Position numbers and translations under genes: made by a program. This document shows, in pieces, positions 1-64,000 of a stretch of DNA of 64,000 nt. Position 1 is the first letter of the stretch, and the number at the start of each line of letters is the position of its first letter. The stretch spans positions 744,001 through 808,000 of the forward strand of contig NZ_CP006965.1 in NCBI RefSeq assembly GCF_000517445.1, given 5' to 3'. Source of the DNA: Thermococcus paralvinellae. Lineage in GTDB: Archaea > Methanobacteriota_B > Thermococci > Thermococcales > Thermococcaceae. The notes below the pieces were generated by a model that saw nothing but the letters and a program-made list of their open reading frames with translations, did not search any database and had not been told where the DNA came from.

Positions 1-153
1 TAGTCGTTGAACCTCTTCTTCTGGAATTCTGTACCAGCCTCCTGCATACCTGTATGCCTTAATCTGGCCCTTTTCGATAGCTTTCTTGATGGTACTGTAC
101 TCTACTCTTAGCAACTTTGCTAGTTGGGTTGCCGTATGGTATGTTCTTCCCAT
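1..153 (-). CDS. Excisionase/MerR-like HTH DNA-binding protein (C-terminus outside window)
   Basis: The frame is open from the ATG at 153 to the window edge, giving 51 residues. The visible part is one helix-turn-helix of the excisionase/HTH_17 type: a T-x-x-Q-L-A-K-L-L start, the turn VEYSTIKKAI, then EKGQIKAYRYAGGWYRIP and an E-E-V run. The ATG follows GAGGTGAGG by six bases, an excellent ribosome site. It is too short for the 60-residue cut-off used by many gene finders and its end is not visible. Likely role: DNA binding in element regulation or excision. It resembles the two HTH units of the gene at 1111-1518. Confidence 0.75.
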   Translation of the reverse strand, partial: MGRTYHTATQLAKLLRVEYSTIKKAIEKGQIKAYRYAGGWYRIPEEEVQRL

Positions 154-196
154 TTTTTCCTCACCTCTCAATCCTTCTCTTGTTCAAATGTATTCT

Positions 197-223
197 CCAA
201 GAACTATAAATACTTTTTGGAGG
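197..223 (-). promoter_or_regulatory. TATA region of the HTH gene framed by a 6-bp inverted repeat
   Basis: Reading the minus strand, a TATA-like TATTTATAG lies at about 204-212, some 50 bases before the ATG at 153. It is framed by CTCCAA (197-202) and TTGGAG (218-223), perfect 6-bp arms with a 15-base centre. A site wrapping the TATA box could be an operator; this is inference. Confidence 0.4.
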
Positions 224-239
224 TTTTTCATGCCTCTTT

Positions 240-276
240 TCTTAACTTACACGGCTCTAAGAGGAGTAAGTTAAGA
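240..276. repeat. Perfect 11-bp inverted repeat (TCTTAACTTAC / GTAAGTTAAGA)
   Basis: Arms at 240-250 and 266-276 are exact reverse complements separated by 15 bases, so a strong stem-loop or dimeric protein site is possible. The right arm runs into a 14-bp word (268-281) that recurs exactly at 2322-2335 on the other side of the operon. The rest of the 154-392 intergenic stretch holds no gene that I can support. Confidence 0.7.
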
Positions 277-392
277 TTTCTACTAGCGAGTGTAATCACA
301 CTTGGTCTTTAGTGAAAAGCAAAAAACACCCTTGACAGAACACCAAAATCTTTGACCAAGAACAGGTCTGGAAGCTCAAGGACTGGAGCCTG

Positions 393-755
393 TCACTTAA
401 GTTCTGGAAAGTTTGGCTTGTTGATAAAGACTACATTCTTTCTATCTTTCAAGAGGTCGGTGATGTCAATGTAAAAGTCAGCAGTGCGCTTATAAGGAAA
501 CGGATGACCATGCCAGTTAACTATGATTCCATTGTAAGACTTAAGTTTGACGAGCAGGTGCCCTCCTTCTGTTTTTGTCTGAGTTGGTTCAAGTATGAGG
601 AGCATCTGGGCTGTAGGAGGAGACCCTTCTACTGTTAGCAAAACTGTTGACGTCAAGCCATACCAATCGGGCATAAAGGCAACAAACACTCGTCTTTCCC
701 TTGCCTCTGCACCCATCTTTTCTACCAAATCTTCAAATCTTAGTACTGTTTCCAT
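393..755 (-). CDS. Hypothetical protein of the integrated element (120 aa)
   Basis: I do not recognise this protein. The ATG at 755 follows GGTGGTGAG by two to three bases; an in-frame GTG at 767 is possible but lies inside that ribosome site. The protein is soluble and mixed alpha/beta, with an aromatic-rich middle (PDWYGL) and a YNGIIVNWHGHPFPYK segment carrying two histidines, and it ends in an FINKPNFPELK tail. There is no signal peptide or membrane segment. It follows the same-strand operon after a gap of about 140 bases (756-893) that contains no gene. A role in the element's biology is the only inference possible. Confidence 0.6.
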   Translation of the reverse strand: METVLRFEDLVEKMGAEARERRVFVAFMPDWYGLTSTVLLTVEGSPPTAQMLLILEPTQTKTEGGHLLVKLKSYNGIIVNWHGHPFPYKRTADFYIDITDLLKDRKNVVFINKPNFPELK

Positions 756-893
756 TCTCACCACCACTTTTAGTACACTTCCAGATTTTTAAGTATAGAG
801 GTCTGGTCCTCCTGTCTCCTTGTTGTTTTTCAAAAAACCAAAGTAAGGAAGATGCTGTGGGCTTTAGGGAGGAGCAGGTGAATCTGTCGGTTT

Positions 894-1145
894 TCATGTT
901 CTTCTCCCCTTACTGATTTTCTCAAACAGTTCCAAAGCAACTTGTTTTGCCTTCTCAATTTCTTCACCAGCAATCCGAATGCTGATGTGAAGGTCAGGCT
1001 TACTGATTTCTAGTTCCAGTAATGGTGATTGTAGGAGTTCCTCCTCTCTCTCAATTTCAGCATCTTCGCCTTCCTCATCGGTTGGTTCCACAGGGAGTTT
1101 AGGTGTGTCTTCAATCATGAGCTTGGGCTTCAGGTGTGGAGGCAC
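894..1145 (-). CDS. Small acidic hypothetical protein (83 aa)
   Basis: Unrecognised. It starts at GTG 1145, preceded by GGAGGGAT with good spacing. The start lies 35 bases inside the end of the HTH gene, so translation is probably coupled. Residues about 13-43 are very acidic and likely disordered. The rest (LLELEISKPDLHISIRIAGEEIEKAKQ) predicts a strand-strand-helix unit with a basic tail KGRRT. A later ATG at 1118 has no ribosome site. It is the last gene of the five-gene operon that begins at 2168. Confidence 0.6.
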   Translation of the reverse strand: MPPHLKPKLMIEDTPKLPVEPTDEEGEDAEIEREEELLQSPLLELEISKPDLHISIRIAGEEIEKAKQVALELFEKISKGRRT

Positions 1146-1518
1146 TGTTTATCCCTCCGTTGTTTTTCAGCTTCAGGACTTCGCTTTCAGGTATCTTGTA
1201 GTAGAGGCCTACCTTGATGCCTCTGAGTTTGCCCTGTCGCACTAACTCACTTACAACTTCTTGCCTAACTCCAAGAATTTCAGCAGCTTGTCTGGTACTG
1301 AGGAGTTTATCTTTTGGAGGTTTCTCCTTCTTGAGCCTTTCAACTTCTTCTTCAGGAATCCAATGATAGACCCTCATCCCATAGCGGATTTTCAGGGAGG
1401 CGACTTTCCCCTGTTCTATCCACAGATAGATAGCGTCAGTCGAAGTGTCAAGAATCTTGGCTACTTCTCGTGGGGAGAGATATGGTCCTTCAGGCCTTGG
1501 AATCTTTGGTGTTAGCAT
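1111..1518 (-). CDS. Protein with two tandem excisionase-type HTH domains
   Basis: 135 residues from ATG 1518, directly preceded by GGTGAGGAG. Longer upstream frames run into the previous gene without a ribosome site, so I reject them. Two similar winged HTH_17 units follow each other: residues about 13-60 (YLSPREVAKILDTSTDAIYLWIEQGKV, ending YHWIPEEEVERL) and about 70-118 (LLSTRQAAEILGVRQEVVSELVRQGKL, ending YYKIPESEVLKL). Each has the recognition helix, a G-K-x turn and an I-P-E-x-E-V wing. Such double-HTH proteins could bind adjacent half sites. The start overlaps the upstream LSm-like gene by 29 bases. Likely a transcription or excision factor of the element. Confidence 0.75.
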   Translation of the reverse strand: MLTPKIPRPEGPYLSPREVAKILDTSTDAIYLWIEQGKVASLKIRYGMRVYHWIPEEEVERLKKEKPPKDKLLSTRQAAEILGVRQEVVSELVRQGKLRGIKVGLYYKIPESEVLKLKNNGGINSASTPEAQAHD

Positions 1519-1762
1519 CCTCCTCACCCGGTTGTTCTTCTGCAAGTTTGATAACTCCAATCTTTCCTTTCCAAATGGCCACCAATCCGCAATCTTTGGC
1601 TCTGCCATTGACTACAACCTTAGCGTCTTTGAGGGTGAGGAATTGATTGGTCTCCTGGACAAGAATGCCGACATAGGTGGTTCTGCTGTTCCTTTCGCTT
1701 ACAATCACCTTGCGGTTCCAGAAAGGTTGGAATTCAGCCCAAGTGAGGTTCATGTTGCTCAT
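1490..1762 (-). CDS. Sm/LSm-like small protein, second of a tandem pair (90 aa)
   Basis: The pattern fits an Sm fold: residues about 16-27 give strands 1-2 (RKVIVSERNSRT), then YVGILV with the conserved Gly, then FLTLKDAKVVV as Sm1 strand 3. After a basic loop (NGRAKD), WKGKIGVIKL resembles the Sm2 strands. The tail is acidic. The start ATG (1762) overlaps the stop of the preceding gene as ATGA, with GGAGGTGA upstream, so the two are translationally coupled. Known: LSm/Hfq proteins bind RNA as rings. Inference only: with its neighbour it could form a hetero-oligomeric RNA-binding ring. A different small beta-barrel (SH3-like) is the main alternative. Confidence 0.55.
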   Translation of the reverse strand: MSNMNLTWAEFQPFWNRKVIVSERNSRTTYVGILVQETNQFLTLKDAKVVVNGRAKDCGLVAIWKGKIGVIKLAEEQPGEEDANTKDSKA

Positions 1763-2001
1763 GTTACTTCACCTCCTTTGGGATACTCAATGACAACAAG
1801 GTTCTGGATGAAGAGTTTTCTCACCACAGCAGCAGGTCTGTTGGTGAATTTTCTGCTTCTGGGAATCTTTATGTGGCAATCTGTTAGGTACAAGAATGCC
1901 CAGTCTTCGTTTTCGACAGTCCCGACAAAGACGCTTCCGTCATCCATTTTGATGCTGACCTTGGCACCAAAGTACTTCTCAAACTGGAGTTTGGGTTTCA
2001 T
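1759..2001 (-). CDS. Sm/LSm-like small protein, first of a tandem pair (80 aa)
   Basis: The sequence has the Sm layout in a short chain: a helix-like N-terminus (LQFEKYFG), strands KVSIKMDDG, VFVGTVENEDW with the Gly and acidic turn expected in Sm1, FLYLTDCHIKI, then VVRKLFIQNLVVIEYP, which sits where the Sm2 motif (I-R-G-x-x-I-x-x-I) belongs. The conserved Gly of Sm2 is absent, so it is divergent. It starts at ATG 2001, overlapping the stop of the 56-aa gene as ATGA, and ends in an ATGA overlap with the next LSm-like gene. Such tight coupling suggests equal amounts of the two proteins. Family assignment is by eye. Confidence 0.6.
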   Translation of the reverse strand: MKPKLQFEKYFGAKVSIKMDDGSVFVGTVENEDWAFLYLTDCHIKIPRSRKFTNRPAAVVRKLFIQNLVVIEYPKGGEVT

Positions 2002-2168
2002 TTCTCCTCACCTCCCAACTCTTTCTCTAAGGTCTCAACAAGGTTGATAGCCTCCTCGACATTCCTTCCAACACCTTTCCAGTACTTTGACACCTTTGTT
2101 GCTCGGATGCTGTACAGGTTGGTCTTGAGGTCTCTTACCAGCCGTTTGATTTCTTCTTCCTTCCCCAT
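1998..2168 (-). CDS. 56-aa helical protein, first gene of the element operon
   Basis: An ATG at 2168 with GGAGGTG five bases upstream opens a 57-codon frame whose TGA (2000-1998) overlaps the ATG of the next gene. The protein starts MGKEEEIKRLVRDLK and reads as two charged helices, with a K-Y-W-K-G turn between them. That it is real follows from the strong ribosome site, the exact ATGA overlap and the operator-like repeats before it. It is easily missed because of its length. Function unknown; a small DNA- or RNA-binding helical hairpin is possible. Confidence 0.75.
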   Translation of the reverse strand: MGKEEEIKRLVRDLKTNLYSIRATKVSKYWKGVGRNVEEAINLVETLEKELGGEEK

Positions 2169-2186
2169 CTCGTTTCACCTCCGTCC

Positions 2187-2221
2187 TTTACTGATATTAA
2201 ATCCTATTTACTGTTAGTAAA
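2187..2221 (-). promoter_or_regulatory. Two 15-bp palindromic operator-like sites, 20 bp apart
   Basis: TTTACTGATATTAAA (2187-2201) and TTTACTGTTAGTAAA (2207-2221) match at 13 of 15 positions. The second is a perfect palindrome of TTTACT/AGTAAA about a 3-base centre. Their starts are 20 bp apart, two helical turns, on one DNA face. They lie just before the ribosome site of the operon starting at 2168 and cover its probable TATA/start region. This is what a cooperative repressor site looks like; the HTH proteins encoded downstream are natural candidates (inference). Confidence 0.6.
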
Positions 2222-2249
2222 CTTTTTGGACGGTTGTCATTGCTCTATT

Positions 2250-2335
2250 TTCTTAACATTCGTCAGATATCAGTTTGAAAGTTAAGAAAAGCCCGGTAAG
2301 AACTTTTAACTTTCATACAGAAAGTTAAGATTTCT
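2250..2335. repeat. Cluster of GAAAGTTAAGA-type repeats, direct and inverted
   Basis: GAAAGTTAAGA occurs at 2277-2287 and 2320-2330. TTAACTTTC (2306-2314) is the inverse of GAAAGTTAA (2320-2328) with a 5-base gap, and a weaker TTCTTAACATT is at 2250-2260. The copy at 2322-2335 shares 14 identical bases with 268-281. The stretch 2169-2519 has no supported gene; it holds this cluster, the operators at 2187-2221 and the hairpin at 2376-2402. A replication origin or a regulator array are both possible. Confidence 0.65.
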
Positions 2336-2375
2336 GGGAGGCCATTGGTGACAGTGAGGAGAAGCGGAAGGTCTG

Positions 2376-2402
2376 ATAGTGTTTAAACCGGTAAAACACT
2401 AT
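2376..2402. repeat. 9-bp inverted repeat (ATAGTGTTT / AAACACTAT)
   Basis: Perfect 9-bp arms at 2376-2384 and 2394-2402 enclose nine bases containing the palindrome ACCGGT. It lies about 120 bases before the plus-strand membrane protein gene at 2520. It could be an operator, a cruciform or part of the element's origin; there is no T-run, so a terminator is less likely. Confidence 0.55.
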
Positions 2403-2519
2403 GAAACCAGTCCAAAAAAGTTGTGTAAGTAGAGGATTAAACAGAAAATTGGAGGATGGGGGCAATTCTCTGTCCCTGTCCTCCCCTACAACCACAACAA
2501 ACTTAGGAGGTGGTAAAAG

Positions 2520-2846
2520 GTGCTGGGGTACTTGAAGTGGTTCTTGAGTAAGGACAGTGCCTTCACAGATATCGAACTAGCAGGAAGAGCAATGATGTTT
2601 ATCGGGATTCTCAGCTTAACATTCGTGTTCTTAGGCTATACAGCGAAAGTAACCCTCGACAACATCAACGTAACCGACATAACAGCGCTTCCGATATTTG
2701 GCGGTGTCTTCGGTCCACTGAACAATGCAATGAACGTAGGTGCAGTAGTCATACTGTTATTCTTCCTGATAATGGTCATTTACGCTTTGTGGAACATGGT
2801 TCAGCAGTTTGGCGGGCTTGGATACGGCGGATATCCAAGAGAGTAA
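2520..2846 (+). CDS. Small membrane protein of the integrated element (108 aa)
   Basis: Starts at GTG 2520 after AGGAGGTGGT. Two hydrophobic segments are clear: residues about 25-42 (MMFIGILSLTFVFLGYTA) and about 72-92 (VGAVVILLFFLIMVIYALW). A loop with threonines and a Gly-Pro-rich part (PIFGGVFGP) lies between, and a Gly/Tyr-rich end (GGLGYGGYPRE) follows. This resembles small virion or conjugation-type membrane proteins of archaeal elements, but I recognise no family. It is followed after 39 bases by the coiled-coil gene in the same direction. Confidence 0.65.
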   Translation: MLGYLKWFLSKDSAFTDIELAGRAMMFIGILSLTFVFLGYTAKVTLDNINVTDITALPIFGGVFGPLNNAMNVGAVVILLFFLIMVIYALWNMVQQFGGLGYGGYPRE

Positions 2847-2885
2847 AGTCCTCTCCCAAACTTTTCTTTTTTTCAGGTGGTTGGA

Positions 2886-3104
2886 ATGTTAGGATTGCTG
2901 TTTGGGAGGAAGATTGTCAAGTCTGGTCTTGATGAAGTCCGCCAGGCCAGTGCATACTTCAGAAAGATTGAAAAACTGGAGAAACAGAGACAAAAACTGC
3001 TGGAAGAGAGGGCAAGGCTCATTCAGGAGATTAGGATGATTGACGCTGAGCTCAGGGAGATTGATAGGCAACTAGAGTTCTTGAGGAGATTGGAGTATTG
3101 GTGA
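2886..3104 (+). CDS. Short coiled-coil protein (72 aa)
   Basis: ATG 2886 follows AGGTGG by five bases, so I prefer it to the GTG at 2877. After a short hydrophobic start (MLGLLFGRKIV) nearly the whole protein is charged heptad helix (KIEKLEKQRQKLLEERARL and on), ending in LEYW. It probably forms a dimeric coiled coil and may work with the membrane protein before it. Its last 53 bases overlap the end of the convergent integrase gene. Function unknown. Confidence 0.6.
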   Translation: MLGLLFGRKIVKSGLDEVRQASAYFRKIEKLEKQRQKLLEERARLIQEIRMIDAELREIDRQLEFLRRLEYW

Positions 3105-4050
3105 CTTTTGTTTCTTCACGGTTTTTTGTCATTGAGTGCTGGTTGTATTGGTTAAGAATGGCAGGAAAATCAAGAGCTTGTTTTAGCCTCCCTACATTCT
3201 CCTTGTATGCTTTTCTTGCCTGATGGAACAGGTTGATGTAGTGGGTTGCCAAAATGTCACCACTTTGGCTATGACCTATCATGAATTTGACTACAGACTC
3301 CTGAACCCCAGCTTCAATCATCTTGTTTATGAACCATTTTCTGGCGTATTTCAGTGGGAGACCTCGCTTAACAAAGTATCCTCCAACTCCGTCATACGTC
3401 ACTCTGAATCTCCTTAACCTTTCCGCCAATTCGACTGGCATAAACACATAGTAGGATATCTTGCTCTTTCTCCTCCAGCCAAGCTCATAGTAGGCTATTC
3501 CGTCTTCTATGTGAAGTTTGCTCCTGTCGAATTCATTGACCAACTTGATTGCTTCCTTAACCCTGATGCCGCTGAAAACACACACAAGGCCAACAAGGAG
3601 ATAGTCCTCCCTTGTTACCTTGCTTAAAGCCTGTCTAACTTCCTCATCGCTTGGCAACCTGACGTCAATCCCGTCTGGCCTCTCTTTTAAGAGTTTCAGG
3701 AGGCTTGAGGCAAATTCCTCACTAATCATGCCTTTCTCCAGTTGGAACCGGATTAGTGCTCTTACACTCCTAACAAACCAATTCCACCGTCCACTTTTGC
3801 CACTATCAACCTTGGAGAGGATTCCTCTTAGGTCAGCTGGGCTTGTGATGTCAGCCTCACCAAGATACTTGTCGAGATAGCGGATATAGTCCCGAGCAAC
3901 ATCTTTGTTTAGTTTGTTGTTAAGGTAGCGAGCAAACTCCTCTCTGATTGGCAGATAAGTGAGCCTATCCCTGCTGTTGCTGGCTGTTTTGCGGTTTTGC
4001 TGACCCTTACGAGGCGGAGGTCCGGGGTTCGAATCCCCGCGGGCCCACCA
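3052..4050 (-). CDS. int: SSV-type archaeal integrase, C-terminal part int(C), split at the attachment site
   Basis: The frame is open from the tRNA fragment at 4050 down to 3052 (about 332 codons); the ATG at 3729 is internal, since good protein sequence (for example DYIRYLDKYLGEADIT) continues before it. The tyrosine-recombinase core is present: Arg in VFSGIRVKEAI, Lys in RRKSKISYYVFM, K-x-x-R in LPLKYARKWF, His in FMIGHS, and the nucleophile Tyr in ATHYINLF. No start codon remains at this end because integration separated it from int(N). Known: this splitting is the hallmark of SSV-type integrases. Integrated, it is not expected to make full protein; excision would rejoin the gene. Confidence 0.85.
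   Translation of the reverse strand, partial: WWARGDSNPGPPPRKGQQNRKTASNSRDRLTYLPIREEFARYLNNKLNKDVARDYIRYLDKYLGEADITSPADLRGILSKVDSGKSGRWNWFVRSVRALIRFQLEKGMISEEFASSLLKLLKERPDGIDVRLPSDEEVRQALSKVTREDYLLVGLVCVFSGIRVKEAIKLVNEFDRSKLHIEDGIAYYELGWRRKSKISYYVFMPVELAERLRRFRVTYDGVGGYFVKRGLPLKYARKWFINKMIEAGVQESVVKFMIGHSQSGDILATHYINLFHQARKAYKENVGRLKQALDFPAILNQYNQHSMTKNREETKVTNTPISSRTLVAYQSP
4004..4050 (+). other. attR: 3' fragment of tRNA-Val(TAC) from anticodon loop to CCA
   Basis: The bases fit the 3' part of a tRNA: anticodon loop CTTACGA with TAC at 4008-4010, stem strand GGCGG, variable AGGTC, T arm CGGGG-TTCGAAT-CCCCG, acceptor strand CGGGCCC, then ACCA (4047-4050). Bases before 4004 do not complete the anticodon stem and instead encode integrase, so this is a duplicated attachment core and not a tRNA gene. 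The intact tRNA-Val should lie to the left, outside the window. Confidence 0.85.
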
Positions 4051-4237
4051 TTCAACTCAAAAACGTTTCTAACAAAAAGTTTGATTAAGAATAACTGGTA
4101 TTTGCTCAAATTCTGGATTATGCCCTCTGTCTTTATAGGGGATACGAAATCAAGATTTACACAAACAAAGTTTTCAGGAAAAGCTTTTTATTTCGTAAAA
4201 TGTTTAACAATAGTGTAAAGCTTTGGGAGGTATGTTC

Positions 4238-4969
4238 ATGGGAGTTGAAAAGGTTCCAAAATACGATATTCCTGTTAAAAAGGTTGAATATGTTTTTATT
4301 GAACTGGAAAAAATGAAACCTCACGAGCAGCTAGTTCAAAAGGAACTTGAAGCATTCATTGAAAGTGTTACAGGTTCAGGCGTTTTCTGGAAGCCTATGC
4401 TTCTGGCTAAAGTTCCTGGAGAGGATATGTACTTAATTGTGGATGGTCACCACAGATGGGCTGGTCTTATGAAGCTTGGGGCTAAGAAAGCCCCATCAGT
4501 AATTTTGGACTACTTCAGTGACGATGTAAAGGTTTATACTTGGTATCCAGCATTCAAAGGTGATTTAGATAAGGTTCTGGAAAGGTTAAAGAAAGAAGGG
4601 CTTACAGTTGAAGAGTGCCAAAATGCAGAAGAACTAGCGGAGAAAGGGGAAATTGCCTTCGCTCTCATCGGTAAACATAAAGCATTCAAGATTCCAGGTG
4701 GATTACAAGAACAAAAAATTGTGAGCAAAGTTCTTGATGAAATGAGTGTTGAAGGAGAAATTGAACTTATTTACTATGGTCTTAAAGAAGATGCAAAAGA
4801 GGATATGGACAAAGGAGAAATTGACTACGTCTTTATCAGAAAAGCACCAAGCAAAGAAGAAGTAATGGAGCTAGTGAAAAAAGGAGAAGTTTTCTCACCA
4901 AAGACAACGAGGCATGTATTGCCATTTATACCAGACAAAATTGATGTCAAGCTTGAAGACCTCTTCTGA
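4238..4969 (+). CDS. serK: ADP-dependent L-serine kinase (SerK, ParB/Srx fold)
   Basis: 243 residues with the ParB/sulfiredoxin-like fold of Thermococcal SerK. The diagnostic nucleotide/metal motif VDGHHRWAGL is at about residue 70, after MKPHEQLVQKELEAFIESV. Known: SerK makes O-phospho-L-serine from serine with ADP as donor, feeding cysteine synthesis. Of the possible starts, ATG 4238 lies seven bases after GGGAGG, whereas ATG 4232 is too close. A TATA-like TTTTTATTT at about 4183-4191 precedes it. It is the first host gene right of the integrated element. Its end is followed by T-rich DNA (4975-5003) that also serves the guide RNA. Confidence 0.85.
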   Translation: MGVEKVPKYDIPVKKVEYVFIELEKMKPHEQLVQKELEAFIESVTGSGVFWKPMLLAKVPGEDMYLIVDGHHRWAGLMKLGAKKAPSVILDYFSDDVKVYTWYPAFKGDLDKVLERLKKEGLTVEECQNAEELAEKGEIAFALIGKHKAFKIPGGLQEQKIVSKVLDEMSVEGEIELIYYGLKEDAKEDMDKGEIDYVFIRKAPSKEEVMELVKKGEVFSPKTTRHVLPFIPDKIDVKLEDLF

Positions 4970-5004
4970 AAAAGTTTTTAACCTCTCTTTTTTAGTTCTT
5001 TTTG

Positions 5005-5063
5005 ACCAATGATGACGGATCAACCGGCTGAATAGTAGTGATGATATCGGTCTTGTCTGAGGT
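5005..5063 (+). ncRNA. C/D box small guide RNA; D' guide matches the 5' end of 16S rRNA
   Basis: All four boxes are present with archaeal spacing: C ATGATGA (5009-5015), 12-base guide, D' CTGA (5028-5031), six bases, C' GTGATGA (5038-5044), 12-base guide, D CTGA (5057-5060). ACC (5005-5007) can pair with GGT (5061-5063) as terminal stem. The first guide CGGATCAACCGG complements CCGGUUGAUCC at the universal archaeal 16S 5' end for 11 bases; the base opposite the fifth guide position from D' is the first U of GGUUGAU. Target of the second guide (TATCGGTCTTGT) not identified. A TATA-like TTTTTAAC at 4975-4982 sits about 26 bases before 5004. The D box overlaps the next gene's ribosome site. Confidence 0.88.
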
Positions 5064-5070
5064 GTGTAAA

Positions 5071-5745
5071 TTGATCAGGGCAGTTATCTTTGATGTTGAC
5101 GAAACGTTGATATATTATGAAAATTACAATGCTCAAGAATGGTTTAACAGCTATCTCAAACCTGCATTCCAACGACATAGTATAAATGTAGATTTTGAAA
5201 CATACAGGAAGATGGTTAAGGGGATTCTTCCTCGAAGTTATGTTGAAAAGCTCGGAATTAACCATGTGGAGTTCTGGAAGCTTGTCGATAATGTAAATCT
5301 TAAATATCGGAGAGTGTTGGCAAAAGAGGGTAAGATTAAGATTTTTCCAGATGTTTCTCAAACTCTCCAAGAGCTAAAAACAATGAGATTGAAACTTGCT
5401 GCTGTAAGCAACGCTTCTCAGGACTGTACAGAATTCGTGCTGGAGCTTTTTGATTTGAGAAAGTATTTTGAAGTAATTTTTGGCAAAGATTATTCATATC
5501 TCGATGGTGCAAAGCCAAATCCATACCTAATCCAAAAATCCCTTAAAGTTCTGAATGTTTCTCCCAGCGAAGCTCTCGTTGTTGGAGACAGTGAGCTGGA
5601 TGTAAAAGCAGCACATAGAGCTGGAATTAAAGCAGTTCAAGTTTTGAGGTTTGATAATTTTGTGGAAGAAGCTGACTATCATGTTAGAGATCTCAATGAG
5701 CTTGTGGATTTAGTCAAAAAGTTAGTGAATGAAGAGAGACATTAA
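5071..5745 (+). CDS. HAD-superfamily phosphatase
   Basis: 224 residues starting at TTG 5071 with GAGGTG six bases upstream; the ATG at 5038 would overlap the guide RNA and has no ribosome site. All four HAD motifs are visible: FDVDETL (nucleophile Asp, near residue 9), AAVSNAS (motif II), GAKPNPYL (motif III Lys) and VVGDSELDVKAA (motif IV acids). The helical cap between motifs I and II makes it a class I enzyme of the phosphoglycolate phosphatase/haloacid dehalogenase type. Substrate is unknown. Its Shine-Dalgarno shares bases with the D box of the guide RNA, so the two may be expressed from one transcript. Confidence 0.8.
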   Translation: MIRAVIFDVDETLIYYENYNAQEWFNSYLKPAFQRHSINVDFETYRKMVKGILPRSYVEKLGINHVEFWKLVDNVNLKYRRVLAKEGKIKIFPDVSQTLQELKTMRLKLAAVSNASQDCTEFVLELFDLRKYFEVIFGKDYSYLDGAKPNPYLIQKSLKVLNVSPSEALVVGDSELDVKAAHRAGIKAVQVLRFDNFVEEADYHVRDLNELVDLVKKLVNEERH

Positions 5746-5765
5746 TGTAATCTTTTCAAACGACA

Positions 5766-6638
5766 CTACGACAGAATACGTAATATTACAAACAGCAAAA
5801 TTGCCAAGAGTGTAAGGACTATTGTAACTCCAATAGCCTCTTCCTCCTTGAGCTTATACTGTGTTAGGATAACATTAGCAACAATAGCTGGAGGCATTGA
5901 AGCTTCAACAAGTACCGCCCAAAATATATCTCTCGGGGCTTTAAGTGTTAGGAAAACAAAAATAAAAGGCAAAACTATCCTAAAAGCCGCAACTTCAATT
6001 AGCTTTTTCACTTCAAACTTTCTCAGGTTTATTGTAGATCCAAAATAAATTAAAATCAACGGAATACTCCACCATCCAATTTTGTTCAGCATATTAAGGA
6101 ACTGCGGAGGAAGTTCTATCCCACCTAACACAAAAAATAGGGCCAATAAATTCGCACTTACAGGAGGGAATTTCAATGCTCTTTTTATTGTTTCCGTCAA
6201 TGAAGCTCTGCCACTTGAGTAATGAGCGGCTATAAAGCTTGAAATCGGCAGAGCTATAAGCGTATTTGTGCTTGCATAAATGATTGCTGGAGTCAAATCA
6301 TTTAGGAATAAGCTTGCTATTGGAAATCCTAAGGCAACGGTATTTGGATATATTGAGAGAATCATTAAAGCAGCTTTCCATTTCTCGTCTTTTAACCTGA
6401 GACCATAGAGATATGCACCAAGAAATGAAACTCCAATTACCAGAAACACATAAATGAAAACTACCCTCACCTCCATTAAATATGCCAAGTCCTTTGAAGC
6501 AACGTTTGAGAATACATAAAACGCTAAAAGAACATTACTGGCAAGAAATCTAATTACAGAAAAAGGTTTTCGTGATTTAATCACTCTTTTCAGCAAAAAT
6601 CCAATTGCTATCAACGAGAGCATCTCTGGAATATTCAT
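5766..6638 (-). CDS. AEC (auxin efflux carrier) family permease
   Basis: 290 residues with about ten membrane segments in two similar halves. Marks of the family are SIYPNTVALGFPI in the first half and VEASMPPAIVANVI in the second, the crossover region of this BART-superfamily transporter. Known members export organic acids or auxin-like anions; archaeal substrates are not established. The ATG at 6638 has no obvious ribosome site, so it may be near-leaderless. It ends 20 bases from the convergent HAD gene, and starts back to back with the ArsR operon. Confidence 0.75.
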   Translation of the reverse strand: MNIPEMLSLIAIGFLLKRVIKSRKPFSVIRFLASNVLLAFYVFSNVASKDLAYLMEVRVVFIYVFLVIGVSFLGAYLYGLRLKDEKWKAALMILSIYPNTVALGFPIASLFLNDLTPAIIYASTNTLIALPISSFIAAHYSSGRASLTETIKRALKFPPVSANLLALFFVLGGIELPPQFLNMLNKIGWWSIPLILIYFGSTINLRKFEVKKLIEVAAFRIVLPFIFVFLTLKAPRDIFWAVLVEASMPPAIVANVILTQYKLKEEEAIGVTIVLTLLAILLFVILRILS

Positions 6639-6714
6639 GGTTTGAACTCAGTTTGGGTGTTAAAATCTTTTTTGGTATTAGCGGTCAAAGAATGTATTCA
6701 TTTTCGACCAATAA

Positions 6715-6760
6715 ATTTTTATATACTAAACACTCAATTTTAGTACAGAAAAATGTACTA
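6715..6760 (+). promoter_or_regulatory. TATA box and palindromic operator of the ArsR operon
   Basis: TTTTTATATACT at 6715-6726 is a good archaeal TATA box. A perfect palindrome TAGTACA-N6-TGTACTA follows at 6741-6760, where transcription should start (about 25 bases on). A protein there would block initiation, so autorepression by the ArsR-type protein encoded next is the simple reading (inference). TTTGTACC at 6767-6774 may be a further half site. Confidence 0.7.
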
Positions 6761-6777
6761 CAAAAATTTGTACCGTG

Positions 6778-7191
6778 ATGAAAATGGAGGATTTGAGGAG
6801 ACAACTTGAAGAGCTTAAGAAAAGGTTGGAGGTGCTTGAAGAAAGCATAGACCCGGTAGATGAGATAATGCTATCCATTAAGATGCGTCTAAGGAAGAAG
6901 CTTGAAGCCGGGAGCTTAGAACTAAATGAGGAAAAAGCCGCAAAGATTCTCAAAAGTCTTGCCAATCCAGATAGAATTAGGATTCTCAAAATGCTCTCGG
7001 AGAGACCTATGTCTTTCAAGGAGATTAAAGATGTCTTGGGAGTTGAGAGTCCTACTGTTTCTCACCATCTCAAGCTCCTTAAAAAAACTGGAATGGTGAG
7101 GAGTGTTGAAATGTATGAGATTACCGAAAATGGTCGCTTACTTTTGCGCTTACTTGAAATTATCACTGCTTTAGGGGAGGTGGAAGAATGA
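6778..7191 (+). CDS. ArsR-family winged-helix transcription regulator
   Basis: 137 residues. The N-terminal 45 form a charged coiled coil (LRRQLEELKKRLEVLEES), probably a dimer helix. Residues about 55-110 are a classical ArsR winged helix: AKILKSLANPDRIRILKML, then FKEIKDVLG and the recognition helix SPTVSHHLKLLKKTGMV. There are no ArsR metal cysteines, so it probably senses something other than metal. ATG 6778 is chosen; GTG 6775 or ATG 6784 are possible. Its stop overlaps the next ATG, so it heads an operon with two cell-surface-type proteins and an MFS exporter. Confidence 0.85.
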   Translation: MKMEDLRRQLEELKKRLEVLEESIDPVDEIMLSIKMRLRKKLEAGSLELNEEKAAKILKSLANPDRIRILKMLSERPMSFKEIKDVLGVESPTVSHHLKLLKKTGMVRSVEMYEITENGRLLLRLLEIITALGEVEE

Positions 7192-8486
7192 AATGGGATT
7201 ATAGTATTTTCGAGGAAAAAAGCTTACGATTCAGGCTTGCTGAATATCTAAAAACGCTAACTGCATTAATGCTAATCCTCTGGCTCCTAAAAGGACCTCT
7301 TAGGCTCACTCCCTATAATGATTACATGGTCTACGCAATAATAGGCTTGATTTTTGCCTTTGAGCTGTTGGGTGTGGGTAAATGGATGGGAGTAACCCTT
7401 AGTGGTATTATATTTGCTTTAGCCAAGGCCTCATTCTGGACAAGTATCTTCCTGTTCTTTGGGAAGTGGCTTGGAATGTCACCTAAGCTAAGCGGTTACG
7501 CTGGGACTGCATTTGCTTATGCTGTTGTTCTGATGATAGCTGGAGTCCTAACAGCAAAGTTCAGCAAGGAGAGATTTGAGTTAAAGGTCGAAGGGAAAGC
7601 CTACGAATTTAAAGGGGCTGACTTTGGTGATGTAAAAGTTCAAGGTGACGGTAAGGTATATCCAATAAAGTTTGGAAAGAAAAAGGCTGGGTGGGTGATA
7701 GATGGAGATGTTGAGGTCATAGCAAAAACACCGCTGGGCGAGATTAGAAAGAGACTCATCTCTCCAGTTGCAATTTGGACTTCTGTCAATATAGCCGGTG
7801 AAAGGACTTCTTCTGATCCAGCATTCGTAGAGCGAGTAAATGAGCTGATAAATCCCGACAGACTCTACAAGAAGAACAAAAGCGATACTGTTGTTGACCT
7901 TGGCTTCATAAAGGTTTACGAAGGAGAAGGGTTTGAATATGTGAAGCTACCATTCATTGAGGTTATAGAAACACCAAGCGGTGAAGAGGTTAGAATAGGC
8001 CCAATTAGAATTCGTGAAGGACATCCAGAGAAACCATCAAGTGAGATGCTCACCATAAGAGAGCTCACCAACGGATTCCAGCTTACGAAAGTTGGAGGCA
8101 GGCTGAAAGTTCAGACAGAGGATTACTCAATAGAGGTTAGCGATGAAAGGGTCGTATATAGGAGTGGGAATGAAAGTTTAACTTTGGGAACGGATTACGT
8201 CTCACTTCACTCTGGAGAGATTTCAATAACTGTGGGAAGGGGTAGAGCCAAGATACGCATTGAAGATGTAGTTATTTCGGCTAGAGAAGGAAAGGTTAGG
8301 ATTAGGGTTGGCGGGAAGAGTTACTCCATCGAAAGTTCTCAGGCTTACAAATTGGTTCTTGAGAAGGCAAAGGAAATCGTGGAGGAGCAAAGCACCGAGC
8401 TTATTGAAGGCTTGGGAATAGACAGAGCAAAGCTGAACAAGCGTGTAAAGGAGCTATTGGACGAGCTGATGCAGTATCTGGGGTGA
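7188..8486 (+). CDS. Membrane-anchored beta-rich protein of the ArsR operon (432 aa)
   Basis: Not a named family that I recognise. Three or four hydrophobic segments fill residues about 20-125 (for example ALMLILWLLKGPL and FAYAVVLMIAGVLTA). The remaining 300 residues are short beta strands with repeating patterns (SIEVSDERVVYRSGNESLTL, GEISITVGRGRAKIRIEDVV), and a helical C-terminus (LVLEKAKEIVEEQ) follows. The beta part resembles the DUF4097-type protein encoded next. It overlaps the regulator gene as ATGA and is followed directly by the next gene, so the operon is tightly coupled. A membrane or envelope stress role is inference. Confidence 0.65.
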   Translation: MKWDYSIFEEKSLRFRLAEYLKTLTALMLILWLLKGPLRLTPYNDYMVYAIIGLIFAFELLGVGKWMGVTLSGIIFALAKASFWTSIFLFFGKWLGMSPKLSGYAGTAFAYAVVLMIAGVLTAKFSKERFELKVEGKAYEFKGADFGDVKVQGDGKVYPIKFGKKKAGWVIDGDVEVIAKTPLGEIRKRLISPVAIWTSVNIAGERTSSDPAFVERVNELINPDRLYKKNKSDTVVDLGFIKVYEGEGFEYVKLPFIEVIETPSGEEVRIGPIRIREGHPEKPSSEMLTIRELTNGFQLTKVGGRLKVQTEDYSIEVSDERVVYRSGNESLTLGTDYVSLHSGEISITVGRGRAKIRIEDVVISAREGKVRIRVGGKSYSIESSQAYKLVLEKAKEIVEEQSTELIEGLGIDRAKLNKRVKELLDELMQYLG

Positions 8487-8491
8487 GAATA

Positions 8492-9136
8492 GTGATATTT
8501 GAAAGTGTTGAAAAGATTAAGGTAAGCATAGAAAACGGTACCATAACAGTTGAAGGATGGAATGAGGGCTATGTTGAAGTTGAGTACACTGCAACTGACG
8601 AAGCGGGTATTATAACAAAAATGGAGGGGAACAAACTTATTATCGAGACTCCCCGAAGAAGATTTTTCAAGCTGTTTAAGAACTCTCCAAAAGGCGAAGT
8701 AAATGTCAAGATTAATATCCCCTCAGATGTTCCAGTTCAAGTTGTAATTGCAAACGGCTCTGTTAATGGTAGAAATGCTTTATTCGAGCTAATTAGCAGT
8801 GTAAACTGTGATATATCCCTTGAAGGCTGCAGGGCAAAAACCTTGGCAACGGTAAGCGGCAGAATAAGGGCATCAATAAAGACCGCAGATTCTCTGACCG
8901 TAGCCACTGTGAACGGTCCAATTGAATTAACCTTAGAGGAGCTTGAAGACAACGTTACGGTGAGTAGTGTAAATGGAGATATTCATATATTCCTGAGTGA
9001 ATTCTGCGACGCTAAAATAAGAGCAAATGCAGTCAACGGCAGTATTCACATAGAAGATACCCACAGCATAAATGCAGGCAAATATGGGGTGAATGTAAGC
9101 ACATTAAATGGTTCGATAACGATTGAGCTCATCTGA
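8492..9136 (+). CDS. DUF4097-type beta-helix protein
   Basis: 214 residues of repeating strands with the signature of DUF4097 proteins: ANGSVNG, ATVSGRI, ATVNGPIEL, SSVNGDIHI, NAVNGSIHI and STLNGSITI, each a V-N-G turn ending one coil. This predicts a right-handed beta-helix. There is no signal peptide. I choose GTG 8492, which follows GGGGTGAG closely; GTG 8483 overlaps the previous stop and is the alternative. Such genes often accompany small regulators and transporters. Here it sits between the membrane beta-rich protein and an MFS exporter. Molecular function unknown. Confidence 0.75.
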   Translation: MIFESVEKIKVSIENGTITVEGWNEGYVEVEYTATDEAGIITKMEGNKLIIETPRRRFFKLFKNSPKGEVNVKINIPSDVPVQVVIANGSVNGRNALFELISSVNCDISLEGCRAKTLATVSGRIRASIKTADSLTVATVNGPIELTLEELEDNVTVSSVNGDIHIFLSEFCDAKIRANAVNGSIHIEDTHSINAGKYGVNVSTLNGSITIELI

Positions 9137-9186
9137 CCAGTTATCCTCCAAAAGTTTTTTTGAAAAAAATCCAGAGGGTAGTGGAA

Positions 9187-10425
9187 ATGCTCAATCTTGG
9201 GAAGAACTTCTGGCTCTACGCCATAGGGAGGTTCATTTCACAGCTCGGCTGGGCAGTTCAAGACGTAGCATTGCCCCTCTACGTCCTTGATGTAACAAAA
9301 AGCGGTGCAATGATGAGCATCTTCCTCATAGCCGAGCTGGTTCCTCGTTTAGCTCTATCACCAATTGCGGGTGTTGTAGGCGACAGATACAACAGAAAAG
9401 CCCTTATGGTGTGGCTCGACATAGCGAGAGGCGTTCTACTCTTTGGAGTAATTGCTTTTGAATTGCTTAATCTCAAGACGCTCTTAATTGTGCAAGTCTT
9501 GATGAGCATAATGGGAGCTTTCTTTGCTTCGGCAACAGGTGCCATGTTCGCTGATCTGGTTGAAAAAGATGAGCTTACGAGAGCTACATCAACGGTTCAA
9601 ACTCTTGGCATAATAGCAAGGATAGCTGGGCCACTTCTAGGTGGCATTATCTACGCTTTTGGAGGCATAAGGTTAGCGCTCTTAATAAACGCAGTCTCGT
9701 TCTTTGGCTCTGGACTATTTGAGATGTTCATACATTATGAATGGAAAACAAAAGAACTGAAGGGCATAAGCGAAATTAAAGGAGATTTGTTAGAAGGTTT
9801 GAGGTTCATCAAGACGAAAAGGGCTTTAATGATTTTAATGAGTTATGCCTTGCTCATCAACTTCCTCTTCAATCCAATTGGAGCCGTCGTTTTGCCCTAC
9901 GTCTTCAGGATTCAAATTGGCTTCTCAGCCCAGCAGTTCGGGGCATTGCAAACCGCTATAATGGTGGGCATGCTACTTGGAAATGCTCTGATAATGGCAA
10001 AGCTTGGCAATAAGGCAGAGATGTTGCTGTTCAAAGCTCTGTTCATGGAGTTGACTCTATTCTTGGTGATAACTCTGCTATGCTCACCATTCATAAGCTT
10101 AGAGGTCTGGACACTGTTTGTGGTGTTTATAGCAATTGATGTTTTACTGGGAATCTTGAATGCTCTCGTGAATGTCCCGATTTCAGCGAAACTGCAGAAG
10201 ATGGTGCCGAGTGAGCTTAGGGGAAGGGTATTCTCGGTGTTTGAAATGCTTGCAATGGGGACGACTCCAATAGGAATGGCAATTGTCGGAGTTCTTTTAG
10301 AGAGTCTTCGGCCATATCAGCTGATGATTATCTCATGGCTCGCTGGATTTGGAGTCACTTTATATTATTTCATCAGATATGAGAGCGTTATCTTGGCACC
10401 AGAAGCTGAGAAAGAAGGAATTTAA
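9187..10425 (+). CDS. MFS transporter, drug-exporter type
   Basis: 412 residues with 12 membrane segments. The loop motif after TM2 is typical of MFS exporters (GVVGDRYNRKALMV; family pattern G-x-x-x-D-R-x-x-R/K), and ARIAGPLLGGIIYAFGG in TM5 fits the antiporter motif. ATG 9187 follows GAGGGT with proper spacing; an upstream TTG at 9160 is weaker. It ends the ArsR operon after a 50-base gap. By context, the ArsR protein may derepress it when a toxic compound or envelope stress appears (inference). Confidence 0.82.
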   Translation: MLNLGKNFWLYAIGRFISQLGWAVQDVALPLYVLDVTKSGAMMSIFLIAELVPRLALSPIAGVVGDRYNRKALMVWLDIARGVLLFGVIAFELLNLKTLLIVQVLMSIMGAFFASATGAMFADLVEKDELTRATSTVQTLGIIARIAGPLLGGIIYAFGGIRLALLINAVSFFGSGLFEMFIHYEWKTKELKGISEIKGDLLEGLRFIKTKRALMILMSYALLINFLFNPIGAVVLPYVFRIQIGFSAQQFGALQTAIMVGMLLGNALIMAKLGNKAEMLLFKALFMELTLFLVITLLCSPFISLEVWTLFVVFIAIDVLLGILNALVNVPISAKLQKMVPSELRGRVFSVFEMLAMGTTPIGMAIVGVLLESLRPYQLMIISWLAGFGVTLYYFIRYESVILAPEAEKEGI

Positions 10426-10428
10426 AAA

Positions 10429-10770
10429 TCACTCAAGCCAAATGCTGTCGTCTCCGAAGTAGTTCAACTTAACGACAAAAAGCCTAAATGGCTCTTCATT
10501 TTCATTGATGACCCAGTGAACAGTCTTGGGCTTAACTAAAAAGATATCTCCAGGCTTTGCATCATATTCTTTTTCTCCAATGCCGAGCTGTGCTTGTCCG
10601 CTAATTATGTAAAACAGCTCGTACTGCTTCTCGTGATAGTGCTTTGGAACAGTCTGCTTAGGCTTAATCTCGACTATTTGGGCATAACTCCCTTCAGGAA
10701 GCTCGCCCTCAAATAATGGAGCTTTCTTGTAAGTTCCCCTATCAATGAACTCATTAATTTCGGCTTTCAT
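10429..10770 (-). CDS. Single-domain cupin
   Basis: 113 residues. The conserved cupin motifs are both visible: motif 1 PKHYHEKQYELFYIISG (two His and a Glu position) and motif 2 PGDIFLVKPKTVHWVIN (His). The metal set His-His-Glu-His is therefore plausible. ATG 10770 lies after GAGGTGAAGG. Small cupins act as sugar isomerases, dioxygenases or sensors, and nothing here decides between these. It ends three bases from the end of the convergent MFS gene. Confidence 0.8.
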   Translation of the reverse strand: MKAEINEFIDRGTYKKAPLFEGELPEGSYAQIVEIKPKQTVPKHYHEKQYELFYIISGQAQLGIGEKEYDAKPGDIFLVKPKTVHWVINENEEPFRLFVVKLNYFGDDSIWLE

Positions 10771-10912
10771 TTCCTTCACCTCTAGTGTAATTTAATTTTA
10801 CTTCTCTAAAAAGACTTCCTTCAGATGAGTATTTAAGTGTTCAAATCTGCGCAAAATCCTTTTATATGGTGGTAATGTAGATTACTTGAGGAATAAATTC
10901 GAGGTGATCAAC

Positions 10913-12283
10913 ATGCAAGATGTTCTTGAAAAAGCCCTTGAATGGGCGATGAACAATCTGAAAGCAGAATACATAGAGTTGCGCTATGAGAATCTCAAAA
11001 AGACTAATCTTGAACTTAAGGATGGAACTTTTGTAACATTCACCAACAAAGTTCAAAGAGGAGTTGCAATAAGAGTTCTTGCGGATGGAGCTTGGGGTTT
11101 TTCCTCAACCAACCGTTTGGAGAACTTGGAAAAAGCAATTGAAGAGGCATACAAGCTAGCAAAAGCTGGAGCAAAAGCAAAGAGGGAAAAGATTCAGCTT
11201 GCTGAGATAAAGCCTGTTGAAGACGTTGTAAAGAGCAAGATGAAGATTAAACCGGCTGAAGTTAACATCGATGACAAAATTGGGCATCTCAAAGAACTTG
11301 AAAAACTCCTTAAGGAAGATAAAGTTGTCAAGTCCACAATGGTTCGCTATGAAGATGCAAGCGGTGAAAAAATCCTTCTCACAAACGAAGGGACAAATAT
11401 AAGGTGGGACGTCAACTATCTTGTCCAGTACATCTGGGCAACTGGAAAAGAAGGAGATAAGTTAGCTGCAAGCAGAGACTCAATAGGGCAGGTAGATTAT
11501 GGCTGGGAGATATTTGAGACAAAGGAAACCAATGAAGCTGTTGCTCAGAGAGTTTTAAAGAAGCTCCACGCTCAGCTCAACGGTGTTGCACCGAAAAGAG
11601 GAGAATTCCCAATTGTTGCGGGGCCAATTATAGTTGGAATCATTGCCCACGAGGCTTTAGGGCACCTAGCTGAGGCAGATCTTACAATCAATTCACCGTT
11701 TAAAGACCTCATGGGCAAGCAGATTGCACCGGAGTTCGTTACGATGAGTGAGAGAATCGTTGATGGCGGCTTCGGAAACGACAAATACGATGATGAGGGT
11801 GTTCCTGTTAGGGATATCCACATCATTGAGAACGGAATTCTGAAGGAGCTTATGGTCAATAGAGAATATGCCCACAAGTGGGGAATTGAGCCAAATGGGC
11901 ATGCAAGGGCTCAGGATTACACTTTCCCACCAATCATTAGAATGCGCAACACAGTGTTTGAGCCCGGTGACTGGAGCTTTGAAGAGATGATTGAAGACAT
12001 TAAGTTCGGCTATTATGTCGTTGACTTCAGAGGAGGTCAAGCTCAGCTCAATTCAGCATTCCAAGTTGGTGTGCAAGAGGGCTATATGATTGAGAACGGT
12101 GAAATTACAAAGCCAATAAGAGACACTTCTATCAGCGGAATTGCAATTGAAGCTTTGAAGAAGATAACTGCTGTGGGAAAGGACTTTGGAATTGAGACAG
12201 GCTTCTGTGGAAAGGGACAAACTGCATTTGTCAGTTCAGGTGGACCTCACATGAGATTTGATAGAGGAATAATCATCGGGTGA
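10913..12283 (+). CDS. tldD: TldD-family zinc metalloprotease subunit
   Basis: 456 residues. The catalytic H-E-x-x-x-H motif is IIAHEALGHLAEAD at about residue 247, followed by the expected GFGNDKYDDEGVP region and a C-terminal FCGKGQ with the zinc-associated Cys. Known: TldD pairs with TldE (PmbA) to form a protease that degrades or trims peptides in bacteria and archaea; the pair here is adjacent. ATG 10913 follows GAGGTGAT. A TATA box CTTTTATATGG is at 10857-10867. Cytoplasmic. Confidence 0.88.
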   Translation: MQDVLEKALEWAMNNLKAEYIELRYENLKKTNLELKDGTFVTFTNKVQRGVAIRVLADGAWGFSSTNRLENLEKAIEEAYKLAKAGAKAKREKIQLAEIKPVEDVVKSKMKIKPAEVNIDDKIGHLKELEKLLKEDKVVKSTMVRYEDASGEKILLTNEGTNIRWDVNYLVQYIWATGKEGDKLAASRDSIGQVDYGWEIFETKETNEAVAQRVLKKLHAQLNGVAPKRGEFPIVAGPIIVGIIAHEALGHLAEADLTINSPFKDLMGKQIAPEFVTMSERIVDGGFGNDKYDDEGVPVRDIHIIENGILKELMVNREYAHKWGIEPNGHARAQDYTFPPIIRMRNTVFEPGDWSFEEMIEDIKFGYYVVDFRGGQAQLNSAFQVGVQEGYMIENGEITKPIRDTSISGIAIEALKKITAVGKDFGIETGFCGKGQTAFVSSGGPHMRFDRGIIIG

Positions 12284-12288
12284 TTGAA

Positions 12289-13614
12289 ATGGAAGAACTT
12301 ATTCGTTACGGTGAAAAGTTTTTTGACGAGCTTGAAATCGCTGTGTATAGAAACAGGGACGTTGGAGTTAACATTGAGCTCAATGAGGTTTCAACATCCT
12401 CCGTGAGACAAAGAACGATTACTGTAATTAGGGGCATAAAGGACAAACGCATAGGAATAAGCATAATTGACAGCGAGAGTAAAGAAGAAATCAAGAAGGC
12501 GATTGAGGAAGCATATAAGATGGCAAAGCTAAACGCTCCAGATGAGAAGTGGGTTTCACTTCCGGAGCCTGGCAAATATAGAGAGCCAAAGAAGATAAGC
12601 AAAGAAGTTAAGGAGGTTTCTCCAGATTACTTTGTGGACTTAGCAACCAAAGCCATCAAGCTTGCCTTGGAGAAAGACAAAGGCTTTGTTGTTGCTGGTG
12701 GCGGAGGAGGAGCAGAGTGGAGCGAGAGCTTAATAGTGAATTCTCATGGAATAAACGTCTTCCAAGAGGGGGGTGGGGCTTACTTCTATCTTCAGCTCAT
12801 TGGTAGGAAAAACGGCAATGTAACGCCAGGTATATTTGAATTTGATGCCAAGCTAGGCTTGAACCTTGAGATTGAGAAGATCGTTGAAGAAGTTGCCCAA
12901 AAAGTTAAATGGGCCTACAATGTTGAGAAAAGCAAGACTGAGGAGGCGAAGGTGATAATCGGACCATGGGCAATGGCTTCACTGCTGAGCTATGCTCTCC
13001 TCCCGGCCTTCAGCGGTGAAAGGGTAATTAAAGAAACGACACCCTTACTGAACAAAGTTGAACAAAAAATTGCAAGCGAACTTTTGACAATTTACGATGA
13101 TCCATTCCATGAGCTCAGCTTAAAGCCAGTTATAGCTGATGATGAAGGAGTTCCAACGAGAAAGAACATTCTCATTGAAAATGGCATCTTCAAAGGCTTC
13201 GTATGGAACAACTACTGGGCCAAAGTTTATGGAACAGAAAGCACTGGAAACGGGACGAGGAATCTCTCAACAGGTGGAGTTGGCGTAGGATTCCACAGCA
13301 TTGTCATTGAGAAAGGAAAAGAAAGCCTAAGTGACTTGATAGCTGAGATTGGGCATGGTTATCTCGTTGATGGCTTCCAAGGAGCACACTCAAGCAACCC
13401 GGACAACGGAAACTTTGCAGTTGTGGCAAATCCAGCTTTCCTAATTGAGAATGGTGAAATCAAAGGTTCAACAGTCTTTATGATGTCTGGAAATGTTTAT
13501 GAGCTTATTAACCAGATTTACGCAATCAGCAAAGAGCAAAAGGTAATTCCATTCCACGGAACGACAATAACTCCGTGGATTGCCTTTGAGAATGTTAAGA
13601 TTGCTGGGAAGTGA
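12289..13614 (+). CDS. pmbA: TldE/PmbA-family protein, partner of TldD
   Basis: 441 residues with the TldE fold but no H-E-x-x-x-H motif; the equivalent stretch reads GPWAMASLLSYALLPAFSGE, as in other non-catalytic partners. The conserved DDEGVPTRKNILIENG and GFQGAHSSNPDNGNFAV regions match the family. ATG 12289 is preceded by GGTGAT; the GTG at 12280 overlaps the tldD stop. Expected to form a TldD-TldE heterodimer in the cytoplasm, with TldD providing the zinc centre. Operon with tldD. Confidence 0.85.
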   Translation: MEELIRYGEKFFDELEIAVYRNRDVGVNIELNEVSTSSVRQRTITVIRGIKDKRIGISIIDSESKEEIKKAIEEAYKMAKLNAPDEKWVSLPEPGKYREPKKISKEVKEVSPDYFVDLATKAIKLALEKDKGFVVAGGGGGAEWSESLIVNSHGINVFQEGGGAYFYLQLIGRKNGNVTPGIFEFDAKLGLNLEIEKIVEEVAQKVKWAYNVEKSKTEEAKVIIGPWAMASLLSYALLPAFSGERVIKETTPLLNKVEQKIASELLTIYDDPFHELSLKPVIADDEGVPTRKNILIENGIFKGFVWNNYWAKVYGTESTGNGTRNLSTGGVGVGFHSIVIEKGKESLSDLIAEIGHGYLVDGFQGAHSSNPDNGNFAVVANPAFLIENGEIKGSTVFMMSGNVYELINQIYAISKEQKVIPFHGTTITPWIAFENVKIAGK

Positions 13615-13629
13615 TTTTCGCTTTCTCTT

Positions 13630-13983
13630 TTATTCTTCAAATTCAAACTCAACTCCGTTTTCGTCTCCTTCCCAGAGGACAATTCTCTGAAGTCTGACAT
13701 TTGAAGGTAGTTTCTCTCTAACCTTTTGGGCAATCCACAGTGCTATATTTTCGGTAGAGGGGTTGTCAAAAAACTTATTGAGATTTTTGTGTTTTAAGTT
13801 AGCTATAACGCTTTCAACAATCTTTCTAAGCTCCAAGAAATCAATTACATATCCCTCTCTAAGCTCTCCCTCTACAACTACTTCAAGCCTGAAAGTATGA
13901 CCGTGGATTTCTTCTGGCTCCCCATTGATAATAACTGCATGAGCTGCATCAAATGTAAACTTCTCCCTTACCCGTGCTTTCAT
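13630..13983 (-). CDS. 6-pyruvoyl-tetrahydropterin synthase/QueD-like protein lacking the usual cysteine
   Basis: 117 residues of the T-fold family. Zinc ligands are present: FDAAHAV (first His) and EIHGHTFRLEV (two His). DFLELRKIV and PSTENIALWIAQKV (substrate Glu region) also match. In QueD the catalytic Cys sits four residues before the HGH; here that position is Pro, in a Glu-rich stretch (NGEPEEIHGH). Family knowledge: COG0720 members differ in this residue and in product, so QueD activity should not be assumed; a pterin-pathway role or a PTPS-III-like lyase using Glu is as likely. No ribosome site is obvious before 13983. Its end faces that of pmbA. Confidence 0.75.
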   Translation of the reverse strand: MKARVREKFTFDAAHAVIINGEPEEIHGHTFRLEVVVEGELREGYVIDFLELRKIVESVIANLKHKNLNKFFDNPSTENIALWIAQKVREKLPSNVRLQRIVLWEGDENGVEFEFEE

Positions 13984-14039
13984 GCAATCACCGCAATGCT
14001 TTTTGAAACCAGGTATAAAATAAGTTTTTGGTGATCCTC

Positions 14040-14300
14040 ATGGGCTGCGGCATGGAAGTAGAAGCACAAAAAGTGATTGCTGGTGGGCTTATGATATACG
14101 TTGATAGGGACACATTTTTAAAATTTGTAAAACTCAAAGAAACTCCTATTGTAGTTGTTGGAGAAACAGGGACATTTAAGAAGATTAAAGTCTCAATTCT
14201 TCCATATGAAGGGGCTCTAATCATTTATCGGGGGGAGATTGAACTCCCAGAAGGATGTATAATTGTGAAAGCTGAGAATCTTACAATAAGTGTGAGATAA
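14040..14300 (+). CDS. Small conserved-type hypothetical protein (86 aa)
   Basis: Unrecognised. ATG 14040 lies after GGTGAT with good spacing. The chain begins MGCGMEVEAQKVIAGG and is mostly beta strands with a central PIVVVGETG; two early cysteines and one late (PEGCIIV) are present. No membrane segment. It is divergent from the PTPS-like gene (their starts are 56 bases apart) and precedes metG by about 100 bases. Nothing indicates a function. Confidence 0.6.
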   Translation: MGCGMEVEAQKVIAGGLMIYVDRDTFLKFVKLKETPIVVVGETGTFKKIKVSILPYEGALIIYRGEIELPEGCIIVKAENLTISVR

Positions 14301-14408
14301 ATTATGTATACTTTTGCATATTTTTCTCTTTTGAAAATAACTCACCGTAATGTTTAAATTTCACAGCACTTATAAAGCCAATAATGTTAGTTTTTCGAGG
14401 TGATAATG

Positions 14409-16607
14409 ATGACAAGATATATGGTAACATCAGCTCTACCTTACGCTAATGGTCCCATCCATGCAGGACATTTAGCTGGAGCATATCTGCCAGCAGATAT
14501 TTTTGTCCGATATCTCAGACTAAAAGGAGAAGATGTCATCTATATCTGCGGAACTGATGAACATGGAACGCCGATAACATTTAGGGCATTAAAAGAAGGT
14601 AAAAGCGCAAGGGAGATTGTTGACTACTATTACGAACACATAAAGACCACTTTTGCAAGGGCTAAAATAAGCTTTGATTACTTCGGAAGAACGGAGTTGC
14701 CAGTTCACTACAAGGTCAGCCAAGACTTCTTCTTAAAAGCCCTCGAGAATGGACATCTTGTAAAGAAGGTAACAAAACAAGCCTATTGTGAGCATGATAA
14801 GAGGTTTCTTCCAGATAGGTATGTAATTGGAACTTGTCCCTATTGTGGGGCCGAAGAGCAGAGGGGAGATCAATGTGAAGTTTGCGGTAGACCACTAACA
14901 CCCGAAATTCTGATAAATCCAAGGTGCAACCTCTGTGGGAATCCCATAACCTTCAAAGATTCAGCCCATTATTATATCAAAATGCAGGACTTCCAGGAAA
15001 AGCTTAGAAAGTGGATTGAGGGTAACGAACACTGGAAGCCCAACGTTAGGAATACTGTTCTTGGGTGGATAAATGAGGGACTTGAAGAGAGGGCTATAAC
15101 CAGAGACCTGGACTGGGGAATTCCAGTGCCACTTGAGGATGAAGATATGAATGGCAAAGTCCTCTACGTTTGGTTTGAGGCTCCAATAGGGTACATATCG
15201 ATAACAATTGAGTACTTCAAGCGCATAGGTAAGGAGGAAGAATGGAAAAAATACTGGTTAGCAAATTATGACGGAGAAGAAACAAGAATAATCCATTTCA
15301 TCGGAAAGGACAACATACCATTCCATGCAATTTTCTGGCCGGCTTTCCTAATGAGTTATGGAAAGTTTAAAGACGAAAATGGAGAATTTGAGTGGCTACT
15401 GCCTTATGATATCCCGGCCAATGAATATCTCAACTTGGAGGGCAAGAAGTTCTCAACCAGCAGAAACTGGGCCATTTGGGTTCACGAATTCTTGGATGAA
15501 TTCCCCGCTGACTACCTCCGCTATTACTTGACGGCAATAATGCCAGAAACGAGGGATTCCGATTTTAACTTCAAGGATTTCAAGGCAAAGATAAACGAGG
15601 AGTTAGTTAACATCCTCGGGAACTTCGTTCACAGGGCTTTAACCTTTGTTAACAGATATTTCGATGGAAAAGTTCCTGAGAGAGGGGAGCTTGATGAATT
15701 GGATAGACAAGCGTTCGAGGAAATCGAAAAGACATTTAAGGAAGTCGGAGAGCTGATAGCGAAATACCGCTTCAAAGATGCACTGAAGAGAGTAATGGCA
15801 CTTGCTGCCTTTGGAAATCGCTACTTCGATTACCAGCAACCTTGGAAGACTGCAAAGACTGATAAACAGAGAACAGCGACAACAGTTAACGTTTCCCTCC
15901 AGATAGTCAAAGCCCTTGGAATACTCATTGAGCCGTTCCTCCCGGATGCGAGCGAAAAAATATGGCACCTCTTAAACCTTGAAGAGCTTAAAAAGTGGGA
16001 GTTCACTGAAATTCCGGCTGGACATAGAGTTAGAAAAGCTGAAATACTCTTTAGGAAGGTCACTGATGAAGATATCATATTTTTCATAGTCAAGCACATC
16101 GCCAGAGGAAATCCAGAGAGCGCAAAGCTTCTTCTTGAAAAATACTATAAGATGGACGAAGTCGTAAAGGTTACTCTTAAGAAGTTTGGCGAGAAAAGAA
16201 AGGAGGAAGCAATAGCAATACTTAGGAGCATCTACGGGGAAAAACTTGAGAAGAAGGAGAAGAAAAGGGAGGGCAAAAAGATGGAATATGTAAAGTTTGA
16301 TGACTTTGTAAAGCTCGACCTAAGAGTTGGAAAGATAATAAGCGTAGAGGATCATCCAAATGCTGATAAGCTCTATATCGTCAAAGTTGACCTCGGAAAT
16401 GAGGTTAGACAGCTTGTTGCGGGGCTTAAAAAGTACTACAGCAAAGAGGAGCTGCTCAACAAATATGTTGTTATTATAGCAAATCTTGAGCCAAAGAAGC
16501 TTCGTGGCATAGAAAGCCAGGGAATGCTTCTAGCTGCAGATGATGGTAAAAATGTTGCACTGCTAATGCCGGACAAAGAAGTAAAATTAGGGGCAAAAGT
16601 CCGTTAG
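14409..16607 (+). CDS. metG: Methionyl-tRNA synthetase with C-terminal tRNA-binding domain
   Basis: 732 residues. The class I signature is PYANGPIHAGHLAGAYL near residue 13, the KMSKS loop is KKFSTSRN, and the archaeal double zinc knuckle CPYCG...CEVCG / CNLCG is in the connective peptide. A charged linker (EKKEKKREGKKM) leads to an EMAP-II/Trbp111-like tRNA-binding domain (about residues 628-732, DLRVGKIISVEDHPNADKLY). Charges tRNA-Met in the cytoplasm. ATG 14409 has GAGGTGAT four bases before it; ATG 14406 is too close. A TATA-like CTTATAAAG lies about 30 bases upstream. Confidence 0.95.
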   Translation: MTRYMVTSALPYANGPIHAGHLAGAYLPADIFVRYLRLKGEDVIYICGTDEHGTPITFRALKEGKSAREIVDYYYEHIKTTFARAKISFDYFGRTELPVHYKVSQDFFLKALENGHLVKKVTKQAYCEHDKRFLPDRYVIGTCPYCGAEEQRGDQCEVCGRPLTPEILINPRCNLCGNPITFKDSAHYYIKMQDFQEKLRKWIEGNEHWKPNVRNTVLGWINEGLEERAITRDLDWGIPVPLEDEDMNGKVLYVWFEAPIGYISITIEYFKRIGKEEEWKKYWLANYDGEETRIIHFIGKDNIPFHAIFWPAFLMSYGKFKDENGEFEWLLPYDIPANEYLNLEGKKFSTSRNWAIWVHEFLDEFPADYLRYYLTAIMPETRDSDFNFKDFKAKINEELVNILGNFVHRALTFVNRYFDGKVPERGELDELDRQAFEEIEKTFKEVGELIAKYRFKDALKRVMALAAFGNRYFDYQQPWKTAKTDKQRTATTVNVSLQIVKALGILIEPFLPDASEKIWHLLNLEELKKWEFTEIPAGHRVRKAEILFRKVTDEDIIFFIVKHIARGNPESAKLLLEKYYKMDEVVKVTLKKFGEKRKEEAIAILRSIYGEKLEKKEKKREGKKMEYVKFDDFVKLDLRVGKIISVEDHPNADKLYIVKVDLGNEVRQLVAGLKKYYSKEELLNKYVVIIANLEPKKLRGIESQGMLLAADDGKNVALLMPDKEVKLGAKVR

Positions 16608-17437
16608 AGTGTTAGTTCTATCCAGTTTTCTTTTCTTCCTTTGATTATTTTAACCAATCCTTGCTTTTCAAGGCGTTTAAACATCCTCCACGCTGTAGTT
16701 TTTGGAAGCCCTAAAGCATTTCTAACCTCGGCTTGACTTGCTCTTCCACCTTTTTCGAGAATGTACAGCAAAGCTTCTCTCTCTTCGTCATTTAAGTCGA
16801 ATTTCTCCATCTTCTTTAAAAATGCCTCCTTGTTAACTTTAATGTCTTTTGAGACTTTTTTGCTAGAGATCCGCTTTATCCCAATAAATACTGCACTGAT
16901 GGTTAAAACTCCTGCAAGGAAATAGTATACTACATTTTGAAAATTCCTCTCCGCATTGTATTCTAAAGTGTACGATATACTTTGATTTCCTGGAGGCATG
17001 GAAATAACATTTGAGCTTATCGAGAGTGGGATATCACTTAAATCAACAACTATCGAATTTTCTGGAAGCACAACTTTAAAAGAGTAAGGAGAAGAAACGT
17101 TTAGAGTCCAAACAAGTCCATGCTTGGAAGTTAAATCAGGAGTGTAATATGAGACCTTTATAAGCTGAGCATTGTTAACATAAATTATCACACTATTCCC
17201 AGAAACTTCAAAATTAAGAGGTTTTCCGTTTTCATCTTCCACAATTAGGTTTTCATAATTTTCACCTAAAAGAGGAACACTTATTTGAACAACATAGTCA
17301 CTAGGAATAATTTGGTAATAAACCTTGACGTATCCATCCCTACAAATAGTGAGCTCTAAATCAGAAACAGTAAATTCAGCACTAACCAATGGAATCACAA
17401 GCAGAGCTATCCCAATCAGGATCATGATTTTTCTCAT
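16604..17437 (-). CDS. Membrane-anchored winged-helix transcription regulator
   Basis: 277 residues in three parts: a signal peptide (MRKIMILIGIALLVIPLVSA), an extracytoplasmic beta-rich domain to about residue 170, one membrane helix (VVYYFLAGVLTISAVFIGI), and a cytoplasmic C-terminal HTH (REALLYILEKGGRASQAEVRNALG, recognition helix LPKTTAWRMFKRLEKQGLV). This layout is known from archaeal one-component sensors. It probably passes an outside signal directly to DNA. It lies 27 bases after the secreted coiled-coil protein on the same strand, so an operon is likely. It overlaps the end of metG by four bases. Confidence 0.75.
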   Translation of the reverse strand: MRKIMILIGIALLVIPLVSAEFTVSDLELTICRDGYVKVYYQIIPSDYVVQISVPLLGENYENLIVEDENGKPLNFEVSGNSVIIYVNNAQLIKVSYYTPDLTSKHGLVWTLNVSSPYSFKVVLPENSIVVDLSDIPLSISSNVISMPPGNQSISYTLEYNAERNFQNVVYYFLAGVLTISAVFIGIKRISSKKVSKDIKVNKEAFLKKMEKFDLNDEEREALLYILEKGGRASQAEVRNALGLPKTTAWRMFKRLEKQGLVKIIKGRKENWIELTL

Positions 17438-17464
17438 TTAATCACCTCTCCAAAAATTAAAAAA

Positions 17465-18658
17465 TCAGGAATGGAGGAGGATAAACTGCTCAACATTGTA
17501 GAGCAGTCTCAGTGCAATGCCAAAGTGCTCCCTTGCAAGGGCAAGTTTCCTCTCTTTGAGCAGCCTCAATCCCATTTGTAACTCCTGTGCGGCAGTTCTA
17601 AGCTCGATCTCAGCTCTTCTTGTATCAACTCCCCTATTTTTAAGCTCCCGTAATGCTCTAGAGTCTTTTCTAATTCTGTCCTGCATCTCTTTGAGGAATA
17701 CTTTCACATCTCTCTTTATCTTCTCTTCAGCAAATCTTTCGTGGATCTTATTGAGAGCCCTAAAAAATGCATCAATTTTTGGTTTGTTTTCGATTATAAC
17801 TGTTAAAGCGTCTTTCCATTTTTCCTGCTCTGCCAAGCTTTTAACTTCTTCATAAATGGATTTTATTTCTTCAAGCTTAGCCTCTGCTTCAGAGGTATCT
17901 ATTCCTCTCGCTTTTGCTTCTTGTATTGCTCTCTCAGCAAAGGTTATGCCCCTATCTGTTCTAACTAAAAACTCTTTTACAATCTTGTCAGCGTTTGCAT
18001 AAGCCAGTTCTTTTCTGACCTTCCTTAATTCTTCATCGAGCTGTGCCTTCTTTTCCCTTGCTACTCGGAGATCTTCTCTTGCTTTCTCAAAATCTTTTGC
18101 CCTGATATCGTCTAACACGACTTTGTATGCTTGCTTTGTTTCATTATAGAGCCTTGTCAAGTTATTGACGTCAATTCCCTCTTTTTCAGCTAGGTGGATT
18201 GTCTTCTCAACGAACCTGAAGTATTGAATTGTTCTCTCTATTTCTGCTCTTATCCATTCTCTTGCATTCTCAAATTTTTCTTTTCCTTCTTTTAACTCCC
18301 TTAAAACAATCTTGTAATGGTGCATGGCCGTTAATGCATCGAGTATTGAGTTGTAATAATCGCCGTTGTTGAACTCTTCAAGTGCTTTTTCCTTGAACTC
18401 CTCTGCTTTCTCATAATGCACCAATATTGTTGAATTCTCAGGAAGCTTATCTCTAATGGGCTCAATTCTCGTTTTAGTAAATTCACTCAATCTCATAAGT
18501 TGGTTAATGAGCTGTTCTGCAATTATCTGCTCCCTTGTTGCGTTATCAAAGGTTAGCTGCTGAACCTCTGTTGTATTGCTGGCCTTATCCTGGGCCATGC
18601 TAAATGGCATCAAACTTCCAAGAAGCAACACTACTAGCGCCAAGGCACTCCATCTCAT
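17465..18658 (-). CDS. Secreted coiled-coil protein (397 aa)
   Basis: The signal peptide is clear: MRWSALALVVLLLGSLMPF followed by SMAQ and a hydrophilic start. The rest is nearly all charged alpha helix with repeated motifs of the form R-G-I/V-D-T-x-x-A-E (RGIDTSEAEAKL, RGVDTRRAEIEL) and repeating K/E-rich heptads, so long antiparallel helical bundles are expected outside the cell. The C-terminus (LALAREHFGIALRLLYN) is helical. ATG 18658 follows GGTGAT. Function unknown; pairing with the membrane HTH protein downstream suggests it is sensed by, or regulates, that protein (inference). The 18659-18864 stretch upstream is AT-rich with no gene. Confidence 0.7.
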   Translation of the reverse strand: MRWSALALVVLLLGSLMPFSMAQDKASNTTEVQQLTFDNATREQIIAEQLINQLMRLSEFTKTRIEPIRDKLPENSTILVHYEKAEEFKEKALEEFNNGDYYNSILDALTAMHHYKIVLRELKEGKEKFENAREWIRAEIERTIQYFRFVEKTIHLAEKEGIDVNNLTRLYNETKQAYKVVLDDIRAKDFEKAREDLRVAREKKAQLDEELRKVRKELAYANADKIVKEFLVRTDRGITFAERAIQEAKARGIDTSEAEAKLEEIKSIYEEVKSLAEQEKWKDALTVIIENKPKIDAFFRALNKIHERFAEEKIKRDVKVFLKEMQDRIRKDSRALRELKNRGVDTRRAEIELRTAAQELQMGLRLLKERKLALAREHFGIALRLLYNVEQFILLHS

Positions 18659-18864
18659 GGACATCACCAGTTATGAATGTGAGTTCAACTTATTTTAGGA
18701 ACCCGATGAAAAGAACGTTTCGGAACGTTCCACTTATTAATTTGGATTTGCTTTTTGAGTATTTAACTTTTTTGAGCAAGAAAATTCCAAGATTTTGAAT
18801 TTGAAACGATAAGAAAAAGAATAAATACCTCAAACTCAAATCTGGCATCTAGTTTAACAAAAAG

Positions 18865-20127
18865 TTAAGAAAGAGCGGAGGAATTATCAACAGGCATCAC
18901 CAGAGCAAAGCCCAAGCTCAAGAATGCCATAGCAAATCCTGGCGAAAGCACCCACCACCAATAGCCACCATATAATGCTCCCTGTTGTAGAGCTTCAACA
19001 ACGAATGAGCCCCAGTTTACGCCGGGTATTAATCCAAAGAAACCGAATATTGAAATCAGGGCAACAATTCTTGGCATTAAAAATGTAAAGTATCTGATGC
19101 TGTGTTCTAAAACTACAGGTAAAATGTGCTTTTTGATAATATGAAACCCAGAAGCTCCCAGAGAGATGCTGACAGTAATGTGCTCCCTCGACTTTTCTTG
19201 GATTGTCATTATCCTAATAGTCTTGGCAAATTTGCCCACCAGCAATATTGAGACCAAAAGCATGAACTTTACGGGATTAACTTCAACATGAGCCCCAATA
19301 CCTTGCCTTGACATTACCCATGTGAGAACAACGAGGATGGGCAAAATTGGAAGAGCTGTAAGGACTTCTAAGAAAAATGTGACTATGGATGAGAGCAAGT
19401 TTTCAAAATAGCCAGAAACCAAGCCAAGTAGAAGGCCTAAAGCAATTATCATAACCGTTGTAAAGATTGCCAAATAAAGTGTGTTGACCATGCTCTTAAC
19501 AAACCCCGCCCATATATCTCTACCATAGCTGTCGGTTCCAAGTAGTCCATAACTTGTCCCATAAACGATGATTTCCGGTGGAGCTGAGCAGTTGCATAGG
19601 ATTCTAAAAATATAGGTTCCTTTTAGTGTGCTGAACTGAGAATTTGTGGAGAAGAGAAGTTCTGTAGGTGTTCTCGTGCTCAAATCTGAATCCATTAGGT
19701 TAAACTTTTTTCTTAAAGCTCTAAAAATTGAGAGAGTGGTCTTATCGTTTGTGTTTAAAGTAATATTTTGAAAAAGCATTCCATCATAAACATTAACTAA
19801 AATCTCATCGGGTCTCTTTACATCAACAACATAAAGGGCTGGGTGGTATATAATAATCGCAATGTCGTTGGGTTTTTCATCATATTCATGCTCATAAGTG
19901 TAGATATACTCTCTGTATCCTTGGGAAGACCAGTTTAGCTCGGAGAACAGCTTGATTGTTGATGTTCCCCCTAACCAAATGGGCTTTGCTCTCTTTGGAT
20001 AATTCGTCCAGTATATGCCATTTTCCCAATTGTCAAGTTTCTCCTTTGAAACTGAGAGATAGCTAGCAATGACAAAAATTGTGAAGAGCGCTAAGATTAC
20101 TGCACCGACTTTTTGTCTTCTCATCAT
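18865..20127 (-). CDS. ABC transporter permease, DppC/OppC type with large external insertion
   Basis: 420 residues. After TM1 (residues about 8-24) there is an extracytoplasmic stretch of about 170 residues before the hallmark YGLLGTDSYGRDIW (about 194-206); in usual DppC proteins that gap is far shorter. Five further TMs follow, with the EAA loop SISLGASGFHIIKKHILP that docks on the ATPase. ATG 20127 follows GGGTGAG and lies two bases after the DppB stop. Substrate could be peptides or oligosaccharides. No ATPase or binding protein gene is next to it. Confidence 0.82.
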   Translation of the reverse strand: MMRRQKVGAVILALFTIFVIASYLSVSKEKLDNWENGIYWTNYPKRAKPIWLGGTSTIKLFSELNWSSQGYREYIYTYEHEYDEKPNDIAIIIYHPALYVVDVKRPDEILVNVYDGMLFQNITLNTNDKTTLSIFRALRKKFNLMDSDLSTRTPTELLFSTNSQFSTLKGTYIFRILCNCSAPPEIIVYGTSYGLLGTDSYGRDIWAGFVKSMVNTLYLAIFTTVMIIALGLLLGLVSGYFENLLSSIVTFFLEVLTALPILPILVVLTWVMSRQGIGAHVEVNPVKFMLLVSILLVGKFAKTIRIMTIQEKSREHITVSISLGASGFHIIKKHILPVVLEHSIRYFTFLMPRIVALISIFGFFGLIPGVNWGSFVVEALQQGALYGGYWWWVLSPGFAMAFLSLGFALVMPVDNSSALS

Positions 20128-20128
20128 T

Positions 20129-21184
20129 TCAGCTCACCCTTGGGTCTATAATGCCCTTAACAAATTCGAGGATTAAAGAGACAGCAAAGGATATTGTAGC
20201 AATTATTAGAGTTGTAGCAAAGAAAAGGTAGAAATTAAAGCTTATGGTAACGCCCACAACAGGTACTATCTCTCTCACAAATGAGTTCTTGAGAATCAAA
20301 CCGAGACCCATTAATCCGAAAAGATAGTCTATGACAAGATAGTCTGTGAACATTTCCATGAACTTTTGGGCTGTGAAACTGCTCAACACGATTCCAATGT
20401 TTCTCAGAATGTGTTTTCTATAGATGACCTTTTCTGGAATACCTTTTGCTCTTTCCGTTTGTATATAGGGCTGATACATCTCTTTCTGTGTTTCTCTAGC
20501 AACTATACTCATAAACTCCCAAATAAATACCAGAAATAAAGTCATTATAGGAAGGACAAGATGCTTTATCAAATCAATAACATATGCAACACCATATAGA
20601 GGTTTTGGCGTGAAAAGACCGCCTGTAGGGAGGACACTCAGCTTAACAGCAAAGATGACTATCAGCAGAACACCAATCCACCAAGAAGGCAAACCATTGA
20701 AGAACCTCGTTATGCCTTCCACAATCTCTAACACTTTTGGATGATTTGCAAGCTTCATTCCAAAGAGAACTCCAAAGACCACAATTAACGCCATAGAGCT
20801 CAGCATTACAGTTAGAGTTACGAGGGTTGCACGAGAAAGACTTAATTCTCTTTCCTTCCTTTTATCAATTTGTGTTTTTAAAGGCTCTCCTTTATTTAAG
20901 AGGAGCTGAACCCCCATAATGAACGGATTCTTTGACAGACCGTACTTCTCAAGGAGGAAATGCTCGTAAACATACTCCCAAGGTTCAACACCTTCTTTTG
21001 CTGCCTCTCTTTTTATCTGCTCATAAAGAGCCGGATTTTTCATTCCAATGCCATATTCGGCTAAATCCTTAGCTTTCTCTTTTAGAAGGTGATTAGCAGT
21101 AACTCCTGCAGTTAAAATCAAAATCAACATGACAGTAATGTATATCGTAATAATTCTTCCCAATGCTCTCTTTGCAATCCTCAT
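20129..21184 (-). CDS. ABC transporter permease, DppB/OppB type
   Basis: 351 residues. N-terminal TM1, then a roughly 90-residue external stretch (to about residue 115), then five TMs with the family motif FNGLPSWWIGVLLI and VLPTGGLFTP. The EAA loop reads TERAKGIPEKVIYRKHILRN. It forms the heterodimeric channel with the DppC-type protein encoded next. The promoter lies at 21251-21278. Membrane protein; the partner ATPases must be encoded elsewhere. Confidence 0.85.
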   Translation of the reverse strand: MRIAKRALGRIITIYITVMLILILTAGVTANHLLKEKAKDLAEYGIGMKNPALYEQIKREAAKEGVEPWEYVYEHFLLEKYGLSKNPFIMGVQLLLNKGEPLKTQIDKRKERELSLSRATLVTLTVMLSSMALIVVFGVLFGMKLANHPKVLEIVEGITRFFNGLPSWWIGVLLIVIFAVKLSVLPTGGLFTPKPLYGVAYVIDLIKHLVLPIMTLFLVFIWEFMSIVARETQKEMYQPYIQTERAKGIPEKVIYRKHILRNIGIVLSSFTAQKFMEMFTDYLVIDYLFGLMGLGLILKNSFVREIVPVVGVTISFNFYLFFATTLIIATISFAVSLILEFVKGIIDPRVS

Positions 21185-21250
21185 GGAGCACCTTTATCAA
21201 TTTCTCTTGTCAAAGTTATAAAATTTTCTGATAAAGATAAGAAAATAACA

Positions 21251-21278
21251 ATAACATTTTGTTATAATCTATATAAAA
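21251..21278 (-). promoter_or_regulatory. TATA box and palindromic operator before the dppBC-type operon
   Basis: Read on the minus strand, TTTTTATATAG (21278-21268) is a TATA box. ATAACA-TTT-TGTTAT, a perfect 6-bp-arm palindrome, sits at 21251-21265 between it and the expected start near 21245. A bound regulator would occlude initiation. The regulator is unknown. Confidence 0.55.
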
Positions 21279-21310
21279 ACAAAACAAAGTAGCGTTCAAA
21301 AAGTTAGATA

Positions 21311-22066
21311 TCAAGGTATGACAAAGCCAAAACCCCTCAAAATCATCCTAATTGCGATTATGATAAGTATCAGTGAAAAACTCCTCTTAAGATGCTCCGG
21401 ATGTGTATTATGCGCAATTTTAGCTCCTAAAAAGCCCCCCAATATTAGTCCCGGGGCTAGTAATATGGCTTTGTCAAAATGAACTTGTCCAAGCGTATAA
21501 TGTCCAATTACACCAGCTAGAGCTGTGAAGAATAGAGCAACGCTTGAAGTACCGATAGCATAGTGAATCGGAAGTCCTAACGAATAAAAAAGCGGAACGT
21601 TTAAAATTCCACCACTTATTCCTAAAAGTCCAGAAGAAAAACCGGAGATAATTCCTATCATTGGAACCTTCTTGTAGTCAACTTTAACCTTCTTTTTTGT
21701 TGAGACTATTTCAGGCTCTTTAATCAGCTTGTATGCAACGTATATCAAAGCAAAACCAAATATCGCACTTAATTGCCTTGTATTTAGGAATGCAGTTATG
21801 TAGGCACCAAACAATGCGGATGGGATTGAAAATACTTCTTTTAATATCACAACTTTAAAAATAACATTCTCTCGTTTCAAGTGCCCATAAGCAGATGCGA
21901 AGGAACTCATAGATATACATGCTAGACTCGTTCCAATCGCATCATGGATGGGCAAACCCATGAGAGTTAGAACAGGGACTATCAAAAAACCTCCGCCAAC
22001 TCCGAATAGACCAGCAAGCAAACCTATGAAAAGGCCAATGAAAATGTTGAGGATATACTGAAGCAT
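21311..22066 (-). CDS. TauE/SafE-family anion permease (copy 2)
   Basis: 251 residues with about eight TMs in two similar halves. Each half begins with the family pattern: GLLAGLFGVGGGFLIVPVL and GFSSGLLGISGGILNVPL; SLACISMSSFASAYGHL and GTSSVALFFTALAGVIGHY follow. Known members move sulfite, sulfoacetate, taurine or related anions. Start ATG 22066 has little ribosome site, perhaps read through from the paralogue 32 bases upstream. Clearly a tandem duplicate of that gene. Confidence 0.82.
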   Translation of the reverse strand: MLQYILNIFIGLFIGLLAGLFGVGGGFLIVPVLTLMGLPIHDAIGTSLACISMSSFASAYGHLKRENVIFKVVILKEVFSIPSALFGAYITAFLNTRQLSAIFGFALIYVAYKLIKEPEIVSTKKKVKVDYKKVPMIGIISGFSSGLLGISGGILNVPLFYSLGLPIHYAIGTSSVALFFTALAGVIGHYTLGQVHFDKAILLAPGLILGGFLGAKIAHNTHPEHLKRSFSLILIIIAIRMILRGFGFVIP

Positions 22067-22097
22067 GAAAAAGAGTAAAAAAGAACAATTTTAAAGA

Positions 22098-22862
22098 TTA
22101 CGGAACCGCGATTCCTAACCCTTTTAAAATCATTCTTAAGGCTAATAACGCTAAAACTACTGCAAATGCTTTTTTCAAGTTTGAAGCCTTAGTTCTCTTT
22201 GCTATTTTAGCTCCAAGCTGTGCCCCAATTATCAAGCCAGGAACCAAAAGGACAAGCCACTGAATTTCAACGTTTCCCATCATGTAATGCTTGATTGCCC
22301 CACTTGTAGCGGTGAAAACTATTGCAAAGCTTGAAGTTGCAACAGCATAGTGAATTGGCATTCCAAGCCAAACAAGGAATGGAACATTTACTATTCCTCC
22401 TCCAACCCCTAACAGTCCAGATGCTATTCCAGCGAAAAATCCACCAACTGGAACAAGCTTATAATTTATTTTAACATCCTCTAGCTTAACTTCACTTGGC
22501 TCTGCTGTCTTCTTGCGGTAAATCCTAATTGCAACGAGTATTAACGTAGCACCAAAGATCACCTTAAGCTGTGCTGGATTCAGCAGAGAGGTCATCCAAG
22601 CTCCAATGTATGCTCCGATTATTGCAGTGCTTGCCAATAGGAGTCCAGCTTTGTAATGAACTCTTTTCTGCCTTGAATATGCTAAAGCAGAACTGAGTGA
22701 AGTAAACACAACAGCTGCTGATGATGTCCCTACAGCGTGGTGAATTTCAACTCCCAAGAGGTTGAGTGTAGGAACTATCAAAAATCCCCCACCCAATCCG
22801 AAAAGAGCAGCTAAGATTCCTATGAAAACACCAACTGCGAAATAGCTGATATATTTGAGCAA
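22098..22862 (-). CDS. TauE/SafE-family anion permease (copy 1)
   Basis: 254 residues, about eight TMs, with GILAALFGLGGGFLIVPTL and GIASGLLGVGGGIVNVPFL as the paired half motifs. It begins at TTG 22862, supported by GGAGGTGATTAA directly before it. The two copies in a row may form a heterodimer or transport different sulfur anions (inference). It lies close downstream of the M42 peptidase gene on the same strand. Confidence 0.82.
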   Translation of the reverse strand: MLKYISYFAVGVFIGILAALFGLGGGFLIVPTLNLLGVEIHHAVGTSSAAVVFTSLSSALAYSRQKRVHYKAGLLLASTAIIGAYIGAWMTSLLNPAQLKVIFGATLILVAIRIYRKKTAEPSEVKLEDVKINYKLVPVGGFFAGIASGLLGVGGGIVNVPFLVWLGMPIHYAVATSSFAIVFTATSGAIKHYMMGNVEIQWLVLLVPGLIIGAQLGAKIAKRTKASNLKKAFAVVLALLALRMILKGLGIAVP

Positions 22863-22876
22863 TTAATCACCTCCAT

Positions 22877-23878
22877 TTAAAGCTCAAACACTATTGCCTC
22901 AATCAGCTTTATCAAGGCATCCAAATCATCCAAGTGAAGCATCTCTGCTTCGCTGTGCAGATATTTAATCGGCACGCTTAAGGCGAGGACTTCGCTCTTA
23001 TGCTGGAATACAGACGCATCAGTCCCTCCACCGGTGACACCTATCTGAAGAGGTATCCCATTCCTGTCAGCTATTTCAACAACTCTCTTTGCGAGTTTTC
23101 TTGTGTAAACTGCTGAGTTGTCCACAGCCCTAATCACAGCACCTTTGCCTAACCGGACATCACCTGTTAAGAAAGAGCAGCACGCGAAAGAGTCAATAGC
23201 GAAAGCAAAGTCTGGGCTGTAATGTTCCACCAAAGACTTAGCGCCCTTAAGCCCTATCTCTTCCTGCACAGTGAAGGCGAAAATGAACTTTCCATTCAAG
23301 TCATGATCAACTAAATCTTTGATAGCCTCAAACAGTGCAACAACGCCAAAGCGGTCATCAAGAGAGCGAGTTGAAACATAACGTTTGTTTAAAACCGCAA
23401 AGTGCTTTTTGAATACAACATAGTCTAAAGGCTTAACCCCCATTTCAAGGGCTTCCTCTTTTGATTCTGCACCAATATCGATTTCCAATGCATGCCAAGG
23501 AATCGTGTCAAACCTCCTCTCGAGGTTAAGATGAACTGGTGTGACCCCTATAACCCCATCGAGCTTTCCATTCTCTGTTATCACATCCACATGTCTACCA
23601 ATCAATAGTCTGTCATCAATGCCGCCGATTTTCCTGAACTTCAGCTTTCCATCATTTGTTATTCCTGTAATCAAAAGCCCAATTTCGTCCATATGTGCCA
23701 TGAAAATTGCTCTCTCTTCTCCTTCTCCGAGCTCAACTATTAGGTTCCCTATTCTGTCAACTTTATAATCCGCGAAAGGCTCAATCCATTCAATCAGCTT
23801 TTCTCTAACTTTTTCCTCATATCCAGAAATTCCCGGAATTTGGGTTATTTCCCTAAGTTCTCTAATGAGATGCTCCAT
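22877..23878 (-). CDS. M42-family aminopeptidase (TET/deblocking type)
   Basis: 333 residues. Co-catalytic metal and catalytic residues are visible: AHMDEIGLL (His and Asp), TRSLDDRFGVV (bridging Asp), FTVQEEIGLKGAK (Glu pair), FAIDSF (Asp) and the last His in PIKYLHSEAEM. VTGGGTDASVF matches the family. Known: archaeal M42 peptidases form tetrahedral dodecamers that trim peptides from the proteasome. ATG 23878 is preceded by GAGGTGAT. Cytoplasmic. It follows the hydroxyacid dehydrogenase by nine bases, so they may be co-transcribed. Confidence 0.88.
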   Translation of the reverse strand: MEHLIRELREITQIPGISGYEEKVREKLIEWIEPFADYKVDRIGNLIVELGEGEERAIFMAHMDEIGLLITGITNDGKLKFRKIGGIDDRLLIGRHVDVITENGKLDGVIGVTPVHLNLERRFDTIPWHALEIDIGAESKEEALEMGVKPLDYVVFKKHFAVLNKRYVSTRSLDDRFGVVALFEAIKDLVDHDLNGKFIFAFTVQEEIGLKGAKSLVEHYSPDFAFAIDSFACCSFLTGDVRLGKGAVIRAVDNSAVYTRKLAKRVVEIADRNGIPLQIGVTGGGTDASVFQHKSEVLALSVPIKYLHSEAEMLHLDDLDALIKLIEAIVFEL

Positions 23879-23887
23879 GATATCACC

Positions 23888-24889
23888 TCACAGCATCTTT
23901 ATGCTTTCAATTGGTCTAATTTTCAATACCTCCTTGTTTACTAAATCCTCTGGAACCTCCCCTCTGAGGATTTTAAGCAAGTTTTTAACCGTTTGAAATC
24001 CCATATCTTCCATTGATTCTTTAGAGAGGCCAGCGTAATGAGGTGTTAAAACTGTCTCCCACTCCATCTCAAATAGCTCACTCTCTTGGATAGGCTCATT
24101 TTCAAAGACATCTGTAGCGTAGCCCTTCAGCTTTCCCTCTTTGAGAGCTTTAATCACAGCTTTTTCGTCAACCAAAACGCCGCGACCAATGTTCACAAGA
24201 TACTTGCCTTCCATGAGTTTGAGCCTCTTCTCGTTGATTATGTGGTATGTCTCTTTTGTCGCCGGAAGTGCCAGAACGATGATGTCGCTCTGCTTGAGAA
24301 CTTCATCAAAAGGAAGATATTTGGCATTTACTTCCTTCTCTATGTCTTCTTTTCTGCTTCTTGACCAGTAGAGAATTTCAGTTCCCAAGGCTTTTGCTCT
24401 CCTTGCTATTGCTTTTCCAATTGCTCCCATGCCAAGAATTCCAACTTTTTTTCCATAAACGGTTTCGATATCTTTGAATCCACTCCAAACAACCCTATGG
24501 GATTCCCATTTTCCTTGTCTGATGAACTTATCGGAATATACTATCTTTCTGAGCAAAGCAATTATTAAGCCAATGGCAAATTCAGCAACGGCTTCACTTA
24601 AAACTCCACTTACCTTTGTGACATAGATGCCTTTTTTTGTTGCCGCATCTACATCAACATGGTCATATCCAGCGGAATGACAGCTTATTACTTTGAGCTT
24701 TTCAGCTTTCTCGATGATTTCAGCATCAATTTTGTTTAGGGGCGAGATCATAAGACCGTCATATTTGTGGATTATGCTTAAAAGCTCCTCCTTGCTTGGA
24801 TATAAAATAACATCAGCATCACAGTATTTCCTAAGCTCCTCTAACGGTTTGCTCTTCATCTTAAATAATACGGCAACTTTTGGTCTCAT
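23888..24889 (-). CDS. D-2-hydroxyacid dehydrogenase (NAD(P)-dependent)
   Basis: 333 residues. The Rossmann glycine motif is GILGMGAIGKAIA near residue 144. The catalytic triad is visible as Arg in NIGRGVLVDE, Glu in VFENEP and His in LTPHYAG. This fits the glyoxylate/hydroxypyruvate reductase to phosphoglycerate dehydrogenase group; there is no C-terminal ACT domain, so serine-pathway PGDH is not indicated. ATG 24889 follows GGTGAT. It is divergent from proS (about 100 bases between). Confidence 0.85.
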   Translation of the reverse strand: MRPKVAVLFKMKSKPLEELRKYCDADVILYPSKEELLSIIHKYDGLMISPLNKIDAEIIEKAEKLKVISCHSAGYDHVDVDAATKKGIYVTKVSGVLSEAVAEFAIGLIIALLRKIVYSDKFIRQGKWESHRVVWSGFKDIETVYGKKVGILGMGAIGKAIARRAKALGTEILYWSRSRKEDIEKEVNAKYLPFDEVLKQSDIIVLALPATKETYHIINEKRLKLMEGKYLVNIGRGVLVDEKAVIKALKEGKLKGYATDVFENEPIQESELFEMEWETVLTPHYAGLSKESMEDMGFQTVKNLLKILRGEVPEDLVNKEVLKIRPIESIKML

Positions 24890-24992
24890 GCTATCACCAT
24901 TCAAATGTTTATCGAAACGAGCTAATAAATCTTTTTGATTTGAAGCGAAAAATTAAAAACTTCTTCTGAAGTTTTAAGGGGTAGGTGGTATT

Positions 24993-26435
24993 ATGGTAGT
25001 TGAAAGAGAAAAATGGCAAAACAATTTCAGCGAGTGGTATAATGAGTTAATTGAAACAGCGGGAATACAAGATAAGAGATATCCAGTCAAGGGAATGAAC
25101 ATCTGGCTACCCTATGGATTAAAAATTATGAAGAACATAGAGAAGTTTATTCATGAGGAAATGGAGAGAACTGGTCACCAGGAAGTTTTATTCCCAGCCT
25201 TAATCCCTGAAACAGAATTCAAGAAAGAGGCGGAACACATAGCGGGGTTTGAAGGAGAGGTATTGTGGGTCACTCATGCAGGTCTTAATCCTCTTGACGT
25301 CAAACTAATCCTAAGACCAACAAGTGAAACTGCTATGTATCCAATGTTTGCACTTTGGATTCGCTCTCATGCAGATTTGCCCTTCAAGATATACCAAATC
25401 GTTAACGTTTATAGATACGAGACAAAGCATACAAGACCGCTGATTAGAGTTAGAGAGATTAGCAGATTCTTTGAGGCACATACAGCTCACGACAGCTTTG
25501 AAGATGCTGAAAGACAGATAAAGGAAGATTTGGAGATATTTGACAATTTAGCTAAGAAGCTTGCGTTGCCTTATATAATATCAAAGAGACCAGATTGGGA
25601 TAAATTCCCCGGTGCTTACTACTCACTCGGTGCGGAGGTAATAATGCCCGACGGAAGAACCCTGCAGATAGGAACAATGCACAACTACAAGCAGAACTTT
25701 GCAAAGGCATACAACATAATGTATGAAAAAGAGGACGGAACTCACGATTATGTCCATCAGACAACATATGGAATGAGCGAGAGACTTTTAGCCGCTGTCA
25801 TCGCTATCCACGGCGATGATAGAGGAATGGTACTCCCACCAACAATTGCACCAATTCAGGTTGTAATCGTGCCAATTCCAAAGAAGGACTCACCGTATGA
25901 TGTCTTTGCCTATGCAAGAGAGATTGCTGAGGAGCTTAAGCTTGCTGGCATAAGGGTTCATGTTGATGAGAGGGACATAAGGCCAGGAAGGAAGTTCTAT
26001 GACTGGGAGCTTAAGGGAGTTCCATTGAGAATTGAAGTTGGTCCAAAAGATGTTGAGGGACAAAAAGCTGTGTTTGCAAGAAGGGACACGTTAGAGAAAT
26101 TCACAATTGAAAGAGCTGAACTCGTTGAAAAGGTCAGAGAGACACTTGATGCAATAATGGAGAACCTCTATGTAAGAGCTAAAGAATTCCTCGACAGCCA
26201 CATTAAGAGAGTTGACACACTCGAAGAGGCAAAGAAAGTCTTCGAAGACAGAAGGGGAGTCGTTGAAATTCCCTGGTGCGGTGAAGAAAGCTGCGGACTT
26301 GAAATGGAAGAAATCCTCGATGCGAAGATGCTTGGAATTCCATATCCGGAAGAAACAGCCAAGATTGAAGGTAAAAAGTGTGCCCACTGTGGAAAAGAAG
26401 CAAAGTTCATCGCAAGATTTGCAAGAACTTATTGA
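24993..26435 (+). CDS. proS: Prolyl-tRNA synthetase, archaeal/eukaryotic type
   Basis: 480 residues, the usual size of the archaeal class II enzyme without the bacterial editing insertion. Motif 2 ([28 protein letters not shown]) and the proline pocket are clear. [19 protein letters not shown] anticodon-domain segment follows, and the C-terminal zinc domain shows CGEESCG and CAHCGK, ending in the typical RTY. ATG 24993 is preceded by GGTAGGTGG. Charges tRNA-Pro; may also misactivate cysteine, as known for archaeal ProRS. Confidence 0.95.
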
Positions 26436-26471
26436 ATTTTCTTTCCTTTTCTATTCTCTTGGTGATTCATT

Positions 26472-28070
26472 ATGATACTTGGAATTCACGATGGTCATGA
26501 CGCTGGAGCAGTTCTAATTAAAGATAAAGAAATTTATGCAGTCAATGAAGAGAGGCTTAACCGAATTAAGCATTATCGTGGCTTTCCGGAGCTGAGCATA
26601 GCCAAAGTGCTAGAAATGGCAAAAGCAAATCCAGAGGAAGTTGAAATTATTGCAATTGCTGGTATCTTCAGAAAACGCTCCCGTCTTTTAGAGCTTGAAG
26701 AGAACTTAGCAAGGATTTTTGGAAGAGATTTCAAGAGAAAAGTTATCTATGTTGAACATCACTTAGCTCATGCTTCATCCGCTTACTTCACTTCCGGCTG
26801 GAGAGATGCAGTTGCTTTAAGCATTGACGCTGCTGGAGATGGCTTAAGCTCATCAGTTTACATTTGCAGGGATGGTGAGATAATTAGGATTGCCCAGAGC
26901 ACGTATCTAGATTCTTTAGGGGATTTTTACGCATCAATTACAGAGCTCTTGGGATTCAAACCGATGAGACATGAAGGGAAAATTATGAGCTTGGCAGCTT
27001 ATGGAAAGCCAAGCTATGATTTGTCTGCGATAATTGAGCTTAATGATTTAACCTTTGAAAATCATCTCAAAGTTGTTGGAATTGAAGCAACCAAAAAGCT
27101 TGCTGAATTTTTCAATTTTCCTTTTGAGAAAGCTAAAGAAGTTTCTGCAAATCTCAAGATGGGAAAACTCGACGGCAAACTGGAGAGAAAAGCAATTGAG
27201 ATAGCAGCATCAGCCCAAAAACATCTGGAAAAGATTATTGATGAACTCGGACTTAGACTTACAAGCTATGGGCTGCCTTTGGCCTATGCTGGCGGTGTTG
27301 CGCAGAATGTTAAAGCAAACATGATTTTAAGAAAACACTTTCCGGATTTGTGGGTGTTTCCAGCGATGCATGATGGTGGTTTAGCCTTTGGAGCTGCTAT
27401 CTTTGTCAAATCCCAGCTTGAAAGACTAGATGGTAGGTGGAAGCCATTTAAGCTGAAGCATGTTTATTTGGGACCTTCTTACTCTGAGAGCGAAATTGAG
27501 GAATTTTTGAAAAAAGAGGGAGTGAAATATGATGAAATCAGTGATGTTTCTGGTTTTGTTGCCGATTCTCTAATTGATGAAAAGATTGTGGCCTTTTTCC
27601 AAGGAAAAATGGAATTTGGACCAAGAGCTTTGGGCAACCGCTCTATTTTAGCTGATCCAAGAGATGAATCTGTGAAGAAAAAACTCAACTTAGCGTTGAA
27701 GAGAGATGTCTTTCAGCCATTTGCACCCACAATTTTAGAGGAAAGGATTAGGGATTATTTAGTTGATCCCTATCCCAACAAGTTCATGACAATGAGCTAC
27801 TATGCCACAGAAGAATTTGCAAAGGAAGCACCAGCAGTTGTTCACGTTGATAGCACAACAAGGCCCCAAACCCTTGAAAAAGAAGATAACCCGAGGTACT
27901 ACAACATAATTAAGCTCTTTGAAAAGCAGAGTGGAGTTGGTGCTGTGCTGAATACCTCATTTAATATGCATGGTGAGCCGATAGTTTGCTCACCTAGAGA
28001 TGCCCTTAACAGCTTCAGAAAGGCAAAGCTTGATGTGTTAGTTTTGGAGAAGTTTGCTGTTTATTTGTAA
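26472..28070 (+). CDS. NodU/CmcH-family carbamoyltransferase
   Basis: 532 residues in the two-domain arrangement of O-carbamoyltransferases. N-terminal ASKHA-like part: GIHDGHDAGAVLI, VEHHLAHASSAYFTSGW (metal His) and SIDAAGDG. C-terminal YrdC-like part: QGKMEFGPRALGNRSILADPR and LNTSFNMHGEPIV. Known members transfer a carbamoyl group from carbamoyl phosphate to hydroxyls of sugars or antibiotics. No sugar-modifying genes are adjacent, so the acceptor is unknown. ATG 26472 follows GGTGAT, 36 bases after proS. Confidence 0.85.
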   Translation: MILGIHDGHDAGAVLIKDKEIYAVNEERLNRIKHYRGFPELSIAKVLEMAKANPEEVEIIAIAGIFRKRSRLLELEENLARIFGRDFKRKVIYVEHHLAHASSAYFTSGWRDAVALSIDAAGDGLSSSVYICRDGEIIRIAQSTYLDSLGDFYASITELLGFKPMRHEGKIMSLAAYGKPSYDLSAIIELNDLTFENHLKVVGIEATKKLAEFFNFPFEKAKEVSANLKMGKLDGKLERKAIEIAASAQKHLEKIIDELGLRLTSYGLPLAYAGGVAQNVKANMILRKHFPDLWVFPAMHDGGLAFGAAIFVKSQLERLDGRWKPFKLKHVYLGPSYSESEIEEFLKKEGVKYDEISDVSGFVADSLIDEKIVAFFQGKMEFGPRALGNRSILADPRDESVKKKLNLALKRDVFQPFAPTILEERIRDYLVDPYPNKFMTMSYYATEEFAKEAPAVVHVDSTTRPQTLEKEDNPRYYNIIKLFEKQSGVGAVLNTSFNMHGEPIVCSPRDALNSFRKAKLDVLVLEKFAVYL

Positions 28071-28155
28071 TTTTTCGACTCTATTTTCCTTAAATCGAAT
28101 ATTTTACAGCGGCAAAATTATAAATCTCAAAGCTGAGTTCATTTTGGTGATTCTC

Positions 28156-29325
28156 ATGGCGCTAAGTGATGTATTGGAGCGTGTAAATCCTTCTGAAATT
28201 AGAAAACTTTTTGATTTGGCTCAGGGTATTGAGGGAATAATCTCATTAGGAATTGGAGAGCCGGATTTTGATACGCCAGAGCATATCAAGGAGTATGCAA
28301 AAGAAGCTTTGGACAAGGGACTAACACATTATAGCCCTAATGCTGGAATCTTAGAACTTAGAGAAGCGGTTTCTGAAAAGCTGAAGAGAGATAACGGTAT
28401 TGATACAGACCCTAAAACGCAAATTATGATAACTGTCGGCGCTAATCAAACCTTACTGATGGGATTTGCAACATTTCTTAAGGATGGGGATGAAGTTTTA
28501 ATCCCCTCACCGATGTTTGTCAGTTATGCTCCCGCTGTTATTCTAGCAGGGGGAAAGCCGGTTGAAGTCCCAACCTATGAAGAAGATGAATTCCGCTTGA
28601 ATGTTGATGAGCTTAAAAAGTACATAACACCAAAGACAAAAGCGTTGATAATAAATACCCCAAATAATCCAACCGGATCAGTTTTAACTAAAAAAGACCT
28701 TGAAGAAATTGCAGACTTTGTAGTTGAGCATGATTTGATGATTCTAAGCGACGAAGTTTACGAATATTTTGTTTATGATGGTGTTAAGAACCACAGCATC
28801 GCTTCTCTTGATGGAATGTTTGAGAGGACTATCACAATAAATGGCTTCTCAAAGACTTTTGCAATGACTGGCTGGCGTTTAGGCTTTGTCGCTGCTCCAG
28901 AATGGGTTATTGAAAAGATGGTTAGGTTCCAGATGTACAACGCAACCTGCCCAGTAACATTTGTCCAATATGCAGCTGCTAAGGCTTTGAGGGACGAGAG
29001 GAGCTGGAAGGCCGTTGAGGAGATGCGCAAGGAATACGACAGAAGGAGACAGATGGTCTGGAAGCGCTTAAATGAGATGGGACTGCCAACAGTCAAGCCT
29101 AAGGGAGCGTTTTACATATTCCCACGCATAAAAGAGACTGGGCTAACGAGCAAAGAGTTCAGCGAGCTTATGATTAAGGAGGCAAAAGTTGTAGTAGTTC
29201 CGGGAAGTGCTTTTGGACGAGCCGGAGAGGGCTACATAAGGATCAGCTATGCAACAGCCTATGAGAAGCTTAAAGAGGCCATGGACAGAATGGAGAAAGT
29301 GCTGAAAGAAAGAAAGCTTGTGTGA
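28156..29325 (+). CDS. Class I/II aminotransferase (PLP)
   Basis: 389 residues. The PLP lysine is in GFSKTFAMTGWRLG, the pyridine-binding Asp in LILSDEVYEYFVY region, the Asn in NTPNNPTG, and the substrate Arg in GYIRISYA. This is the aspartate/aromatic aminotransferase fold (subgroup Igamma) common in Thermococcales. Substrate not certain. ATG 28156 follows GGTGAT; the long upstream frame from 28054 overlaps the previous gene and is rejected. A TATA-like AAATTATAAAT is near 28113-28123. Confidence 0.85.
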   Translation: MALSDVLERVNPSEIRKLFDLAQGIEGIISLGIGEPDFDTPEHIKEYAKEALDKGLTHYSPNAGILELREAVSEKLKRDNGIDTDPKTQIMITVGANQTLLMGFATFLKDGDEVLIPSPMFVSYAPAVILAGGKPVEVPTYEEDEFRLNVDELKKYITPKTKALIINTPNNPTGSVLTKKDLEEIADFVVEHDLMILSDEVYEYFVYDGVKNHSIASLDGMFERTITINGFSKTFAMTGWRLGFVAAPEWVIEKMVRFQMYNATCPVTFVQYAAAKALRDERSWKAVEEMRKEYDRRRQMVWKRLNEMGLPTVKPKGAFYIFPRIKETGLTSKEFSELMIKEAKVVVVPGSAFGRAGEGYIRISYATAYEKLKEAMDRMEKVLKERKLV

Positions 29326-29411
29326 CTTTTGCATTCCTATTTTCAATTTTGCATCAAATTTTTGTAATGGCTGGATGCCTAACACTTGCTAAAGCTTCTC
29401 CAGCGTTATGT

Positions 29412-30038
29412 TTACTCTCCCCCTTTGTCTACATCAATCACAGCGTAATATCCTCTAAACAACGGACCTGGATTGACTATCAATGTCTTTCCAATTTCAT
29501 CGACTCCCCTCGCTTCGTGAATGTGCCCGCAGATGACTAAAGGAGGCTGCTTCTCTTCTATGAATTTTCTCAAAGCTTTGCTTCCTACGTGAAGACCAGT
29601 GAATGTCCTATCAACTTTTGTTCCATAGGGTGGAACATGCATAAGCAAAATGTCTCCATCGCGATAGTTTCTGTTTAAGCTCTCCCAGATTTTATCTTCA
29701 TGAAACTCCCAGATTGTTGAGAAAGGAGTTATGTTTGAACCACCAAAGCCTACAATCCCAATTCCATTAATTTCAATTCTTTTGTCATGAAGACTGATTC
29801 CAAGTTCTTCAAGCAAATCCAAAACATTTCTACCATCACAGTTGCCCATTACAGCGTATATTGGCTTTCTAAGCTCCAAAAAGTAGCTTAGACTCTTTTC
29901 TGCACTTTCTCTGCCTTTGAAATGCGTTATGTCACCAGCTATCAAAATGATATCAAACTCCTCTCCTTTAAGTCTCTCAGCCAACTGTTCTGCTTTGTTG
30001 GAATTTCCGTGGATGTCAGTTACTGCAATTATTCTCAT
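29412..30038 (-). CDS. Calcineurin-like metallophosphoesterase
   Basis: 208 residues with all five metal motifs: AVTDIHGN, IIAGD (as LIAGDITH), GNCD, LMHVPPYGT and CGHIHEARG. This matches small archaeal phosphoesterases of the YfcE/MJ0912-like group that act on phosphodiesters or nucleotides. Substrate unknown. No clear ribosome site lies before ATG 30038. It is divergent from the gene at 30125. Confidence 0.82.
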   Translation of the reverse strand: MRIIAVTDIHGNSNKAEQLAERLKGEEFDIILIAGDITHFKGRESAEKSLSYFLELRKPIYAVMGNCDGRNVLDLLEELGISLHDKRIEINGIGIVGFGGSNITPFSTIWEFHEDKIWESLNRNYRDGDILLMHVPPYGTKVDRTFTGLHVGSKALRKFIEEKQPPLVICGHIHEARGVDEIGKTLIVNPGPLFRGYYAVIDVDKGGE

Positions 30039-30124
30039 CTAACCACCCCCATACTAATTTAGCAATCAATCCTTTAAGCGTTAGCCTTAAGTCTATGAAA
30101 AGTTTTTCATAAATTGGTGGGAGT

Positions 30125-30460
30125 ATGGAAGAGTGGAAAGAACAGCTGAGAGAGGAAGGATACATAGAGATTGGGGACTTTTTCATCGAGCTGAGTATTG
30201 ATATGGAGTGTCCCTGCAAAGATGACGAAGTCTATCCTGCAATAACCGTTTATGATAACAAAACTGAGAGCTGGTACTATATAGATGAGCCTTTCGAGCC
30301 AGTCAATAACTTCACTGAGGCGTGGGAACAGACAATAAAAGTTCTTGAGGATTATATAAACGGAAGAGAACCGAGGCTCAAAAGAAGTCCAAAGAAATTT
30401 GCACCTAGCGATGTAATTCAGAGGTTTGCTGAGGCTCTAAAAGAATTCAAGAACAAATGA
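30125..30460 (+). CDS. Acidic hypothetical protein (111 aa)
   Basis: Unrecognised. ATG 30125 is preceded by GGTGGGAG. The N-terminal half is beta-rich (YIEIGDFFIELSIDM) and contains MECPCKDDE, the only cysteines, as a C-x-C. The C-terminal half is helical and basic (RLKRSPKKFAPSDVIQRF). Cytoplasmic by composition. It precedes the permease by 32 bases in the same direction, so they may be an operon. Confidence 0.6.
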   Translation: MEEWKEQLREEGYIEIGDFFIELSIDMECPCKDDEVYPAITVYDNKTESWYYIDEPFEPVNNFTEAWEQTIKVLEDYINGREPRLKRSPKKFAPSDVIQRFAEALKEFKNK

Positions 30461-30491
30461 TTTAAATACCCTACTCTCTGAATCAGCGCCC

Positions 30492-31583
30492 ATGAGACAA
30501 ATGAGAAATCCAATTGCCAGAAAGTTTATGGAAGAGTGGCTTCTCACTCTAACACTTGTGGGATTGGTTATAACATCCCTTTACTTGGAGCGTTTTCCGT
30601 CATACAGCAAAAATGACTTTAAAGTTATCTTTACACTCTTTGTCTTTTTAGTTATCATTAGAGGTCTAGAAAGGAGTGGCTTTTTATACAGCATAGCGTC
30701 CAAAGTTGAAAAAGGACGACATTTATCTTTAAAGTTGATTTTCCTCACAGCTCTTCTATCAATGTTCATGACAAATGATGTTGCTCTATTAACGATTGTT
30801 CCACTAACATTGGCACTAAACGTGGAAAATAAAGGCATTTTGGTAATTCTAGAGACTATAACAGCCAATGGGGCTTCTTCACTCACCCCCTTCGGAAATC
30901 CACAAAATATCTTTATCTATTATCACTATCACGTTCATCCCTGGGAGTTCATTAGGACAATTGCACCTTTCACATTCGCCTCACTTATCTTTGTTTTATT
31001 TATCGCTTATACGAAGGCTAAAATTAGGGGCTATGGCAGAGAGATAGCAAACTTCGACAAAAAAGCTTACCACTACTTATTTTTCTTTGTACTATTTATT
31101 TTGGCCGTTTTGAGAGTGTTACCCCTTGAAGTTGGCATTCTACCAGTAATCTACTCCCTACTATTTGATATGAGGGCTTTGTTCATTGACTATTTCCTTT
31201 TGGCAACATTTCTAGCCTTCTTTGGTTTTACAGACAATCTTATGCACATCCTAAGCTTTAACCTTCAGAACTCCACTCAGGTTTTCCTATATTCATCTCT
31301 TGCAAGTCAAGTAATCAGCAATGTTCCTTCGGCTCTGCTCTTTGCTGACTTTACGAGCGACTGGAGAGCCCTGCTCTGGGGAGTTAGTGTTGGCGGCTAC
31401 GGAACTTTAATCAGCTCTTTGGCAAATCTAATCTCCTATCGCCTCTACAGAGCCTACTGCAACGATTCGAAAAGCTATTTATTAAGATTCCACTTCTACA
31501 ACTTCCTAGCTTTCCTAATGGGAATTTTAGTGTATTTTATATTTGTAATGAATCATTTGTCTATTCTCCAAATTTTGTCCTAA
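30492..31583 (+). CDS. ArsB/CitM/SLC13-type anion permease
   Basis: 363 residues, about ten TMs. Two re-entrant-loop signatures of the ion-transporter superfamily stand out: MFMTNDVALLTIVPLTLAL and ANGASSLTPFGNPQNIFIY, and SQVISNVPSALLFADF in the second half. These carry the ligand in arsenite, citrate or dicarboxylate transporters; NhaD-type sodium/proton exchange is another option. It is shorter than most members (about 420 aa). ATG 30492 has only a weak upstream ribosome site. Confidence 0.75.
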   Translation: MRQMRNPIARKFMEEWLLTLTLVGLVITSLYLERFPSYSKNDFKVIFTLFVFLVIIRGLERSGFLYSIASKVEKGRHLSLKLIFLTALLSMFMTNDVALLTIVPLTLALNVENKGILVILETITANGASSLTPFGNPQNIFIYYHYHVHPWEFIRTIAPFTFASLIFVLFIAYTKAKIRGYGREIANFDKKAYHYLFFFVLFILAVLRVLPLEVGILPVIYSLLFDMRALFIDYFLLATFLAFFGFTDNLMHILSFNLQNSTQVFLYSSLASQVISNVPSALLFADFTSDWRALLWGVSVGGYGTLISSLANLISYRLYRAYCNDSKSYLLRFHFYNFLAFLMGILVYFIFVMNHLSILQILS

Positions 31584-31661
31584 TGTGTTGGAAATGAAAG
31601 GACAACATGAGGGGCAGAGACATTTAAGTCAGTGTAGAAGAAAAGTTGAAATAGAGTGGCT

Positions 31662-32852
31662 TTAATAAAGCACAACCTCCACTTCTTCCCCCTCCAGATA
31701 TCCCTCGCTGTCCTCTGGAATTGTTATGTATCCATTGCTCTCCACTAAAGAGCTTATCAACCCACTTCCACTCTTCCTTATCGGCTTTGCTTTTCCATCC
31801 TCATACCAAACCTTGACAAACTCATACCTTCCCAAAGTTGATGAAACCCTTGCTGTTAGCTTTGCTTTGACCTTAATTGGCTCGAAGTTGGCCCCAACAA
31901 GCTTTGCGAGGGCATATTTGACGAAGAGGTGAAATTGGGCAAAAACTGCAACTGGATAGCCACTCATTACAAAAACCCTCTCGCCGTATCCTACAGGCCT
32001 TCCTGGCTTTATTGTGGTTCCGTGGAAGAGCAACTTAACAAAGCGATGAGCATAGTCCTTGTCTCCAAATGCACTACCGCCCGTGATCAAAACCAAATCG
32101 CACTCGTTCTTAGCTCTCTCAAGCTTTTCTTTGATAGTACTTTCATCATCTGGAACAACTCCGTAAAACACTGGCTCTCCGAAGTACTGCCTAACTAAGC
32201 CTTTTAACATTATTGAGTTGCTCTCTAAGATTTTACCCTCTGTCAGAGCTTTTTCATCGAGCTCTTCAATGAGCTCATCTCCCGTGACAATTATTCCTAC
32301 TCTCGGCTTCCTCTTAACCTTCACTTTCTTTATCCCAACACTTTTTAAGAGAGACAAATCCTGAGGTCTAAGAATTTGTCCTTTTTTTAAGATAACTTGC
32401 CCTTTCTTTATGTCTTCACCTTTGAAGGCAACGTTCTGTCCTGGAGCAACAGGTCTTAACACATAAATTTTGTTTCCTTCTCTCTTCACATGTTCCTGCA
32501 TAATGACGGCATTAGCACCTTTTGGCATTTTATTTCCTGTCATAAGCTTTACAGCCTTTCCTGATGTAACCTCTGCCTTGCTCTCCATCCCTGCAGTTAT
32601 CTCATATATGACCTCTAATTCAACGGGGGCATATTCTCTAGCTTGGAAAGTGTCTTCAGCTCTTACAGCGTAGCCATCAACCGCTGAACGGTCGAAAGGT
32701 GGAGAATCTATCGGGCTTTTTACATCTTCAGCAAGAACTCTTCCAAGGGCTTCATCTAAGCTTACTTCTTCAACATCTGGGATTTCACTAATGTCATTAA
32801 GCATGAGCTGGAATGCTTCTTCGTAGGGTGTCAGCTTTTTAAACTCGCGCAT
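31662..32852 (-). CDS. moeA: Molybdopterin molybdenumtransferase MoeA
   Basis: 396 residues. The four-domain MoeA layout is visible: [18 protein letters not shown] near residue 55, the metal/adenylyl site TGDELIEE and [25 protein letters not shown], and the C-terminal domain IV. Inserts molybdate or tungstate into adenylated molybdopterin; in Thermococcales tungsten is the usual metal. ATG 32852 follows GGTGAT. It lies 42 bases downstream of moaB on the same strand. Confidence 0.92.
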
Positions 32853-32894
32853 TTGAATCACCGAATTACCTAATTAAGCAATTATGTAATTATA

Positions 32895-33404
32895 TCATTC
32901 TCTTGCATGCTTCAGGATGTGATATGCTTCCTTCTTGATTATCTCAACCCCAGTTTTCACTGCATTCAAGCTACCTGGTAGGCAAAAGACCACTTTGCTC
33001 TCTTTATCCCTTATTATTCCAGCTGTTGTCCTTGTCAATACAGCAGCAGTTCCAACTTCCTCAAAGCTCTTGAGTCTGAAGATTTCACCAAAGCCCACAA
33101 GCTCCTTGTCGAATAGAAGTCTTATAGCTTCAATTGTAACATCTCTTCTTGTTATTCCAGTGCCGCCCGTTGTAATTACTACATCGGCCTTTTCAAGGGC
33201 CTCAAGTACCGCCCTGAGGATTGCCAGCTTTTCATCTGGAACAATCTTATAATAGGTATTCTCATTTCCTGCTTTCTTCAGTTCCTCAATTATGTAATAA
33301 CCGCTCAAGTCTTCTTTTTTACCAGCACTTGCAGTATCGCTAACCGTTATAACAGCAAATTTAAACTTCTTAGGGGCTTTTGCTCTATGCTCTTCATGGG
33401 ACAT
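32895..33404 (-). CDS. moaB: MoaB/MogA-type molybdopterin adenylyltransferase
   Basis: 169 residues of the MoCF-binding fold: AVITVSDTASAGKKEDLSG near residue 18, VVITTGGTGITRRDVT, the conserved acid GFGEIFR, and VFCLPGSLNAVKTG. It adenylates molybdopterin before metal insertion by MoeA, encoded next. ATG 33404 follows GGTGGT; the longer form from 33425 overlaps that site. Cytoplasmic. Confidence 0.9.
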   Translation of the reverse strand: MSHEEHRAKAPKKFKFAVITVSDTASAGKKEDLSGYYIIEELKKAGNENTYYKIVPDEKLAILRAVLEALEKADVVITTGGTGITRRDVTIEAIRLLFDKELVGFGEIFRLKSFEEVGTAAVLTRTTAGIIRDKESKVVFCLPGSLNAVKTGVEIIKKEAYHILKHARE

Positions 33405-33507
33405 TTTTACACCACCATTTAACAATATGCAGAGAGGTTAATAACTTTTAGCCTTAGGTTTACCTCAAATTTATAAGAATTCCTTTTCACATTTCTTTGG
33501 TGATGCT

Positions 33508-34260
33508 ATGTACGAGCTCTATACCGTTTTGGCTGAGTACTACGATGCGATTTACCGACGCAGGGTAGAGCGGGTTAAGGAGGAGATAGACTTCGTCGAG
33601 GAAATTTTCAAGAACGATGCAAAAAGAGAAATCAAGAAGATTCTTGACTTAGCTTGCGGAACTGGAATTCCAACGGTTGAGCTGGCAAGGAGGGGTTATG
33701 AAGTTACCGGTCTTGACCTTCATGAGGAGATGTTGACCGTTGCCAAGAAGAAAGCTGAGAGAGAAGGTCTTAACATTGAGTTCATCCATGGTGATGCTCT
33801 TGATATGGACTTTGAAAATGAATTCGATGCAGTGACGATGTTCTTTTCAAGCATCATGTACTTCGACGAAAATGCAATTAAAGAATTATTTAATTCTGTA
33901 ATTAAAGCATTAGAGCCAGGAGGAGTATTTGTTGCAGATTTTCCGTGCTGGTATTATGGGAGGAGTGATAGGCCAATAGTATGGAATGCAGAAAAAGGTG
34001 AAGAAAGGCTAATAATAACAGATTGGCGTGAAGTTGAGCCAGCGACCCAAAAACTGCATTTTAAAAGGCTTGTTCAGATTATCAATCCGAATGGAGAGGT
34101 TAGAGCCTTTTTTGTCCATGATGTACTCAACATTTATACAGTCAGAGAGATGAAGCTTTTAGCTAAAGAGTACTTTGAAGACGTGAAGATATACGGCAAT
34201 CTTAAGAGGTCGCTAAGTCCCAATGACCAAAGATACTGGCTCGTTGGAATAGCACCTTAA
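33508..34260 (+). CDS. SAM-dependent class I methyltransferase
   Basis: 250 residues. Motif I (KILDLACGTGIPTVELARRGYEVTGLDL with the acidic end of strand 2), motif II GDALDMDFENEFDAVTMFFS and motif III region LEPGGVFVADFPCW are all seen. The N-terminal LYTVLAEYYDAIYRRR is typical of UbiE/MenG-like small-molecule methyltransferases. Substrate unknown. ATG 33508 is preceded by GGTGATG. Divergent from moaB. Confidence 0.82.
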   Translation: MYELYTVLAEYYDAIYRRRVERVKEEIDFVEEIFKNDAKREIKKILDLACGTGIPTVELARRGYEVTGLDLHEEMLTVAKKKAEREGLNIEFIHGDALDMDFENEFDAVTMFFSSIMYFDENAIKELFNSVIKALEPGGVFVADFPCWYYGRSDRPIVWNAEKGEERLIITDWREVEPATQKLHFKRLVQIINPNGEVRAFFVHDVLNIYTVREMKLLAKEYFEDVKIYGNLKRSLSPNDQRYWLVGIAP

Positions 34261-34336
34261 ACTTTTTAAACTTCGAGTTCATCTTTATTCTTTGGTGGTG
34301 CCTATCGTCCATCGGAAGACAGGAGAGTGGTCCGAA

Positions 34337-35513
34337 ATGTTCCCAGTTAGGAAAGCGCTACATAGCAACTGGATTACTGGGGTCTCTGGCTTCGTCGGTT
34401 CTTGGCCCGTATCTGAGTCTATGGCTTAAAGGCATTGGTCTGAGCTTTTCTGAGATAGGTTTAGCCCAGAGCGTTTCTGAGATTGCGCAGCTCCTCACTG
34501 ACTTTCCGACTGGAGGAGTTGCCGACAGGCACGGTAGAGTCAAGACCTATGCTGCTGGAAGTTCCCTCTTTGGTGTTGGACTGCTTATCATAGGACTCAC
34601 ACAGAGCCTTTCGGCAGTTCTGGTGGGGGCTACACTTTCGGGTTTTGGCATGGCACTCGTAAGTGGAACGTTAGTTCCATGGCTCTACGATGCGTTAAAC
34701 GACAGAAAGGCCGTCCAGCAAACTCTTGGAAAGTTAAAGGCAATCTCGGGACCAGTGAGATTCGCTGGAGGATTCATTGGCGGTTGCCTTGCCTCGGTCG
34801 CTCCAAATCTGCCCGTGCTAACCGCGGGGATGCTCTCGATAGCCTCTGCGATAATCGCTCTGTTTTTGCTGCCCGACAACTACGGCAACAGAAAAGCAAA
34901 ATATGGGGAGCTGCTCAGAAGAGGGTTGAGGGAAATCAGAAAGAACAGGGCACTTCACTTACTGTTGGCTTCCTCTTTCTTTCTGAGCTTCACTGCGAGA
35001 GCATTCTTCACATTTTGGATGCTCCTGCTGGTTCAACGCGGTCTCCCCAGAGAATATCTTGGAGTGTTCTTCGCTTTACTGCTTCTCTCAACATCTGCAG
35101 GAGGTCTGATTGCCCAAAAGCTTGAACCAACATCGAAAACCGCGGCAATACTAACCGCCCTGCTTGGGGCAGAGATTGCCATGCTTGGCATCATTGAAAA
35201 CTTGGCTATAAGCATTGCCCTGCTCTTTGCGCTTGAGGTAACTCTCGGTGCAAGGTTTCCTGTGGTAGCGGTGCTTAAGAACAACTTTATCCCGAAAGAA
35301 ATCCGTTCAACAGTAACTTCAGCGATGAGCACTATCGGAAGCGGATTTACAGCTATAAGCAATGTGCTGGTCGGTGCCTTTGCTGAAAAACTGGGTCTTG
35401 GGAAAGCGTATTTTATCGCGGGATCTCTTGGAATGCTGGCGGCACTCCCCCTGCTAGGATTAACCTTTTTAAGTGTCCCTGATGAAAGAGGAAACATGCC
35501 TGAAAAAAGTTGA
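34337..35513 (+). pseudogene. MFS transporter with an apparent 5' frameshift; unusually GC-rich
   Basis: From about 34356 to 35513 one frame encodes a 12-TM MFS protein (YIATGLLGSLASSVLGPYL, then FPTGGVADRHGRVK as the loop motif). That frame has no ATG, GTG or TTG until 34623, inside TM4. In another frame an ATG (34337) or a GTG (34298, near GGTGGTG) begins MFPVRKA and would join the transporter after a one-base change near 34355. So either a mutation or a sequence error. The gene is richer in G+C than its neighbours (GCC, CTC, GCG codons), which hints at transfer from a high-GC relative. Its stop lies 15 bases before valS. Confidence 0.65.
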
Positions 35514-35527
35514 TGGAGGTTGATAAC

Positions 35528-38188
35528 ATGCTACCGAAGAATTATAATCCCGAAGAAGTTGAAACCAAGTGGCAGAAGTTCTGGTTGGATGAAAAGATTT
35601 ACAAGTATGAGCTTGATGAGAAAAAGCCACCATATGCAATTGATACACCACCACCATTTACAAGCGGAACTCTTCACTTAGGTCACGTGCTGAGTCACAC
35701 ATGGATTGATATCGTGGCGAGATATAAAAGGATGAGAGGTTACAATGTTCTCTTCCCACAAGGATTCGATAACCATGGACTCCCCACAGAGCTTAAGGTG
35801 GAGAAGGAGTTTGGAATCAGCAAGGATGAGCCAGAAAAGTTTCTGCAGAAGTGTATCGAGTGGACCTGGCAGGCTATTGAGGCAATGAGAAACCAGTTTA
35901 TCAGAATTGGTTATTCCGCCGACTGGGATTTGGAGTATCACACTATGGATGACGAATACAAGGCTTTAGTGCAGAAATCTCTGCTTGAGTTCTACAAGAA
36001 AGGTATGCTTTATCAAGCAGAACACCCTGTATTCTGGTGTCCAAACTGTAGAACGTCCTTAGCTAAAGCTGAAGTAGGTTACGTGGAAGAGGACGGCTTC
36101 CTTTACTACATAAAGCTCCCATTGGCTGATGGCAGTGGATATATTCCAATAGCAACAACAAGACCAGAGCTTGTGCCAGCTTGTGTAGCTGTATTCGTGC
36201 ATCCTGAAGATGAGAGATATAAGGATTTAGTCGGCAAGAAAGTAAGGCTCCCAATCTTTGAGAGAGAAGTTCCAATCTTAGCCGATGAGGATGTTGATCC
36301 AAGCTTTGGAACCGGTGCTGTTTATAATTGTACTTACGGTGATGAGCAAGATATAGTGTGGCAGAAGCGCTACAACTTGCCAGTGATTATTGCGATTGAC
36401 GAATATGGAAGGATGACAGAAGTTGCCGGTAAATACAAGGGCATGAAGACAGAAGAAGCAAGAGAAGCAATTGCAAAGGACTTGGAAGAGATGGGCTTGC
36501 TATATAAGAAAGAAAAGATAAGGCACCGCGTTTTGAGGCACACAGAGAGAAGCTCATGTATGGCTCCAATCGAGTTATTACCCAAGAAGCAGTGGTTTAT
36601 TAAGGTGAAGGAGTTCACAGAGGAGATCGTAGAGGTTGCGAGACAAATAAGGTGGTTCCCAGAGGACATGTTCCTAAGGCTTAAGGACTGGGCAGAGAGC
36701 ATGGACTGGGACTGGGTTATCAGCAGACAGAGAGTATTTGGAACTCCAATTCCATTCTGGGTATGTAAGGACTGTGGACATATAATCCCGGCAAGAGAGG
36801 AAGACTTACCAGTTGACCCAAGATTTGACAAGCCACCTGTAGAGAAGTGTCCAAAGTGCGGCTCAACTAACTTAGAAGGAGTTAGAGACGTCCTCGACTG
36901 CTGGATTGATTCATCTATAACCCCACTCGTCATAACAAAGTGGACTAGGGATGAGAAGTGGTTCAAGCACAACTTCCCCACAGCATTGAGACCTCAGGGA
37001 ACAGACATCATCAGAACATGGGCATTCTACACAATCTTCAGAACTTACATTCTCACTGGACAGAAACCATGGCATGACATCCTAATCAACGGAATGGTGG
37101 CTGGACCAGACGGAAGAAAGATGAGCAAGAGCTACGGGAATGTTGTCTCGCCGGAGGAAGTGATTCCAAAATACGGCGCTGATGCTTTAAGACTCTGGAC
37201 AGCACTGGCTCCACCGGGAGAAGACCATCCGTTCAAGTGGGAAACTGTGGATTACAACTTCAGATTCCTGCAGAAGCTCTGGAACATCTTCCGCTTTGCG
37301 GAGAGACACATCAAGGATTTGGACTACAATGCAAACAAGAACATCAACCTAGAGCCTCTTGACAAGTGGATACTCTCAAGGCTTCACCGCTTAATCAAGT
37401 TTGCAACAAATGAGATGGAAATCTACCGCTTCAACTTGCTCACAAGGGAGCTTATGACGTTCATATGGCACGAGGTTGCAGATGATTACATTGAGATGAT
37501 TAAACACAGGCTTTATGGAGATGACGAAGAGAGCAAGCTTAAAGCAAGAGTGGCATTGTATGAGTTGCTCTACAACATCCTCTTACTGCTCGCACCATTT
37601 GTGCCACATATAACAGAAGAGCTCTACCAAGAGGTATTCAAGGACAAAGTCGGGGCAAAGAGCATTCACCTCTTGGAGTGGCCTGCTTACAATGAAGCAA
37701 GGATTGATGAGGAAGCTGAAAAGCTCGGAGAGCTTGCGAGGGAAATTGTTGGTGCGATGAGGAGATACAAGAACTCCCACGGCTTGGCTTTGAATGCGAA
37801 GCTCAAGCATGTGGCAATTTATGCAGTAGACAGCTATGAAATGCTCAAGCTCATAGAGAAAGACATTGCTGGAACAATGAACATTGAGAAGCTTGAAATC
37901 ATAAAGGGCGAGCCTGAGCTTGAGGAGAGGATAATTGAAATCAAACCGAACTTCAGAACAGTTGGCCCAAAATATGGAAAGCTCGTTCCAAAGATTGTTG
38001 CATACCTCAAGCAGAACGCTGAGGATGTGGCAAAGGCACTCAAAGAGAGCGGAAAGGTAGAGTTTGAAGTTGAAGGGCAGAAGATTGAGCTCAGCAAGGA
38101 CGATATAGTGCTCAGAAAAGCTGTGTTCAGCGAGGGAGAAGAGGTAGAAACAGCAGTTGTGAAAGATGCCGTGATGGTGTTTTTCTGA
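35528..38188 (+). CDS. valS: Valyl-tRNA synthetase
   Basis: 886 residues. HIGH-type motif FTSGTLHLGHVLSHTW near residue 42, KMSKS-type motif GRKMSKSYGNVVSPEE, and zinc-like CPNCR, CKDCG and CPKCG sites. The CP1 editing domain (TTRPELVPACVAVFVHPED) is present, as needed to clear threonine. ATG 35528 is preceded by GGAGGTTGAT; the ATG at 35510 overlaps the MFS stop. Charges tRNA-Val in the cytoplasm. The window also holds the tRNA-Val fragment used as attachment site. Confidence 0.96.
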   Translation: MLPKNYNPEEVETKWQKFWLDEKIYKYELDEKKPPYAIDTPPPFTSGTLHLGHVLSHTWIDIVARYKRMRGYNVLFPQGFDNHGLPTELKVEKEFGISKDEPEKFLQKCIEWTWQAIEAMRNQFIRIGYSADWDLEYHTMDDEYKALVQKSLLEFYKKGMLYQAEHPVFWCPNCRTSLAKAEVGYVEEDGFLYYIKLPLADGSGYIPIATTRPELVPACVAVFVHPEDERYKDLVGKKVRLPIFEREVPILADEDVDPSFGTGAVYNCTYGDEQDIVWQKRYNLPVIIAIDEYGRMTEVAGKYKGMKTEEAREAIAKDLEEMGLLYKKEKIRHRVLRHTERSSCMAPIELLPKKQWFIKVKEFTEEIVEVARQIRWFPEDMFLRLKDWAESMDWDWVISRQRVFGTPIPFWVCKDCGHIIPAREEDLPVDPRFDKPPVEKCPKCGSTNLEGVRDVLDCWIDSSITPLVITKWTRDEKWFKHNFPTALRPQGTDIIRTWAFYTIFRTYILTGQKPWHDILINGMVAGPDGRKMSKSYGNVVSPEEVIPKYGADALRLWTALAPPGEDHPFKWETVDYNFRFLQKLWNIFRFAERHIKDLDYNANKNINLEPLDKWILSRLHRLIKFATNEMEIYRFNLLTRELMTFIWHEVADDYIEMIKHRLYGDDEESKLKARVALYELLYNILLLLAPFVPHITEELYQEVFKDKVGAKSIHLLEWPAYNEARIDEEAEKLGELAREIVGAMRRYKNSHGLALNAKLKHVAIYAVDSYEMLKLIEKDIAGTMNIEKLEIIKGEPELEERIIEIKPNFRTVGPKYGKLVPKIVAYLKQNAEDVAKALKESGKVEFEVEGQKIELSKDDIVLRKAVFSEGEEVETAVVKDAVMVFF

Positions 38189-38299
38189 ACTTCCTTTATT
38201 TTTAATTTCCCTGAAAGATTACGCCCCCGTAAGTTACTTATGGTATTGTGGGTTATAGGGCGTTTAGAGGCCAACAAGAGGAGGTTTTGTTTATCCAAC

Positions 38300-39382
38300 T
38301 TATTTGGTTAGATATATCTCAGCAACTAGATTCTTACTATCTTTTTTAGAAATTTTAAACCAAGATAATTTTTTGATGTTACCACATAACTCTGCTTCAA
38401 TGCGGTTTTTAATGCTTCTTGCCATTGAATACAAGATAATCTCATCATCTTCACAGTAAATCACATAGTTTTTTAGTATGATTTTGAAATCTGGTTCTCT
38501 ATGGGTTGTTTCTGCTTGATTAAGATTAAATTCCCTAGTTAAAAGTGCCTCTAATTTTTCTATACAGATTTCAATATTCTTATTCTGTTGAGGTTTCATC
38601 TCTTTAATAGTAGGTTTAGTTGAAATGACCCTATTTGAATTTCTTTCGAATTGTACAGAATACATGTTACATTTAGGAATGTATTTCCGTAGTAGAAGCT
38701 TGTTTTTAATTCTCTCCCACCAAAGAAGCCATTCCCAGTTTTCTATCCAGCTATCTAAACTCATGATAGGTAATCGCTGGTCGAGAACATAGTATTTGCC
38801 GTTTATCCTTACTGCTGTAGCAACATGGTTTGGAAGAGTAAGGAAGTAAACTTCTGGATATTTGTTAAGAAGCAATGCAGCTGTGAGTTTTGCATAATCT
38901 CTACAAACTGCCAAGTGATAGTCCAGGATTTCAGCAAGAGACAGATTTGGCTTGATAGTGTGCCAAACAAATTTAGCTAATTTTTTAAATTTCTCCTTAC
39001 GAGTTATTTCTCGTTCTCGTGCTATATAACTATAATAATTGTAGGGTAGCATAAAACATACAAATCCAGCAAGAAAAATGCCTATAATTATGCTAATTAG
39101 TCCAAATGCCAGAAGTGTCTTCCTTGCGATTAAAGTTAGATACGGAACGTTAATCACGCTGAAGAGTATGACTAAAAATACAACTACCAAACTTACTAAG
39201 AATATTATCAACACATTGGAGACCCAATATCGTTCTTTCCAATATCTTATATTCTGTTCTTGCCATTCTAACAAATTTGTGAGCGTTTCTGCCTCGAAAT
39301 TCCCCGCTAAGCGTTGATAAATCGCAGTCACGTATTGAACATCTTGAAGAGTCGGTAGAGACGTCTTAACTGACCTCTTCAT
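38300..39382 (-). CDS. Membrane protein with transglutaminase-like domain
   Basis: 360 residues. Two N-terminal TMs (VLIIFLVSLVVVFLVILFSV and LLAFGLISIIIGIFLAGFV) are followed by a papain-like transglutaminase core with all three catalytic positions: Cys in LAVCRDYAKLTAALLL, His in LPNHVATAVRI, Asp in YYVLDQRLP. A charged C-terminal domain follows. The catalytic domain probably faces the cytoplasm if the hairpin starts inside. Function unknown; cysteine protease or peptide amidase are options. AT-rich compared with neighbours. The 38189-38299 gap has no gene. A promoter is not obvious. Confidence 0.7.
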   Translation of the reverse strand: MKRSVKTSLPTLQDVQYVTAIYQRLAGNFEAETLTNLLEWQEQNIRYWKERYWVSNVLIIFLVSLVVVFLVILFSVINVPYLTLIARKTLLAFGLISIIIGIFLAGFVCFMLPYNYYSYIAREREITRKEKFKKLAKFVWHTIKPNLSLAEILDYHLAVCRDYAKLTAALLLNKYPEVYFLTLPNHVATAVRINGKYYVLDQRLPIMSLDSWIENWEWLLWWERIKNKLLLRKYIPKCNMYSVQFERNSNRVISTKPTIKEMKPQQNKNIEICIEKLEALLTREFNLNQAETTHREPDFKIILKNYVIYCEDDEIILYSMARSIKNRIEAELCGNIKKLSWFKISKKDSKNLVAEIYLTK

Positions 39383-39438
39383 GATATGTAGTGTATCCCA
39401 CGAAATATTTTAACTTTCTCCTTAGGAATAGAAAGTTC

Positions 39439-40554
39439 TCAGCAGTTATAGCAAAGCAAAGCCGCTCTCTTCAGCAGAATAACTCTGTAGAGCTTCCCGT
39501 TGATAATTCTCGCTACCGCTATCTTATTGAGATGATGTATCCTCTTCCTCTCAAGGGCAACAAAGTTGAGTTCTCTTAAAACCTGTACGAAGTCCTCCCA
39601 CCTTATGTTGAGCCATTTTGAATACTCATCAAAGAGTTCCTTTTCAACAACCAGATACTTTCTGCCGTCTATCAGATACCTCCGCTTGTGCTTTGGCAGT
39701 TCCTTTCTCAGTCTCCACCTTGCATGTAATGGCGACTGCACTGTAAGAATGGCTTCCTCCATGCTTTTGCCTTCTACGAGCATCTCAAAAAGAATTTTGA
39801 GTATGTGGTTGATTCTGTCAGGAACTCCGATTATATCTCCCCTCAGCGTGATTTTCCTTCTCCTGACTTTGATTCCCTCACTCTCAAGAGCTTCTCCAAT
39901 CTTTGCAGTGGTTCCCTTCTTAGTACCGCCAGTATCAACAATCCCTCCAATGATGAAAGCTCTAACATCAAAGTCTCTCTCGCTTAAAACTTCCTCAGCT
40001 CTTGGATCAAGGAGAACAACTTCATCAATGCCCTTCTCCTTTAAGAACTCCCCAGTTGAACCTTCATAGGCAGTAATCTTCTCAAGGGGAAAGTGCGCCT
40101 TCTTCTTAAATTCCTCATTAACCCATGTTAATGCTAAAAGCTCGCTCCATAGATAATCCCTCAAAACACCGTAGCTTTGAGCGGCTTGAAGGGCAACTTT
40201 GTTCTTTTCCTTTTCTGTGTGCTTTTCCCAGTGCATGAGGTCGATTATGAAGTAGGGATAATCCTTTGGAAGCTTATCTCTCAGCTCTTCGGGAGAAATG
40301 ATAACTTTAAACTTCTTTGCTATGCACAATGGAGCATAGGCGTATTTTGATCCATCTGTTCTTTTCCCGCTCAAGTCCCAAGCTATCGCTGTAGGTTCAT
40401 CAACTTCGACTATAGCTCCCTTACCTTCAAGAACATCCAACGCTATATCTTGGAGCTTGTTCTTTGATTTTCTGTATCTCTTGGAGAGTATACCTATCTT
40501 GTCTATTCCCTTTTCTTTGAGCAGCTCTGCAAAGATTTCGCTAAGTTTTTTCAT
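39439..40554 (-). CDS. trm10: Trm10-family tRNA (adenine/guanine-9 N1)-methyltransferase
   Basis: 371 residues. The SPOUT methyltransferase core contains the Trm10 cofactor-loop sequence FIIGGIVDTGGTKKGTTAKIG. The N-terminal ILSKRYRKSKNKLQD region and the C-terminal basic part match Thermococcal enzymes. Known: the T. kodakarensis homologue methylates N1 of both A9 and G9 of tRNAs. I choose ATG 40554 (MKKLSEIF); ATG 40572 and 40563 are alternatives, none with a ribosome site. A TTAAAAATT stretch upstream may be the TATA box of a leaderless message. Divergent from DUF763. Confidence 0.85.
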   Translation of the reverse strand: MKKLSEIFAELLKEKGIDKIGILSKRYRKSKNKLQDIALDVLEGKGAIVEVDEPTAIAWDLSGKRTDGSKYAYAPLCIAKKFKVIISPEELRDKLPKDYPYFIIDLMHWEKHTEKEKNKVALQAAQSYGVLRDYLWSELLALTWVNEEFKKKAHFPLEKITAYEGSTGEFLKEKGIDEVVLLDPRAEEVLSERDFDVRAFIIGGIVDTGGTKKGTTAKIGEALESEGIKVRRRKITLRGDIIGVPDRINHILKILFEMLVEGKSMEEAILTVQSPLHARWRLRKELPKHKRRYLIDGRKYLVVEKELFDEYSKWLNIRWEDFVQVLRELNFVALERKRIHHLNKIAVARIINGKLYRVILLKRAALLCYNC

Positions 40555-40635
40555 TGGCATCGGTTTGAGCATCGGCAGTGAATTTTTAAGGTTTTCTCTC
40601 AAAGCTTAATAACTTCAAAAGCAGATACATTAGTG

Positions 40636-41787
40636 ATGAGAAGAGGAATTGCTGAACTTCCTCTCCACGGTGGTCATGTACCTCCTTGGCTAGCTGCACG
40701 TATGAAAAGGCTAGCAAGGTTAGTACTGATTCTTTTGGTTGATGAATACGGCACAAAGGGAGTTCTTGAGAGGTTAGCTGACCCGGTTTGGTTTCAAGCT
40801 TTGAACAATTTAATTGGAATGGATTGGGATTCATCAGGGAGCACTACTGTAACAACAGGCATACTAAAAGAAATCCTCTCAAAGGAAGAGTTCGGCATAA
40901 AAGCTGCTGGAGGTAAAGGTGCAAAGAGCAGGGAAACTCCAGCTCAATTGAGAGATATATGTGAGAAATATGAATTAAACAGCAGTGAATATGTCAGAAT
41001 TTCCCGATTGGTTGCCAAAGTTGATACTGTAGCATTACAAACAGGTTATCAGCTCTACCATCACGTCTTTTTCATTGATGAGGAAGGAAATTGGGCAATT
41101 GTTCAGCAGGGAATGAATCCAAAGATCAAGCTTGCAAGAAGATATCACTGGTTTGACGCTGAAAGCTTTACGCTAGAGCCTCACAAAGGAATAAGCGGGA
41201 TTAAGCTTGAGTATGCACTGAACACCGTTGATAAGAACGCAAGAGAATATCAAAGAACCCTGCTCGATCTTGTAAAGGAAGACCCAAGAAAGCTCGAGAG
41301 AGAGCTAAGAACAATTACAGCAGTTGCAAAGGGCTACAAGCCATTAATTGTTTACAAACCCTACGAGAAGTTAAACCTCTTTGATACAGTTACGAGATAC
41401 AAAAGTCTAGGGCAGATTGAATTAAATCAAAGGGCTTTGGAGCTTGCGAGAGAGCTCGATATTAAGAATTATGATGAGCTCTTACTCCTCAAAGGACTTG
41501 GCCCAAGCACACTAAGGGCTTTGTCCCTTGTATTGGAGCTTGTTTACGATGTTCATCCTTCATGGAGAGACCCAGTTACTCACCCACCTGATCCCTTCAA
41601 GTTTGCCTATGCCGTCGGTGGAAAAGATAGAGTACCTTTTCCAATTGACAAGCCCACCTACGACGAGCTGATTTCTTTCCTTGAAAAGCTCGTTGAAAAG
41701 AATCCGCAGGAGAGGCAGATAGTCAAGGCTGTCACAAAGATAACCAGAAACTGGAAGCCGCCTGAGGAGGATAAGGTGCCAACATGA
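40636..41787 (+). CDS. DUF763 family protein
   Basis: 383 residues. The DUF763 start is unmistakable: RRGIAELPLHGGHVPPWLAARM. Other conserved parts are QLYHHVFFIDEEGNWAIVQQGMN, an RRYHWF segment and an HhH-like LLLLKGLGPSTLRALSLV near residue 285. The helix-hairpin-helix suggests nucleic-acid contact, but the biochemical role of the family is not known to me. ATG 40636 is preceded by GTG in frame. Shares its promoter region with trm10. Confidence 0.85.
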   Translation: MRRGIAELPLHGGHVPPWLAARMKRLARLVLILLVDEYGTKGVLERLADPVWFQALNNLIGMDWDSSGSTTVTTGILKEILSKEEFGIKAAGGKGAKSRETPAQLRDICEKYELNSSEYVRISRLVAKVDTVALQTGYQLYHHVFFIDEEGNWAIVQQGMNPKIKLARRYHWFDAESFTLEPHKGISGIKLEYALNTVDKNAREYQRTLLDLVKEDPRKLERELRTITAVAKGYKPLIVYKPYEKLNLFDTVTRYKSLGQIELNQRALELARELDIKNYDELLLLKGLGPSTLRALSLVLELVYDVHPSWRDPVTHPPDPFKFAYAVGGKDRVPFPIDKPTYDELISFLEKLVEKNPQERQIVKAVTKITRNWKPPEEDKVPT

Positions 41788-41861
41788 TTTGAACTCTAAA
41801 CTGATATCTTGAAATATTGTTTTGGTTAAAAAAGCTGTCTTTTAGAAGAAAAAGTTTGTAA

Positions 41862-41938
41862 TGGAGCCGGGACCGGGATTTGAACCCGGGACCTGGGGAT
41901 TACGAGTCCCCCGCCCTACCGAGCTAGGCTACCCCGGC
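41862..41938 (-). tRNA. tRNA-Thr (anticodon CGT)
   Basis: The minus strand folds fully: acceptor GCCGGGG with TCCCGGC, D arm GCCT/GGGC, anticodon stem GGGGA/TCCCC around loop CTCGTAA (CGT), variable AGGTC, T arm CCGGG-TTCAAAT-CCCGG, discriminator T and an encoded CCA (41864-41862). No intron is seen. Complete and normal. Confidence 0.97.
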
Positions 41939-41980
41939 ACTCAAGAAAAGATGATAGGGAGTGAATTTATAAGCTTTTCC

Positions 41981-42397
41981 TTAAACGAGTTCTTTTCCAG
42001 TAGTAGTCATAACAAGTTTCCCATGTTTAACTCCCTTGAGGCTGATAAGTCTCTCAGCAATCTTCTTTATTCTGCTTGCTTTTCCTTTAACAACAACGAC
42101 TTCAAGACAGTTGTGCTCATCCATGTGGACATGCAAACTTGAGACAATTTCATTAATGTAATCATGTTGCAAATCCAAGAGCTCCTTGACAACCTCAGCC
42201 TCATCGTGATTGTAAACTATTGTAATTGTTCCAGCGACATCTTCATCACCAACTTCCCACTCATACCTAACAATGAAGTCTCTAATTAAATCTCTAATAG
42301 CTTCACTTCTGTTTGTGTATCCTTTCTCCTCTATAATTTTGTCAAACTTTGTGAGCAGGTCTTGTGGAATAGAAACTCCAAAGCGCACTATCTTCAT
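41981..42397 (-). CDS. nikR: Nickel-responsive regulator NikR
   Basis: 138 residues: ribbon-helix-helix at the N-terminus ([35 protein letters not shown]) and a C-terminal ACT-like domain. The four nickel ligands are present with exact spacing, H-x10-H-x-H-x5-C ([21 protein letters not shown]). It represses nickel uptake when nickel is bound. ATG 42397 follows GGTGAT. A TTTAAATAT at about 42430-42438 may be its TATA box. No nickel transporter is adjacent, so it acts at a distance. Confidence 0.9.
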
Positions 42398-42499
42398 AGC
42401 ATCACCTAGAAATAGCTCACCTTCGGGATATTTAAAGATATTTCAGAATTCAGAAAAGTTGATAAAGTAACACACCCATTTTACAAATAGGGAAATGTT

Positions 42500-44560
42500 A
42501 TGCAAATTGACTTGCGCAAGCTTGCCTTAATTCTTGTGCTATTATACCTTGTAGGTTTAGTAATCATATTGCATCCTCATCAAGTTAAAAAAAGTGTCCT
42601 TCCAACTAAATCATATTCCCCAGAGGATGATTATGAATACATAGCTGAGCATCTTGGATTTCTAAATGATGGAAAGATTGATGAAAAAGAACTGAAAATC
42701 GTAGAGCAGATCTATTCCCTTTACAAGTATAGAACAACATTATTTGAAGAGGTTTACATTACTAATCCTGAAAAGTTCGCAAATCTCAGTCAAGAAGCTA
42801 TTCAGACCCTTAATATTGTTCCGCTAGCCTTAAGAGATGACATGGTTAGATTCCTGTTCTCAGATGCTCCTTATACCTTGGAAGAATTTTCCCAAAAGGT
42901 GGAACTATTCAAGACTCAGGTAAATGAATTTGTTAGCATTTATCTAACTCTCCCCCCGCATATTCGTGTTGGTATTGAGAACTCTCGCCAGATTTATCAA
43001 GTAAAAACTTTAACTGACTATATCCAACTTGTGAAGGAGCTTAGAATGGCACTTTCAGGATTACCCCCAGATGTTATTGACGCGATTGATAATATGCAGG
43101 GGCTTTTTGGAGGATTTGAACCAAGTGAAATATCTGAGTTTGTCTCCGGATTAAGGCAAATTAAGTCAGAGATTTTTATAAACACAACTTATAGGGAGTG
43201 GTTTATTAAAAATGCTCATAATTTCGAGATAGCAGAGATTTATAAAACGTGGACAGAATTCAAAACAGAACATGAAAATGACAAAAAACCGCCAGAGATG
43301 ACGGGAAAAGTGGAGAGCCTACCTTCTGGATTAATTGAAGTCTCATTAGGCATTGAGGATAATGCAAATCCTCCAAAGAAGGTTAGAATACTCATAAATG
43401 GAAAAGAAAAAATTGAAATTTTAATGAGTACAGAATCCCTAAGATACGCAGATGTACTCCAGTTCTATGAAGATTGGGGGAATTATACAATAACAGTAGA
43501 GGCATATGATGCAAAAGGAAATAAAAACTCAGTGGATGTAATTCTTGGTCACTACCCATTAGTATTTCCAATTTATTTTAATGGGAAGGCTCCTTATGAT
43601 TTCCAGAATGCAAAGCTTTATAACAAAAGCGAAATCGAGTATATGTGGAGGAAAGCTGCTCACTACAAACCTCTCCAAGTTTTTGAAGCAGTTTACCCTG
43701 ACCTGGGTTTCATTCGTTACCATAAAATAAAGCTTGATGGTGCAATGGAATTTTTCTACAATGATACAAAACGTAAGCTTTTAAATTATTACAAGAAGCC
43801 CGTACCTTTTTATTCCATGACTCCTCTCCATATTGCATATTTTGTCAATGTTTACGTTCATTCCTTTAATACCCCAATAATAGGAACTCTTGAATCAGGA
43901 ATATGTGGTTATGACGGTGAAACAGAAGTTATTCTAATGAACAACCTATTCATGGATTTTAATCTCAATGCATGGGCAATACAAATTCCAGCAAGCTTAA
44001 GCGGAGGAAAGCTTGACCATTCGGAAGTGGTAGTAATCTGGAAAGTCCCGCTATTAATTGGAAGTAGTTACAAGGCACTTTATGTTCTCGGTCTTGACCC
44101 ATATCCCAAAGTCCCAGAACATATATATCCCTTCGAATCCGATTGGCCTAAAAAGTATTCCAGAGAGACTGTTGAGCTTATGACATTGGGACTTATTCCC
44201 TATAGACCAGATAAATTTGCTCTGAGGGAATTCTACAAACGCTTTGGTATAAGAGTTACACCTGCATATCCTCTCAAAGACCTATCAAGAGAATTCATAA
44301 CAGGCTATGAGTTTTTTGCCTCTTACATAAACTTTCAGATAAGTGAAGCATATATGCAAAAACTCCTTAAAATGATTAAAAACGGCGATCTAAGGATTCT
44401 CGATGAACTGAATAAGCTTGAAGCAGCTAGAGAGTTATGGTATCGCTTAGATGGGCACAACCTCTACTATGGTCCGAAATATTCTCCAGATTACATTTAC
44501 ATTGATAGCGAAGGAAACTTCTACTATGTTCACAAGAACCGTTCCAAAGCTTTCCCATAG
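42500..44560 (+). CDS. Large secreted, membrane-tethered orphan protein (686 aa)
   Basis: Unrecognised. One N-terminal TM (KLALILVLLYLVGLVIIL) tethers a big outside domain. Residues about 40-250 are helical; about 265-350 look like an immunoglobulin-like beta domain (GLIEVSLGIEDNANPPKKVRILING ending ITVEAYDAKGN, a typical fibronectin/PKD-like pattern); the rest is Tyr/Trp-rich with several possible metal residues (ESGICGYDG, KLDHSEVVVIW). It is AT-rich. It could be a cell-surface enzyme. No neighbour shares its direction, so context gives no clue. Confidence 0.6.
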   Translation: MQIDLRKLALILVLLYLVGLVIILHPHQVKKSVLPTKSYSPEDDYEYIAEHLGFLNDGKIDEKELKIVEQIYSLYKYRTTLFEEVYITNPEKFANLSQEAIQTLNIVPLALRDDMVRFLFSDAPYTLEEFSQKVELFKTQVNEFVSIYLTLPPHIRVGIENSRQIYQVKTLTDYIQLVKELRMALSGLPPDVIDAIDNMQGLFGGFEPSEISEFVSGLRQIKSEIFINTTYREWFIKNAHNFEIAEIYKTWTEFKTEHENDKKPPEMTGKVESLPSGLIEVSLGIEDNANPPKKVRILINGKEKIEILMSTESLRYADVLQFYEDWGNYTITVEAYDAKGNKNSVDVILGHYPLVFPIYFNGKAPYDFQNAKLYNKSEIEYMWRKAAHYKPLQVFEAVYPDLGFIRYHKIKLDGAMEFFYNDTKRKLLNYYKKPVPFYSMTPLHIAYFVNVYVHSFNTPIIGTLESGICGYDGETEVILMNNLFMDFNLNAWAIQIPASLSGGKLDHSEVVVIWKVPLLIGSSYKALYVLGLDPYPKVPEHIYPFESDWPKKYSRETVELMTLGLIPYRPDKFALREFYKRFGIRVTPAYPLKDLSREFITGYEFFASYINFQISEAYMQKLLKMIKNGDLRILDELNKLEAARELWYRLDGHNLYYGPKYSPDYIYIDSEGNFYYVHKNRSKAFP

Positions 44561-44569
44561 TTTGTTTTC

Positions 44570-45292
44570 TCAGTCCATCAATCTTCCACCATTCACATCT
44601 ATCAGCTCTCCAGTTATGTGGTCATTCTCCAAGAGAAAAATCACTGCATGGGCGACATCCTCTGGCTTTGCTATTTCCCCAGTAAGAGAAAGCTTTCTCA
44701 GCTTCTCCTTGATTTCTGGAGTTATAAGCTCTGTATCAACTGGGCCCGGAGCAACGGCATTTACCAAAATATCTGGAGCTAGATGCCTTGCTAAATTGAA
44801 TGTCAAAGCGATGAGCCCTCCTTTTGATGCAGCATAGTGAGCACCAACGGTTCCACCGTCCTTTCCAGCAATTGATGCTATGTTGACTATCTTTCCTTTT
44901 TTCATGTACTTCAGAACTTCCTGAGTTACAATGAAAGCGCCTTTTAGATTTACATCCAAGACTCTGTCCCATTCCTCATCAGTTATCTCCATGGGCTTCA
45001 TTGCCTTCCCGAGGATTCCTGCATTGTTAATTAGAATATCTATTCTGCCAAACTTCTCAATTATCTTCTCAACCATAGCCTTAACTTCCTCTCTTTTGCT
45101 CACATCAGCTTTTACTACAAGAGTGTCAACACCATAGGCTTTGCAGAGTTCTTCAGTTTTTCTTGCCTCCTCTTCGTTATGACCATAGTTTATAACTACA
45201 TTCGCTCCCTTCTGAGCTAAAGCAACTGCAATTGCTCTTCCAATTCCTCTTGAAGCTCCGGTAACTAGGGCAACTTTCGCTCTCAACTCCAT
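44570..45292 (-). CDS. Short-chain dehydrogenase/reductase, FabG-like
   Basis: 240 residues. SDR motifs are complete: TGASRGIGRAIA (NADP site), NNAGILG, catalytic Ser in IVNIASIAGKDG, Tyr-x-x-x-Lys in HYAASKGG, and PGPVDTE. It resembles 3-oxoacyl-ACP reductase, but archaea lack the bacterial fatty-acid pathway, so the substrate is open. ATG 45292 follows GGTGAT. Ends ten bases from the end of the preceding convergent gene. Confidence 0.85.
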   Translation of the reverse strand: MELRAKVALVTGASRGIGRAIAVALAQKGANVVINYGHNEEEARKTEELCKAYGVDTLVVKADVSKREEVKAMVEKIIEKFGRIDILINNAGILGKAMKPMEITDEEWDRVLDVNLKGAFIVTQEVLKYMKKGKIVNIASIAGKDGGTVGAHYAASKGGLIALTFNLARHLAPDILVNAVAPGPVDTELITPEIKEKLRKLSLTGEIAKPEDVAHAVIFLLENDHITGELIDVNGGRLMD

Positions 45293-45384
45293 GCTATCAC
45301 CCTTTAAAATTTGCAGTGCTGAGATTAAAAACCCTTGCCCAATACCCGAAAATATTTTTACGTTTTAAACGCAAACAGAATAAT

Positions 45385-45930
45385 ATGGAGAAACTGCTAA
45401 TTGGTTTTGTGATATTCGTTCTTTTGGCATCTGGATGCCTTCAGAAAGAGGAGGAGAAAGAAATGAGCTTGAAGGTTACTTCTGTCTTTGGTGAGAATGA
45501 ATTTATACCAAGCAAATACACCTGTGAGGGCTTAGACATTAACCCACCTCTAAAGATTGAAGGGCTTAGCGAAAAAGCTGTTAGCATAGCGATAATTGTA
45601 GATGATCCTGACGCTCCGGTAGGAACTTTTGTGCACTGGGTTGCATGGAACATTCCTCCAGCGAAGGAAATACCCGAAGGAATACCTAAGAAAGAGACTG
45701 TTGAATTACCAATTCACGTTGTTCAAGGGAAAAATGACTTTGGAAGGATAGGATACAACGGACCGTGCCCGCCTAGAGGACATGGAATTCACCATTATCA
45801 TTTCAAAGTTTATGTGCTTGATACAGAGCTTAACTTAAAACCAGGGGCTACAAAAAAGGATTTAGAGAAGGCAATGAAAGGGCATATTATCCAATATGGA
45901 GAATTGATTGGATTATATGAGAGAAAATAA
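45385..45930 (+). CDS. PEBP/YbhB-family lipoprotein
   Basis: 181 residues. A lipobox-like signal (LIGFVIFVLLASGCLQ) would anchor it by Cys at residue 19 or so. The PEBP core has IVDDPDAPVGTFVHWVAWNIP, YNGPCPPRGHGIHHYHFKVYV, the phosphate/anion pocket of Raf-kinase-inhibitor-like proteins. The ligand is unknown. ATG 45385 is near-leaderless: a TATA-like ATATTTTTACG lies about 30 bases upstream and there is no clear ribosome site. Confidence 0.85.
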   Translation: MEKLLIGFVIFVLLASGCLQKEEEKEMSLKVTSVFGENEFIPSKYTCEGLDINPPLKIEGLSEKAVSIAIIVDDPDAPVGTFVHWVAWNIPPAKEIPEGIPKKETVELPIHVVQGKNDFGRIGYNGPCPPRGHGIHHYHFKVYVLDTELNLKPGATKKDLEKAMKGHIIQYGELIGLYERK

Positions 45931-45948
45931 AAGACAAGTTGAAAGTAG

Positions 45949-46200
45949 CTATCCATATCTAACTTTCACATAGAGATTAACAGCGCTCTGAAAAGCGGCA
46001 AGAGCGTTTAATACCAAAAATATCCAGTCTCCAATAATATACGAATAAATAGTCAGTAAGCTTGAAGCAGTCACATATATCAAAATAAACCTAAAGTTCA
46101 GGGGACAGTACTTTGTTTTTATAGTTTCAATGGTCTGAGGAACCCATGAACTTACCAAGAGCAACATTCCAATTAATCCTATTACTTCTCCACCACTCAT
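45949..46200 (-). CDS. SemiSWEET/PQ-loop small transporter
   Basis: 83 residues with three TMs, the size of a bacterial SemiSWEET. The PQ motif is in LLVSSWVPQTIETIKTK at the end of TM1. TM3 ends in FLVLNALAAFQSAVNLY with the conserved Asn of sugar-binding SemiSWEETs. Known: SemiSWEETs dimerise to carry sugars. Substrate here is inferred only. ATG 46200 follows GGTGAG. The gap 46201-46320 before the next gene holds nothing notable. Confidence 0.65.
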   Translation of the reverse strand: MSGGEVIGLIGMLLLVSSWVPQTIETIKTKYCPLNFRFILIYVTASSLLTIYSYIIGDWIFLVLNALAAFQSAVNLYVKVRYG

Positions 46201-46320
46201 TATTCTCACCTCACCTTATTTTTAAAGCCGCATAAACTTTTGAGAAAAGATAAAAAAGCATTGTGAATTAAATTTAGTCAAAGAAAATGGTTTAAAAAAC
46301 AAAAATTAACAGAATCGTGT

Positions 46321-46803
46321 TTAATCTTCTCTCCTCTGATTGAGCTCTGCAGCTAGTCTTGAAGTAGCCCATGTCTTAACATCATCATCAAGGATATTAT
46401 TGATTATTTCTAGAGCTTCTGGGATTTTCCCTTTCTTTGCAAGTGTTATAGCAACTTCTGCTTGAATTTTAGACCTGTTTGAGACATCTTTAATCATTGA
46501 AGCAATTTTAAGTGTTTCGTCAATCAAACCAAGGTTCAGGAATTCAAAGGCAAGGCTCATGAGTGCTTTTGTTATAGCCTCATCTTTTCCCATTTCAAAA
46601 ATGGCATCGAGAGTTTTCTTTAGGATTTCATGATAATCCTCTCCAAGCCTAGCCATTTCAATAGCTATTTTTGAAAAAGCTTTTGCTTTTATTCCCTTGT
46701 CGGGAATTGTCTCAGCAACTTGAATTGCAGTTTTGAAATTGCGATTGCCTATGAGCTTTGAAATAGCCTCATATAAAGCTCTTGATTGGTACCATTCTTG
46801 CAT
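46321..46803 (-). CDS. Helical-repeat (TPR-like) protein
   Basis: 160 residues forming about four or five helix-turn-helix repeats of 35 residues, with the recurring pattern A-x-x-I/V-A-x-x-I-x-D (AIQVAETIPDKGIKAKAFSKIA, TLKIASMIKDVSNRSKIQAEVA). Such repeats are protein-interaction surfaces. No catalytic motif. ATG 46803 follows GGTG. Cytoplasmic; partner unknown. Confidence 0.65.
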   Translation of the reverse strand: MQEWYQSRALYEAISKLIGNRNFKTAIQVAETIPDKGIKAKAFSKIAIEMARLGEDYHEILKKTLDAIFEMGKDEAITKALMSLAFEFLNLGLIDETLKIASMIKDVSNRSKIQAEVAITLAKKGKIPEALEIINNILDDDVKTWATSRLAAELNQRRED

Positions 46804-46862
46804 CAATAACACCAAACTGAAATTTCACTTTTAATAGATTTAAGCTTTCCTAAAATTTAGAA

Positions 46863-47588
46863 TCAATAAAAGAAGAGGACATAAATTCCAAGGATTATCA
46901 ATGCAGAACCAGCAAGTATTGAAAGCTCTCTAGACCTTTGAACTATCTTCTGTGACAAACTTTTGCTTTCAGTTATGCTTCCAACAGTGAATAGGATAAT
47001 CAATAATGGCAAAATAAAGATAATGTTGTATAATCCGAGCAGAATCCATGTTAGTGCTCTTCCGATTTTTGAAATAAGGATTGCATAAATCAAATAACTG
47101 CCAGCCGAACAAGGCAGCAAAGTGAACGATACCATAACTCCAAGAGCGAAAGCACCTAAAATACTTGCTTCCTGTCTAAAGATGCTCTTTCTAACTTTTT
47201 TCTTTCCAGCAACCCTGGATTTCTCAAGGTAACCTGTTATAACAGTATACCCTCCAAAAATTATCGAAACAATACCCGCAATCCATGTAGGAATGCTCTT
47301 TGTGAAAACCACAAGTCCAACTCCTAAGAGATAATACGAGATATATATCGCAATCACAAACGCCAAACCTATCGCATAAATTCTCCTCCTTGAAATGCTT
47401 TCCTTAAGTGAAAGGGCAATTAAAAACATCGTGTAGATTACAAATGTACATGGGTTTATAGAGTCAGATACTGCTAGTGAGATCAAAGGAAAGATCATAG
47501 ACTGTAGATGTACTAATGAAAGTACTACAACAGTGAGCCCAAAAGATAGAGAGATAATTAAGAGCAGGGCTTTGATTTCATCCTTCAC
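46863..47588 (-). CDS. ccdA: CcdA-like membrane thiol transporter
   Basis: 241 residues, six or seven TMs. The two redox cysteines sit in the expected places of the two half repeats: DSINPCTFVIY and TLLPCSAGSYLIY. CcdA/DsbD-type proteins carry electrons from cytoplasmic thioredoxin across the membrane. GTG 47588 is preceded by GGTGAG and lies within the end of the upstream thioredoxin gene; ATG 47600 has no ribosome site. Works with the lipoprotein thioredoxin encoded just before it. Confidence 0.8.
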   Translation of the reverse strand: MKDEIKALLLIISLSFGLTVVVLSLVHLQSMIFPLISLAVSDSINPCTFVIYTMFLIALSLKESISRRRIYAIGLAFVIAIYISYYLLGVGLVVFTKSIPTWIAGIVSIIFGGYTVITGYLEKSRVAGKKKVRKSIFRQEASILGAFALGVMVSFTLLPCSAGSYLIYAILISKIGRALTWILLGLYNIIFILPLLIILFTVGSITESKSLSQKIVQRSRELSILAGSALIILGIYVLFFY

Positions 47589-48195
47589 TGGGCTCACCAT
47601 TCATGAAAATATTTTCAAGCTTTTTAATTGTTTCTGTTTGATTTGAGGGGAAGAGATATGTTTTATCTGCTATAAAAAGAACACCATTCTCCTTCAACGC
47701 AGTATTGACTAACCAAGGAACATTTTTAGCAGGATCGGGTATCTCCCCCTCAATGACTGCAACTAGATGATTGTCATAGAATATTCCTATTACTGGAACA
47801 CCTGTAACTCCCAAAATATTGTACAATTCCGAGAAGAGTTGGGTATTATGCTCATTTCCTTGGAGCTCATAATATGTAAATTTATCTTTCCCAAAAATCT
47901 CCGGCAACAGCTGTTTCATTTTCCCACAGTGGGGACAGGTAGATACTCCAAACATATAGAAGTGAAGTTTTGTAATATCGATATTCTGCTCATGTGTTGA
48001 TGTTGTTTCAGTTGAGGAAGGCCCTGAAGATTGAATAGTAGAAGTGGTTGTTAAAACTTGAGTTGTTGAAACAGTTGCTTGACTATTAGAAGTAGAAGCT
48101 ATCTGTGTGGATGTTGATGAATTATTAGAGATACACATGCTCATAACTGTGCTTAAAACTAGTACAATCAGTATTCCATTCAAAATTCTTCTCAT
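47578..48195 (-). CDS. Exported thioredoxin-fold lipoprotein with Ser/Thr linker
   Basis: 205 residues. A signal with possible lipobox (VLSTVMSMCIS) is followed by about 50 residues rich in Ser and Thr, a flexible surface linker probably O-glycosylated. The thioredoxin domain has FGVSTCPHCGKMKQLLP (C-x-x-C at about residue 88) and the cis-Pro GVTGVPVIGIF. It is a probable extracytoplasmic disulfide reductase or isomerase fed by CcdA. Overlaps the ccdA gene by 11 bases. Confidence 0.82.
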   Translation of the reverse strand: MRRILNGILIVLVLSTVMSMCISNNSSTSTQIASTSNSQATVSTTQVLTTTSTIQSSGPSSTETTSTHEQNIDITKLHFYMFGVSTCPHCGKMKQLLPEIFGKDKFTYYELQGNEHNTQLFSELYNILGVTGVPVIGIFYDNHLVAVIEGEIPDPAKNVPWLVNTALKENGVLFIADKTYLFPSNQTETIKKLENIFMNGEPSEG

Positions 48196-48329
48196 TTAAT
48201 TCACCTTGTACAGTTATCCAACGATGACAATTTAAGTATTTTGGGTACTGCATATAGCAGCTCATGAATGCATCTCTCTTTACAAAAATCATTAAATAGT
48301 CAGAAATCTTAGAATAATCTGGTGATAAA

Positions 48330-48854
48330 ATGAGTGAGATTGAAAGAGCCCTCCAAACATTCCACTCACTTAAAGTTAGGCAGATTATGCCCCCATTAGC
48401 CTCAATGCCAATTGTAACAGTAGATTCATCAATCATCGATGTACTAAAGCTACTCAAAACAAGACATCATGTATGGGTTGTAAACAACAGAGAAGAAATG
48501 AAACTTGAGGGTGTAATTAGGTATCTAAATGTGGTTGATGTACTCTTGCCACCTGATATCCATAAAGCTAGACTTGGGAATATAAGCAGCATCTTCAAAT
48601 CAATTCTTGGAGGAGCAGACAGAGCAGAGCATGTAATGGAACGTAATGTTCTCACAATAAAAGACGATGCAACTGTTCTCGATGCTTTGACAAAAATGAA
48701 GCGATATAAGGTGCCCCTCCTGGCGATAGTTGGTGAAAATGAAAAACTCGTAGGGGAAATAAGCCTCAGGATACTTGTTAATGAGTTCATAAGACTGATG
48801 CGGATAGGTGGTGCCCAATGGAACCAGAGTGGATCCTCTTTACACTTGGAGTAG
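48330..48854 (+). CDS. CBS-domain pair protein
   Basis: 174 residues with two CBS domains: VRQIMPPLASMPIVTVDSSI to VVDVLL, and AEHVMERNVLTIKDDATVLDAL to SLRILVNEF. CBS pairs bind adenine nucleotides and act as regulators. ATG 48330 follows GGTGAT. Its last 37 bases overlap the antiporter gene, so it may regulate that transporter (inference). Confidence 0.82.
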   Translation: MSEIERALQTFHSLKVRQIMPPLASMPIVTVDSSIIDVLKLLKTRHHVWVVNNREEMKLEGVIRYLNVVDVLLPPDIHKARLGNISSIFKSILGGADRAEHVMERNVLTIKDDATVLDALTKMKRYKVPLLAIVGENEKLVGEISLRILVNEFIRLMRIGGAQWNQSGSSLHLE

Positions 48855-50074
48855 CACTAATTGTGGGAAAGATCGGCGACAACATAATGGAACGCTTTGA
48901 GCTTCCTGGCGTTCTGGGAGAAATTTTGATGGGTATGATCCTAGGAAACCTTATTTATTTTGGGATTATAAGTCCCGAATACCTAACTCTTCATTCAAAT
49001 GAAACTTTTGAGTTTTTAGCCAAACTTGGAATAATTTTCCTTCTCTTCTTAGGAGGTCTCGACACAGATATAGAGATGATAAAAAGAACTGGAAAAGTAG
49101 CAACGGTTTCCACCCTTATGGGTGTGTTTACTCCATTAATAATGGGCTATTTTGGACTTAAACTTATGGGATATCCTTCAAGAGAAGCCTTTGCAGGTGG
49201 TGTTCTACTCACTGCAACAAGCATTGGAATTACAGTTAGGGTAATGATGGATCTAGGTGTTTTAAGGAGTGAAGTTGGCGCAGCTTCACTAAGTGCGAGT
49301 GTTATGGACGACTTTCTCGGCATAGCACTGATAATCTTTGCCGTTGGAACCGGAAGTATTTTGGGACTAATTGGAAAGATGGCGGCGTTTTTCATAATTA
49401 CTGGAATCTTAGCATGGTATTCAATTGACAAATACGTACGCTTTTCTGAGCGACTCCACGTAGAGAAGGGAGTTCTAGCCATGGTTCTGGCGTTAATGTT
49501 TCTCTTTTCAGCCCTCGCAGAGAAGTGGTTTGCTGCCGCAATTGAAGGTGCATTCATGGCAGGTCTTGTTTTATCAAAGCTCCCAGAGGGGAGGAAAATA
49601 GCAGAGGACGTCAAAGCTATTGGATATGGCTTCCTAATCCCAATATTCTTCGTGTACACTGGAGCAATGCTTGATCTGAAAGTGTTTGCAAGCAGAGAGG
49701 CATTGGCTTTAGCAGTCGTTCTAACCACCATTGCAGTTATTGGAAAGGTTGTGGGGAGAGGAATCGGAGCAATGATAATGGGATGGGACTTCAAAAAGTC
49801 TCTCCAAATGGGGATAGGTTCAATTCCAAGAACCGAAGTTGCTCTCGTGGATTTGATGGTTGCAATTCATGGAGGTGCAATACCCCAAAGTGATGCACAA
49901 AAGTTCATAGCTGCAACGCTGATTTTCATCACGGTCTCCGTACTGATAACTCCCCCACTGCTGAAGTGGGTATTTAAGGAAGATGTTGAAAGGAAGAAGA
50001 AAGAGAAAGCAGAGAATAAGAAAGAGAAAGTTAAAGAAACTAAGAAGAAAATTGCAAAGATTAAACAGAGCTGA
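48818..50074 (+). CDS. NapA/KefB-type Na+(K+)/H+ antiporter
   Basis: 418 residues, about 12 TMs, CPA2 family. Signatures include PGVLGEILMGMILGNLI, FLLFLGGLDTDIEMI, ATSIGITVRVMMDLGVL and the ion-binding region ASVMDDFLGIALIIF (the D-D pair of NapA is M-D-D here). A charged Lys/Glu tail of about 35 residues follows TM12. It exchanges Na+ or K+ for protons in the membrane. Starts after GGTGGTG, inside the CBS gene. Confidence 0.85.
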   Translation: MEPEWILFTLGVALIVGKIGDNIMERFELPGVLGEILMGMILGNLIYFGIISPEYLTLHSNETFEFLAKLGIIFLLFLGGLDTDIEMIKRTGKVATVSTLMGVFTPLIMGYFGLKLMGYPSREAFAGGVLLTATSIGITVRVMMDLGVLRSEVGAASLSASVMDDFLGIALIIFAVGTGSILGLIGKMAAFFIITGILAWYSIDKYVRFSERLHVEKGVLAMVLALMFLFSALAEKWFAAAIEGAFMAGLVLSKLPEGRKIAEDVKAIGYGFLIPIFFVYTGAMLDLKVFASREALALAVVLTTIAVIGKVVGRGIGAMIMGWDFKKSLQMGIGSIPRTEVALVDLMVAIHGGAIPQSDAQKFIAATLIFITVSVLITPPLLKWVFKEDVERKKKEKAENKKEKVKETKKKIAKIKQS

Positions 50075-50411
50075 GTTTTTCTTTTACTCTCCTTTCAAAT
50101 TCTACAAACGATGGAACTCCAATAAACTCAACTCTATTGTTTATTAGAATTGTTGGAGTTCCTAAGATGTTGTGCTCCATTGCTTTTTTCCTCCCTTCTG
50201 GAGTTGCAACGCTTAGCTCTTTCACAACTATTCCTTGATATTTTCTCGCTATCTCCTGTGCCATTTGAACTGCTATTGGACAGTAAGGACAAGTTGGTGA
50301 TGTGATAACTTCAATAACAACTCTTGGCTTCTTTGGTTTGACCTCAACCATCCCCATCTTCTTCATAAGCTCAAGCATCTTTTTTCTTCTGATCATCTCA
50401 AGCTCATCCAT
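50061..50411 (-). CDS. Small thioredoxin/glutaredoxin-like protein
   Basis: 116 residues. The redox site is ITSPTCPYCPIAVQMA (C-x-x-C, plus a Cys-free rest), and the cis-Pro is in ILGTPTILIN. An N-terminal helix (EMIRRKKMLELMKKMG) of about 25 residues precedes the fold. ATG 50411 follows GGTGAG; the frame from 50489 overlaps the iscU-like gene. It lies 58 bases after that gene on the same strand and may serve the sulfur or Fe-S set. Confidence 0.8.
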   Translation of the reverse strand: MDELEMIRRKKMLELMKKMGMVEVKPKKPRVVIEVITSPTCPYCPIAVQMAQEIARKYQGIVVKELSVATPEGRKKAMEHNILGTPTILINNRVEFIGVPSFVEFERRVKEKLSSV

Positions 50412-50469
50412 GTTCTCACCAAGGAGAGCTTGGAGAAAGGGTTTTAAAAAGAAATTGTTGAAGAAAATT

Positions 50470-51120
50470 TCATGATTCCGTAAATTCAATCTCTAAATCA
50501 ACGTCAAGGCCTTCAAAAGCTTCTTTTATTTGTTCTTCAAAAACTTCAGCCTCTGGGCTGTCCTTGGGAATATTAAGCATTATCTTAACTTTTTTGCCTT
50601 CAATCTTGCATCCCTTATATTTATCTCCCTTAAGAACACTCTCTCCAGTAAGTGGATCAATAACTGCCGCGAGAATCAATTTAACAAAGCTTTCGTCAAT
50701 TTTTCTCCTCCCTTGGATAACATCCCATTTCGCCAAAGCCTGCTTAAGTCCTTCAGCCGCTAAAATTGCACAGTGATATTTGATCTGTGGCAATCCCCCA
50801 AGCTCTTCCACAATGTCCTTGAATTTAATTTTCTTAGCTTCTTCAACAGTCTTTCCTTTTATCATTTCCGTAAGCACTGATGCAGTTGCAATATTTGCAG
50901 CACAGCCATAACTCCTAAATTTAGCGTCAACTATTTTGTCATTCTCAATCTTCAAATAGAGCTTTATCATGTCTCCACATGCTGGACTTCCCGCTTTTGC
51001 TGTAACACTTGGATTCTCTATTTCCCCAACATTTTTTGGATGAAGAAAGTACTGTAAGACCTTTCTTGAATAGCCTATTCTTTTTTTCTCGTCCCATTTC
51101 CTAGCATCAAATCTTTCCAT
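50470..51120 (-). CDS. IscU-type Fe-S scaffold fused to a DUF59/MIP18-like tail
   Basis: 216 residues. The first 150 are IscU: AGSPACGDMIKLYLKI, FRSYGCAANIATASVLTEM and IKYHCAILAAEGLKQAL hold the three scaffold cysteines. Residues about 152-214 (AAVIDPLTGESVLKGDKYKG, then VKIMLNIPKDSPEAEVFEEQI) look like a DUF59/MIP18 domain, a family that itself takes part in Fe-S maturation. It starts directly after tusA; its start codon lies next to the end of that gene's stop context. Builds and probably hands on Fe-S clusters in the cytoplasm. Confidence 0.8.
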   Translation of the reverse strand: MERFDARKWDEKKRIGYSRKVLQYFLHPKNVGEIENPSVTAKAGSPACGDMIKLYLKIENDKIVDAKFRSYGCAANIATASVLTEMIKGKTVEEAKKIKFKDIVEELGGLPQIKYHCAILAAEGLKQALAKWDVIQGRRKIDESFVKLILAAVIDPLTGESVLKGDKYKGCKIEGKKVKIMLNIPKDSPEAEVFEEQIKEAFEGLDVDLEIEFTES

Positions 51121-51342
51121 TTATCTCACCTTTTTCACGACGATTCTCCAAATACCATCTTTCTCATCAATTTCAAGGATTTCCTGCCCAGTTTCGTCTG
51201 CTGCTAGTGCTATTTCTCCCTTACTTAGCTCATGAGTGCCAACAATTTCAATTATCTCCCCAACTTTGGCTTTTCTCAAAGCCTTTCTGAATTCATTGAG
51301 AGGGATTGGACATTCTTTTCCTATGACATTGATCTTTATCAT
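51121..51342 (-). CDS. tusA: TusA/SirA-family sulfur carrier
   Basis: 73 residues. The TusA motif is VIGKECPIPLNEFRKAL, where the Cys of C-P-x-P carries sulfur as persulfide. The fold prediction (strand-helix-strand-helix-strand-strand) fits. Its start overlaps the end of the desulfurase-like gene by four bases, so translation is coupled. It could move sulfur between that protein and the IscU-like scaffold. Confidence 0.88.
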   Translation of the reverse strand: MIKINVIGKECPIPLNEFRKALRKAKVGEIIEIVGTHELSKGEIALAADETGQEILEIDEKDGIWRIVVKKVR

Positions 51343-52487
51343 CTCTTACCACCGTAGATGCTGATTTCCCTTAGTTTTTCAACGACATCCTTTATAATCT
51401 CATACGCTTTTACTATCTCATCCTCAGTTGTCCACTTGCTCAAGCTCAGCCTCACTGAACCGTGGGCATCCTCAAATGAACCTCCAATAGCCCTAATTAC
51501 ATGACTCGGCAAAAGTTCTTGCGAATAACATGCAGAACCAGTTGAAAACACTAATCCCCTCAAATCACAGTGGAGTAAAATGCTTTCTCCTTCAACATGA
51601 GCAAATGAAACGTTTACATTATTGGGCAACCTTTTATCTCCTCTTGGACCGTTGAGCTTTGTATCAGAAATGCTTAAGAGCAAATCAATTAGCTTATCCC
51701 TGAGCTTTGCCATTCTCTTGGCATCATCATAGTTTATTAACTCTACAGCTTTTCCAAAGCCGGCTATTGCTGGAACATTTATCATCCCGGGTCTTATCCC
51801 TTTCTCCCTTACATCTCCATCGAGAAGAGGCTTGAGTTTAACCCCGTCTCTTATATAAAGTGCGGCAATTCCCTTGGGACCGTGGATTAAGTGGGCAGTA
51901 ATGCTCATTAAATCAACATCCAGCTTTTTGACGTCGATTTTAACTTTACCAAAGGCATGATTTGCATCCAAATAAAGGAGAGCGCCTTTATCATGAACTA
52001 TCTCAGAGATTGCTTTGATGTCTTGGATAGTTCCAATTTCAAAGTTCCCTAAGTGAGTAGCGAAAAGAATTGCATCATTCAAATTGTCTTGAAGGTCTTC
52101 AAGGTTGATAAAACCCTCTCTATCAACACTAACCTCATAAGTTTCGAATCCCCAATCTCTTAATCTTTTGACCGTGTTAAGAATTGCCTTTCTCTCAATT
52201 TTACTTGCCAGAACTTTTCCTTTCTCTTTAGTCCATGCTATACCTTTTATCGCCAAATTATCAGCTTCAGTTTCATCAGAGACGAAGATAATCTCGTCTG
52301 GAGACGCATTTATTTCCTTCGCTATCTTTTCTCTCGCTTCTTCTATGGCTTCTCTAGCGTCCTCGTCAAATATATGCCCAAATTCACCTCCCGGAGTTCC
52401 GTATTTCTCTTGCAGATATTCAAGCATTACCCTAATTACCTCTGGATCGGGCTTAGTCGTGTTTGCATTATCCAGATAAATTACCAT
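51339..52487 (-). CDS. Cysteine desulfurase homologue (IscS/NifS fold) lacking the PLP lysine
   Basis: 382 residues. Family marks: YLDNANTTKPDPEVI, VSDETEADNLAIKG, GNFEIGTIQDI, LDANHAFGKVKIDV, RPGMINVPAIAGFGKA and the catalytic-Cys loop FSTGSACYSQELLPSH (Cys about 320). The lysine that binds PLP, normally S-x-H-K-x-x-G-P-K-G, is Leu200 here (ITAHLIHGPKG; codon TTA at 51890-51888). The Gln of the usual DAAQ is also His. Known: an Archaeoglobus IscS lacking this lysine has been described. Normal desulfurase chemistry is thus unlikely; a scaffold or sulfide-using role is possible. ATG 52487 follows AGGTGAGG. Confidence 0.85.
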   Translation of the reverse strand: MVIYLDNANTTKPDPEVIRVMLEYLQEKYGTPGGEFGHIFDEDAREAIEEAREKIAKEINASPDEIIFVSDETEADNLAIKGIAWTKEKGKVLASKIERKAILNTVKRLRDWGFETYEVSVDREGFINLEDLQDNLNDAILFATHLGNFEIGTIQDIKAISEIVHDKGALLYLDANHAFGKVKIDVKKLDVDLMSITAHLIHGPKGIAALYIRDGVKLKPLLDGDVREKGIRPGMINVPAIAGFGKAVELINYDDAKRMAKLRDKLIDLLLSISDTKLNGPRGDKRLPNNVNVSFAHVEGESILLHCDLRGLVFSTGSACYSQELLPSHVIRAIGGSFEDAHGSVRLSLSKWTTEDEIVKAYEIIKDVVEKLREISIYGGKR

Positions 52488-52551
52488 TTTCCTCACCTGG
52501 GTATCACTAATCGGAGATCATTTTTAAGTATTGCTGGACATAACTGTATAA

Positions 52552-52941
52552 CTAACCAAATAGATTTATACATATCTTGCATTCTGCTGGATTTAATTCA
52601 GGATCAATTTCTTCATGAAGAGAGCAGAGATAACCTTTTCCAAGCATTTTTAGTGCAATTTTAACAAGTTCCGCGTGTATTTGGTATTCAGTTGGTCTCT
52701 CTCTAATTATTTCTTCTGCAAGCTTTCTAAGATCTGTATCAATATCTGGAAATTTTGAAACTTCTATGAGTGCTCCCCTATTCATTCGCAAATACCTCGA
52801 AACAGCAGATTGAGTAATATGCAGAAGTTCAGCAACTTGAGTTTGAGTCAATTTATGCTCCTTGTAGAGAATTTCAACTAACCGCCTCCTTAATGAGGGG
52901 TAAACATACTTAGCCGCAACTTCAAAAGCATTTATTTTCAT
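52552..52941 (-). CDS. HTH transcription regulator with C-terminal Cys/His cluster
   Basis: 129 residues. An N-terminal HTH (LTQTQVAELLHITQSAVSRYLRM, residues about 30-52) is followed by helices and a C-terminal YLCSLHEEIDPELNPAECKICINLF: C-x-x-H plus C-x-x-C, able to bind a metal or Fe-S cluster. ATG 52941 falls about 27 bases from a TATA box (CTTATATATG, 52973-52964), so the mRNA is leaderless or nearly so. A near-perfect ATGAC-N4-GKCAT site covers that start region. It precedes the desulfurase-like gene by 64 bases on the same strand and probably autoregulates the set (inference). Confidence 0.75.
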   Translation of the reverse strand: MKINAFEVAAKYVYPSLRRRLVEILYKEHKLTQTQVAELLHITQSAVSRYLRMNRGALIEVSKFPDIDTDLRKLAEEIIRERPTEYQIHAELVKIALKMLGKGYLCSLHEEIDPELNPAECKICINLFG

Positions 52942-52951
52942 GATTCCTAAT

Positions 52952-52965
52952 ATGACGTGTGGCAT
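52952..52965. promoter_or_regulatory. Palindrome copy 1 (ATGAC-GTGT-GGCAT) at the regulator's own promoter
   Basis: Matches the ATGAC-N4-GTCAT consensus at nine of ten arm bases. It lies directly downstream of the TATA box of the HTH gene (minus strand), reaching to the start of transcription, a classical autorepression position. Confidence 0.55.
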
Positions 52966-53061
52966 ATATAAGGATTTCGAATTTTAGATTTAGCGAATTT
53001 TTATATTCATTCTACAAAAATAATCTTTATATATTTCCAAAAATCAGCGTCTCTAGATTTT

Positions 53062-53077
53062 TATGACGCTTGTCATA
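53062..53077. promoter_or_regulatory. Palindrome copy 2 (TATGAC-GCTT-GTCATA)
   Basis: Perfect arms, including flanking T/A. Situated in the middle of the 346-base intergenic stretch 52942-53287 between the regulator and hcp. That stretch is very AT-rich, has no supported gene, and carries this copy, copy 3 and the divergent promoters. Confidence 0.65.
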
Positions 53078-53254
53078 TAACTTCACATTATACATTACAT
53101 AATTTTATGTTTTATCTGATTTATTGACTAATTTTATTACAAATTTGTGCCAAAATCAACATATTATGTCAAATTTTTACATCCAATTCTTTTCCTTTAG
53201 GTTAAACAACCAAAAAGTTTTTATGAATAAAAATTCATAAATTAGTTCGAATGA

Positions 53255-53270
53255 TATGACAAGTGTCATA
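53255..53270. promoter_or_regulatory. Palindrome copy 3 (TATGAC-AAGT-GTCATA) before hcp
   Basis: Perfect 6-bp arms, 17 bases before the hcp ATG and beside its GGAGGTG ribosome site. Possible TATA boxes are TTTTTATGA (about 53217-53225) and TTCATAAATT (about 53234). The site would overlap the start or early transcript. Confidence 0.7.
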
Positions 53271-53287
53271 AAATTGGAGGTGGAAAT

Positions 53288-54616
53288 ATGTTGTGTAACC
53301 AATGTTCAATGAGCTTGGTTGGAGGATGTACTATCAAAGGAGTTTGTGGAAAAGACCCAGATTTGAATGCCCTCCAAGAAGCTCTACTCTACGGAATAAA
53401 AGGAACAGCGGCATATTATTACCATGCTCTAGAGGTTGGCTATGATAACAAGGAAATAGGTCACTTCTTAGCAGAGGCTTTGTACTCAACACTAACTAAC
53501 GTCAACTTCGATAAGAATAGATTCTTGGAGTTAATTCTTGAAAATGGCAGGATACACTTGGAGGCTATGAAGCTCCTTGACAAGACCTATGTCGAGACCT
53601 TTGGAAGACCAGAGCCCACTTGGGTCTCTACGGGTACAGAAGAAGGTCATGGAGTTTTGGTAACAGGTCACAGCTATAAAGCCCTCTATGAACTCCTCAA
53701 GCAAACTGAAGGGACTGATATAAAGGTATACACCCACGCAGAGATGTTTCCAGCTCATGCATATCCAGAGTTCAAGAAGTTCGATCACTTGGTGGCAAAT
53801 TGGGGAGGAAGTTGGCTTTATCAAAAGAAAGAGTTTACAGAATTCCCAGGCGTTATTTTAGGCACAAGCAACTGTGTTCAGCAACCAACAGAAGCCTACG
53901 CTGATAGGATTTTCACCGTCGGGATAGCTGGTCTTGAAGGAGTCCCACACATTAGAGATTATAACTTCGAGCCTTTGATAAAGAGGGCTTTGCAAACGCC
54001 AAGAATGGAGAAGAGAGAAGGAGAAAAGTTACTTACAGGCTTCCATCACACCAACATCTTGGCCATGAAAGACAAGCTTATTGAGCTCATACAAGAGGGT
54101 AAGATAAGGCACATCTTCGTGGTCGGAGGATGTGATACTCCTGATCCAAAGATGAGCTATTATGAAAAACTCACCGCCATGATTCCTGAAGATGCAATCA
54201 TACTCAGCGCCGCTTGTGGAAAGTTCCGCTACAATGCAAGGAACTACGGTACAATTGAGGGCATTCCAAGGTTTCTCGACTTCGGACAGTGTAACAATGT
54301 TTACTCAATAATTGAGATTGCTGTAGCTTTAGCCAATGAGCTCGGAACTGATGTCAATTCATTACCAGTCTCAATAGTCCTCTCATGGATGGAGCAAAAA
54401 GCAATAGGAATACTGTACACACTGCTCTACCTTGGGGTTAAGGGAATTTACATCGGTCCAAGACCTCCAGAGTTCCTAACACCGAAAATCTTTGAAATCC
54501 TCAGGAAACAGTTTGATCTAAGGCTCACAGGTGATCCAGAGAAGGACCTTAGGGACATGCTCAATAAAGGAGTTAAAATAGAAGAAGGCCCAATATTGGC
54601 AGAAGAGCTAGATTGA
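53288..54616 (+). CDS. hcp: Hybrid cluster protein (hydroxylamine reductase), short archaeal class
   Basis: 442 residues, about 100 shorter than the E. coli class, as in archaeal class III Hcp without the extra helical domain. N-terminal 4Fe-4S ligands C3, C6, C14, C20 (CNQCSMSLVGG, CTIKGVC). Hybrid-cluster ligands lie in TGTEEGHGVLV, GTSNCVQQPTEAY, VVGGCDTPDP, LSAACGKFRYN and the C-terminal Glu region. Hcp reduces nitric oxide or hydroxylamine and is linked to protein S-nitrosylation in bacteria. ATG 53288 follows GGAGGTG. Palindrome copies 2 and 3 lie before it. Confidence 0.92.
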   Translation: MLCNQCSMSLVGGCTIKGVCGKDPDLNALQEALLYGIKGTAAYYYHALEVGYDNKEIGHFLAEALYSTLTNVNFDKNRFLELILENGRIHLEAMKLLDKTYVETFGRPEPTWVSTGTEEGHGVLVTGHSYKALYELLKQTEGTDIKVYTHAEMFPAHAYPEFKKFDHLVANWGGSWLYQKKEFTEFPGVILGTSNCVQQPTEAYADRIFTVGIAGLEGVPHIRDYNFEPLIKRALQTPRMEKREGEKLLTGFHHTNILAMKDKLIELIQEGKIRHIFVVGGCDTPDPKMSYYEKLTAMIPEDAIILSAACGKFRYNARNYGTIEGIPRFLDFGQCNNVYSIIEIAVALANELGTDVNSLPVSIVLSWMEQKAIGILYTLLYLGVKGIYIGPRPPEFLTPKIFEILRKQFDLRLTGDPEKDLRDMLNKGVKIEEGPILAEELD

Positions 54617-54725
54617 GCTCGTTTTTTTCAATTTTTAATTTTTCAACAGTTATTTAGACGTTCACTTAAAAAGATTTTTTGATAGCATGGACAAAAATGT
54701 GTAGAAAGATTTAAAAGTGTTTAAC

Positions 54726-54741
54726 TATGACATATGTCATG
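54726..54741. promoter_or_regulatory. Palindrome copy 4 (TATGAC-ATAT-GTCATG) before the hemerythrin gene
   Basis: Arms ATGAC/GTCAT are perfect. A TATA-like TTTAAAAG at 54708-54715 puts the transcript start near 54737, inside the palindrome, so a bound regulator would block initiation. The gap 54617-54752 has no gene. Confidence 0.7.
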
Positions 54742-54752
54742 AAGGTGATAAG

Positions 54753-56090
54753 ATGACTGAAATTTTGAAAAATCGTGAGTATAAAAAAGAGAAAATGAAA
54801 GAACTATTGAAGAAAATCCACGAGGGAAAAGATGTTGAAAAACTTAAGGAAGAGTTTAAAGAGCTCTTGAGAAGCATCTCACCGCTGGAAATACCACTTA
54901 TTGAGCAAGAACTTGTTAAAGAGGGCATTTCTGCTAGAGAAATCGCAAAGATGTGTGACATCCACGTTGAACTTTTCAGAGAAGCAGTTTCTGGAGCTGA
55001 GAAGGAAGAGCTGAGTGATATTCCTCCGGGCCATCCTCTCCATACACTGTATGAAGAGAACAAAGAAATTATGAAAGATGCAGAAATGCTCAATCTTTAC
55101 GCCTCAACTCTAGCCAACACAAAGGATGAAAGAATGAGAAAAGAAATTCTCGGAGTTCTTAAAGAGATTGCCAATCAGCTCAGAGCAGTTGGGTTTACTC
55201 ACTACAATAGGGAGGAGATGCTACTCTTCCCATATCTCGAAAGGAGAGGCATTACAGCTGTTCCAACAGTCCTCTGGACAAAGCATGATGAAATAAGGGC
55301 AATGATCAAGCAGCTAATCGGAATATTAAACAGAGAAAACGAAATGGAGTGGGAAGAATTCGTAAGTAAAGTGAAAGAAAAAGCTTCAGAACTTTCGAGA
55401 GCTCTAGTTGACATGGTGTTCAGGGAGAACAACATACTTTACCCAACTCTAAAAGCTCTGCTCTCAGAAGGTGAATGGGTTGCTATTAGACAGCAGGAGG
55501 ATGCGATAGGTTACTATAAAGTCAAACCAGGTAATGAATGGAAGCCAAAAGCAAAGCCGCTTCATCCCTATGAAATTGACACAACCTTAACCGCCGAACA
55601 GATCTTAAGCCTTCCAAAAGAAGTTCAGATGGCCTTGAGAGGGCAAAAGCTTGAAGGAGACAAAACAAAAGTAAAGAGAGAAGGTGACTTGGAGTTAGAC
55701 ACTGGCTATCTCTCACCAAAAGAAATAAACGCAATATTCAAACACCTGCCCGTTGATATAACCTTCATAGACAAAGATGACAGGGTAAGGTTTTTCTCAG
55801 GTGGAGATAGAATATTTACGAGGACTCCATCAGTAATTGGAAGACCTGTGCAACTCTGCCACCCACCGAAAAGCGTCCACATAGTTAATAAAATTCTCAG
55901 AGCTTTCAAGGAAGGTAGAAAAGACGTTGCAGAATTCTGGATTCAAATGGGAGGAAAATTCATACATATTCGCTATTTCGCGGTGAGAGACGAGAACGGT
56001 GAATACTTGGGAACTCTTGAAGTCGTCCAAGATGTTACCGAAATTAGAAAGCTCGAAGGAGAAAAGAGACTTTTAGATTGGAGGGATTGA
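54753..56090 (+). CDS. DUF438 - hemerythrin - PAS protein
   Basis: 445 residues in three parts: a DUF438 helical domain (about 15-95, KELLRSISPLEIPLIEQELVKEG), a hemerythrin HHE domain (about 100-250: H-P-L-H-T, FTHYNREEMLLFPYLE, LWTKHDEIRAMI, RENNILYPTL give His/Glu iron ligands), and a C-terminal PAS domain (about 335-440: LPVDITFIDKDDRVRFFSGG, IGRPVQLCHPPKSVHIV). Likely a soluble sensor of O2 or NO by its di-iron site. ATG 54753 follows GGTGAT. Heads an operon with the cupin and the M24-like protein and shares the hcp palindrome. Confidence 0.88.
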   Translation: MTEILKNREYKKEKMKELLKKIHEGKDVEKLKEEFKELLRSISPLEIPLIEQELVKEGISAREIAKMCDIHVELFREAVSGAEKEELSDIPPGHPLHTLYEENKEIMKDAEMLNLYASTLANTKDERMRKEILGVLKEIANQLRAVGFTHYNREEMLLFPYLERRGITAVPTVLWTKHDEIRAMIKQLIGILNRENEMEWEEFVSKVKEKASELSRALVDMVFRENNILYPTLKALLSEGEWVAIRQQEDAIGYYKVKPGNEWKPKAKPLHPYEIDTTLTAEQILSLPKEVQMALRGQKLEGDKTKVKREGDLELDTGYLSPKEINAIFKHLPVDITFIDKDDRVRFFSGGDRIFTRTPSVIGRPVQLCHPPKSVHIVNKILRAFKEGRKDVAEFWIQMGGKFIHIRYFAVRDENGEYLGTLEVVQDVTEIRKLEGEKRLLDWRD

Positions 56091-56091
56091 A

Positions 56092-56403
56092 ATGATTGTT
56101 GTAAGAGTTGAAGAAGCTGAGAAAGTTGAGAACCCTCATGGGGTAGATGTTAGAAAGCTGATTGATATGGGGAATGCCCAGATATTTCATATAACACTAA
56201 AGCCCGGAGAAGAACTTAAGAGGCACACAACACCAGTGGATGCATTTTTATACATAATAAAAGGAAAAGGGATAGCTGAAGTTGGAGAAGAGAAAGAAGA
56301 GGTAAAGAAAGCTACATTAGTTTACCTTCCTAAGGAAGTTCCTCATAAGGTCGCAAACACGGGCAGCTTAGAGATGGAGTTTTTGGTAATTAAGGTGAAA
56401 TGA
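56092..56403 (+). CDS. Small cupin protein
   Basis: 103 residues. Motif 1 is LKPGEELKRHTTPVDAFLYIIKG and motif 2 LPKEVPHKVANTG, with fewer metal residues than usual (one His in each motif visible). The gene begins two bases after the PAS gene's stop, so it is in that operon. Possibly a ligand-binding or sensor partner. Function unknown. Confidence 0.78.
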   Translation: MIVVRVEEAEKVENPHGVDVRKLIDMGNAQIFHITLKPGEELKRHTTPVDAFLYIIKGKGIAEVGEEKEEVKKATLVYLPKEVPHKVANTGSLEMEFLVIKVK

Positions 56404-56406
56404 GAA

Positions 56407-57504
56407 ATGAGAGAAAATGAAAAAATATTCAAAAAAAGACTGGAAAAATTCCAGAGGCTCCTAAAAGAGAACGAAATAGATGGGGCCGTTATAAGAACCC
56501 TCTCAACTTTTATTTATTTTACTGGGACTAAATGGCTCAGGCCTTCTCTCCTCATTCCAGCAGAAGGCGAGCCAATAGTTATTGTAGCTAAAGGAGAAAA
56601 GGAGCTTTTCATGGAGAGAAGCTGGATCAAAAATGTGGAAGAATTTCAAAAGACGGAAGATTTGATGGCAATGGTGACAGTATGGATTAGGAAAAACGGA
56701 TACAACACCATTGGGATGGAGTTTTCCATTGAGAGGGATGCATACATTCTGTTTTATGAAATTTTTAAGCGGCTTAATCCCGGCGTGGAAATCGAAGATG
56801 TTAGACCCCTTACAATGCAGCTCAGGATGATAAAGGACAAGTGGGAGCTTGAAAACATAAGGAAGGCTGGAAAAATCGCGGTTAGAGGCATGGAAGTTGC
56901 AGTAGAAACTATAAAACCGGGCAAGAGTGAGCTTGAGATAGCTGCCGAAATTGTAAGAGAGCTGATGCTCAACGGGAGCGAAGACCCAAAAGTCTACGTC
57001 TCTGCAACGCCAAGGGCACATGCTGAGCCTTTTAGAGACATTAAAGTCGAGAGGGGTAAGTTTGTGACCGTAGTAATCGGTGCTGACTACAACAACTATT
57101 ATGCAAACATGACGAGGAGCTTTTTTATTGGTGAACCAAATGGGAGATCCAAAAGTGCTATTGAAGCCATGGAAAGAGTCCATCAAATAGCTCTGGAGAA
57201 GACTCAGCCGGGAGTTACTTTCGCTCAAGTGGAAAGAGAAATAGCCACAGTTTACAGGGAGAAAGGACTTCAAGAGTACTACATAACAGGCTATGCTCAT
57301 GGAGTCGGGCTCTTAATTGAGGAAGATCCGATAACGACAATAGTTGTTCCACATAGGGCAATGAAAGCCCAAAAGGGAATGGTTTTAGCAATGGTGCACG
57401 CACCTCTCATGATTCCTGAAGGTGCTGTGAAGAAGGAAGACACCATAATACTCGGCAGAGGACTTGAGAACGTCACACTCTTTGATGCCTCAATCTCCCC
57501 CTGA
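56407..57504 (+). CDS. M24 (Xaa-Pro peptidase-like) protein with degenerate metal site
   Basis: 365 residues with the creatinase N-domain (about 1-145) and pita-bread C-domain. Compared with prolidases, three of five metal ligands are changed: first Asp to Val223 (VVIGADY), second Asp to Asn234 (ANMTRSF) and Glu to His331 (AMVHAPL); His298 (YAHGVGL) and Glu344 (KKEDTII) remain. So ordinary two-metal peptidase action is unlikely; a binding role or different chemistry is probable. ATG 56407 comes three bases after the cupin stop. Third gene of the operon. Confidence 0.8.
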   Translation: MRENEKIFKKRLEKFQRLLKENEIDGAVIRTLSTFIYFTGTKWLRPSLLIPAEGEPIVIVAKGEKELFMERSWIKNVEEFQKTEDLMAMVTVWIRKNGYNTIGMEFSIERDAYILFYEIFKRLNPGVEIEDVRPLTMQLRMIKDKWELENIRKAGKIAVRGMEVAVETIKPGKSELEIAAEIVRELMLNGSEDPKVYVSATPRAHAEPFRDIKVERGKFVTVVIGADYNNYYANMTRSFFIGEPNGRSKSAIEAMERVHQIALEKTQPGVTFAQVEREIATVYREKGLQEYYITGYAHGVGLLIEEDPITTIVVPHRAMKAQKGMVLAMVHAPLMIPEGAVKKEDTIILGRGLENVTLFDASISP

Positions 57505-57618
57505 TTTTATATTTTGATTAAGGTTCATGCATAATTTTGCCAATTTGTTAAAAATAAGAGTTATATCCTGTTCAAAAATCTGTTAGATTGACCTAATAAA
57601 TGTTGGAGGTGCTAATCC

Positions 57619-58482
57619 ATGAACATTGGAGCCTTCCTGATAACCTTTAGGGAATCACTTGAGGCCGCTATAATTGGGACAATTATCATAGCATACCTGA
57701 AGAGGACAAAAAGAGAACAGCAAATTAAAAGTGTGTGGACGGGACTTGGGCTCTCAGTATTGGCGAGCTTCGCCCTTGGGGTAGCAGTCCTTAAAATCTA
57801 TGGCGGACTGGAGGAGAAAGAGCTCTTTGAGGGACTGGCATCATATTTAGCTGTCATTGTCTTGACGAGCATGATATACTGGATGGCGACTAAGGGCGCG
57901 AACATAAAGGAGGAGATAGAGAGCAAAGTGTCTCAGGCAATAAATCCCCTGGCTTTGACAGCTTTCACATTCATAGTGGTCTTTAGAGAAGGCCTAGAAA
58001 CTGTACTCTTTTTAACACCGTTTGCAACTCAAGACTTAAGTGGTACTTTATTGGACTTGATTTTAGGGCTGGCTGGAGCTTTAGGCTTGGCCTATCTCAT
58101 CTATGGTATTGGAATGAGGATTAACATGAGGACCTTCTTCTACTACAGCTCAATACTCCTGATATTCGTTGCCGCTGGACTTTTAGGCTATGGAACACAC
58201 GAACTCATTGAATTTGCCGAAGAAGAGGGGATAAGCTTAGGTTGGTTTGCCCAAACAGCTTACGACTTAGGAATTCCTAAAGACAGCATCTGGTATCACA
58301 AAGGTGCTGTAGGCTCAATATTTGCGGTGCTCTTTGGATATTCAACAAAAATGGAGTGGGGGAGGTTAATTTTGCAGTCTGGTTATATGGTGTTTGCTCT
58401 CCACCTCGTGATGAGGGCTTATAAAAAAGAGCCCCAGCTCAGTCTGCAAGGGCAACGTGGAGTGCTAAGAGAAGGTACATGA
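57619..58482 (+). CDS. FTR1-family iron permease
   Basis: 287 residues, seven TMs. The two R-E-x-L-E iron motifs are seen: FRESLEAAII near residue 10 and FREGLETVLF near 123. Later loops carry HELIEFAEEEG, another acidic patch facing substrate. EfeU/Ftr1 permeases import iron. ATG 57619 follows GGAGGTG. Its 3' end overlaps the end of the convergent membrane protein gene by 44 bases. The 57505-57618 gap holds no gene. Confidence 0.85.
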   Translation: MNIGAFLITFRESLEAAIIGTIIIAYLKRTKREQQIKSVWTGLGLSVLASFALGVAVLKIYGGLEEKELFEGLASYLAVIVLTSMIYWMATKGANIKEEIESKVSQAINPLALTAFTFIVVFREGLETVLFLTPFATQDLSGTLLDLILGLAGALGLAYLIYGIGMRINMRTFFYYSSILLIFVAAGLLGYGTHELIEFAEEEGISLGWFAQTAYDLGIPKDSIWYHKGAVGSIFAVLFGYSTKMEWGRLILQSGYMVFALHLVMRAYKKEPQLSLQGQRGVLREGT

Positions 58483-59005
58483 TCACCGTCCATGTGATGT
58501 GAAGCTTTCTCCATAGTCTAAACTTTTTAAGGAGCTCTTTGAGCAGAGGGTTGTCTACCTTCACCCTAAGTCTCTCTATTTTTGCATGGAGGTAGCGTCC
58601 ATAAAACCCGCTGACGTTCTCTATAAGCAGAGATACTCCAAGGAGGAGTCCAGTAATTCCAAATGGTGTTGTGTAGTCCTGGCATGAGAGGAAGTGGGGC
58701 ACTGTAAGTAATGAGCCAACAATAGCAAGTATCTGATGAACCCCGAGAGGCGTTATAGGTGCTCTAACCCTTAAGAAAGGCATCTCTGGACTTATTGCTA
58801 TGCTAATTTTTCCTTTCCTGAAGTCCATGAATGGCGTCCTCTTCACTGTAGAGTAGAATAATACTCCAATAGTTATGAGCACAAAGCCGACCTCAGCCAG
58901 TCCAGCGAACTCTGCTCTATCCTCTTCATAATCATCATCCGCAAGAATTAAAGGAAGAATAAGAAGGAAGAGAAGCATTAGAACTGCTATTTTGCTACCC
59001 TTCAT
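58439..59005 (-). CDS. Four-helix membrane protein with His pairs, possible b-type cytochrome
   Basis: 188 residues. A signal peptide (MLLFLLILPLILA) precedes an acidic DDDYEEDRAE and about four TMs. His residues sit in helices: PLGVHQILAIVG, VPHFLSCQD, RKLHITWTVIMYLLLALHVALAD. Two His near each end of helices is the pattern of diheme b561/ferric-reductase-like proteins. Facing FTR1, a ferric reductase role is conceivable, but Thermococcales generally make little heme, so I hold this loosely. ATG 59005 has weak ribosome signal. Confidence 0.55.
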   Translation of the reverse strand: MKGSKIAVLMLLFLLILPLILADDDYEEDRAEFAGLAEVGFVLITIGVLFYSTVKRTPFMDFRKGKISIAISPEMPFLRVRAPITPLGVHQILAIVGSLLTVPHFLSCQDYTTPFGITGLLLGVSLLIENVSGFYGRYLHAKIERLRVKVDNPLLKELLKKFRLWRKLHITWTVIMYLLLALHVALAD

Positions 59006-59030
59006 CTACACCACCAAAATAGTTGGAAGA

Positions 59031-59846
59031 TTAAAAAGCTCCGCTTCCAATTCCGCAAATCTTTGCAAAGGGACACTTCTCGCAGTTCTCAGTGTATGGT
59101 TTAAGATAAGGCTCTCCCTTAATCTGCTTTGTAATCTCCTTCGCTTTTTCCATGTCCTCATCGTCGCCTTCCAAAACCAAAGTTACGCTTCCCTCTGCCC
59201 CTCCCGCTCCTCCGGCGGCTATTGGAATTGCATCAACGTTGGCCAAGATGTCATAGGCTTCAACCTCAGTTATTGGTATCGCGTGTGGAATTGGCACTAA
59301 TGCAGCGTAAAGCCCTGTTCCCCAATCGAATGAGTGAATTCCCGTTATTTTCGCACTGTATTCGACAGGTGTTGGAACAAGTTTCTCTAAGCTTATTGGT
59401 GTAATCGTTAGGACACCTTTCGTTATAGTCCATCCAAAGGTTCTACCTATCGTTCCTCCATCTGGAGCTGCAGCAAAGACAGCTACGTTCCAGTTAACAT
59501 CTATCGCATTTGCTCCCTTGATGAAAACATCATCTGGACCCATTTCTTTCAACGCCTCTATCGGCTCGCCTTCAAATGGTTTACCTTTATAAAGAACGAG
59601 ATGTTTAGGCCATGTCTCTTTTGGAGTTACACAAGTTCTTCCCTTGCTTATAACTCCCACAGTCCACTTTTCTTTCTCAATTCTTTCCCCTAAAATTTCC
59701 TCCGCGATGTAAGCGGCTGTTGTGCCTGTTGCAATGTAAACGAAGCCGTGCTTTAATGCATATTGGACTTCATCCAATGCCACAACGGCTTTGGCAATTA
59801 AGCGCTTGCTCTCAGGTGGGGTGAGTGTGACTAAAGCTCTTTGCAT
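59031..59846 (-). CDS. Uncharacterised protein with C-terminal Cys cluster (271 aa)
   Basis: Unrecognised. A glycine-rich alpha/beta protein: FVYIATGTTAAYIAEEILG near residue 36, then VFIKGANAID, FAAAPDGGTIGRTFGW and IPIAAGGAGGAEGSVTL, and a C-terminus TENCEKCPFAKICGIGSG with C-x-x-C and a third Cys that may hold iron-sulfur or zinc. The repeated glycine loops suggest nucleotide or phosphate binding. ATG 59846 follows GGTGGTGAT. Third gene of an operon with the DsrE-like and 62-aa-frame genes. Confidence 0.65.
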   Translation of the reverse strand: MQRALVTLTPPESKRLIAKAVVALDEVQYALKHGFVYIATGTTAAYIAEEILGERIEKEKWTVGVISKGRTCVTPKETWPKHLVLYKGKPFEGEPIEALKEMGPDDVFIKGANAIDVNWNVAVFAAAPDGGTIGRTFGWTITKGVLTITPISLEKLVPTPVEYSAKITGIHSFDWGTGLYAALVPIPHAIPITEVEAYDILANVDAIPIAAGGAGGAEGSVTLVLEGDDEDMEKAKEITKQIKGEPYLKPYTENCEKCPFAKICGIGSGAF

Positions 59847-59911
59847 GTGCATCACCACCTTAAAATTTGCATCGAAGTTATATTAAAGTTTGTGAAAGGC
59901 GAGTCCAAAAA

Positions 59912-60244
59912 TCAAAAGACCATGGGAACATAGCCTTCGTTTATGAGTTTTGAAATGACTGGCCCTATATACTCCACCTTTGTATATGGCTTTAAGCTCT
60001 CTACAATGCCTTCATCTTCCGCTATTTTCCTGCAGGCATATGGAGTTTTGTTGAGTTCGTTGAGCTTCTCTATCCAGGGCATTAGCTTTTCATTTCCTTT
60101 TGCAATTTCCCGCTCTATTGGGCCAAATAGCACAACTTCAACTTCTTCAAGCCAGCTATACCTCACTGAGTTGACTGCGTACATAAATCCTGTTAGGGCT
60201 TTTTCTATTTCGGCTGTAGAGATTATTATCAAAACTTTAGTCAT
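59912..60244 (-). CDS. DsrE/DsrF-like fold small protein
   Basis: 110 residues in the alternating strand-helix order of DsrE-like proteins: KVLIIISTAEIEKALTGFMYA, VEVVLFGPIEREIAKG and a central Cys (TPYACRKIAEDEGI), where some family members carry sulfur. Role suggested: sulfur relay or redox, weakly. The ATG at 60244 comes two bases after the frameshifted gene and follows GGAG. Confidence 0.6.
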   Translation of the reverse strand: MTKVLIIISTAEIEKALTGFMYAVNSVRYSWLEEVEVVLFGPIEREIAKGNEKLMPWIEKLNELNKTPYACRKIAEDEGIVESLKPYTKVEYIGPVISKLINEGYVPMVF

Positions 60245-60246
60245 TT

Positions 60247-60452
60247 TTAATTCTCCAAAGCCTTTATGAACTCGTCCAAGCTCTCCGTGGATATTTCTTT
60301 TCTCTTATCCTAACGTTAATCCTCCCACAGGCGTATTTAGCGCATAGGCCAATGCACTTAATGACTTCAACTCTGTAGTTCTTTGATTCTAAAGTTGCTC
60401 TAATTTCATCCAGATACTCCCCAGCACAATATTCACAGACTTCAGCTTTCAT
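60247..60452 (-). pseudogene. Small Cys-rich protein gene with a probable frameshift
   Basis: The first frame from ATG 60452 gives MKAEVCEYCAGEYL, then VIKCIGLCAKYACGRINV, and stops at 60264 with an unlikely tail (YPRRAWTSS). In the -1 frame, from a run of four A's at about 60301-60304, the protein would go on as KEISTESLDEFIKALEN and stop at 60247, two bases before the next ATG. That second ending looks far more like protein and like operon spacing. So one extra base, a sequencing error or ribosomal shifting. The four or five Cys (C-x-x-C, C-x3-C, C) resemble thioredoxin-like 2Fe-2S or metal proteins. Confidence 0.6.
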
Positions 60453-60666
60453 AGATATCGCTAATTAATAAAAATTCCATCGTGCTTATAGATCTCATTT
60501 TTGACAAAATGAATAGTCCATACCTCTTGAAGTTATCAGAATTAGAAATCTTTGGCTCAAAGTTAAGGAGCCTGAGCAGTTTGAGATAATTACAAAAAAG
60601 AGTTAGAACTAGATGTATGAGGAAGTCCTAAGAAGCAGATAGAGAGAATGATAACCAAAAACAAAA

Positions 60667-61053
60667 TTAAGTTGTTAATCCAAAGTATTCATCAACATTT
60701 ATTTTCTTTCGTGGTTCCACACTAATAGGCATTTTTGAAAAGGCAATAATTTGATAAATCCTAGCCAACAGCCATAGTATTGCGCCAATTAGGATTATTA
60801 AAAGCCACACCCCCATCCACAACCAGTCAGCAACATTCTTAAATTCCTCTGTTCTTGTAATCCAGTACATCTCCATCCAGACCTCTTTCTCAAAATAAAT
60901 AGCTAAGAACAGTAGTGCATAAACCCCAAGGAGTACCAAGAGTAGAACAAGTTTTGAGTCAGTTTTATCTAGGATTATTATCCCAAATCCTCCGATTAGC
61001 ATTAAAATAGAACTCCACATTCTTTGATCTTTTTCACCGTGTACATTCACCAA
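60667..61053 (-). CDS. Small multi-TM membrane protein (128 aa)
   Basis: Unrecognised. Three or four TMs: SILMLIGGFGIIIL, LVLLLVLLGVYALLFLAIY and LWMGVWLLIILIGAILWLLARI. Tail PRKKINVDEYFGLTT. The start is uncertain: TTG 61053, GTG 61050 or ATG 61020; GGTGGT lies before the first two. A TTTTAAAAG TATA-like sequence is at about 61083-61091. The 60453-60666 gap upstream of the small operon has no supported gene. Confidence 0.55.
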   Translation of the reverse strand: MVNVHGEKDQRMWSSILMLIGGFGIIILDKTDSKLVLLLVLLGVYALLFLAIYFEKEVWMEMYWITRTEEFKNVADWLWMGVWLLIILIGAILWLLARIYQIIAFSKMPISVEPRKKINVDEYFGLTT

Positions 61054-61141
61054 TTATACCACCATAGTATGTAACAAATTAACTTTTAAAAGTTTTTTGT
61101 AATGTGCAAAAAACCAAGTAGAAAAGAGCAAGAAAAGAAAA

Positions 61142-61825
61142 TCATGAAGAGTTTTCTTCACTCTTTTGCCCTTTTTTCTCCTCAGGTTTCTTCACTTTCT
61201 TTGCTTCTTCTGCTTTTGGAGCTGCTGGTTTAGGCTTAGCTGCTGCCGGCGGTCTAACTCCATAGCCAAGAATCTTAAACTTGAACACATCGCCATCTCT
61301 GAGGTAGTATGTTACTTCTTTCGTCTCCTTGTTGAATTCAATCTTTCCAACGGGGAACCTATAATCTGGGAACTTTTCGTTGATCTCTCTGAGTTTGTCT
61401 GGATGTATTGGAACCCAGTCAAAGAGCTCAAGCTCTTCATCTTTCCACTCAGTTGTCAGCATGAAGTTCTCAACAAATCCAAGTGCACCTGTTGGACATA
61501 CATCCACACAAAACTCACAGAATGTACATCTTCCATAGTCAATCTTTGGATGCGGTCTCTTCTCGACTTTGCCATCAACCTCAATCCACGTCATCTCAAT
61601 TGCCCTTGCCGGACATATCTGACCGCAGAAGTTACAGCCAATGCACTTCTTCCAGTCGAGTGAGTGGAATCCCCTATAATTTTTAGCGATTTGAGTCTTT
61701 TCATAGGGTATCTTAATCGTCACAGGCTTCTTGAAGAGATACTTTAGCCCAAGCCAAGGCTTAATGTATGAAGGTCTTTTCTTAATCTTACTCTCAGGTG
61801 CAACCTTAAAATCGATCTCCTCCAT
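61142..61825 (-). CDS. mbxN: Mbx/Mbs complex ferredoxin-like subunit N (NuoI family)
   Basis: 227 residues. Two 4Fe-4S motifs are present: CIGCNFCGQICP (about residue 61) and CTFCEFCVDVCP, each with the closing C-P. After the cluster domain comes an extension and an Ala/Pro/Lys-rich tail (PAAAKPKPAAPKAEEA) unusual for NuoI. It passes electrons between outer ferredoxin and the large-subunit module of the membrane sulfane reductase. Last gene of the cluster; ATG 61825 follows GGTGATG. Confidence 0.85.
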   Translation of the reverse strand: MEEIDFKVAPESKIKKRPSYIKPWLGLKYLFKKPVTIKIPYEKTQIAKNYRGFHSLDWKKCIGCNFCGQICPARAIEMTWIEVDGKVEKRPHPKIDYGRCTFCEFCVDVCPTGALGFVENFMLTTEWKDEELELFDWVPIHPDKLREINEKFPDYRFPVGKIEFNKETKEVTYYLRDGDVFKFKILGYGVRPPAAAKPKPAAPKAEEAKKVKKPEEKKGQKSEENSS

Positions 61826-61830
61826 TTTCA

Positions 61831-63006
61831 TCACCTATCAATGTCAGGTGGACAGTTATCAAGGCTCATTAGAATGACTGGCACATCCGCTATTCTCGCT
61901 CCAACTAATAACTGCTCAAGGACTCTGATACCGTGGGCAATGCTTGGACCCCTTATCTGCACTCTGTAAGGCTTGTTTCCTCCAGTGCTGACTACATAGG
62001 CACCAAAGTCACCTTTTGTTGATTCCACATGAGCAAAAGCATCTCCAGCTGGTACCTTGAACCTTGGTAAATTCTTTAGCCTTGGATCTTGGACTTTGTA
62101 TGGCCCACTAGGTGGCCCCATTTCAAGAAGCTGCTCTAATATGTATAAATCCTGCTCAAGCTCGTATCTTCTGATTAATGCTCTTGCTAGTGCATCTCCT
62201 TCTTTCAATACTGGAACTTCAAAGTCAAGCTCTGGATAAAGTAGATATGGATCCATTCTTCTCACATCATATGGAACTCCCGTTGCTCTCAAGTTCGGTC
62301 CAGTTACACCTTCAGCTAGGGCAAACTTCTTGTCCATAACACCTATTCCTTCCATTCTCCTGTGTGTAATGTAGTTTTCAAACACAAGATTATCAAAGTC
62401 AGGAAGCTTGCTCTTAATGTACTCTACTGTATCCTTCAGCTGGCGGAGCCACTTGTCTCCAGGAATGTCTCTTCTAACGCCTCCCGGAATTGTGTAGATG
62501 TGATAAACTCTCGCACCGGTTAACTCCTCAAAGAGCGCCATAAATCTCTCTCTATAAGCTGCTGCCCACTGACCAGCTGTGTAAACACCTAACTTAAAGC
62601 TGAGACCCATAATCCAGAAGAGATATGCAGAAACCCTTGCCATCTCCAAAACAGTTGTTCTAATCCACTGTGCCCTCTCTGGAACTTCCCAGCCCATCAA
62701 TTCGTCAACAGCCATCGAGTATATCATCTCTGGAACATCAGGTTCTGGAACACAAATTCTCAAGAGCAGAGCAATGTTTGTGTACCAAGGCCTAAGCTCC
62801 GCTAGCTTTTCAAATCCTCTGTGCAAAAATCCAGGATTAGCTATTGCCTTAACAACCCTGTGTCCATCCATTTTGAGAATTATGCTGAAGTTCTCGGTAG
62901 CCATGTGCTGCGGACCGAAGAACAACTCATAAGTATCTTTATCGAGAGGTAAAAGCTCCATGCCATTTTCTCTCGCTTCTTTAATAAGTTCGCTTTGTGA
63001 GACCAT
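61831..63006 (-). CDS. mbxL: Mbx/Mbs complex large subunit L (NuoD/hydrogenase-large family)
   Basis: 391 residues. It has the hydrogenase-large fold (PGFLHRGFEKLAELRPWY, RRMEGIGVMDKKFALAEGVTGPNLRATG). The four NiFe cysteines are reduced to one of each pair: LRICVPEPDVPEM (one Cys where hydrogenases have C-G-I-C) and SLDNCPPDIDR at the end. This is the pattern of MbxL, not MbhL, so it should reduce sulfane sulfur and not make hydrogen. ATG 63006 follows GAGGTGAG. The gene order J-K-L-N with no M between supports Mbx. Confidence 0.88.
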   Translation of the reverse strand: MVSQSELIKEARENGMELLPLDKDTYELFFGPQHMATENFSIILKMDGHRVVKAIANPGFLHRGFEKLAELRPWYTNIALLLRICVPEPDVPEMIYSMAVDELMGWEVPERAQWIRTTVLEMARVSAYLFWIMGLSFKLGVYTAGQWAAAYRERFMALFEELTGARVYHIYTIPGGVRRDIPGDKWLRQLKDTVEYIKSKLPDFDNLVFENYITHRRMEGIGVMDKKFALAEGVTGPNLRATGVPYDVRRMDPYLLYPELDFEVPVLKEGDALARALIRRYELEQDLYILEQLLEMGPPSGPYKVQDPRLKNLPRFKVPAGDAFAHVESTKGDFGAYVVSTGGNKPYRVQIRGPSIAHGIRVLEQLLVGARIADVPVILMSLDNCPPDIDR

Positions 63007-63016
63007 TTCTCTCACC

Positions 63017-63550
63017 TCAAATCACGTAATTATCTTTGTTCTCATCAAATCTGTCCAAAATCTTGTACTTCCTTTTCACATAGGCAAGCATGTCAAAGTC
63101 CTTCCTGTGTGGGAACAGTCCTTGCTCTGCATCATCGAGAATCCATGGCATCTCCATCTTTTCATTGCCCTCAAAGTAGACTCCATAGAAGTCATGGGCA
63201 TCTCTCTCATAGGTTTCTGCAACTGGGTAAATATCCTTGACAGTTGGCATCCTTGCCTTATCTAAATCCCTTGGAATCCTCGTTCTAACCATTGCGTGAG
63301 TTCTGTGGGTTATGCTCCACATTTGGTAAATCAGCTCATATTCTCCCTCCTTAAGCCAGTCAACCACCGTTATCTGCAGCATGAGCTCGAAGTTGTTCTC
63401 TTTGAGGGTCATCAGGAAGTCTCTTATTCTATCCGCTGGAACTTTGAACTCAATCCTCCTTTCTCTTCTGACTTTTCCTTCAGCATAAGGGGCTTTTTCT
63501 AGTATTTTCTGAACAATAGCTTGTTCTCTCTCCCACTTGACCTCTGTCAT
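63017..63550 (-). CDS. mbxK: Mbx/Mbs complex subunit K (NuoC family)
   Basis: 177 residues. NuoC marks: MWSITHRTHAMVRTRIPRD, VAETYERDAHDFYGVYFEGN and WILDDAEQGLFPHRKDF near the end. ATG 63550 follows GGAGTGAAGG; the frame from 63598 reaches into the J gene. Peripheral arm subunit beside L. Between J (stop 63556) and L (start 63006), so one operon. Confidence 0.88.
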   Translation of the reverse strand: MTEVKWEREQAIVQKILEKAPYAEGKVRRERRIEFKVPADRIRDFLMTLKENNFELMLQITVVDWLKEGEYELIYQMWSITHRTHAMVRTRIPRDLDKARMPTVKDIYPVAETYERDAHDFYGVYFEGNEKMEMPWILDDAEQGLFPHRKDFDMLAYVKRKYKILDRFDENKDNYVI

Positions 63551-63555
63551 TTCCT

Positions 63556-64000
63556 TCACTCCTCCTTTTTCTTCTTGTCCATTAACCATGGAATCCACCT
63601 CCTCGCTTCTCTCTCACGCCATCCTTCTCCAAACAGCTCGTCTTGGTTCTTCTTGTACCATTCATAGTTCTCTTTGTATCTCTTCCAGCCATCAGCAGTT
63701 CCGTTCTCAATCATTTCCATGATTTTCTTAATTCCATCCATCACAGCCTCTGGTCTTGGCATACATCCAGCTATGGCAACGTCAACCGGAATATATCTGT
63801 CAAGATGCTTGATTGCATTGTATGCATCCCAGTAGATTCCACCGTTGAGCGGACATGAGCCGTGGGCTAACACGTATTTGGGATCTGGCTGCATCTCGTA
63901 GGTTATGATAATCCTTTTGAGGGTCTTTGGAGTAACGTAACCAGTAATTAAGAATAGATCAGCCATTCTCGGGGCTGGATTTGGCATCATACCGAATCTT
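63556..64000 (-). CDS. mbxJ: Mbx/Mbs complex small subunit J (NuoB family), start outside window
   Basis: The frame is open to the window edge (codons for Arg-Phe-Gly precede the ATG at 63990), so the N-terminus with the first cluster cysteines is missing. NuoB motifs are visible: RFGMMPNPAPRMADLFLITG, LAHGSCPLNGGIYWD and VAIAGCMPRPEAV carry the remaining 4Fe-4S cysteines. The C-terminal 45 residues are charged. It would transfer electrons to subunit L. Confidence 0.88.
   Translation of the reverse strand, partial: RFGMMPNPAPRMADLFLITGYVTPKTLKRIIITYEMQPDPKYVLAHGSCPLNGGIYWDAYNAIKHLDRYIPVDVAIAGCMPRPEAVMDGIKKIMEMIENGTADGWKRYKENYEWYKKNQDELFGEGWREREARRWIPWLMDKKKKEE

Follow-up and report, generated by a model that had tools for sequence, protein, structure and literature searches.

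IscS of Archaeoglobus fulgidus (PDB 4eb5, 4eb7 and 4hvk; D199K mutant, 4r5f) lacks the lysine that binds PLP. It has no desulfurase activity and coordinates the IscU-bound cluster through a Cys (PMC7585200). IscS1 of Methanosarcina acetivorans is also without the lysine, and four genes without an assigned function belong to its iscSU1 cluster; the paper on IscS1-IscU1 names no TusA or DsrE (PMC7585200). Archaeal DsrE hands thiosulfate to TusA (PMC4175335), and it is possible for E. coli IscS dimers to hold IscU and TusA simultaneously (PMC11302665). Thermococcus kodakarensis has a sulfur-dependent Fe-S cluster route that works without a cysteine desulfurase (PMC12442378). The genome paper of Palaeococcus pacificus lists IscSU (PAP_08965, PAP_08975) and is silent on the lysine (PMC6981617).

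We analysed a stretch of 64,000 nucleotides from Thermococcus paralvinellae (the window), which carries a lysine-less iscS gene, here called iscS-L. The order of genes on the minus strand is HTH regulator, iscS, tusA, iscU and thioredoxin-like gene, with the following features:

51339..52487, minus strand: lysine-less IscS/NifS-type gene (382 aa, ATG start; PF00266, E 2.1e-60)
51888..51890, minus strand: Leu200, codon TTA, at the position of E. coli IscS Lys206, the PLP Schiff-base lysine
52191..52193, minus strand: Arg99, replacing the PLP-stacking His (E. coli His104) in alignments
51957..51959, minus strand: His177, replacing Gln (E. coli Gln183) in alignments
51528..51530, minus strand: Cys320 of the persulfide loop GSACYS, codon TGT, kept in alignments
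51121..51342, minus strand: tusA, CPIP motif (PF01206, E 9.4e-18)
50470..51120, minus strand: iscU scaffold gene, 216 aa (PF01592, E 1.7e-41)
50500..50676, minus strand: C-terminal FeS_assembly_P (DUF59)-like domain fused to IscU (PF01883, E 0.0007, weak)
50061..50489, minus strand: thioredoxin/glutaredoxin-like gene, CPYC, last in the cluster (PF13192, E 2.1e-9)
52552..52965, minus strand: upstream HTH regulator with a C-terminal Cys cluster (PF01381, E 4.4e-6)

The window IscS belongs to the lysine-less type: it has no lysine at the site, retains the Cys loop and is clustered with an IscU carrying the Cys/Asp/Cys/His/Cys ligands. It has the IscS fold, the missing PLP lysine, the Cys loop and the IscU partner in common with A. 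fulgidus IscS, to which it is about 39-40% identical (PDB alignments). The two differ at the active site, where A. fulgidus IscS has Asp (Asp199) instead of Leu, keeps the stacking His and has lost the Arg aligned with Arg346; the Leu form and the Asp clade are separate in our tree, although A. fulgidus itself is outside it. M. acetivorans IscS1 has the loop STGSACFS, as does the clade of relatives with Thr at the lysine site (K->T clade), and its IscU1 is long (24.2 kDa), like the IscU with a DUF59 domain (PMC7585200). These K->T relatives combine Thr with a change of the stacking His to Asp, whereas the window clade combines Leu with His to Arg. The pair of an IscS-type and an IscU-type protein is shared with the MIS (MisS-MisU) and canonical ISC (IscS-IscU) systems, but both of these depend on a working cysteine desulfurase, and the window IscS is without the lysine. 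With the Metallosphaera cuprina DsrE3A-TusA system (PMC4175335) the window shares TusA, a mobile sulfur carrier often found with DsrE. The M. cuprina genes adjoin heterodisulfide reductase-like genes, whereas the window tusA adjoins iscS and iscU in a genome in which no DsrE was found.

The class-V aminotransferase fold is present in the window IscS (PF00266; Foldseek matches to IscS, Nfs1 and A. fulgidus IscS). An earlier reading of the window from sequence only had proposed that most of the fold remains, and the AlphaFold model (pLDDT 86.8) agrees, with a TM-score of 0.92 to A. fulgidus IscS 4hvk, normalised by the target. By sequence, the closest solved relatives are A. fulgidus IscS 4r5f/4eb5 (E about 1e-89), and the curated NCBIfam equivalog cut-offs are missed for both NifS (389.4 of 530.75 bits) and IscS (338.1 of 643.2). 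Residues 195-207 read SITAHLIHGPKGI. The sequence-only reading had put Leu in place of the PLP lysine at residue 200, within AHLIHGPKG and at codon TTA (51890-51888), two changes from any lysine codon; its coordinates and motif were right, and TTA is two base changes away from AAA. The persulfide Cys that it had placed at about residue 320 is indeed kept as Cys320, together with Asp174, Asn148 and Arg346. Features that it had not reported are Arg99 for the stacking His, His177 for Gln183 and a phosphate-loop motif that is SDET instead of SGAT/SGGT. Lys205 of GPKG was considered as a stand-in and rejected; it is an ordinary conserved residue, and since normal IscS has it too, it does not replace the missing PLP lysine. 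An alternative in-frame GTG start of iscS lies at 52496, 9 bases upstream of the ATG.

The absence of the catalytic lysine could indicate a decaying gene or a sequencing artefact, and iscS-L is missing from 84 of the 94 Thermococcaceae genomes searched. The gene was present in the other 10, including all 7 of the window's own genus. Leu occupies the site in every Thermococcaceae homologue in which the site is readable (10 genomes), its codon is TTA, TTG or CTA among the nine Thermococcaceae coding sequences compared, and dN/dS of iscS-L against congeners is 0.046-0.070. Moreover, the gene occurs in three genus-level groups, and iscS-tusA-iscU is unbroken in representatives of each. The presence of Leu in all readable copies, the synonymous codons and a dN/dS of about 0.05 therefore rule out a pseudogene or sequencing error, and we give decay or artefact practically no chance. 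Other Thermococcaceae live in similar sulfidic habitats. Since 84 of the 94 genomes are without the gene, the sulfide-rich habitat to which the sequence-only reading had tentatively linked the lysine loss does not by itself explain it.

We examined the cluster and the rest of the genome. The genes iscS and tusA overlap by 4 bases, at the end of the former and the start of the latter; the tusA product has a PF01206 domain with the CPxP motif (here CPIP) and is the only TusA above the cut-off in the genome search. The cluster IscU is likewise the only NifU_N protein in the genome. It retains the ligands Cys48, Asp50, Cys73, His116 and Cys117, and its model is closest to A. fulgidus IscU 4eb5_C. 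Its NifU_N domain is clear, and PF01883 scored 20.3 bits, under the cut-off of 23.5, vs 50.6 and 46.9 bits for the IscU of K->T relatives. The thioredoxin-like protein scored 76.9 bits against TIGR00411, under the cut-off of 92.75, and its gene likely starts at an ATG near 50411. No DsrE protein was found in the genome searched. A second, lysine-bearing desulfurase, which the sequence-only reading had advised looking for, is present elsewhere in the genome (G000:C1:1338703-1339803). It is of the SufS type (SGHKGPLGP) and closely matches the cysteine desulfurase of PDB 5b7s (E 8.9e-239), presumably the Thermococcus onnurineus CSD described in PMC5426080.

The HTH regulator, which may be Fe-S or redox sensing, is not tied to the lysine-less state. 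Its homologues recur beside archaeal iscS genes of both kinds (20 of 102 lysine-bearing and 11 of 56 lysine-less copies). The divergent neighbours (53288-54616, 54717-56090 and 57619-58482) encode a hybrid cluster protein (Prismane), a DUF438-hemerythrin-PAS protein and an FTR1-type iron permease; iron and nitrogen-stress genes thus adjoin the Fe-S cluster genes in the window.

The window IscS served as query for a survey of IscS-type proteins, which covered 99 genomes from the same phylum and a draw of 392 from the same domain; 140 neighbourhoods were fetched. Removal of SufS-like proteins left 158 of the IscS type, all archaeal save a handful from three Dehalococcoidales loci. At the position of the PLP lysine, 102 had lysine and 56 did not, in a sample that is biased toward the window IscS by the query, has related rows and includes some loci ending at contig edges. 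Lysine loss beyond Archaeoglobus, as the sequence-only reading had suspected, is therefore borne out. The 56 lysine-less proteins contained Thr (22), Leu (14), Asp (9), Arg (7), Gln (2) or His (2) at the site. The Cys of the Cys loop was kept in 158/158, including 56/56 lysine-less proteins, and the IscU ligands were kept in all partners adjoining lysine-less copies. The PLP-stacking His was found in 96 of the 102 lysine-bearing relatives, vs Arg99 in the window IscS.

A tusA gene no more than 1.5 kb from iscS and on the same strand was counted as linked. By this measure, tusA lay beside 48 of 56 lysine-less but 6 of 102 lysine-bearing copies (Fisher p 2.5e-25, with rows that are not independent), which supports the partnership with IscU and TusA that the sequence-only reading had proposed. 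All six lysine-bearing copies near tusA belong to operons of one family (f6) that also hold a K->R paralogue. A DsrE-family gene (PF13686/PF02635) was found beside 20 of 56 lysine-less vs 0 of 102 lysine-bearing copies. Twenty-one genomes contained both kinds of IscS; in these, TusA was next to the lysine-less copy alone in 14 and next to both copies in 6, while no genome had it beside the lysine-bearing copy alone and 1 had it beside neither. The class Dehalococcoidia served as a later test set, in which the three earlier Dehalococcoidales loci were included. Here tusA lay beside 20 of 28 lysine-less vs 0 of 23 lysine-bearing copies; the lysine-less forms had Gln, Pro, Val or Glu, and DsrE was also beside 19 of the 20 TusA-linked copies. 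The suggestion of a wider archaeal adaptation thus holds as to its reach beyond Archaeoglobus but not as to its restriction to archaea. No TusA was near eight of the 56 archaeal-set lysine-less copies or near eight of the bacterial ones, some of them at contig ends.

The main exceptions to the TusA rule are L159 and L188 (family f41), which have Arg or His at the lysine site (FDAHR/H-IHGPKG), no TusA nearby, and a position sister to the K->T clade. The f6 operons (L112, L118, L121, L130, L137 and L203) combine a K->R IscS and a normal IscS with TusA and, in most cases, IscU. Five of the f6 genomes also have a K->T copy (AHTMYGPKG) adjoining another TusA, with CPMH instead of CPxP. Six-frame translation of the iscS-iscU gaps of L095 and L098 revealed no hidden TusA. 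The fusion of IscU with DUF59 was rejected as a general mark of lysine loss: the Leu and Thr(I) clades have it, as does one lysine-bearing sister (L098, judged by extension length), but the Asp, Arg and Thr(M) forms do not. A long Dehalococcoidales IscU (L021, 6624-7217, plus strand) has a C-terminal zinc-ribbon-like tail (weak Pfam matches), not the DUF59-like domain.

To follow the lysine state, an IscS tree was built without the active-site columns; it is a quick tree whose long branches counsel caution, and A. fulgidus is not in it. On this tree the lysine state requires at least four changes, all of them forced by well-supported branches. The four independent contrasts nearly always favour TusA (mean 3.6) and in no case oppose it (sign test p 0.125); four are too few for significance alone. 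A single lysine-less clade was rejected (AU p 0.0195), which argues against one adaptation spread by descent. The Leu and Asp (SSND) forms sit in separate clades. The Leu and Thr(I) forms have lost the stacking His (to Arg in the Leu clade and to Asp in the K->T clade) and kept Arg346, whereas the Asp, Gln, Thr(M) and nearly all Arg forms have lost Arg346 and mostly kept the His. These two patterns of further erosion fit separate losses of the lysine. The sister of the Leu clade is a lysine-bearing IscS (L098; G290:C2, 3481-4656, plus strand) that already has Arg for the stacking His, and this locus has a long IscU (83-residue extension) and no TusA; it possibly represents an intermediate stage preceding lysine loss.

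We lean slightly toward the view that IscS-L is a catalytically dead desulfurase kept as a platform for IscU, with its Cys loop loaded by sulfane sulfur borne by TusA. We infer that the window IscS has lost desulfurase activity and that TusA feeds IscS-L or IscU. IscS-L would act as a dimeric support for Fe-S cluster assembly by IscU. The sulfane sulfur on TusA would be generated at another place in the cell from elemental sulfur, polysulfide or thiosulfate, and TusA would pass it either to the Cys loop of the dead IscS, reversing the bacterial flow from IscS to TusA, or to IscU directly. In many relatives TusA is accompanied by a DsrE-family protein. Reduction of the sulfur to sulfide could fall to the thioredoxin-like protein, cluster hand-off would be aided by the DUF59-like domain of IscU, and the separate SufS-type enzyme would provide cysteine-derived sulfur for other needs. 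The loss of PLP contacts, the retention of the Cys and the IscU ligands, the purifying selection and the tight cluster with tusA and iscU are consistent with such a relay. On the other side, the sulfur on TusA could come from the SufS enzyme for another pathway, with the operon merely shared; sulfide alone could supply the sulfur, by analogy with SMS (PMC12192291); and this genome has no DsrE as a sulfur source for TusA. More tentatively, we propose a desulfurase-independent ISC pathway in archaea and Chloroflexota, in which the lysine would have been lost repeatedly once TusA (often with DsrE) supplied IscS, turning it into a persulfide relay and scaffold for inorganic sulfane sulfur; this wider proposal is plausible but short of probable.

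TusA has other roles in bacteria, and Thermococcales produce sulfide. IscS-L could accordingly be a passive platform and Cys-ligand donor that uses free sulfide, with TusA kept in the operon for a different sulfur task, for example in the thiolation of tRNA or in the chemistry of selenium or the molybdenum cofactor. Although A. fulgidus IscS acts as a Cys ligand without activity (PMC7585200) and SMS works on sulfide (PMC12192291), TusA tracks the lysine-less state, not IscS-IscU clusters generally, and does so in several lineages and within single genomes, which makes this explanation rather unlikely. A residual PLP chemistry was also considered. The claim that no resting aldimine can form without the lysine is right, but PLP may still be bound, by analogy with the lysine-less A. 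fulgidus complex 4EB5, in which it is shown according to a figure legend (PMC9769115). PLP held without a Schiff base could allow a slow or different reaction on a thiol substrate, with TusA as the acceptor; Asp174 and Asn148 are kept, as in the Leu clade is Arg346, which aligns with the substrate-carboxylate Arg. However, the stacking His is Arg or Asp in the Leu and K->T clades, Gln183 is replaced by His, the phosphate loop is altered, and A. fulgidus IscS is reported to be inactive (PMC7585200). We consider such a reaction improbable.

Lysine-less IscS was already known from A. fulgidus and, as IscS1, from M. acetivorans; the genomic rule with TusA is new as far as we could search, and no paper linking lysine loss to TusA or DsrE was found in the open-access literature searched. 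The question at stake is how Fe-S clusters obtain sulfur without a cysteine desulfurase in anaerobes of sulfide- or sulfur-rich places, such as methanogens and T. kodakarensis with its sulfur-dependent route. The repeated coupling of lysine loss to the gain of TusA, and often of DsrE, points to a specific candidate for the sulfur donor and opens the question to tests on proteins that are small and probably heat-stable. There is a warning for annotation as well, as many archaeal and Dehalococcoidia proteins annotated as cysteine desulfurase are probably not such enzymes. These results suggest that, in lineages with lysine-less IscS and TusA, Fe-S clusters are fed by a sulfur relay and not by cysteine breakdown.
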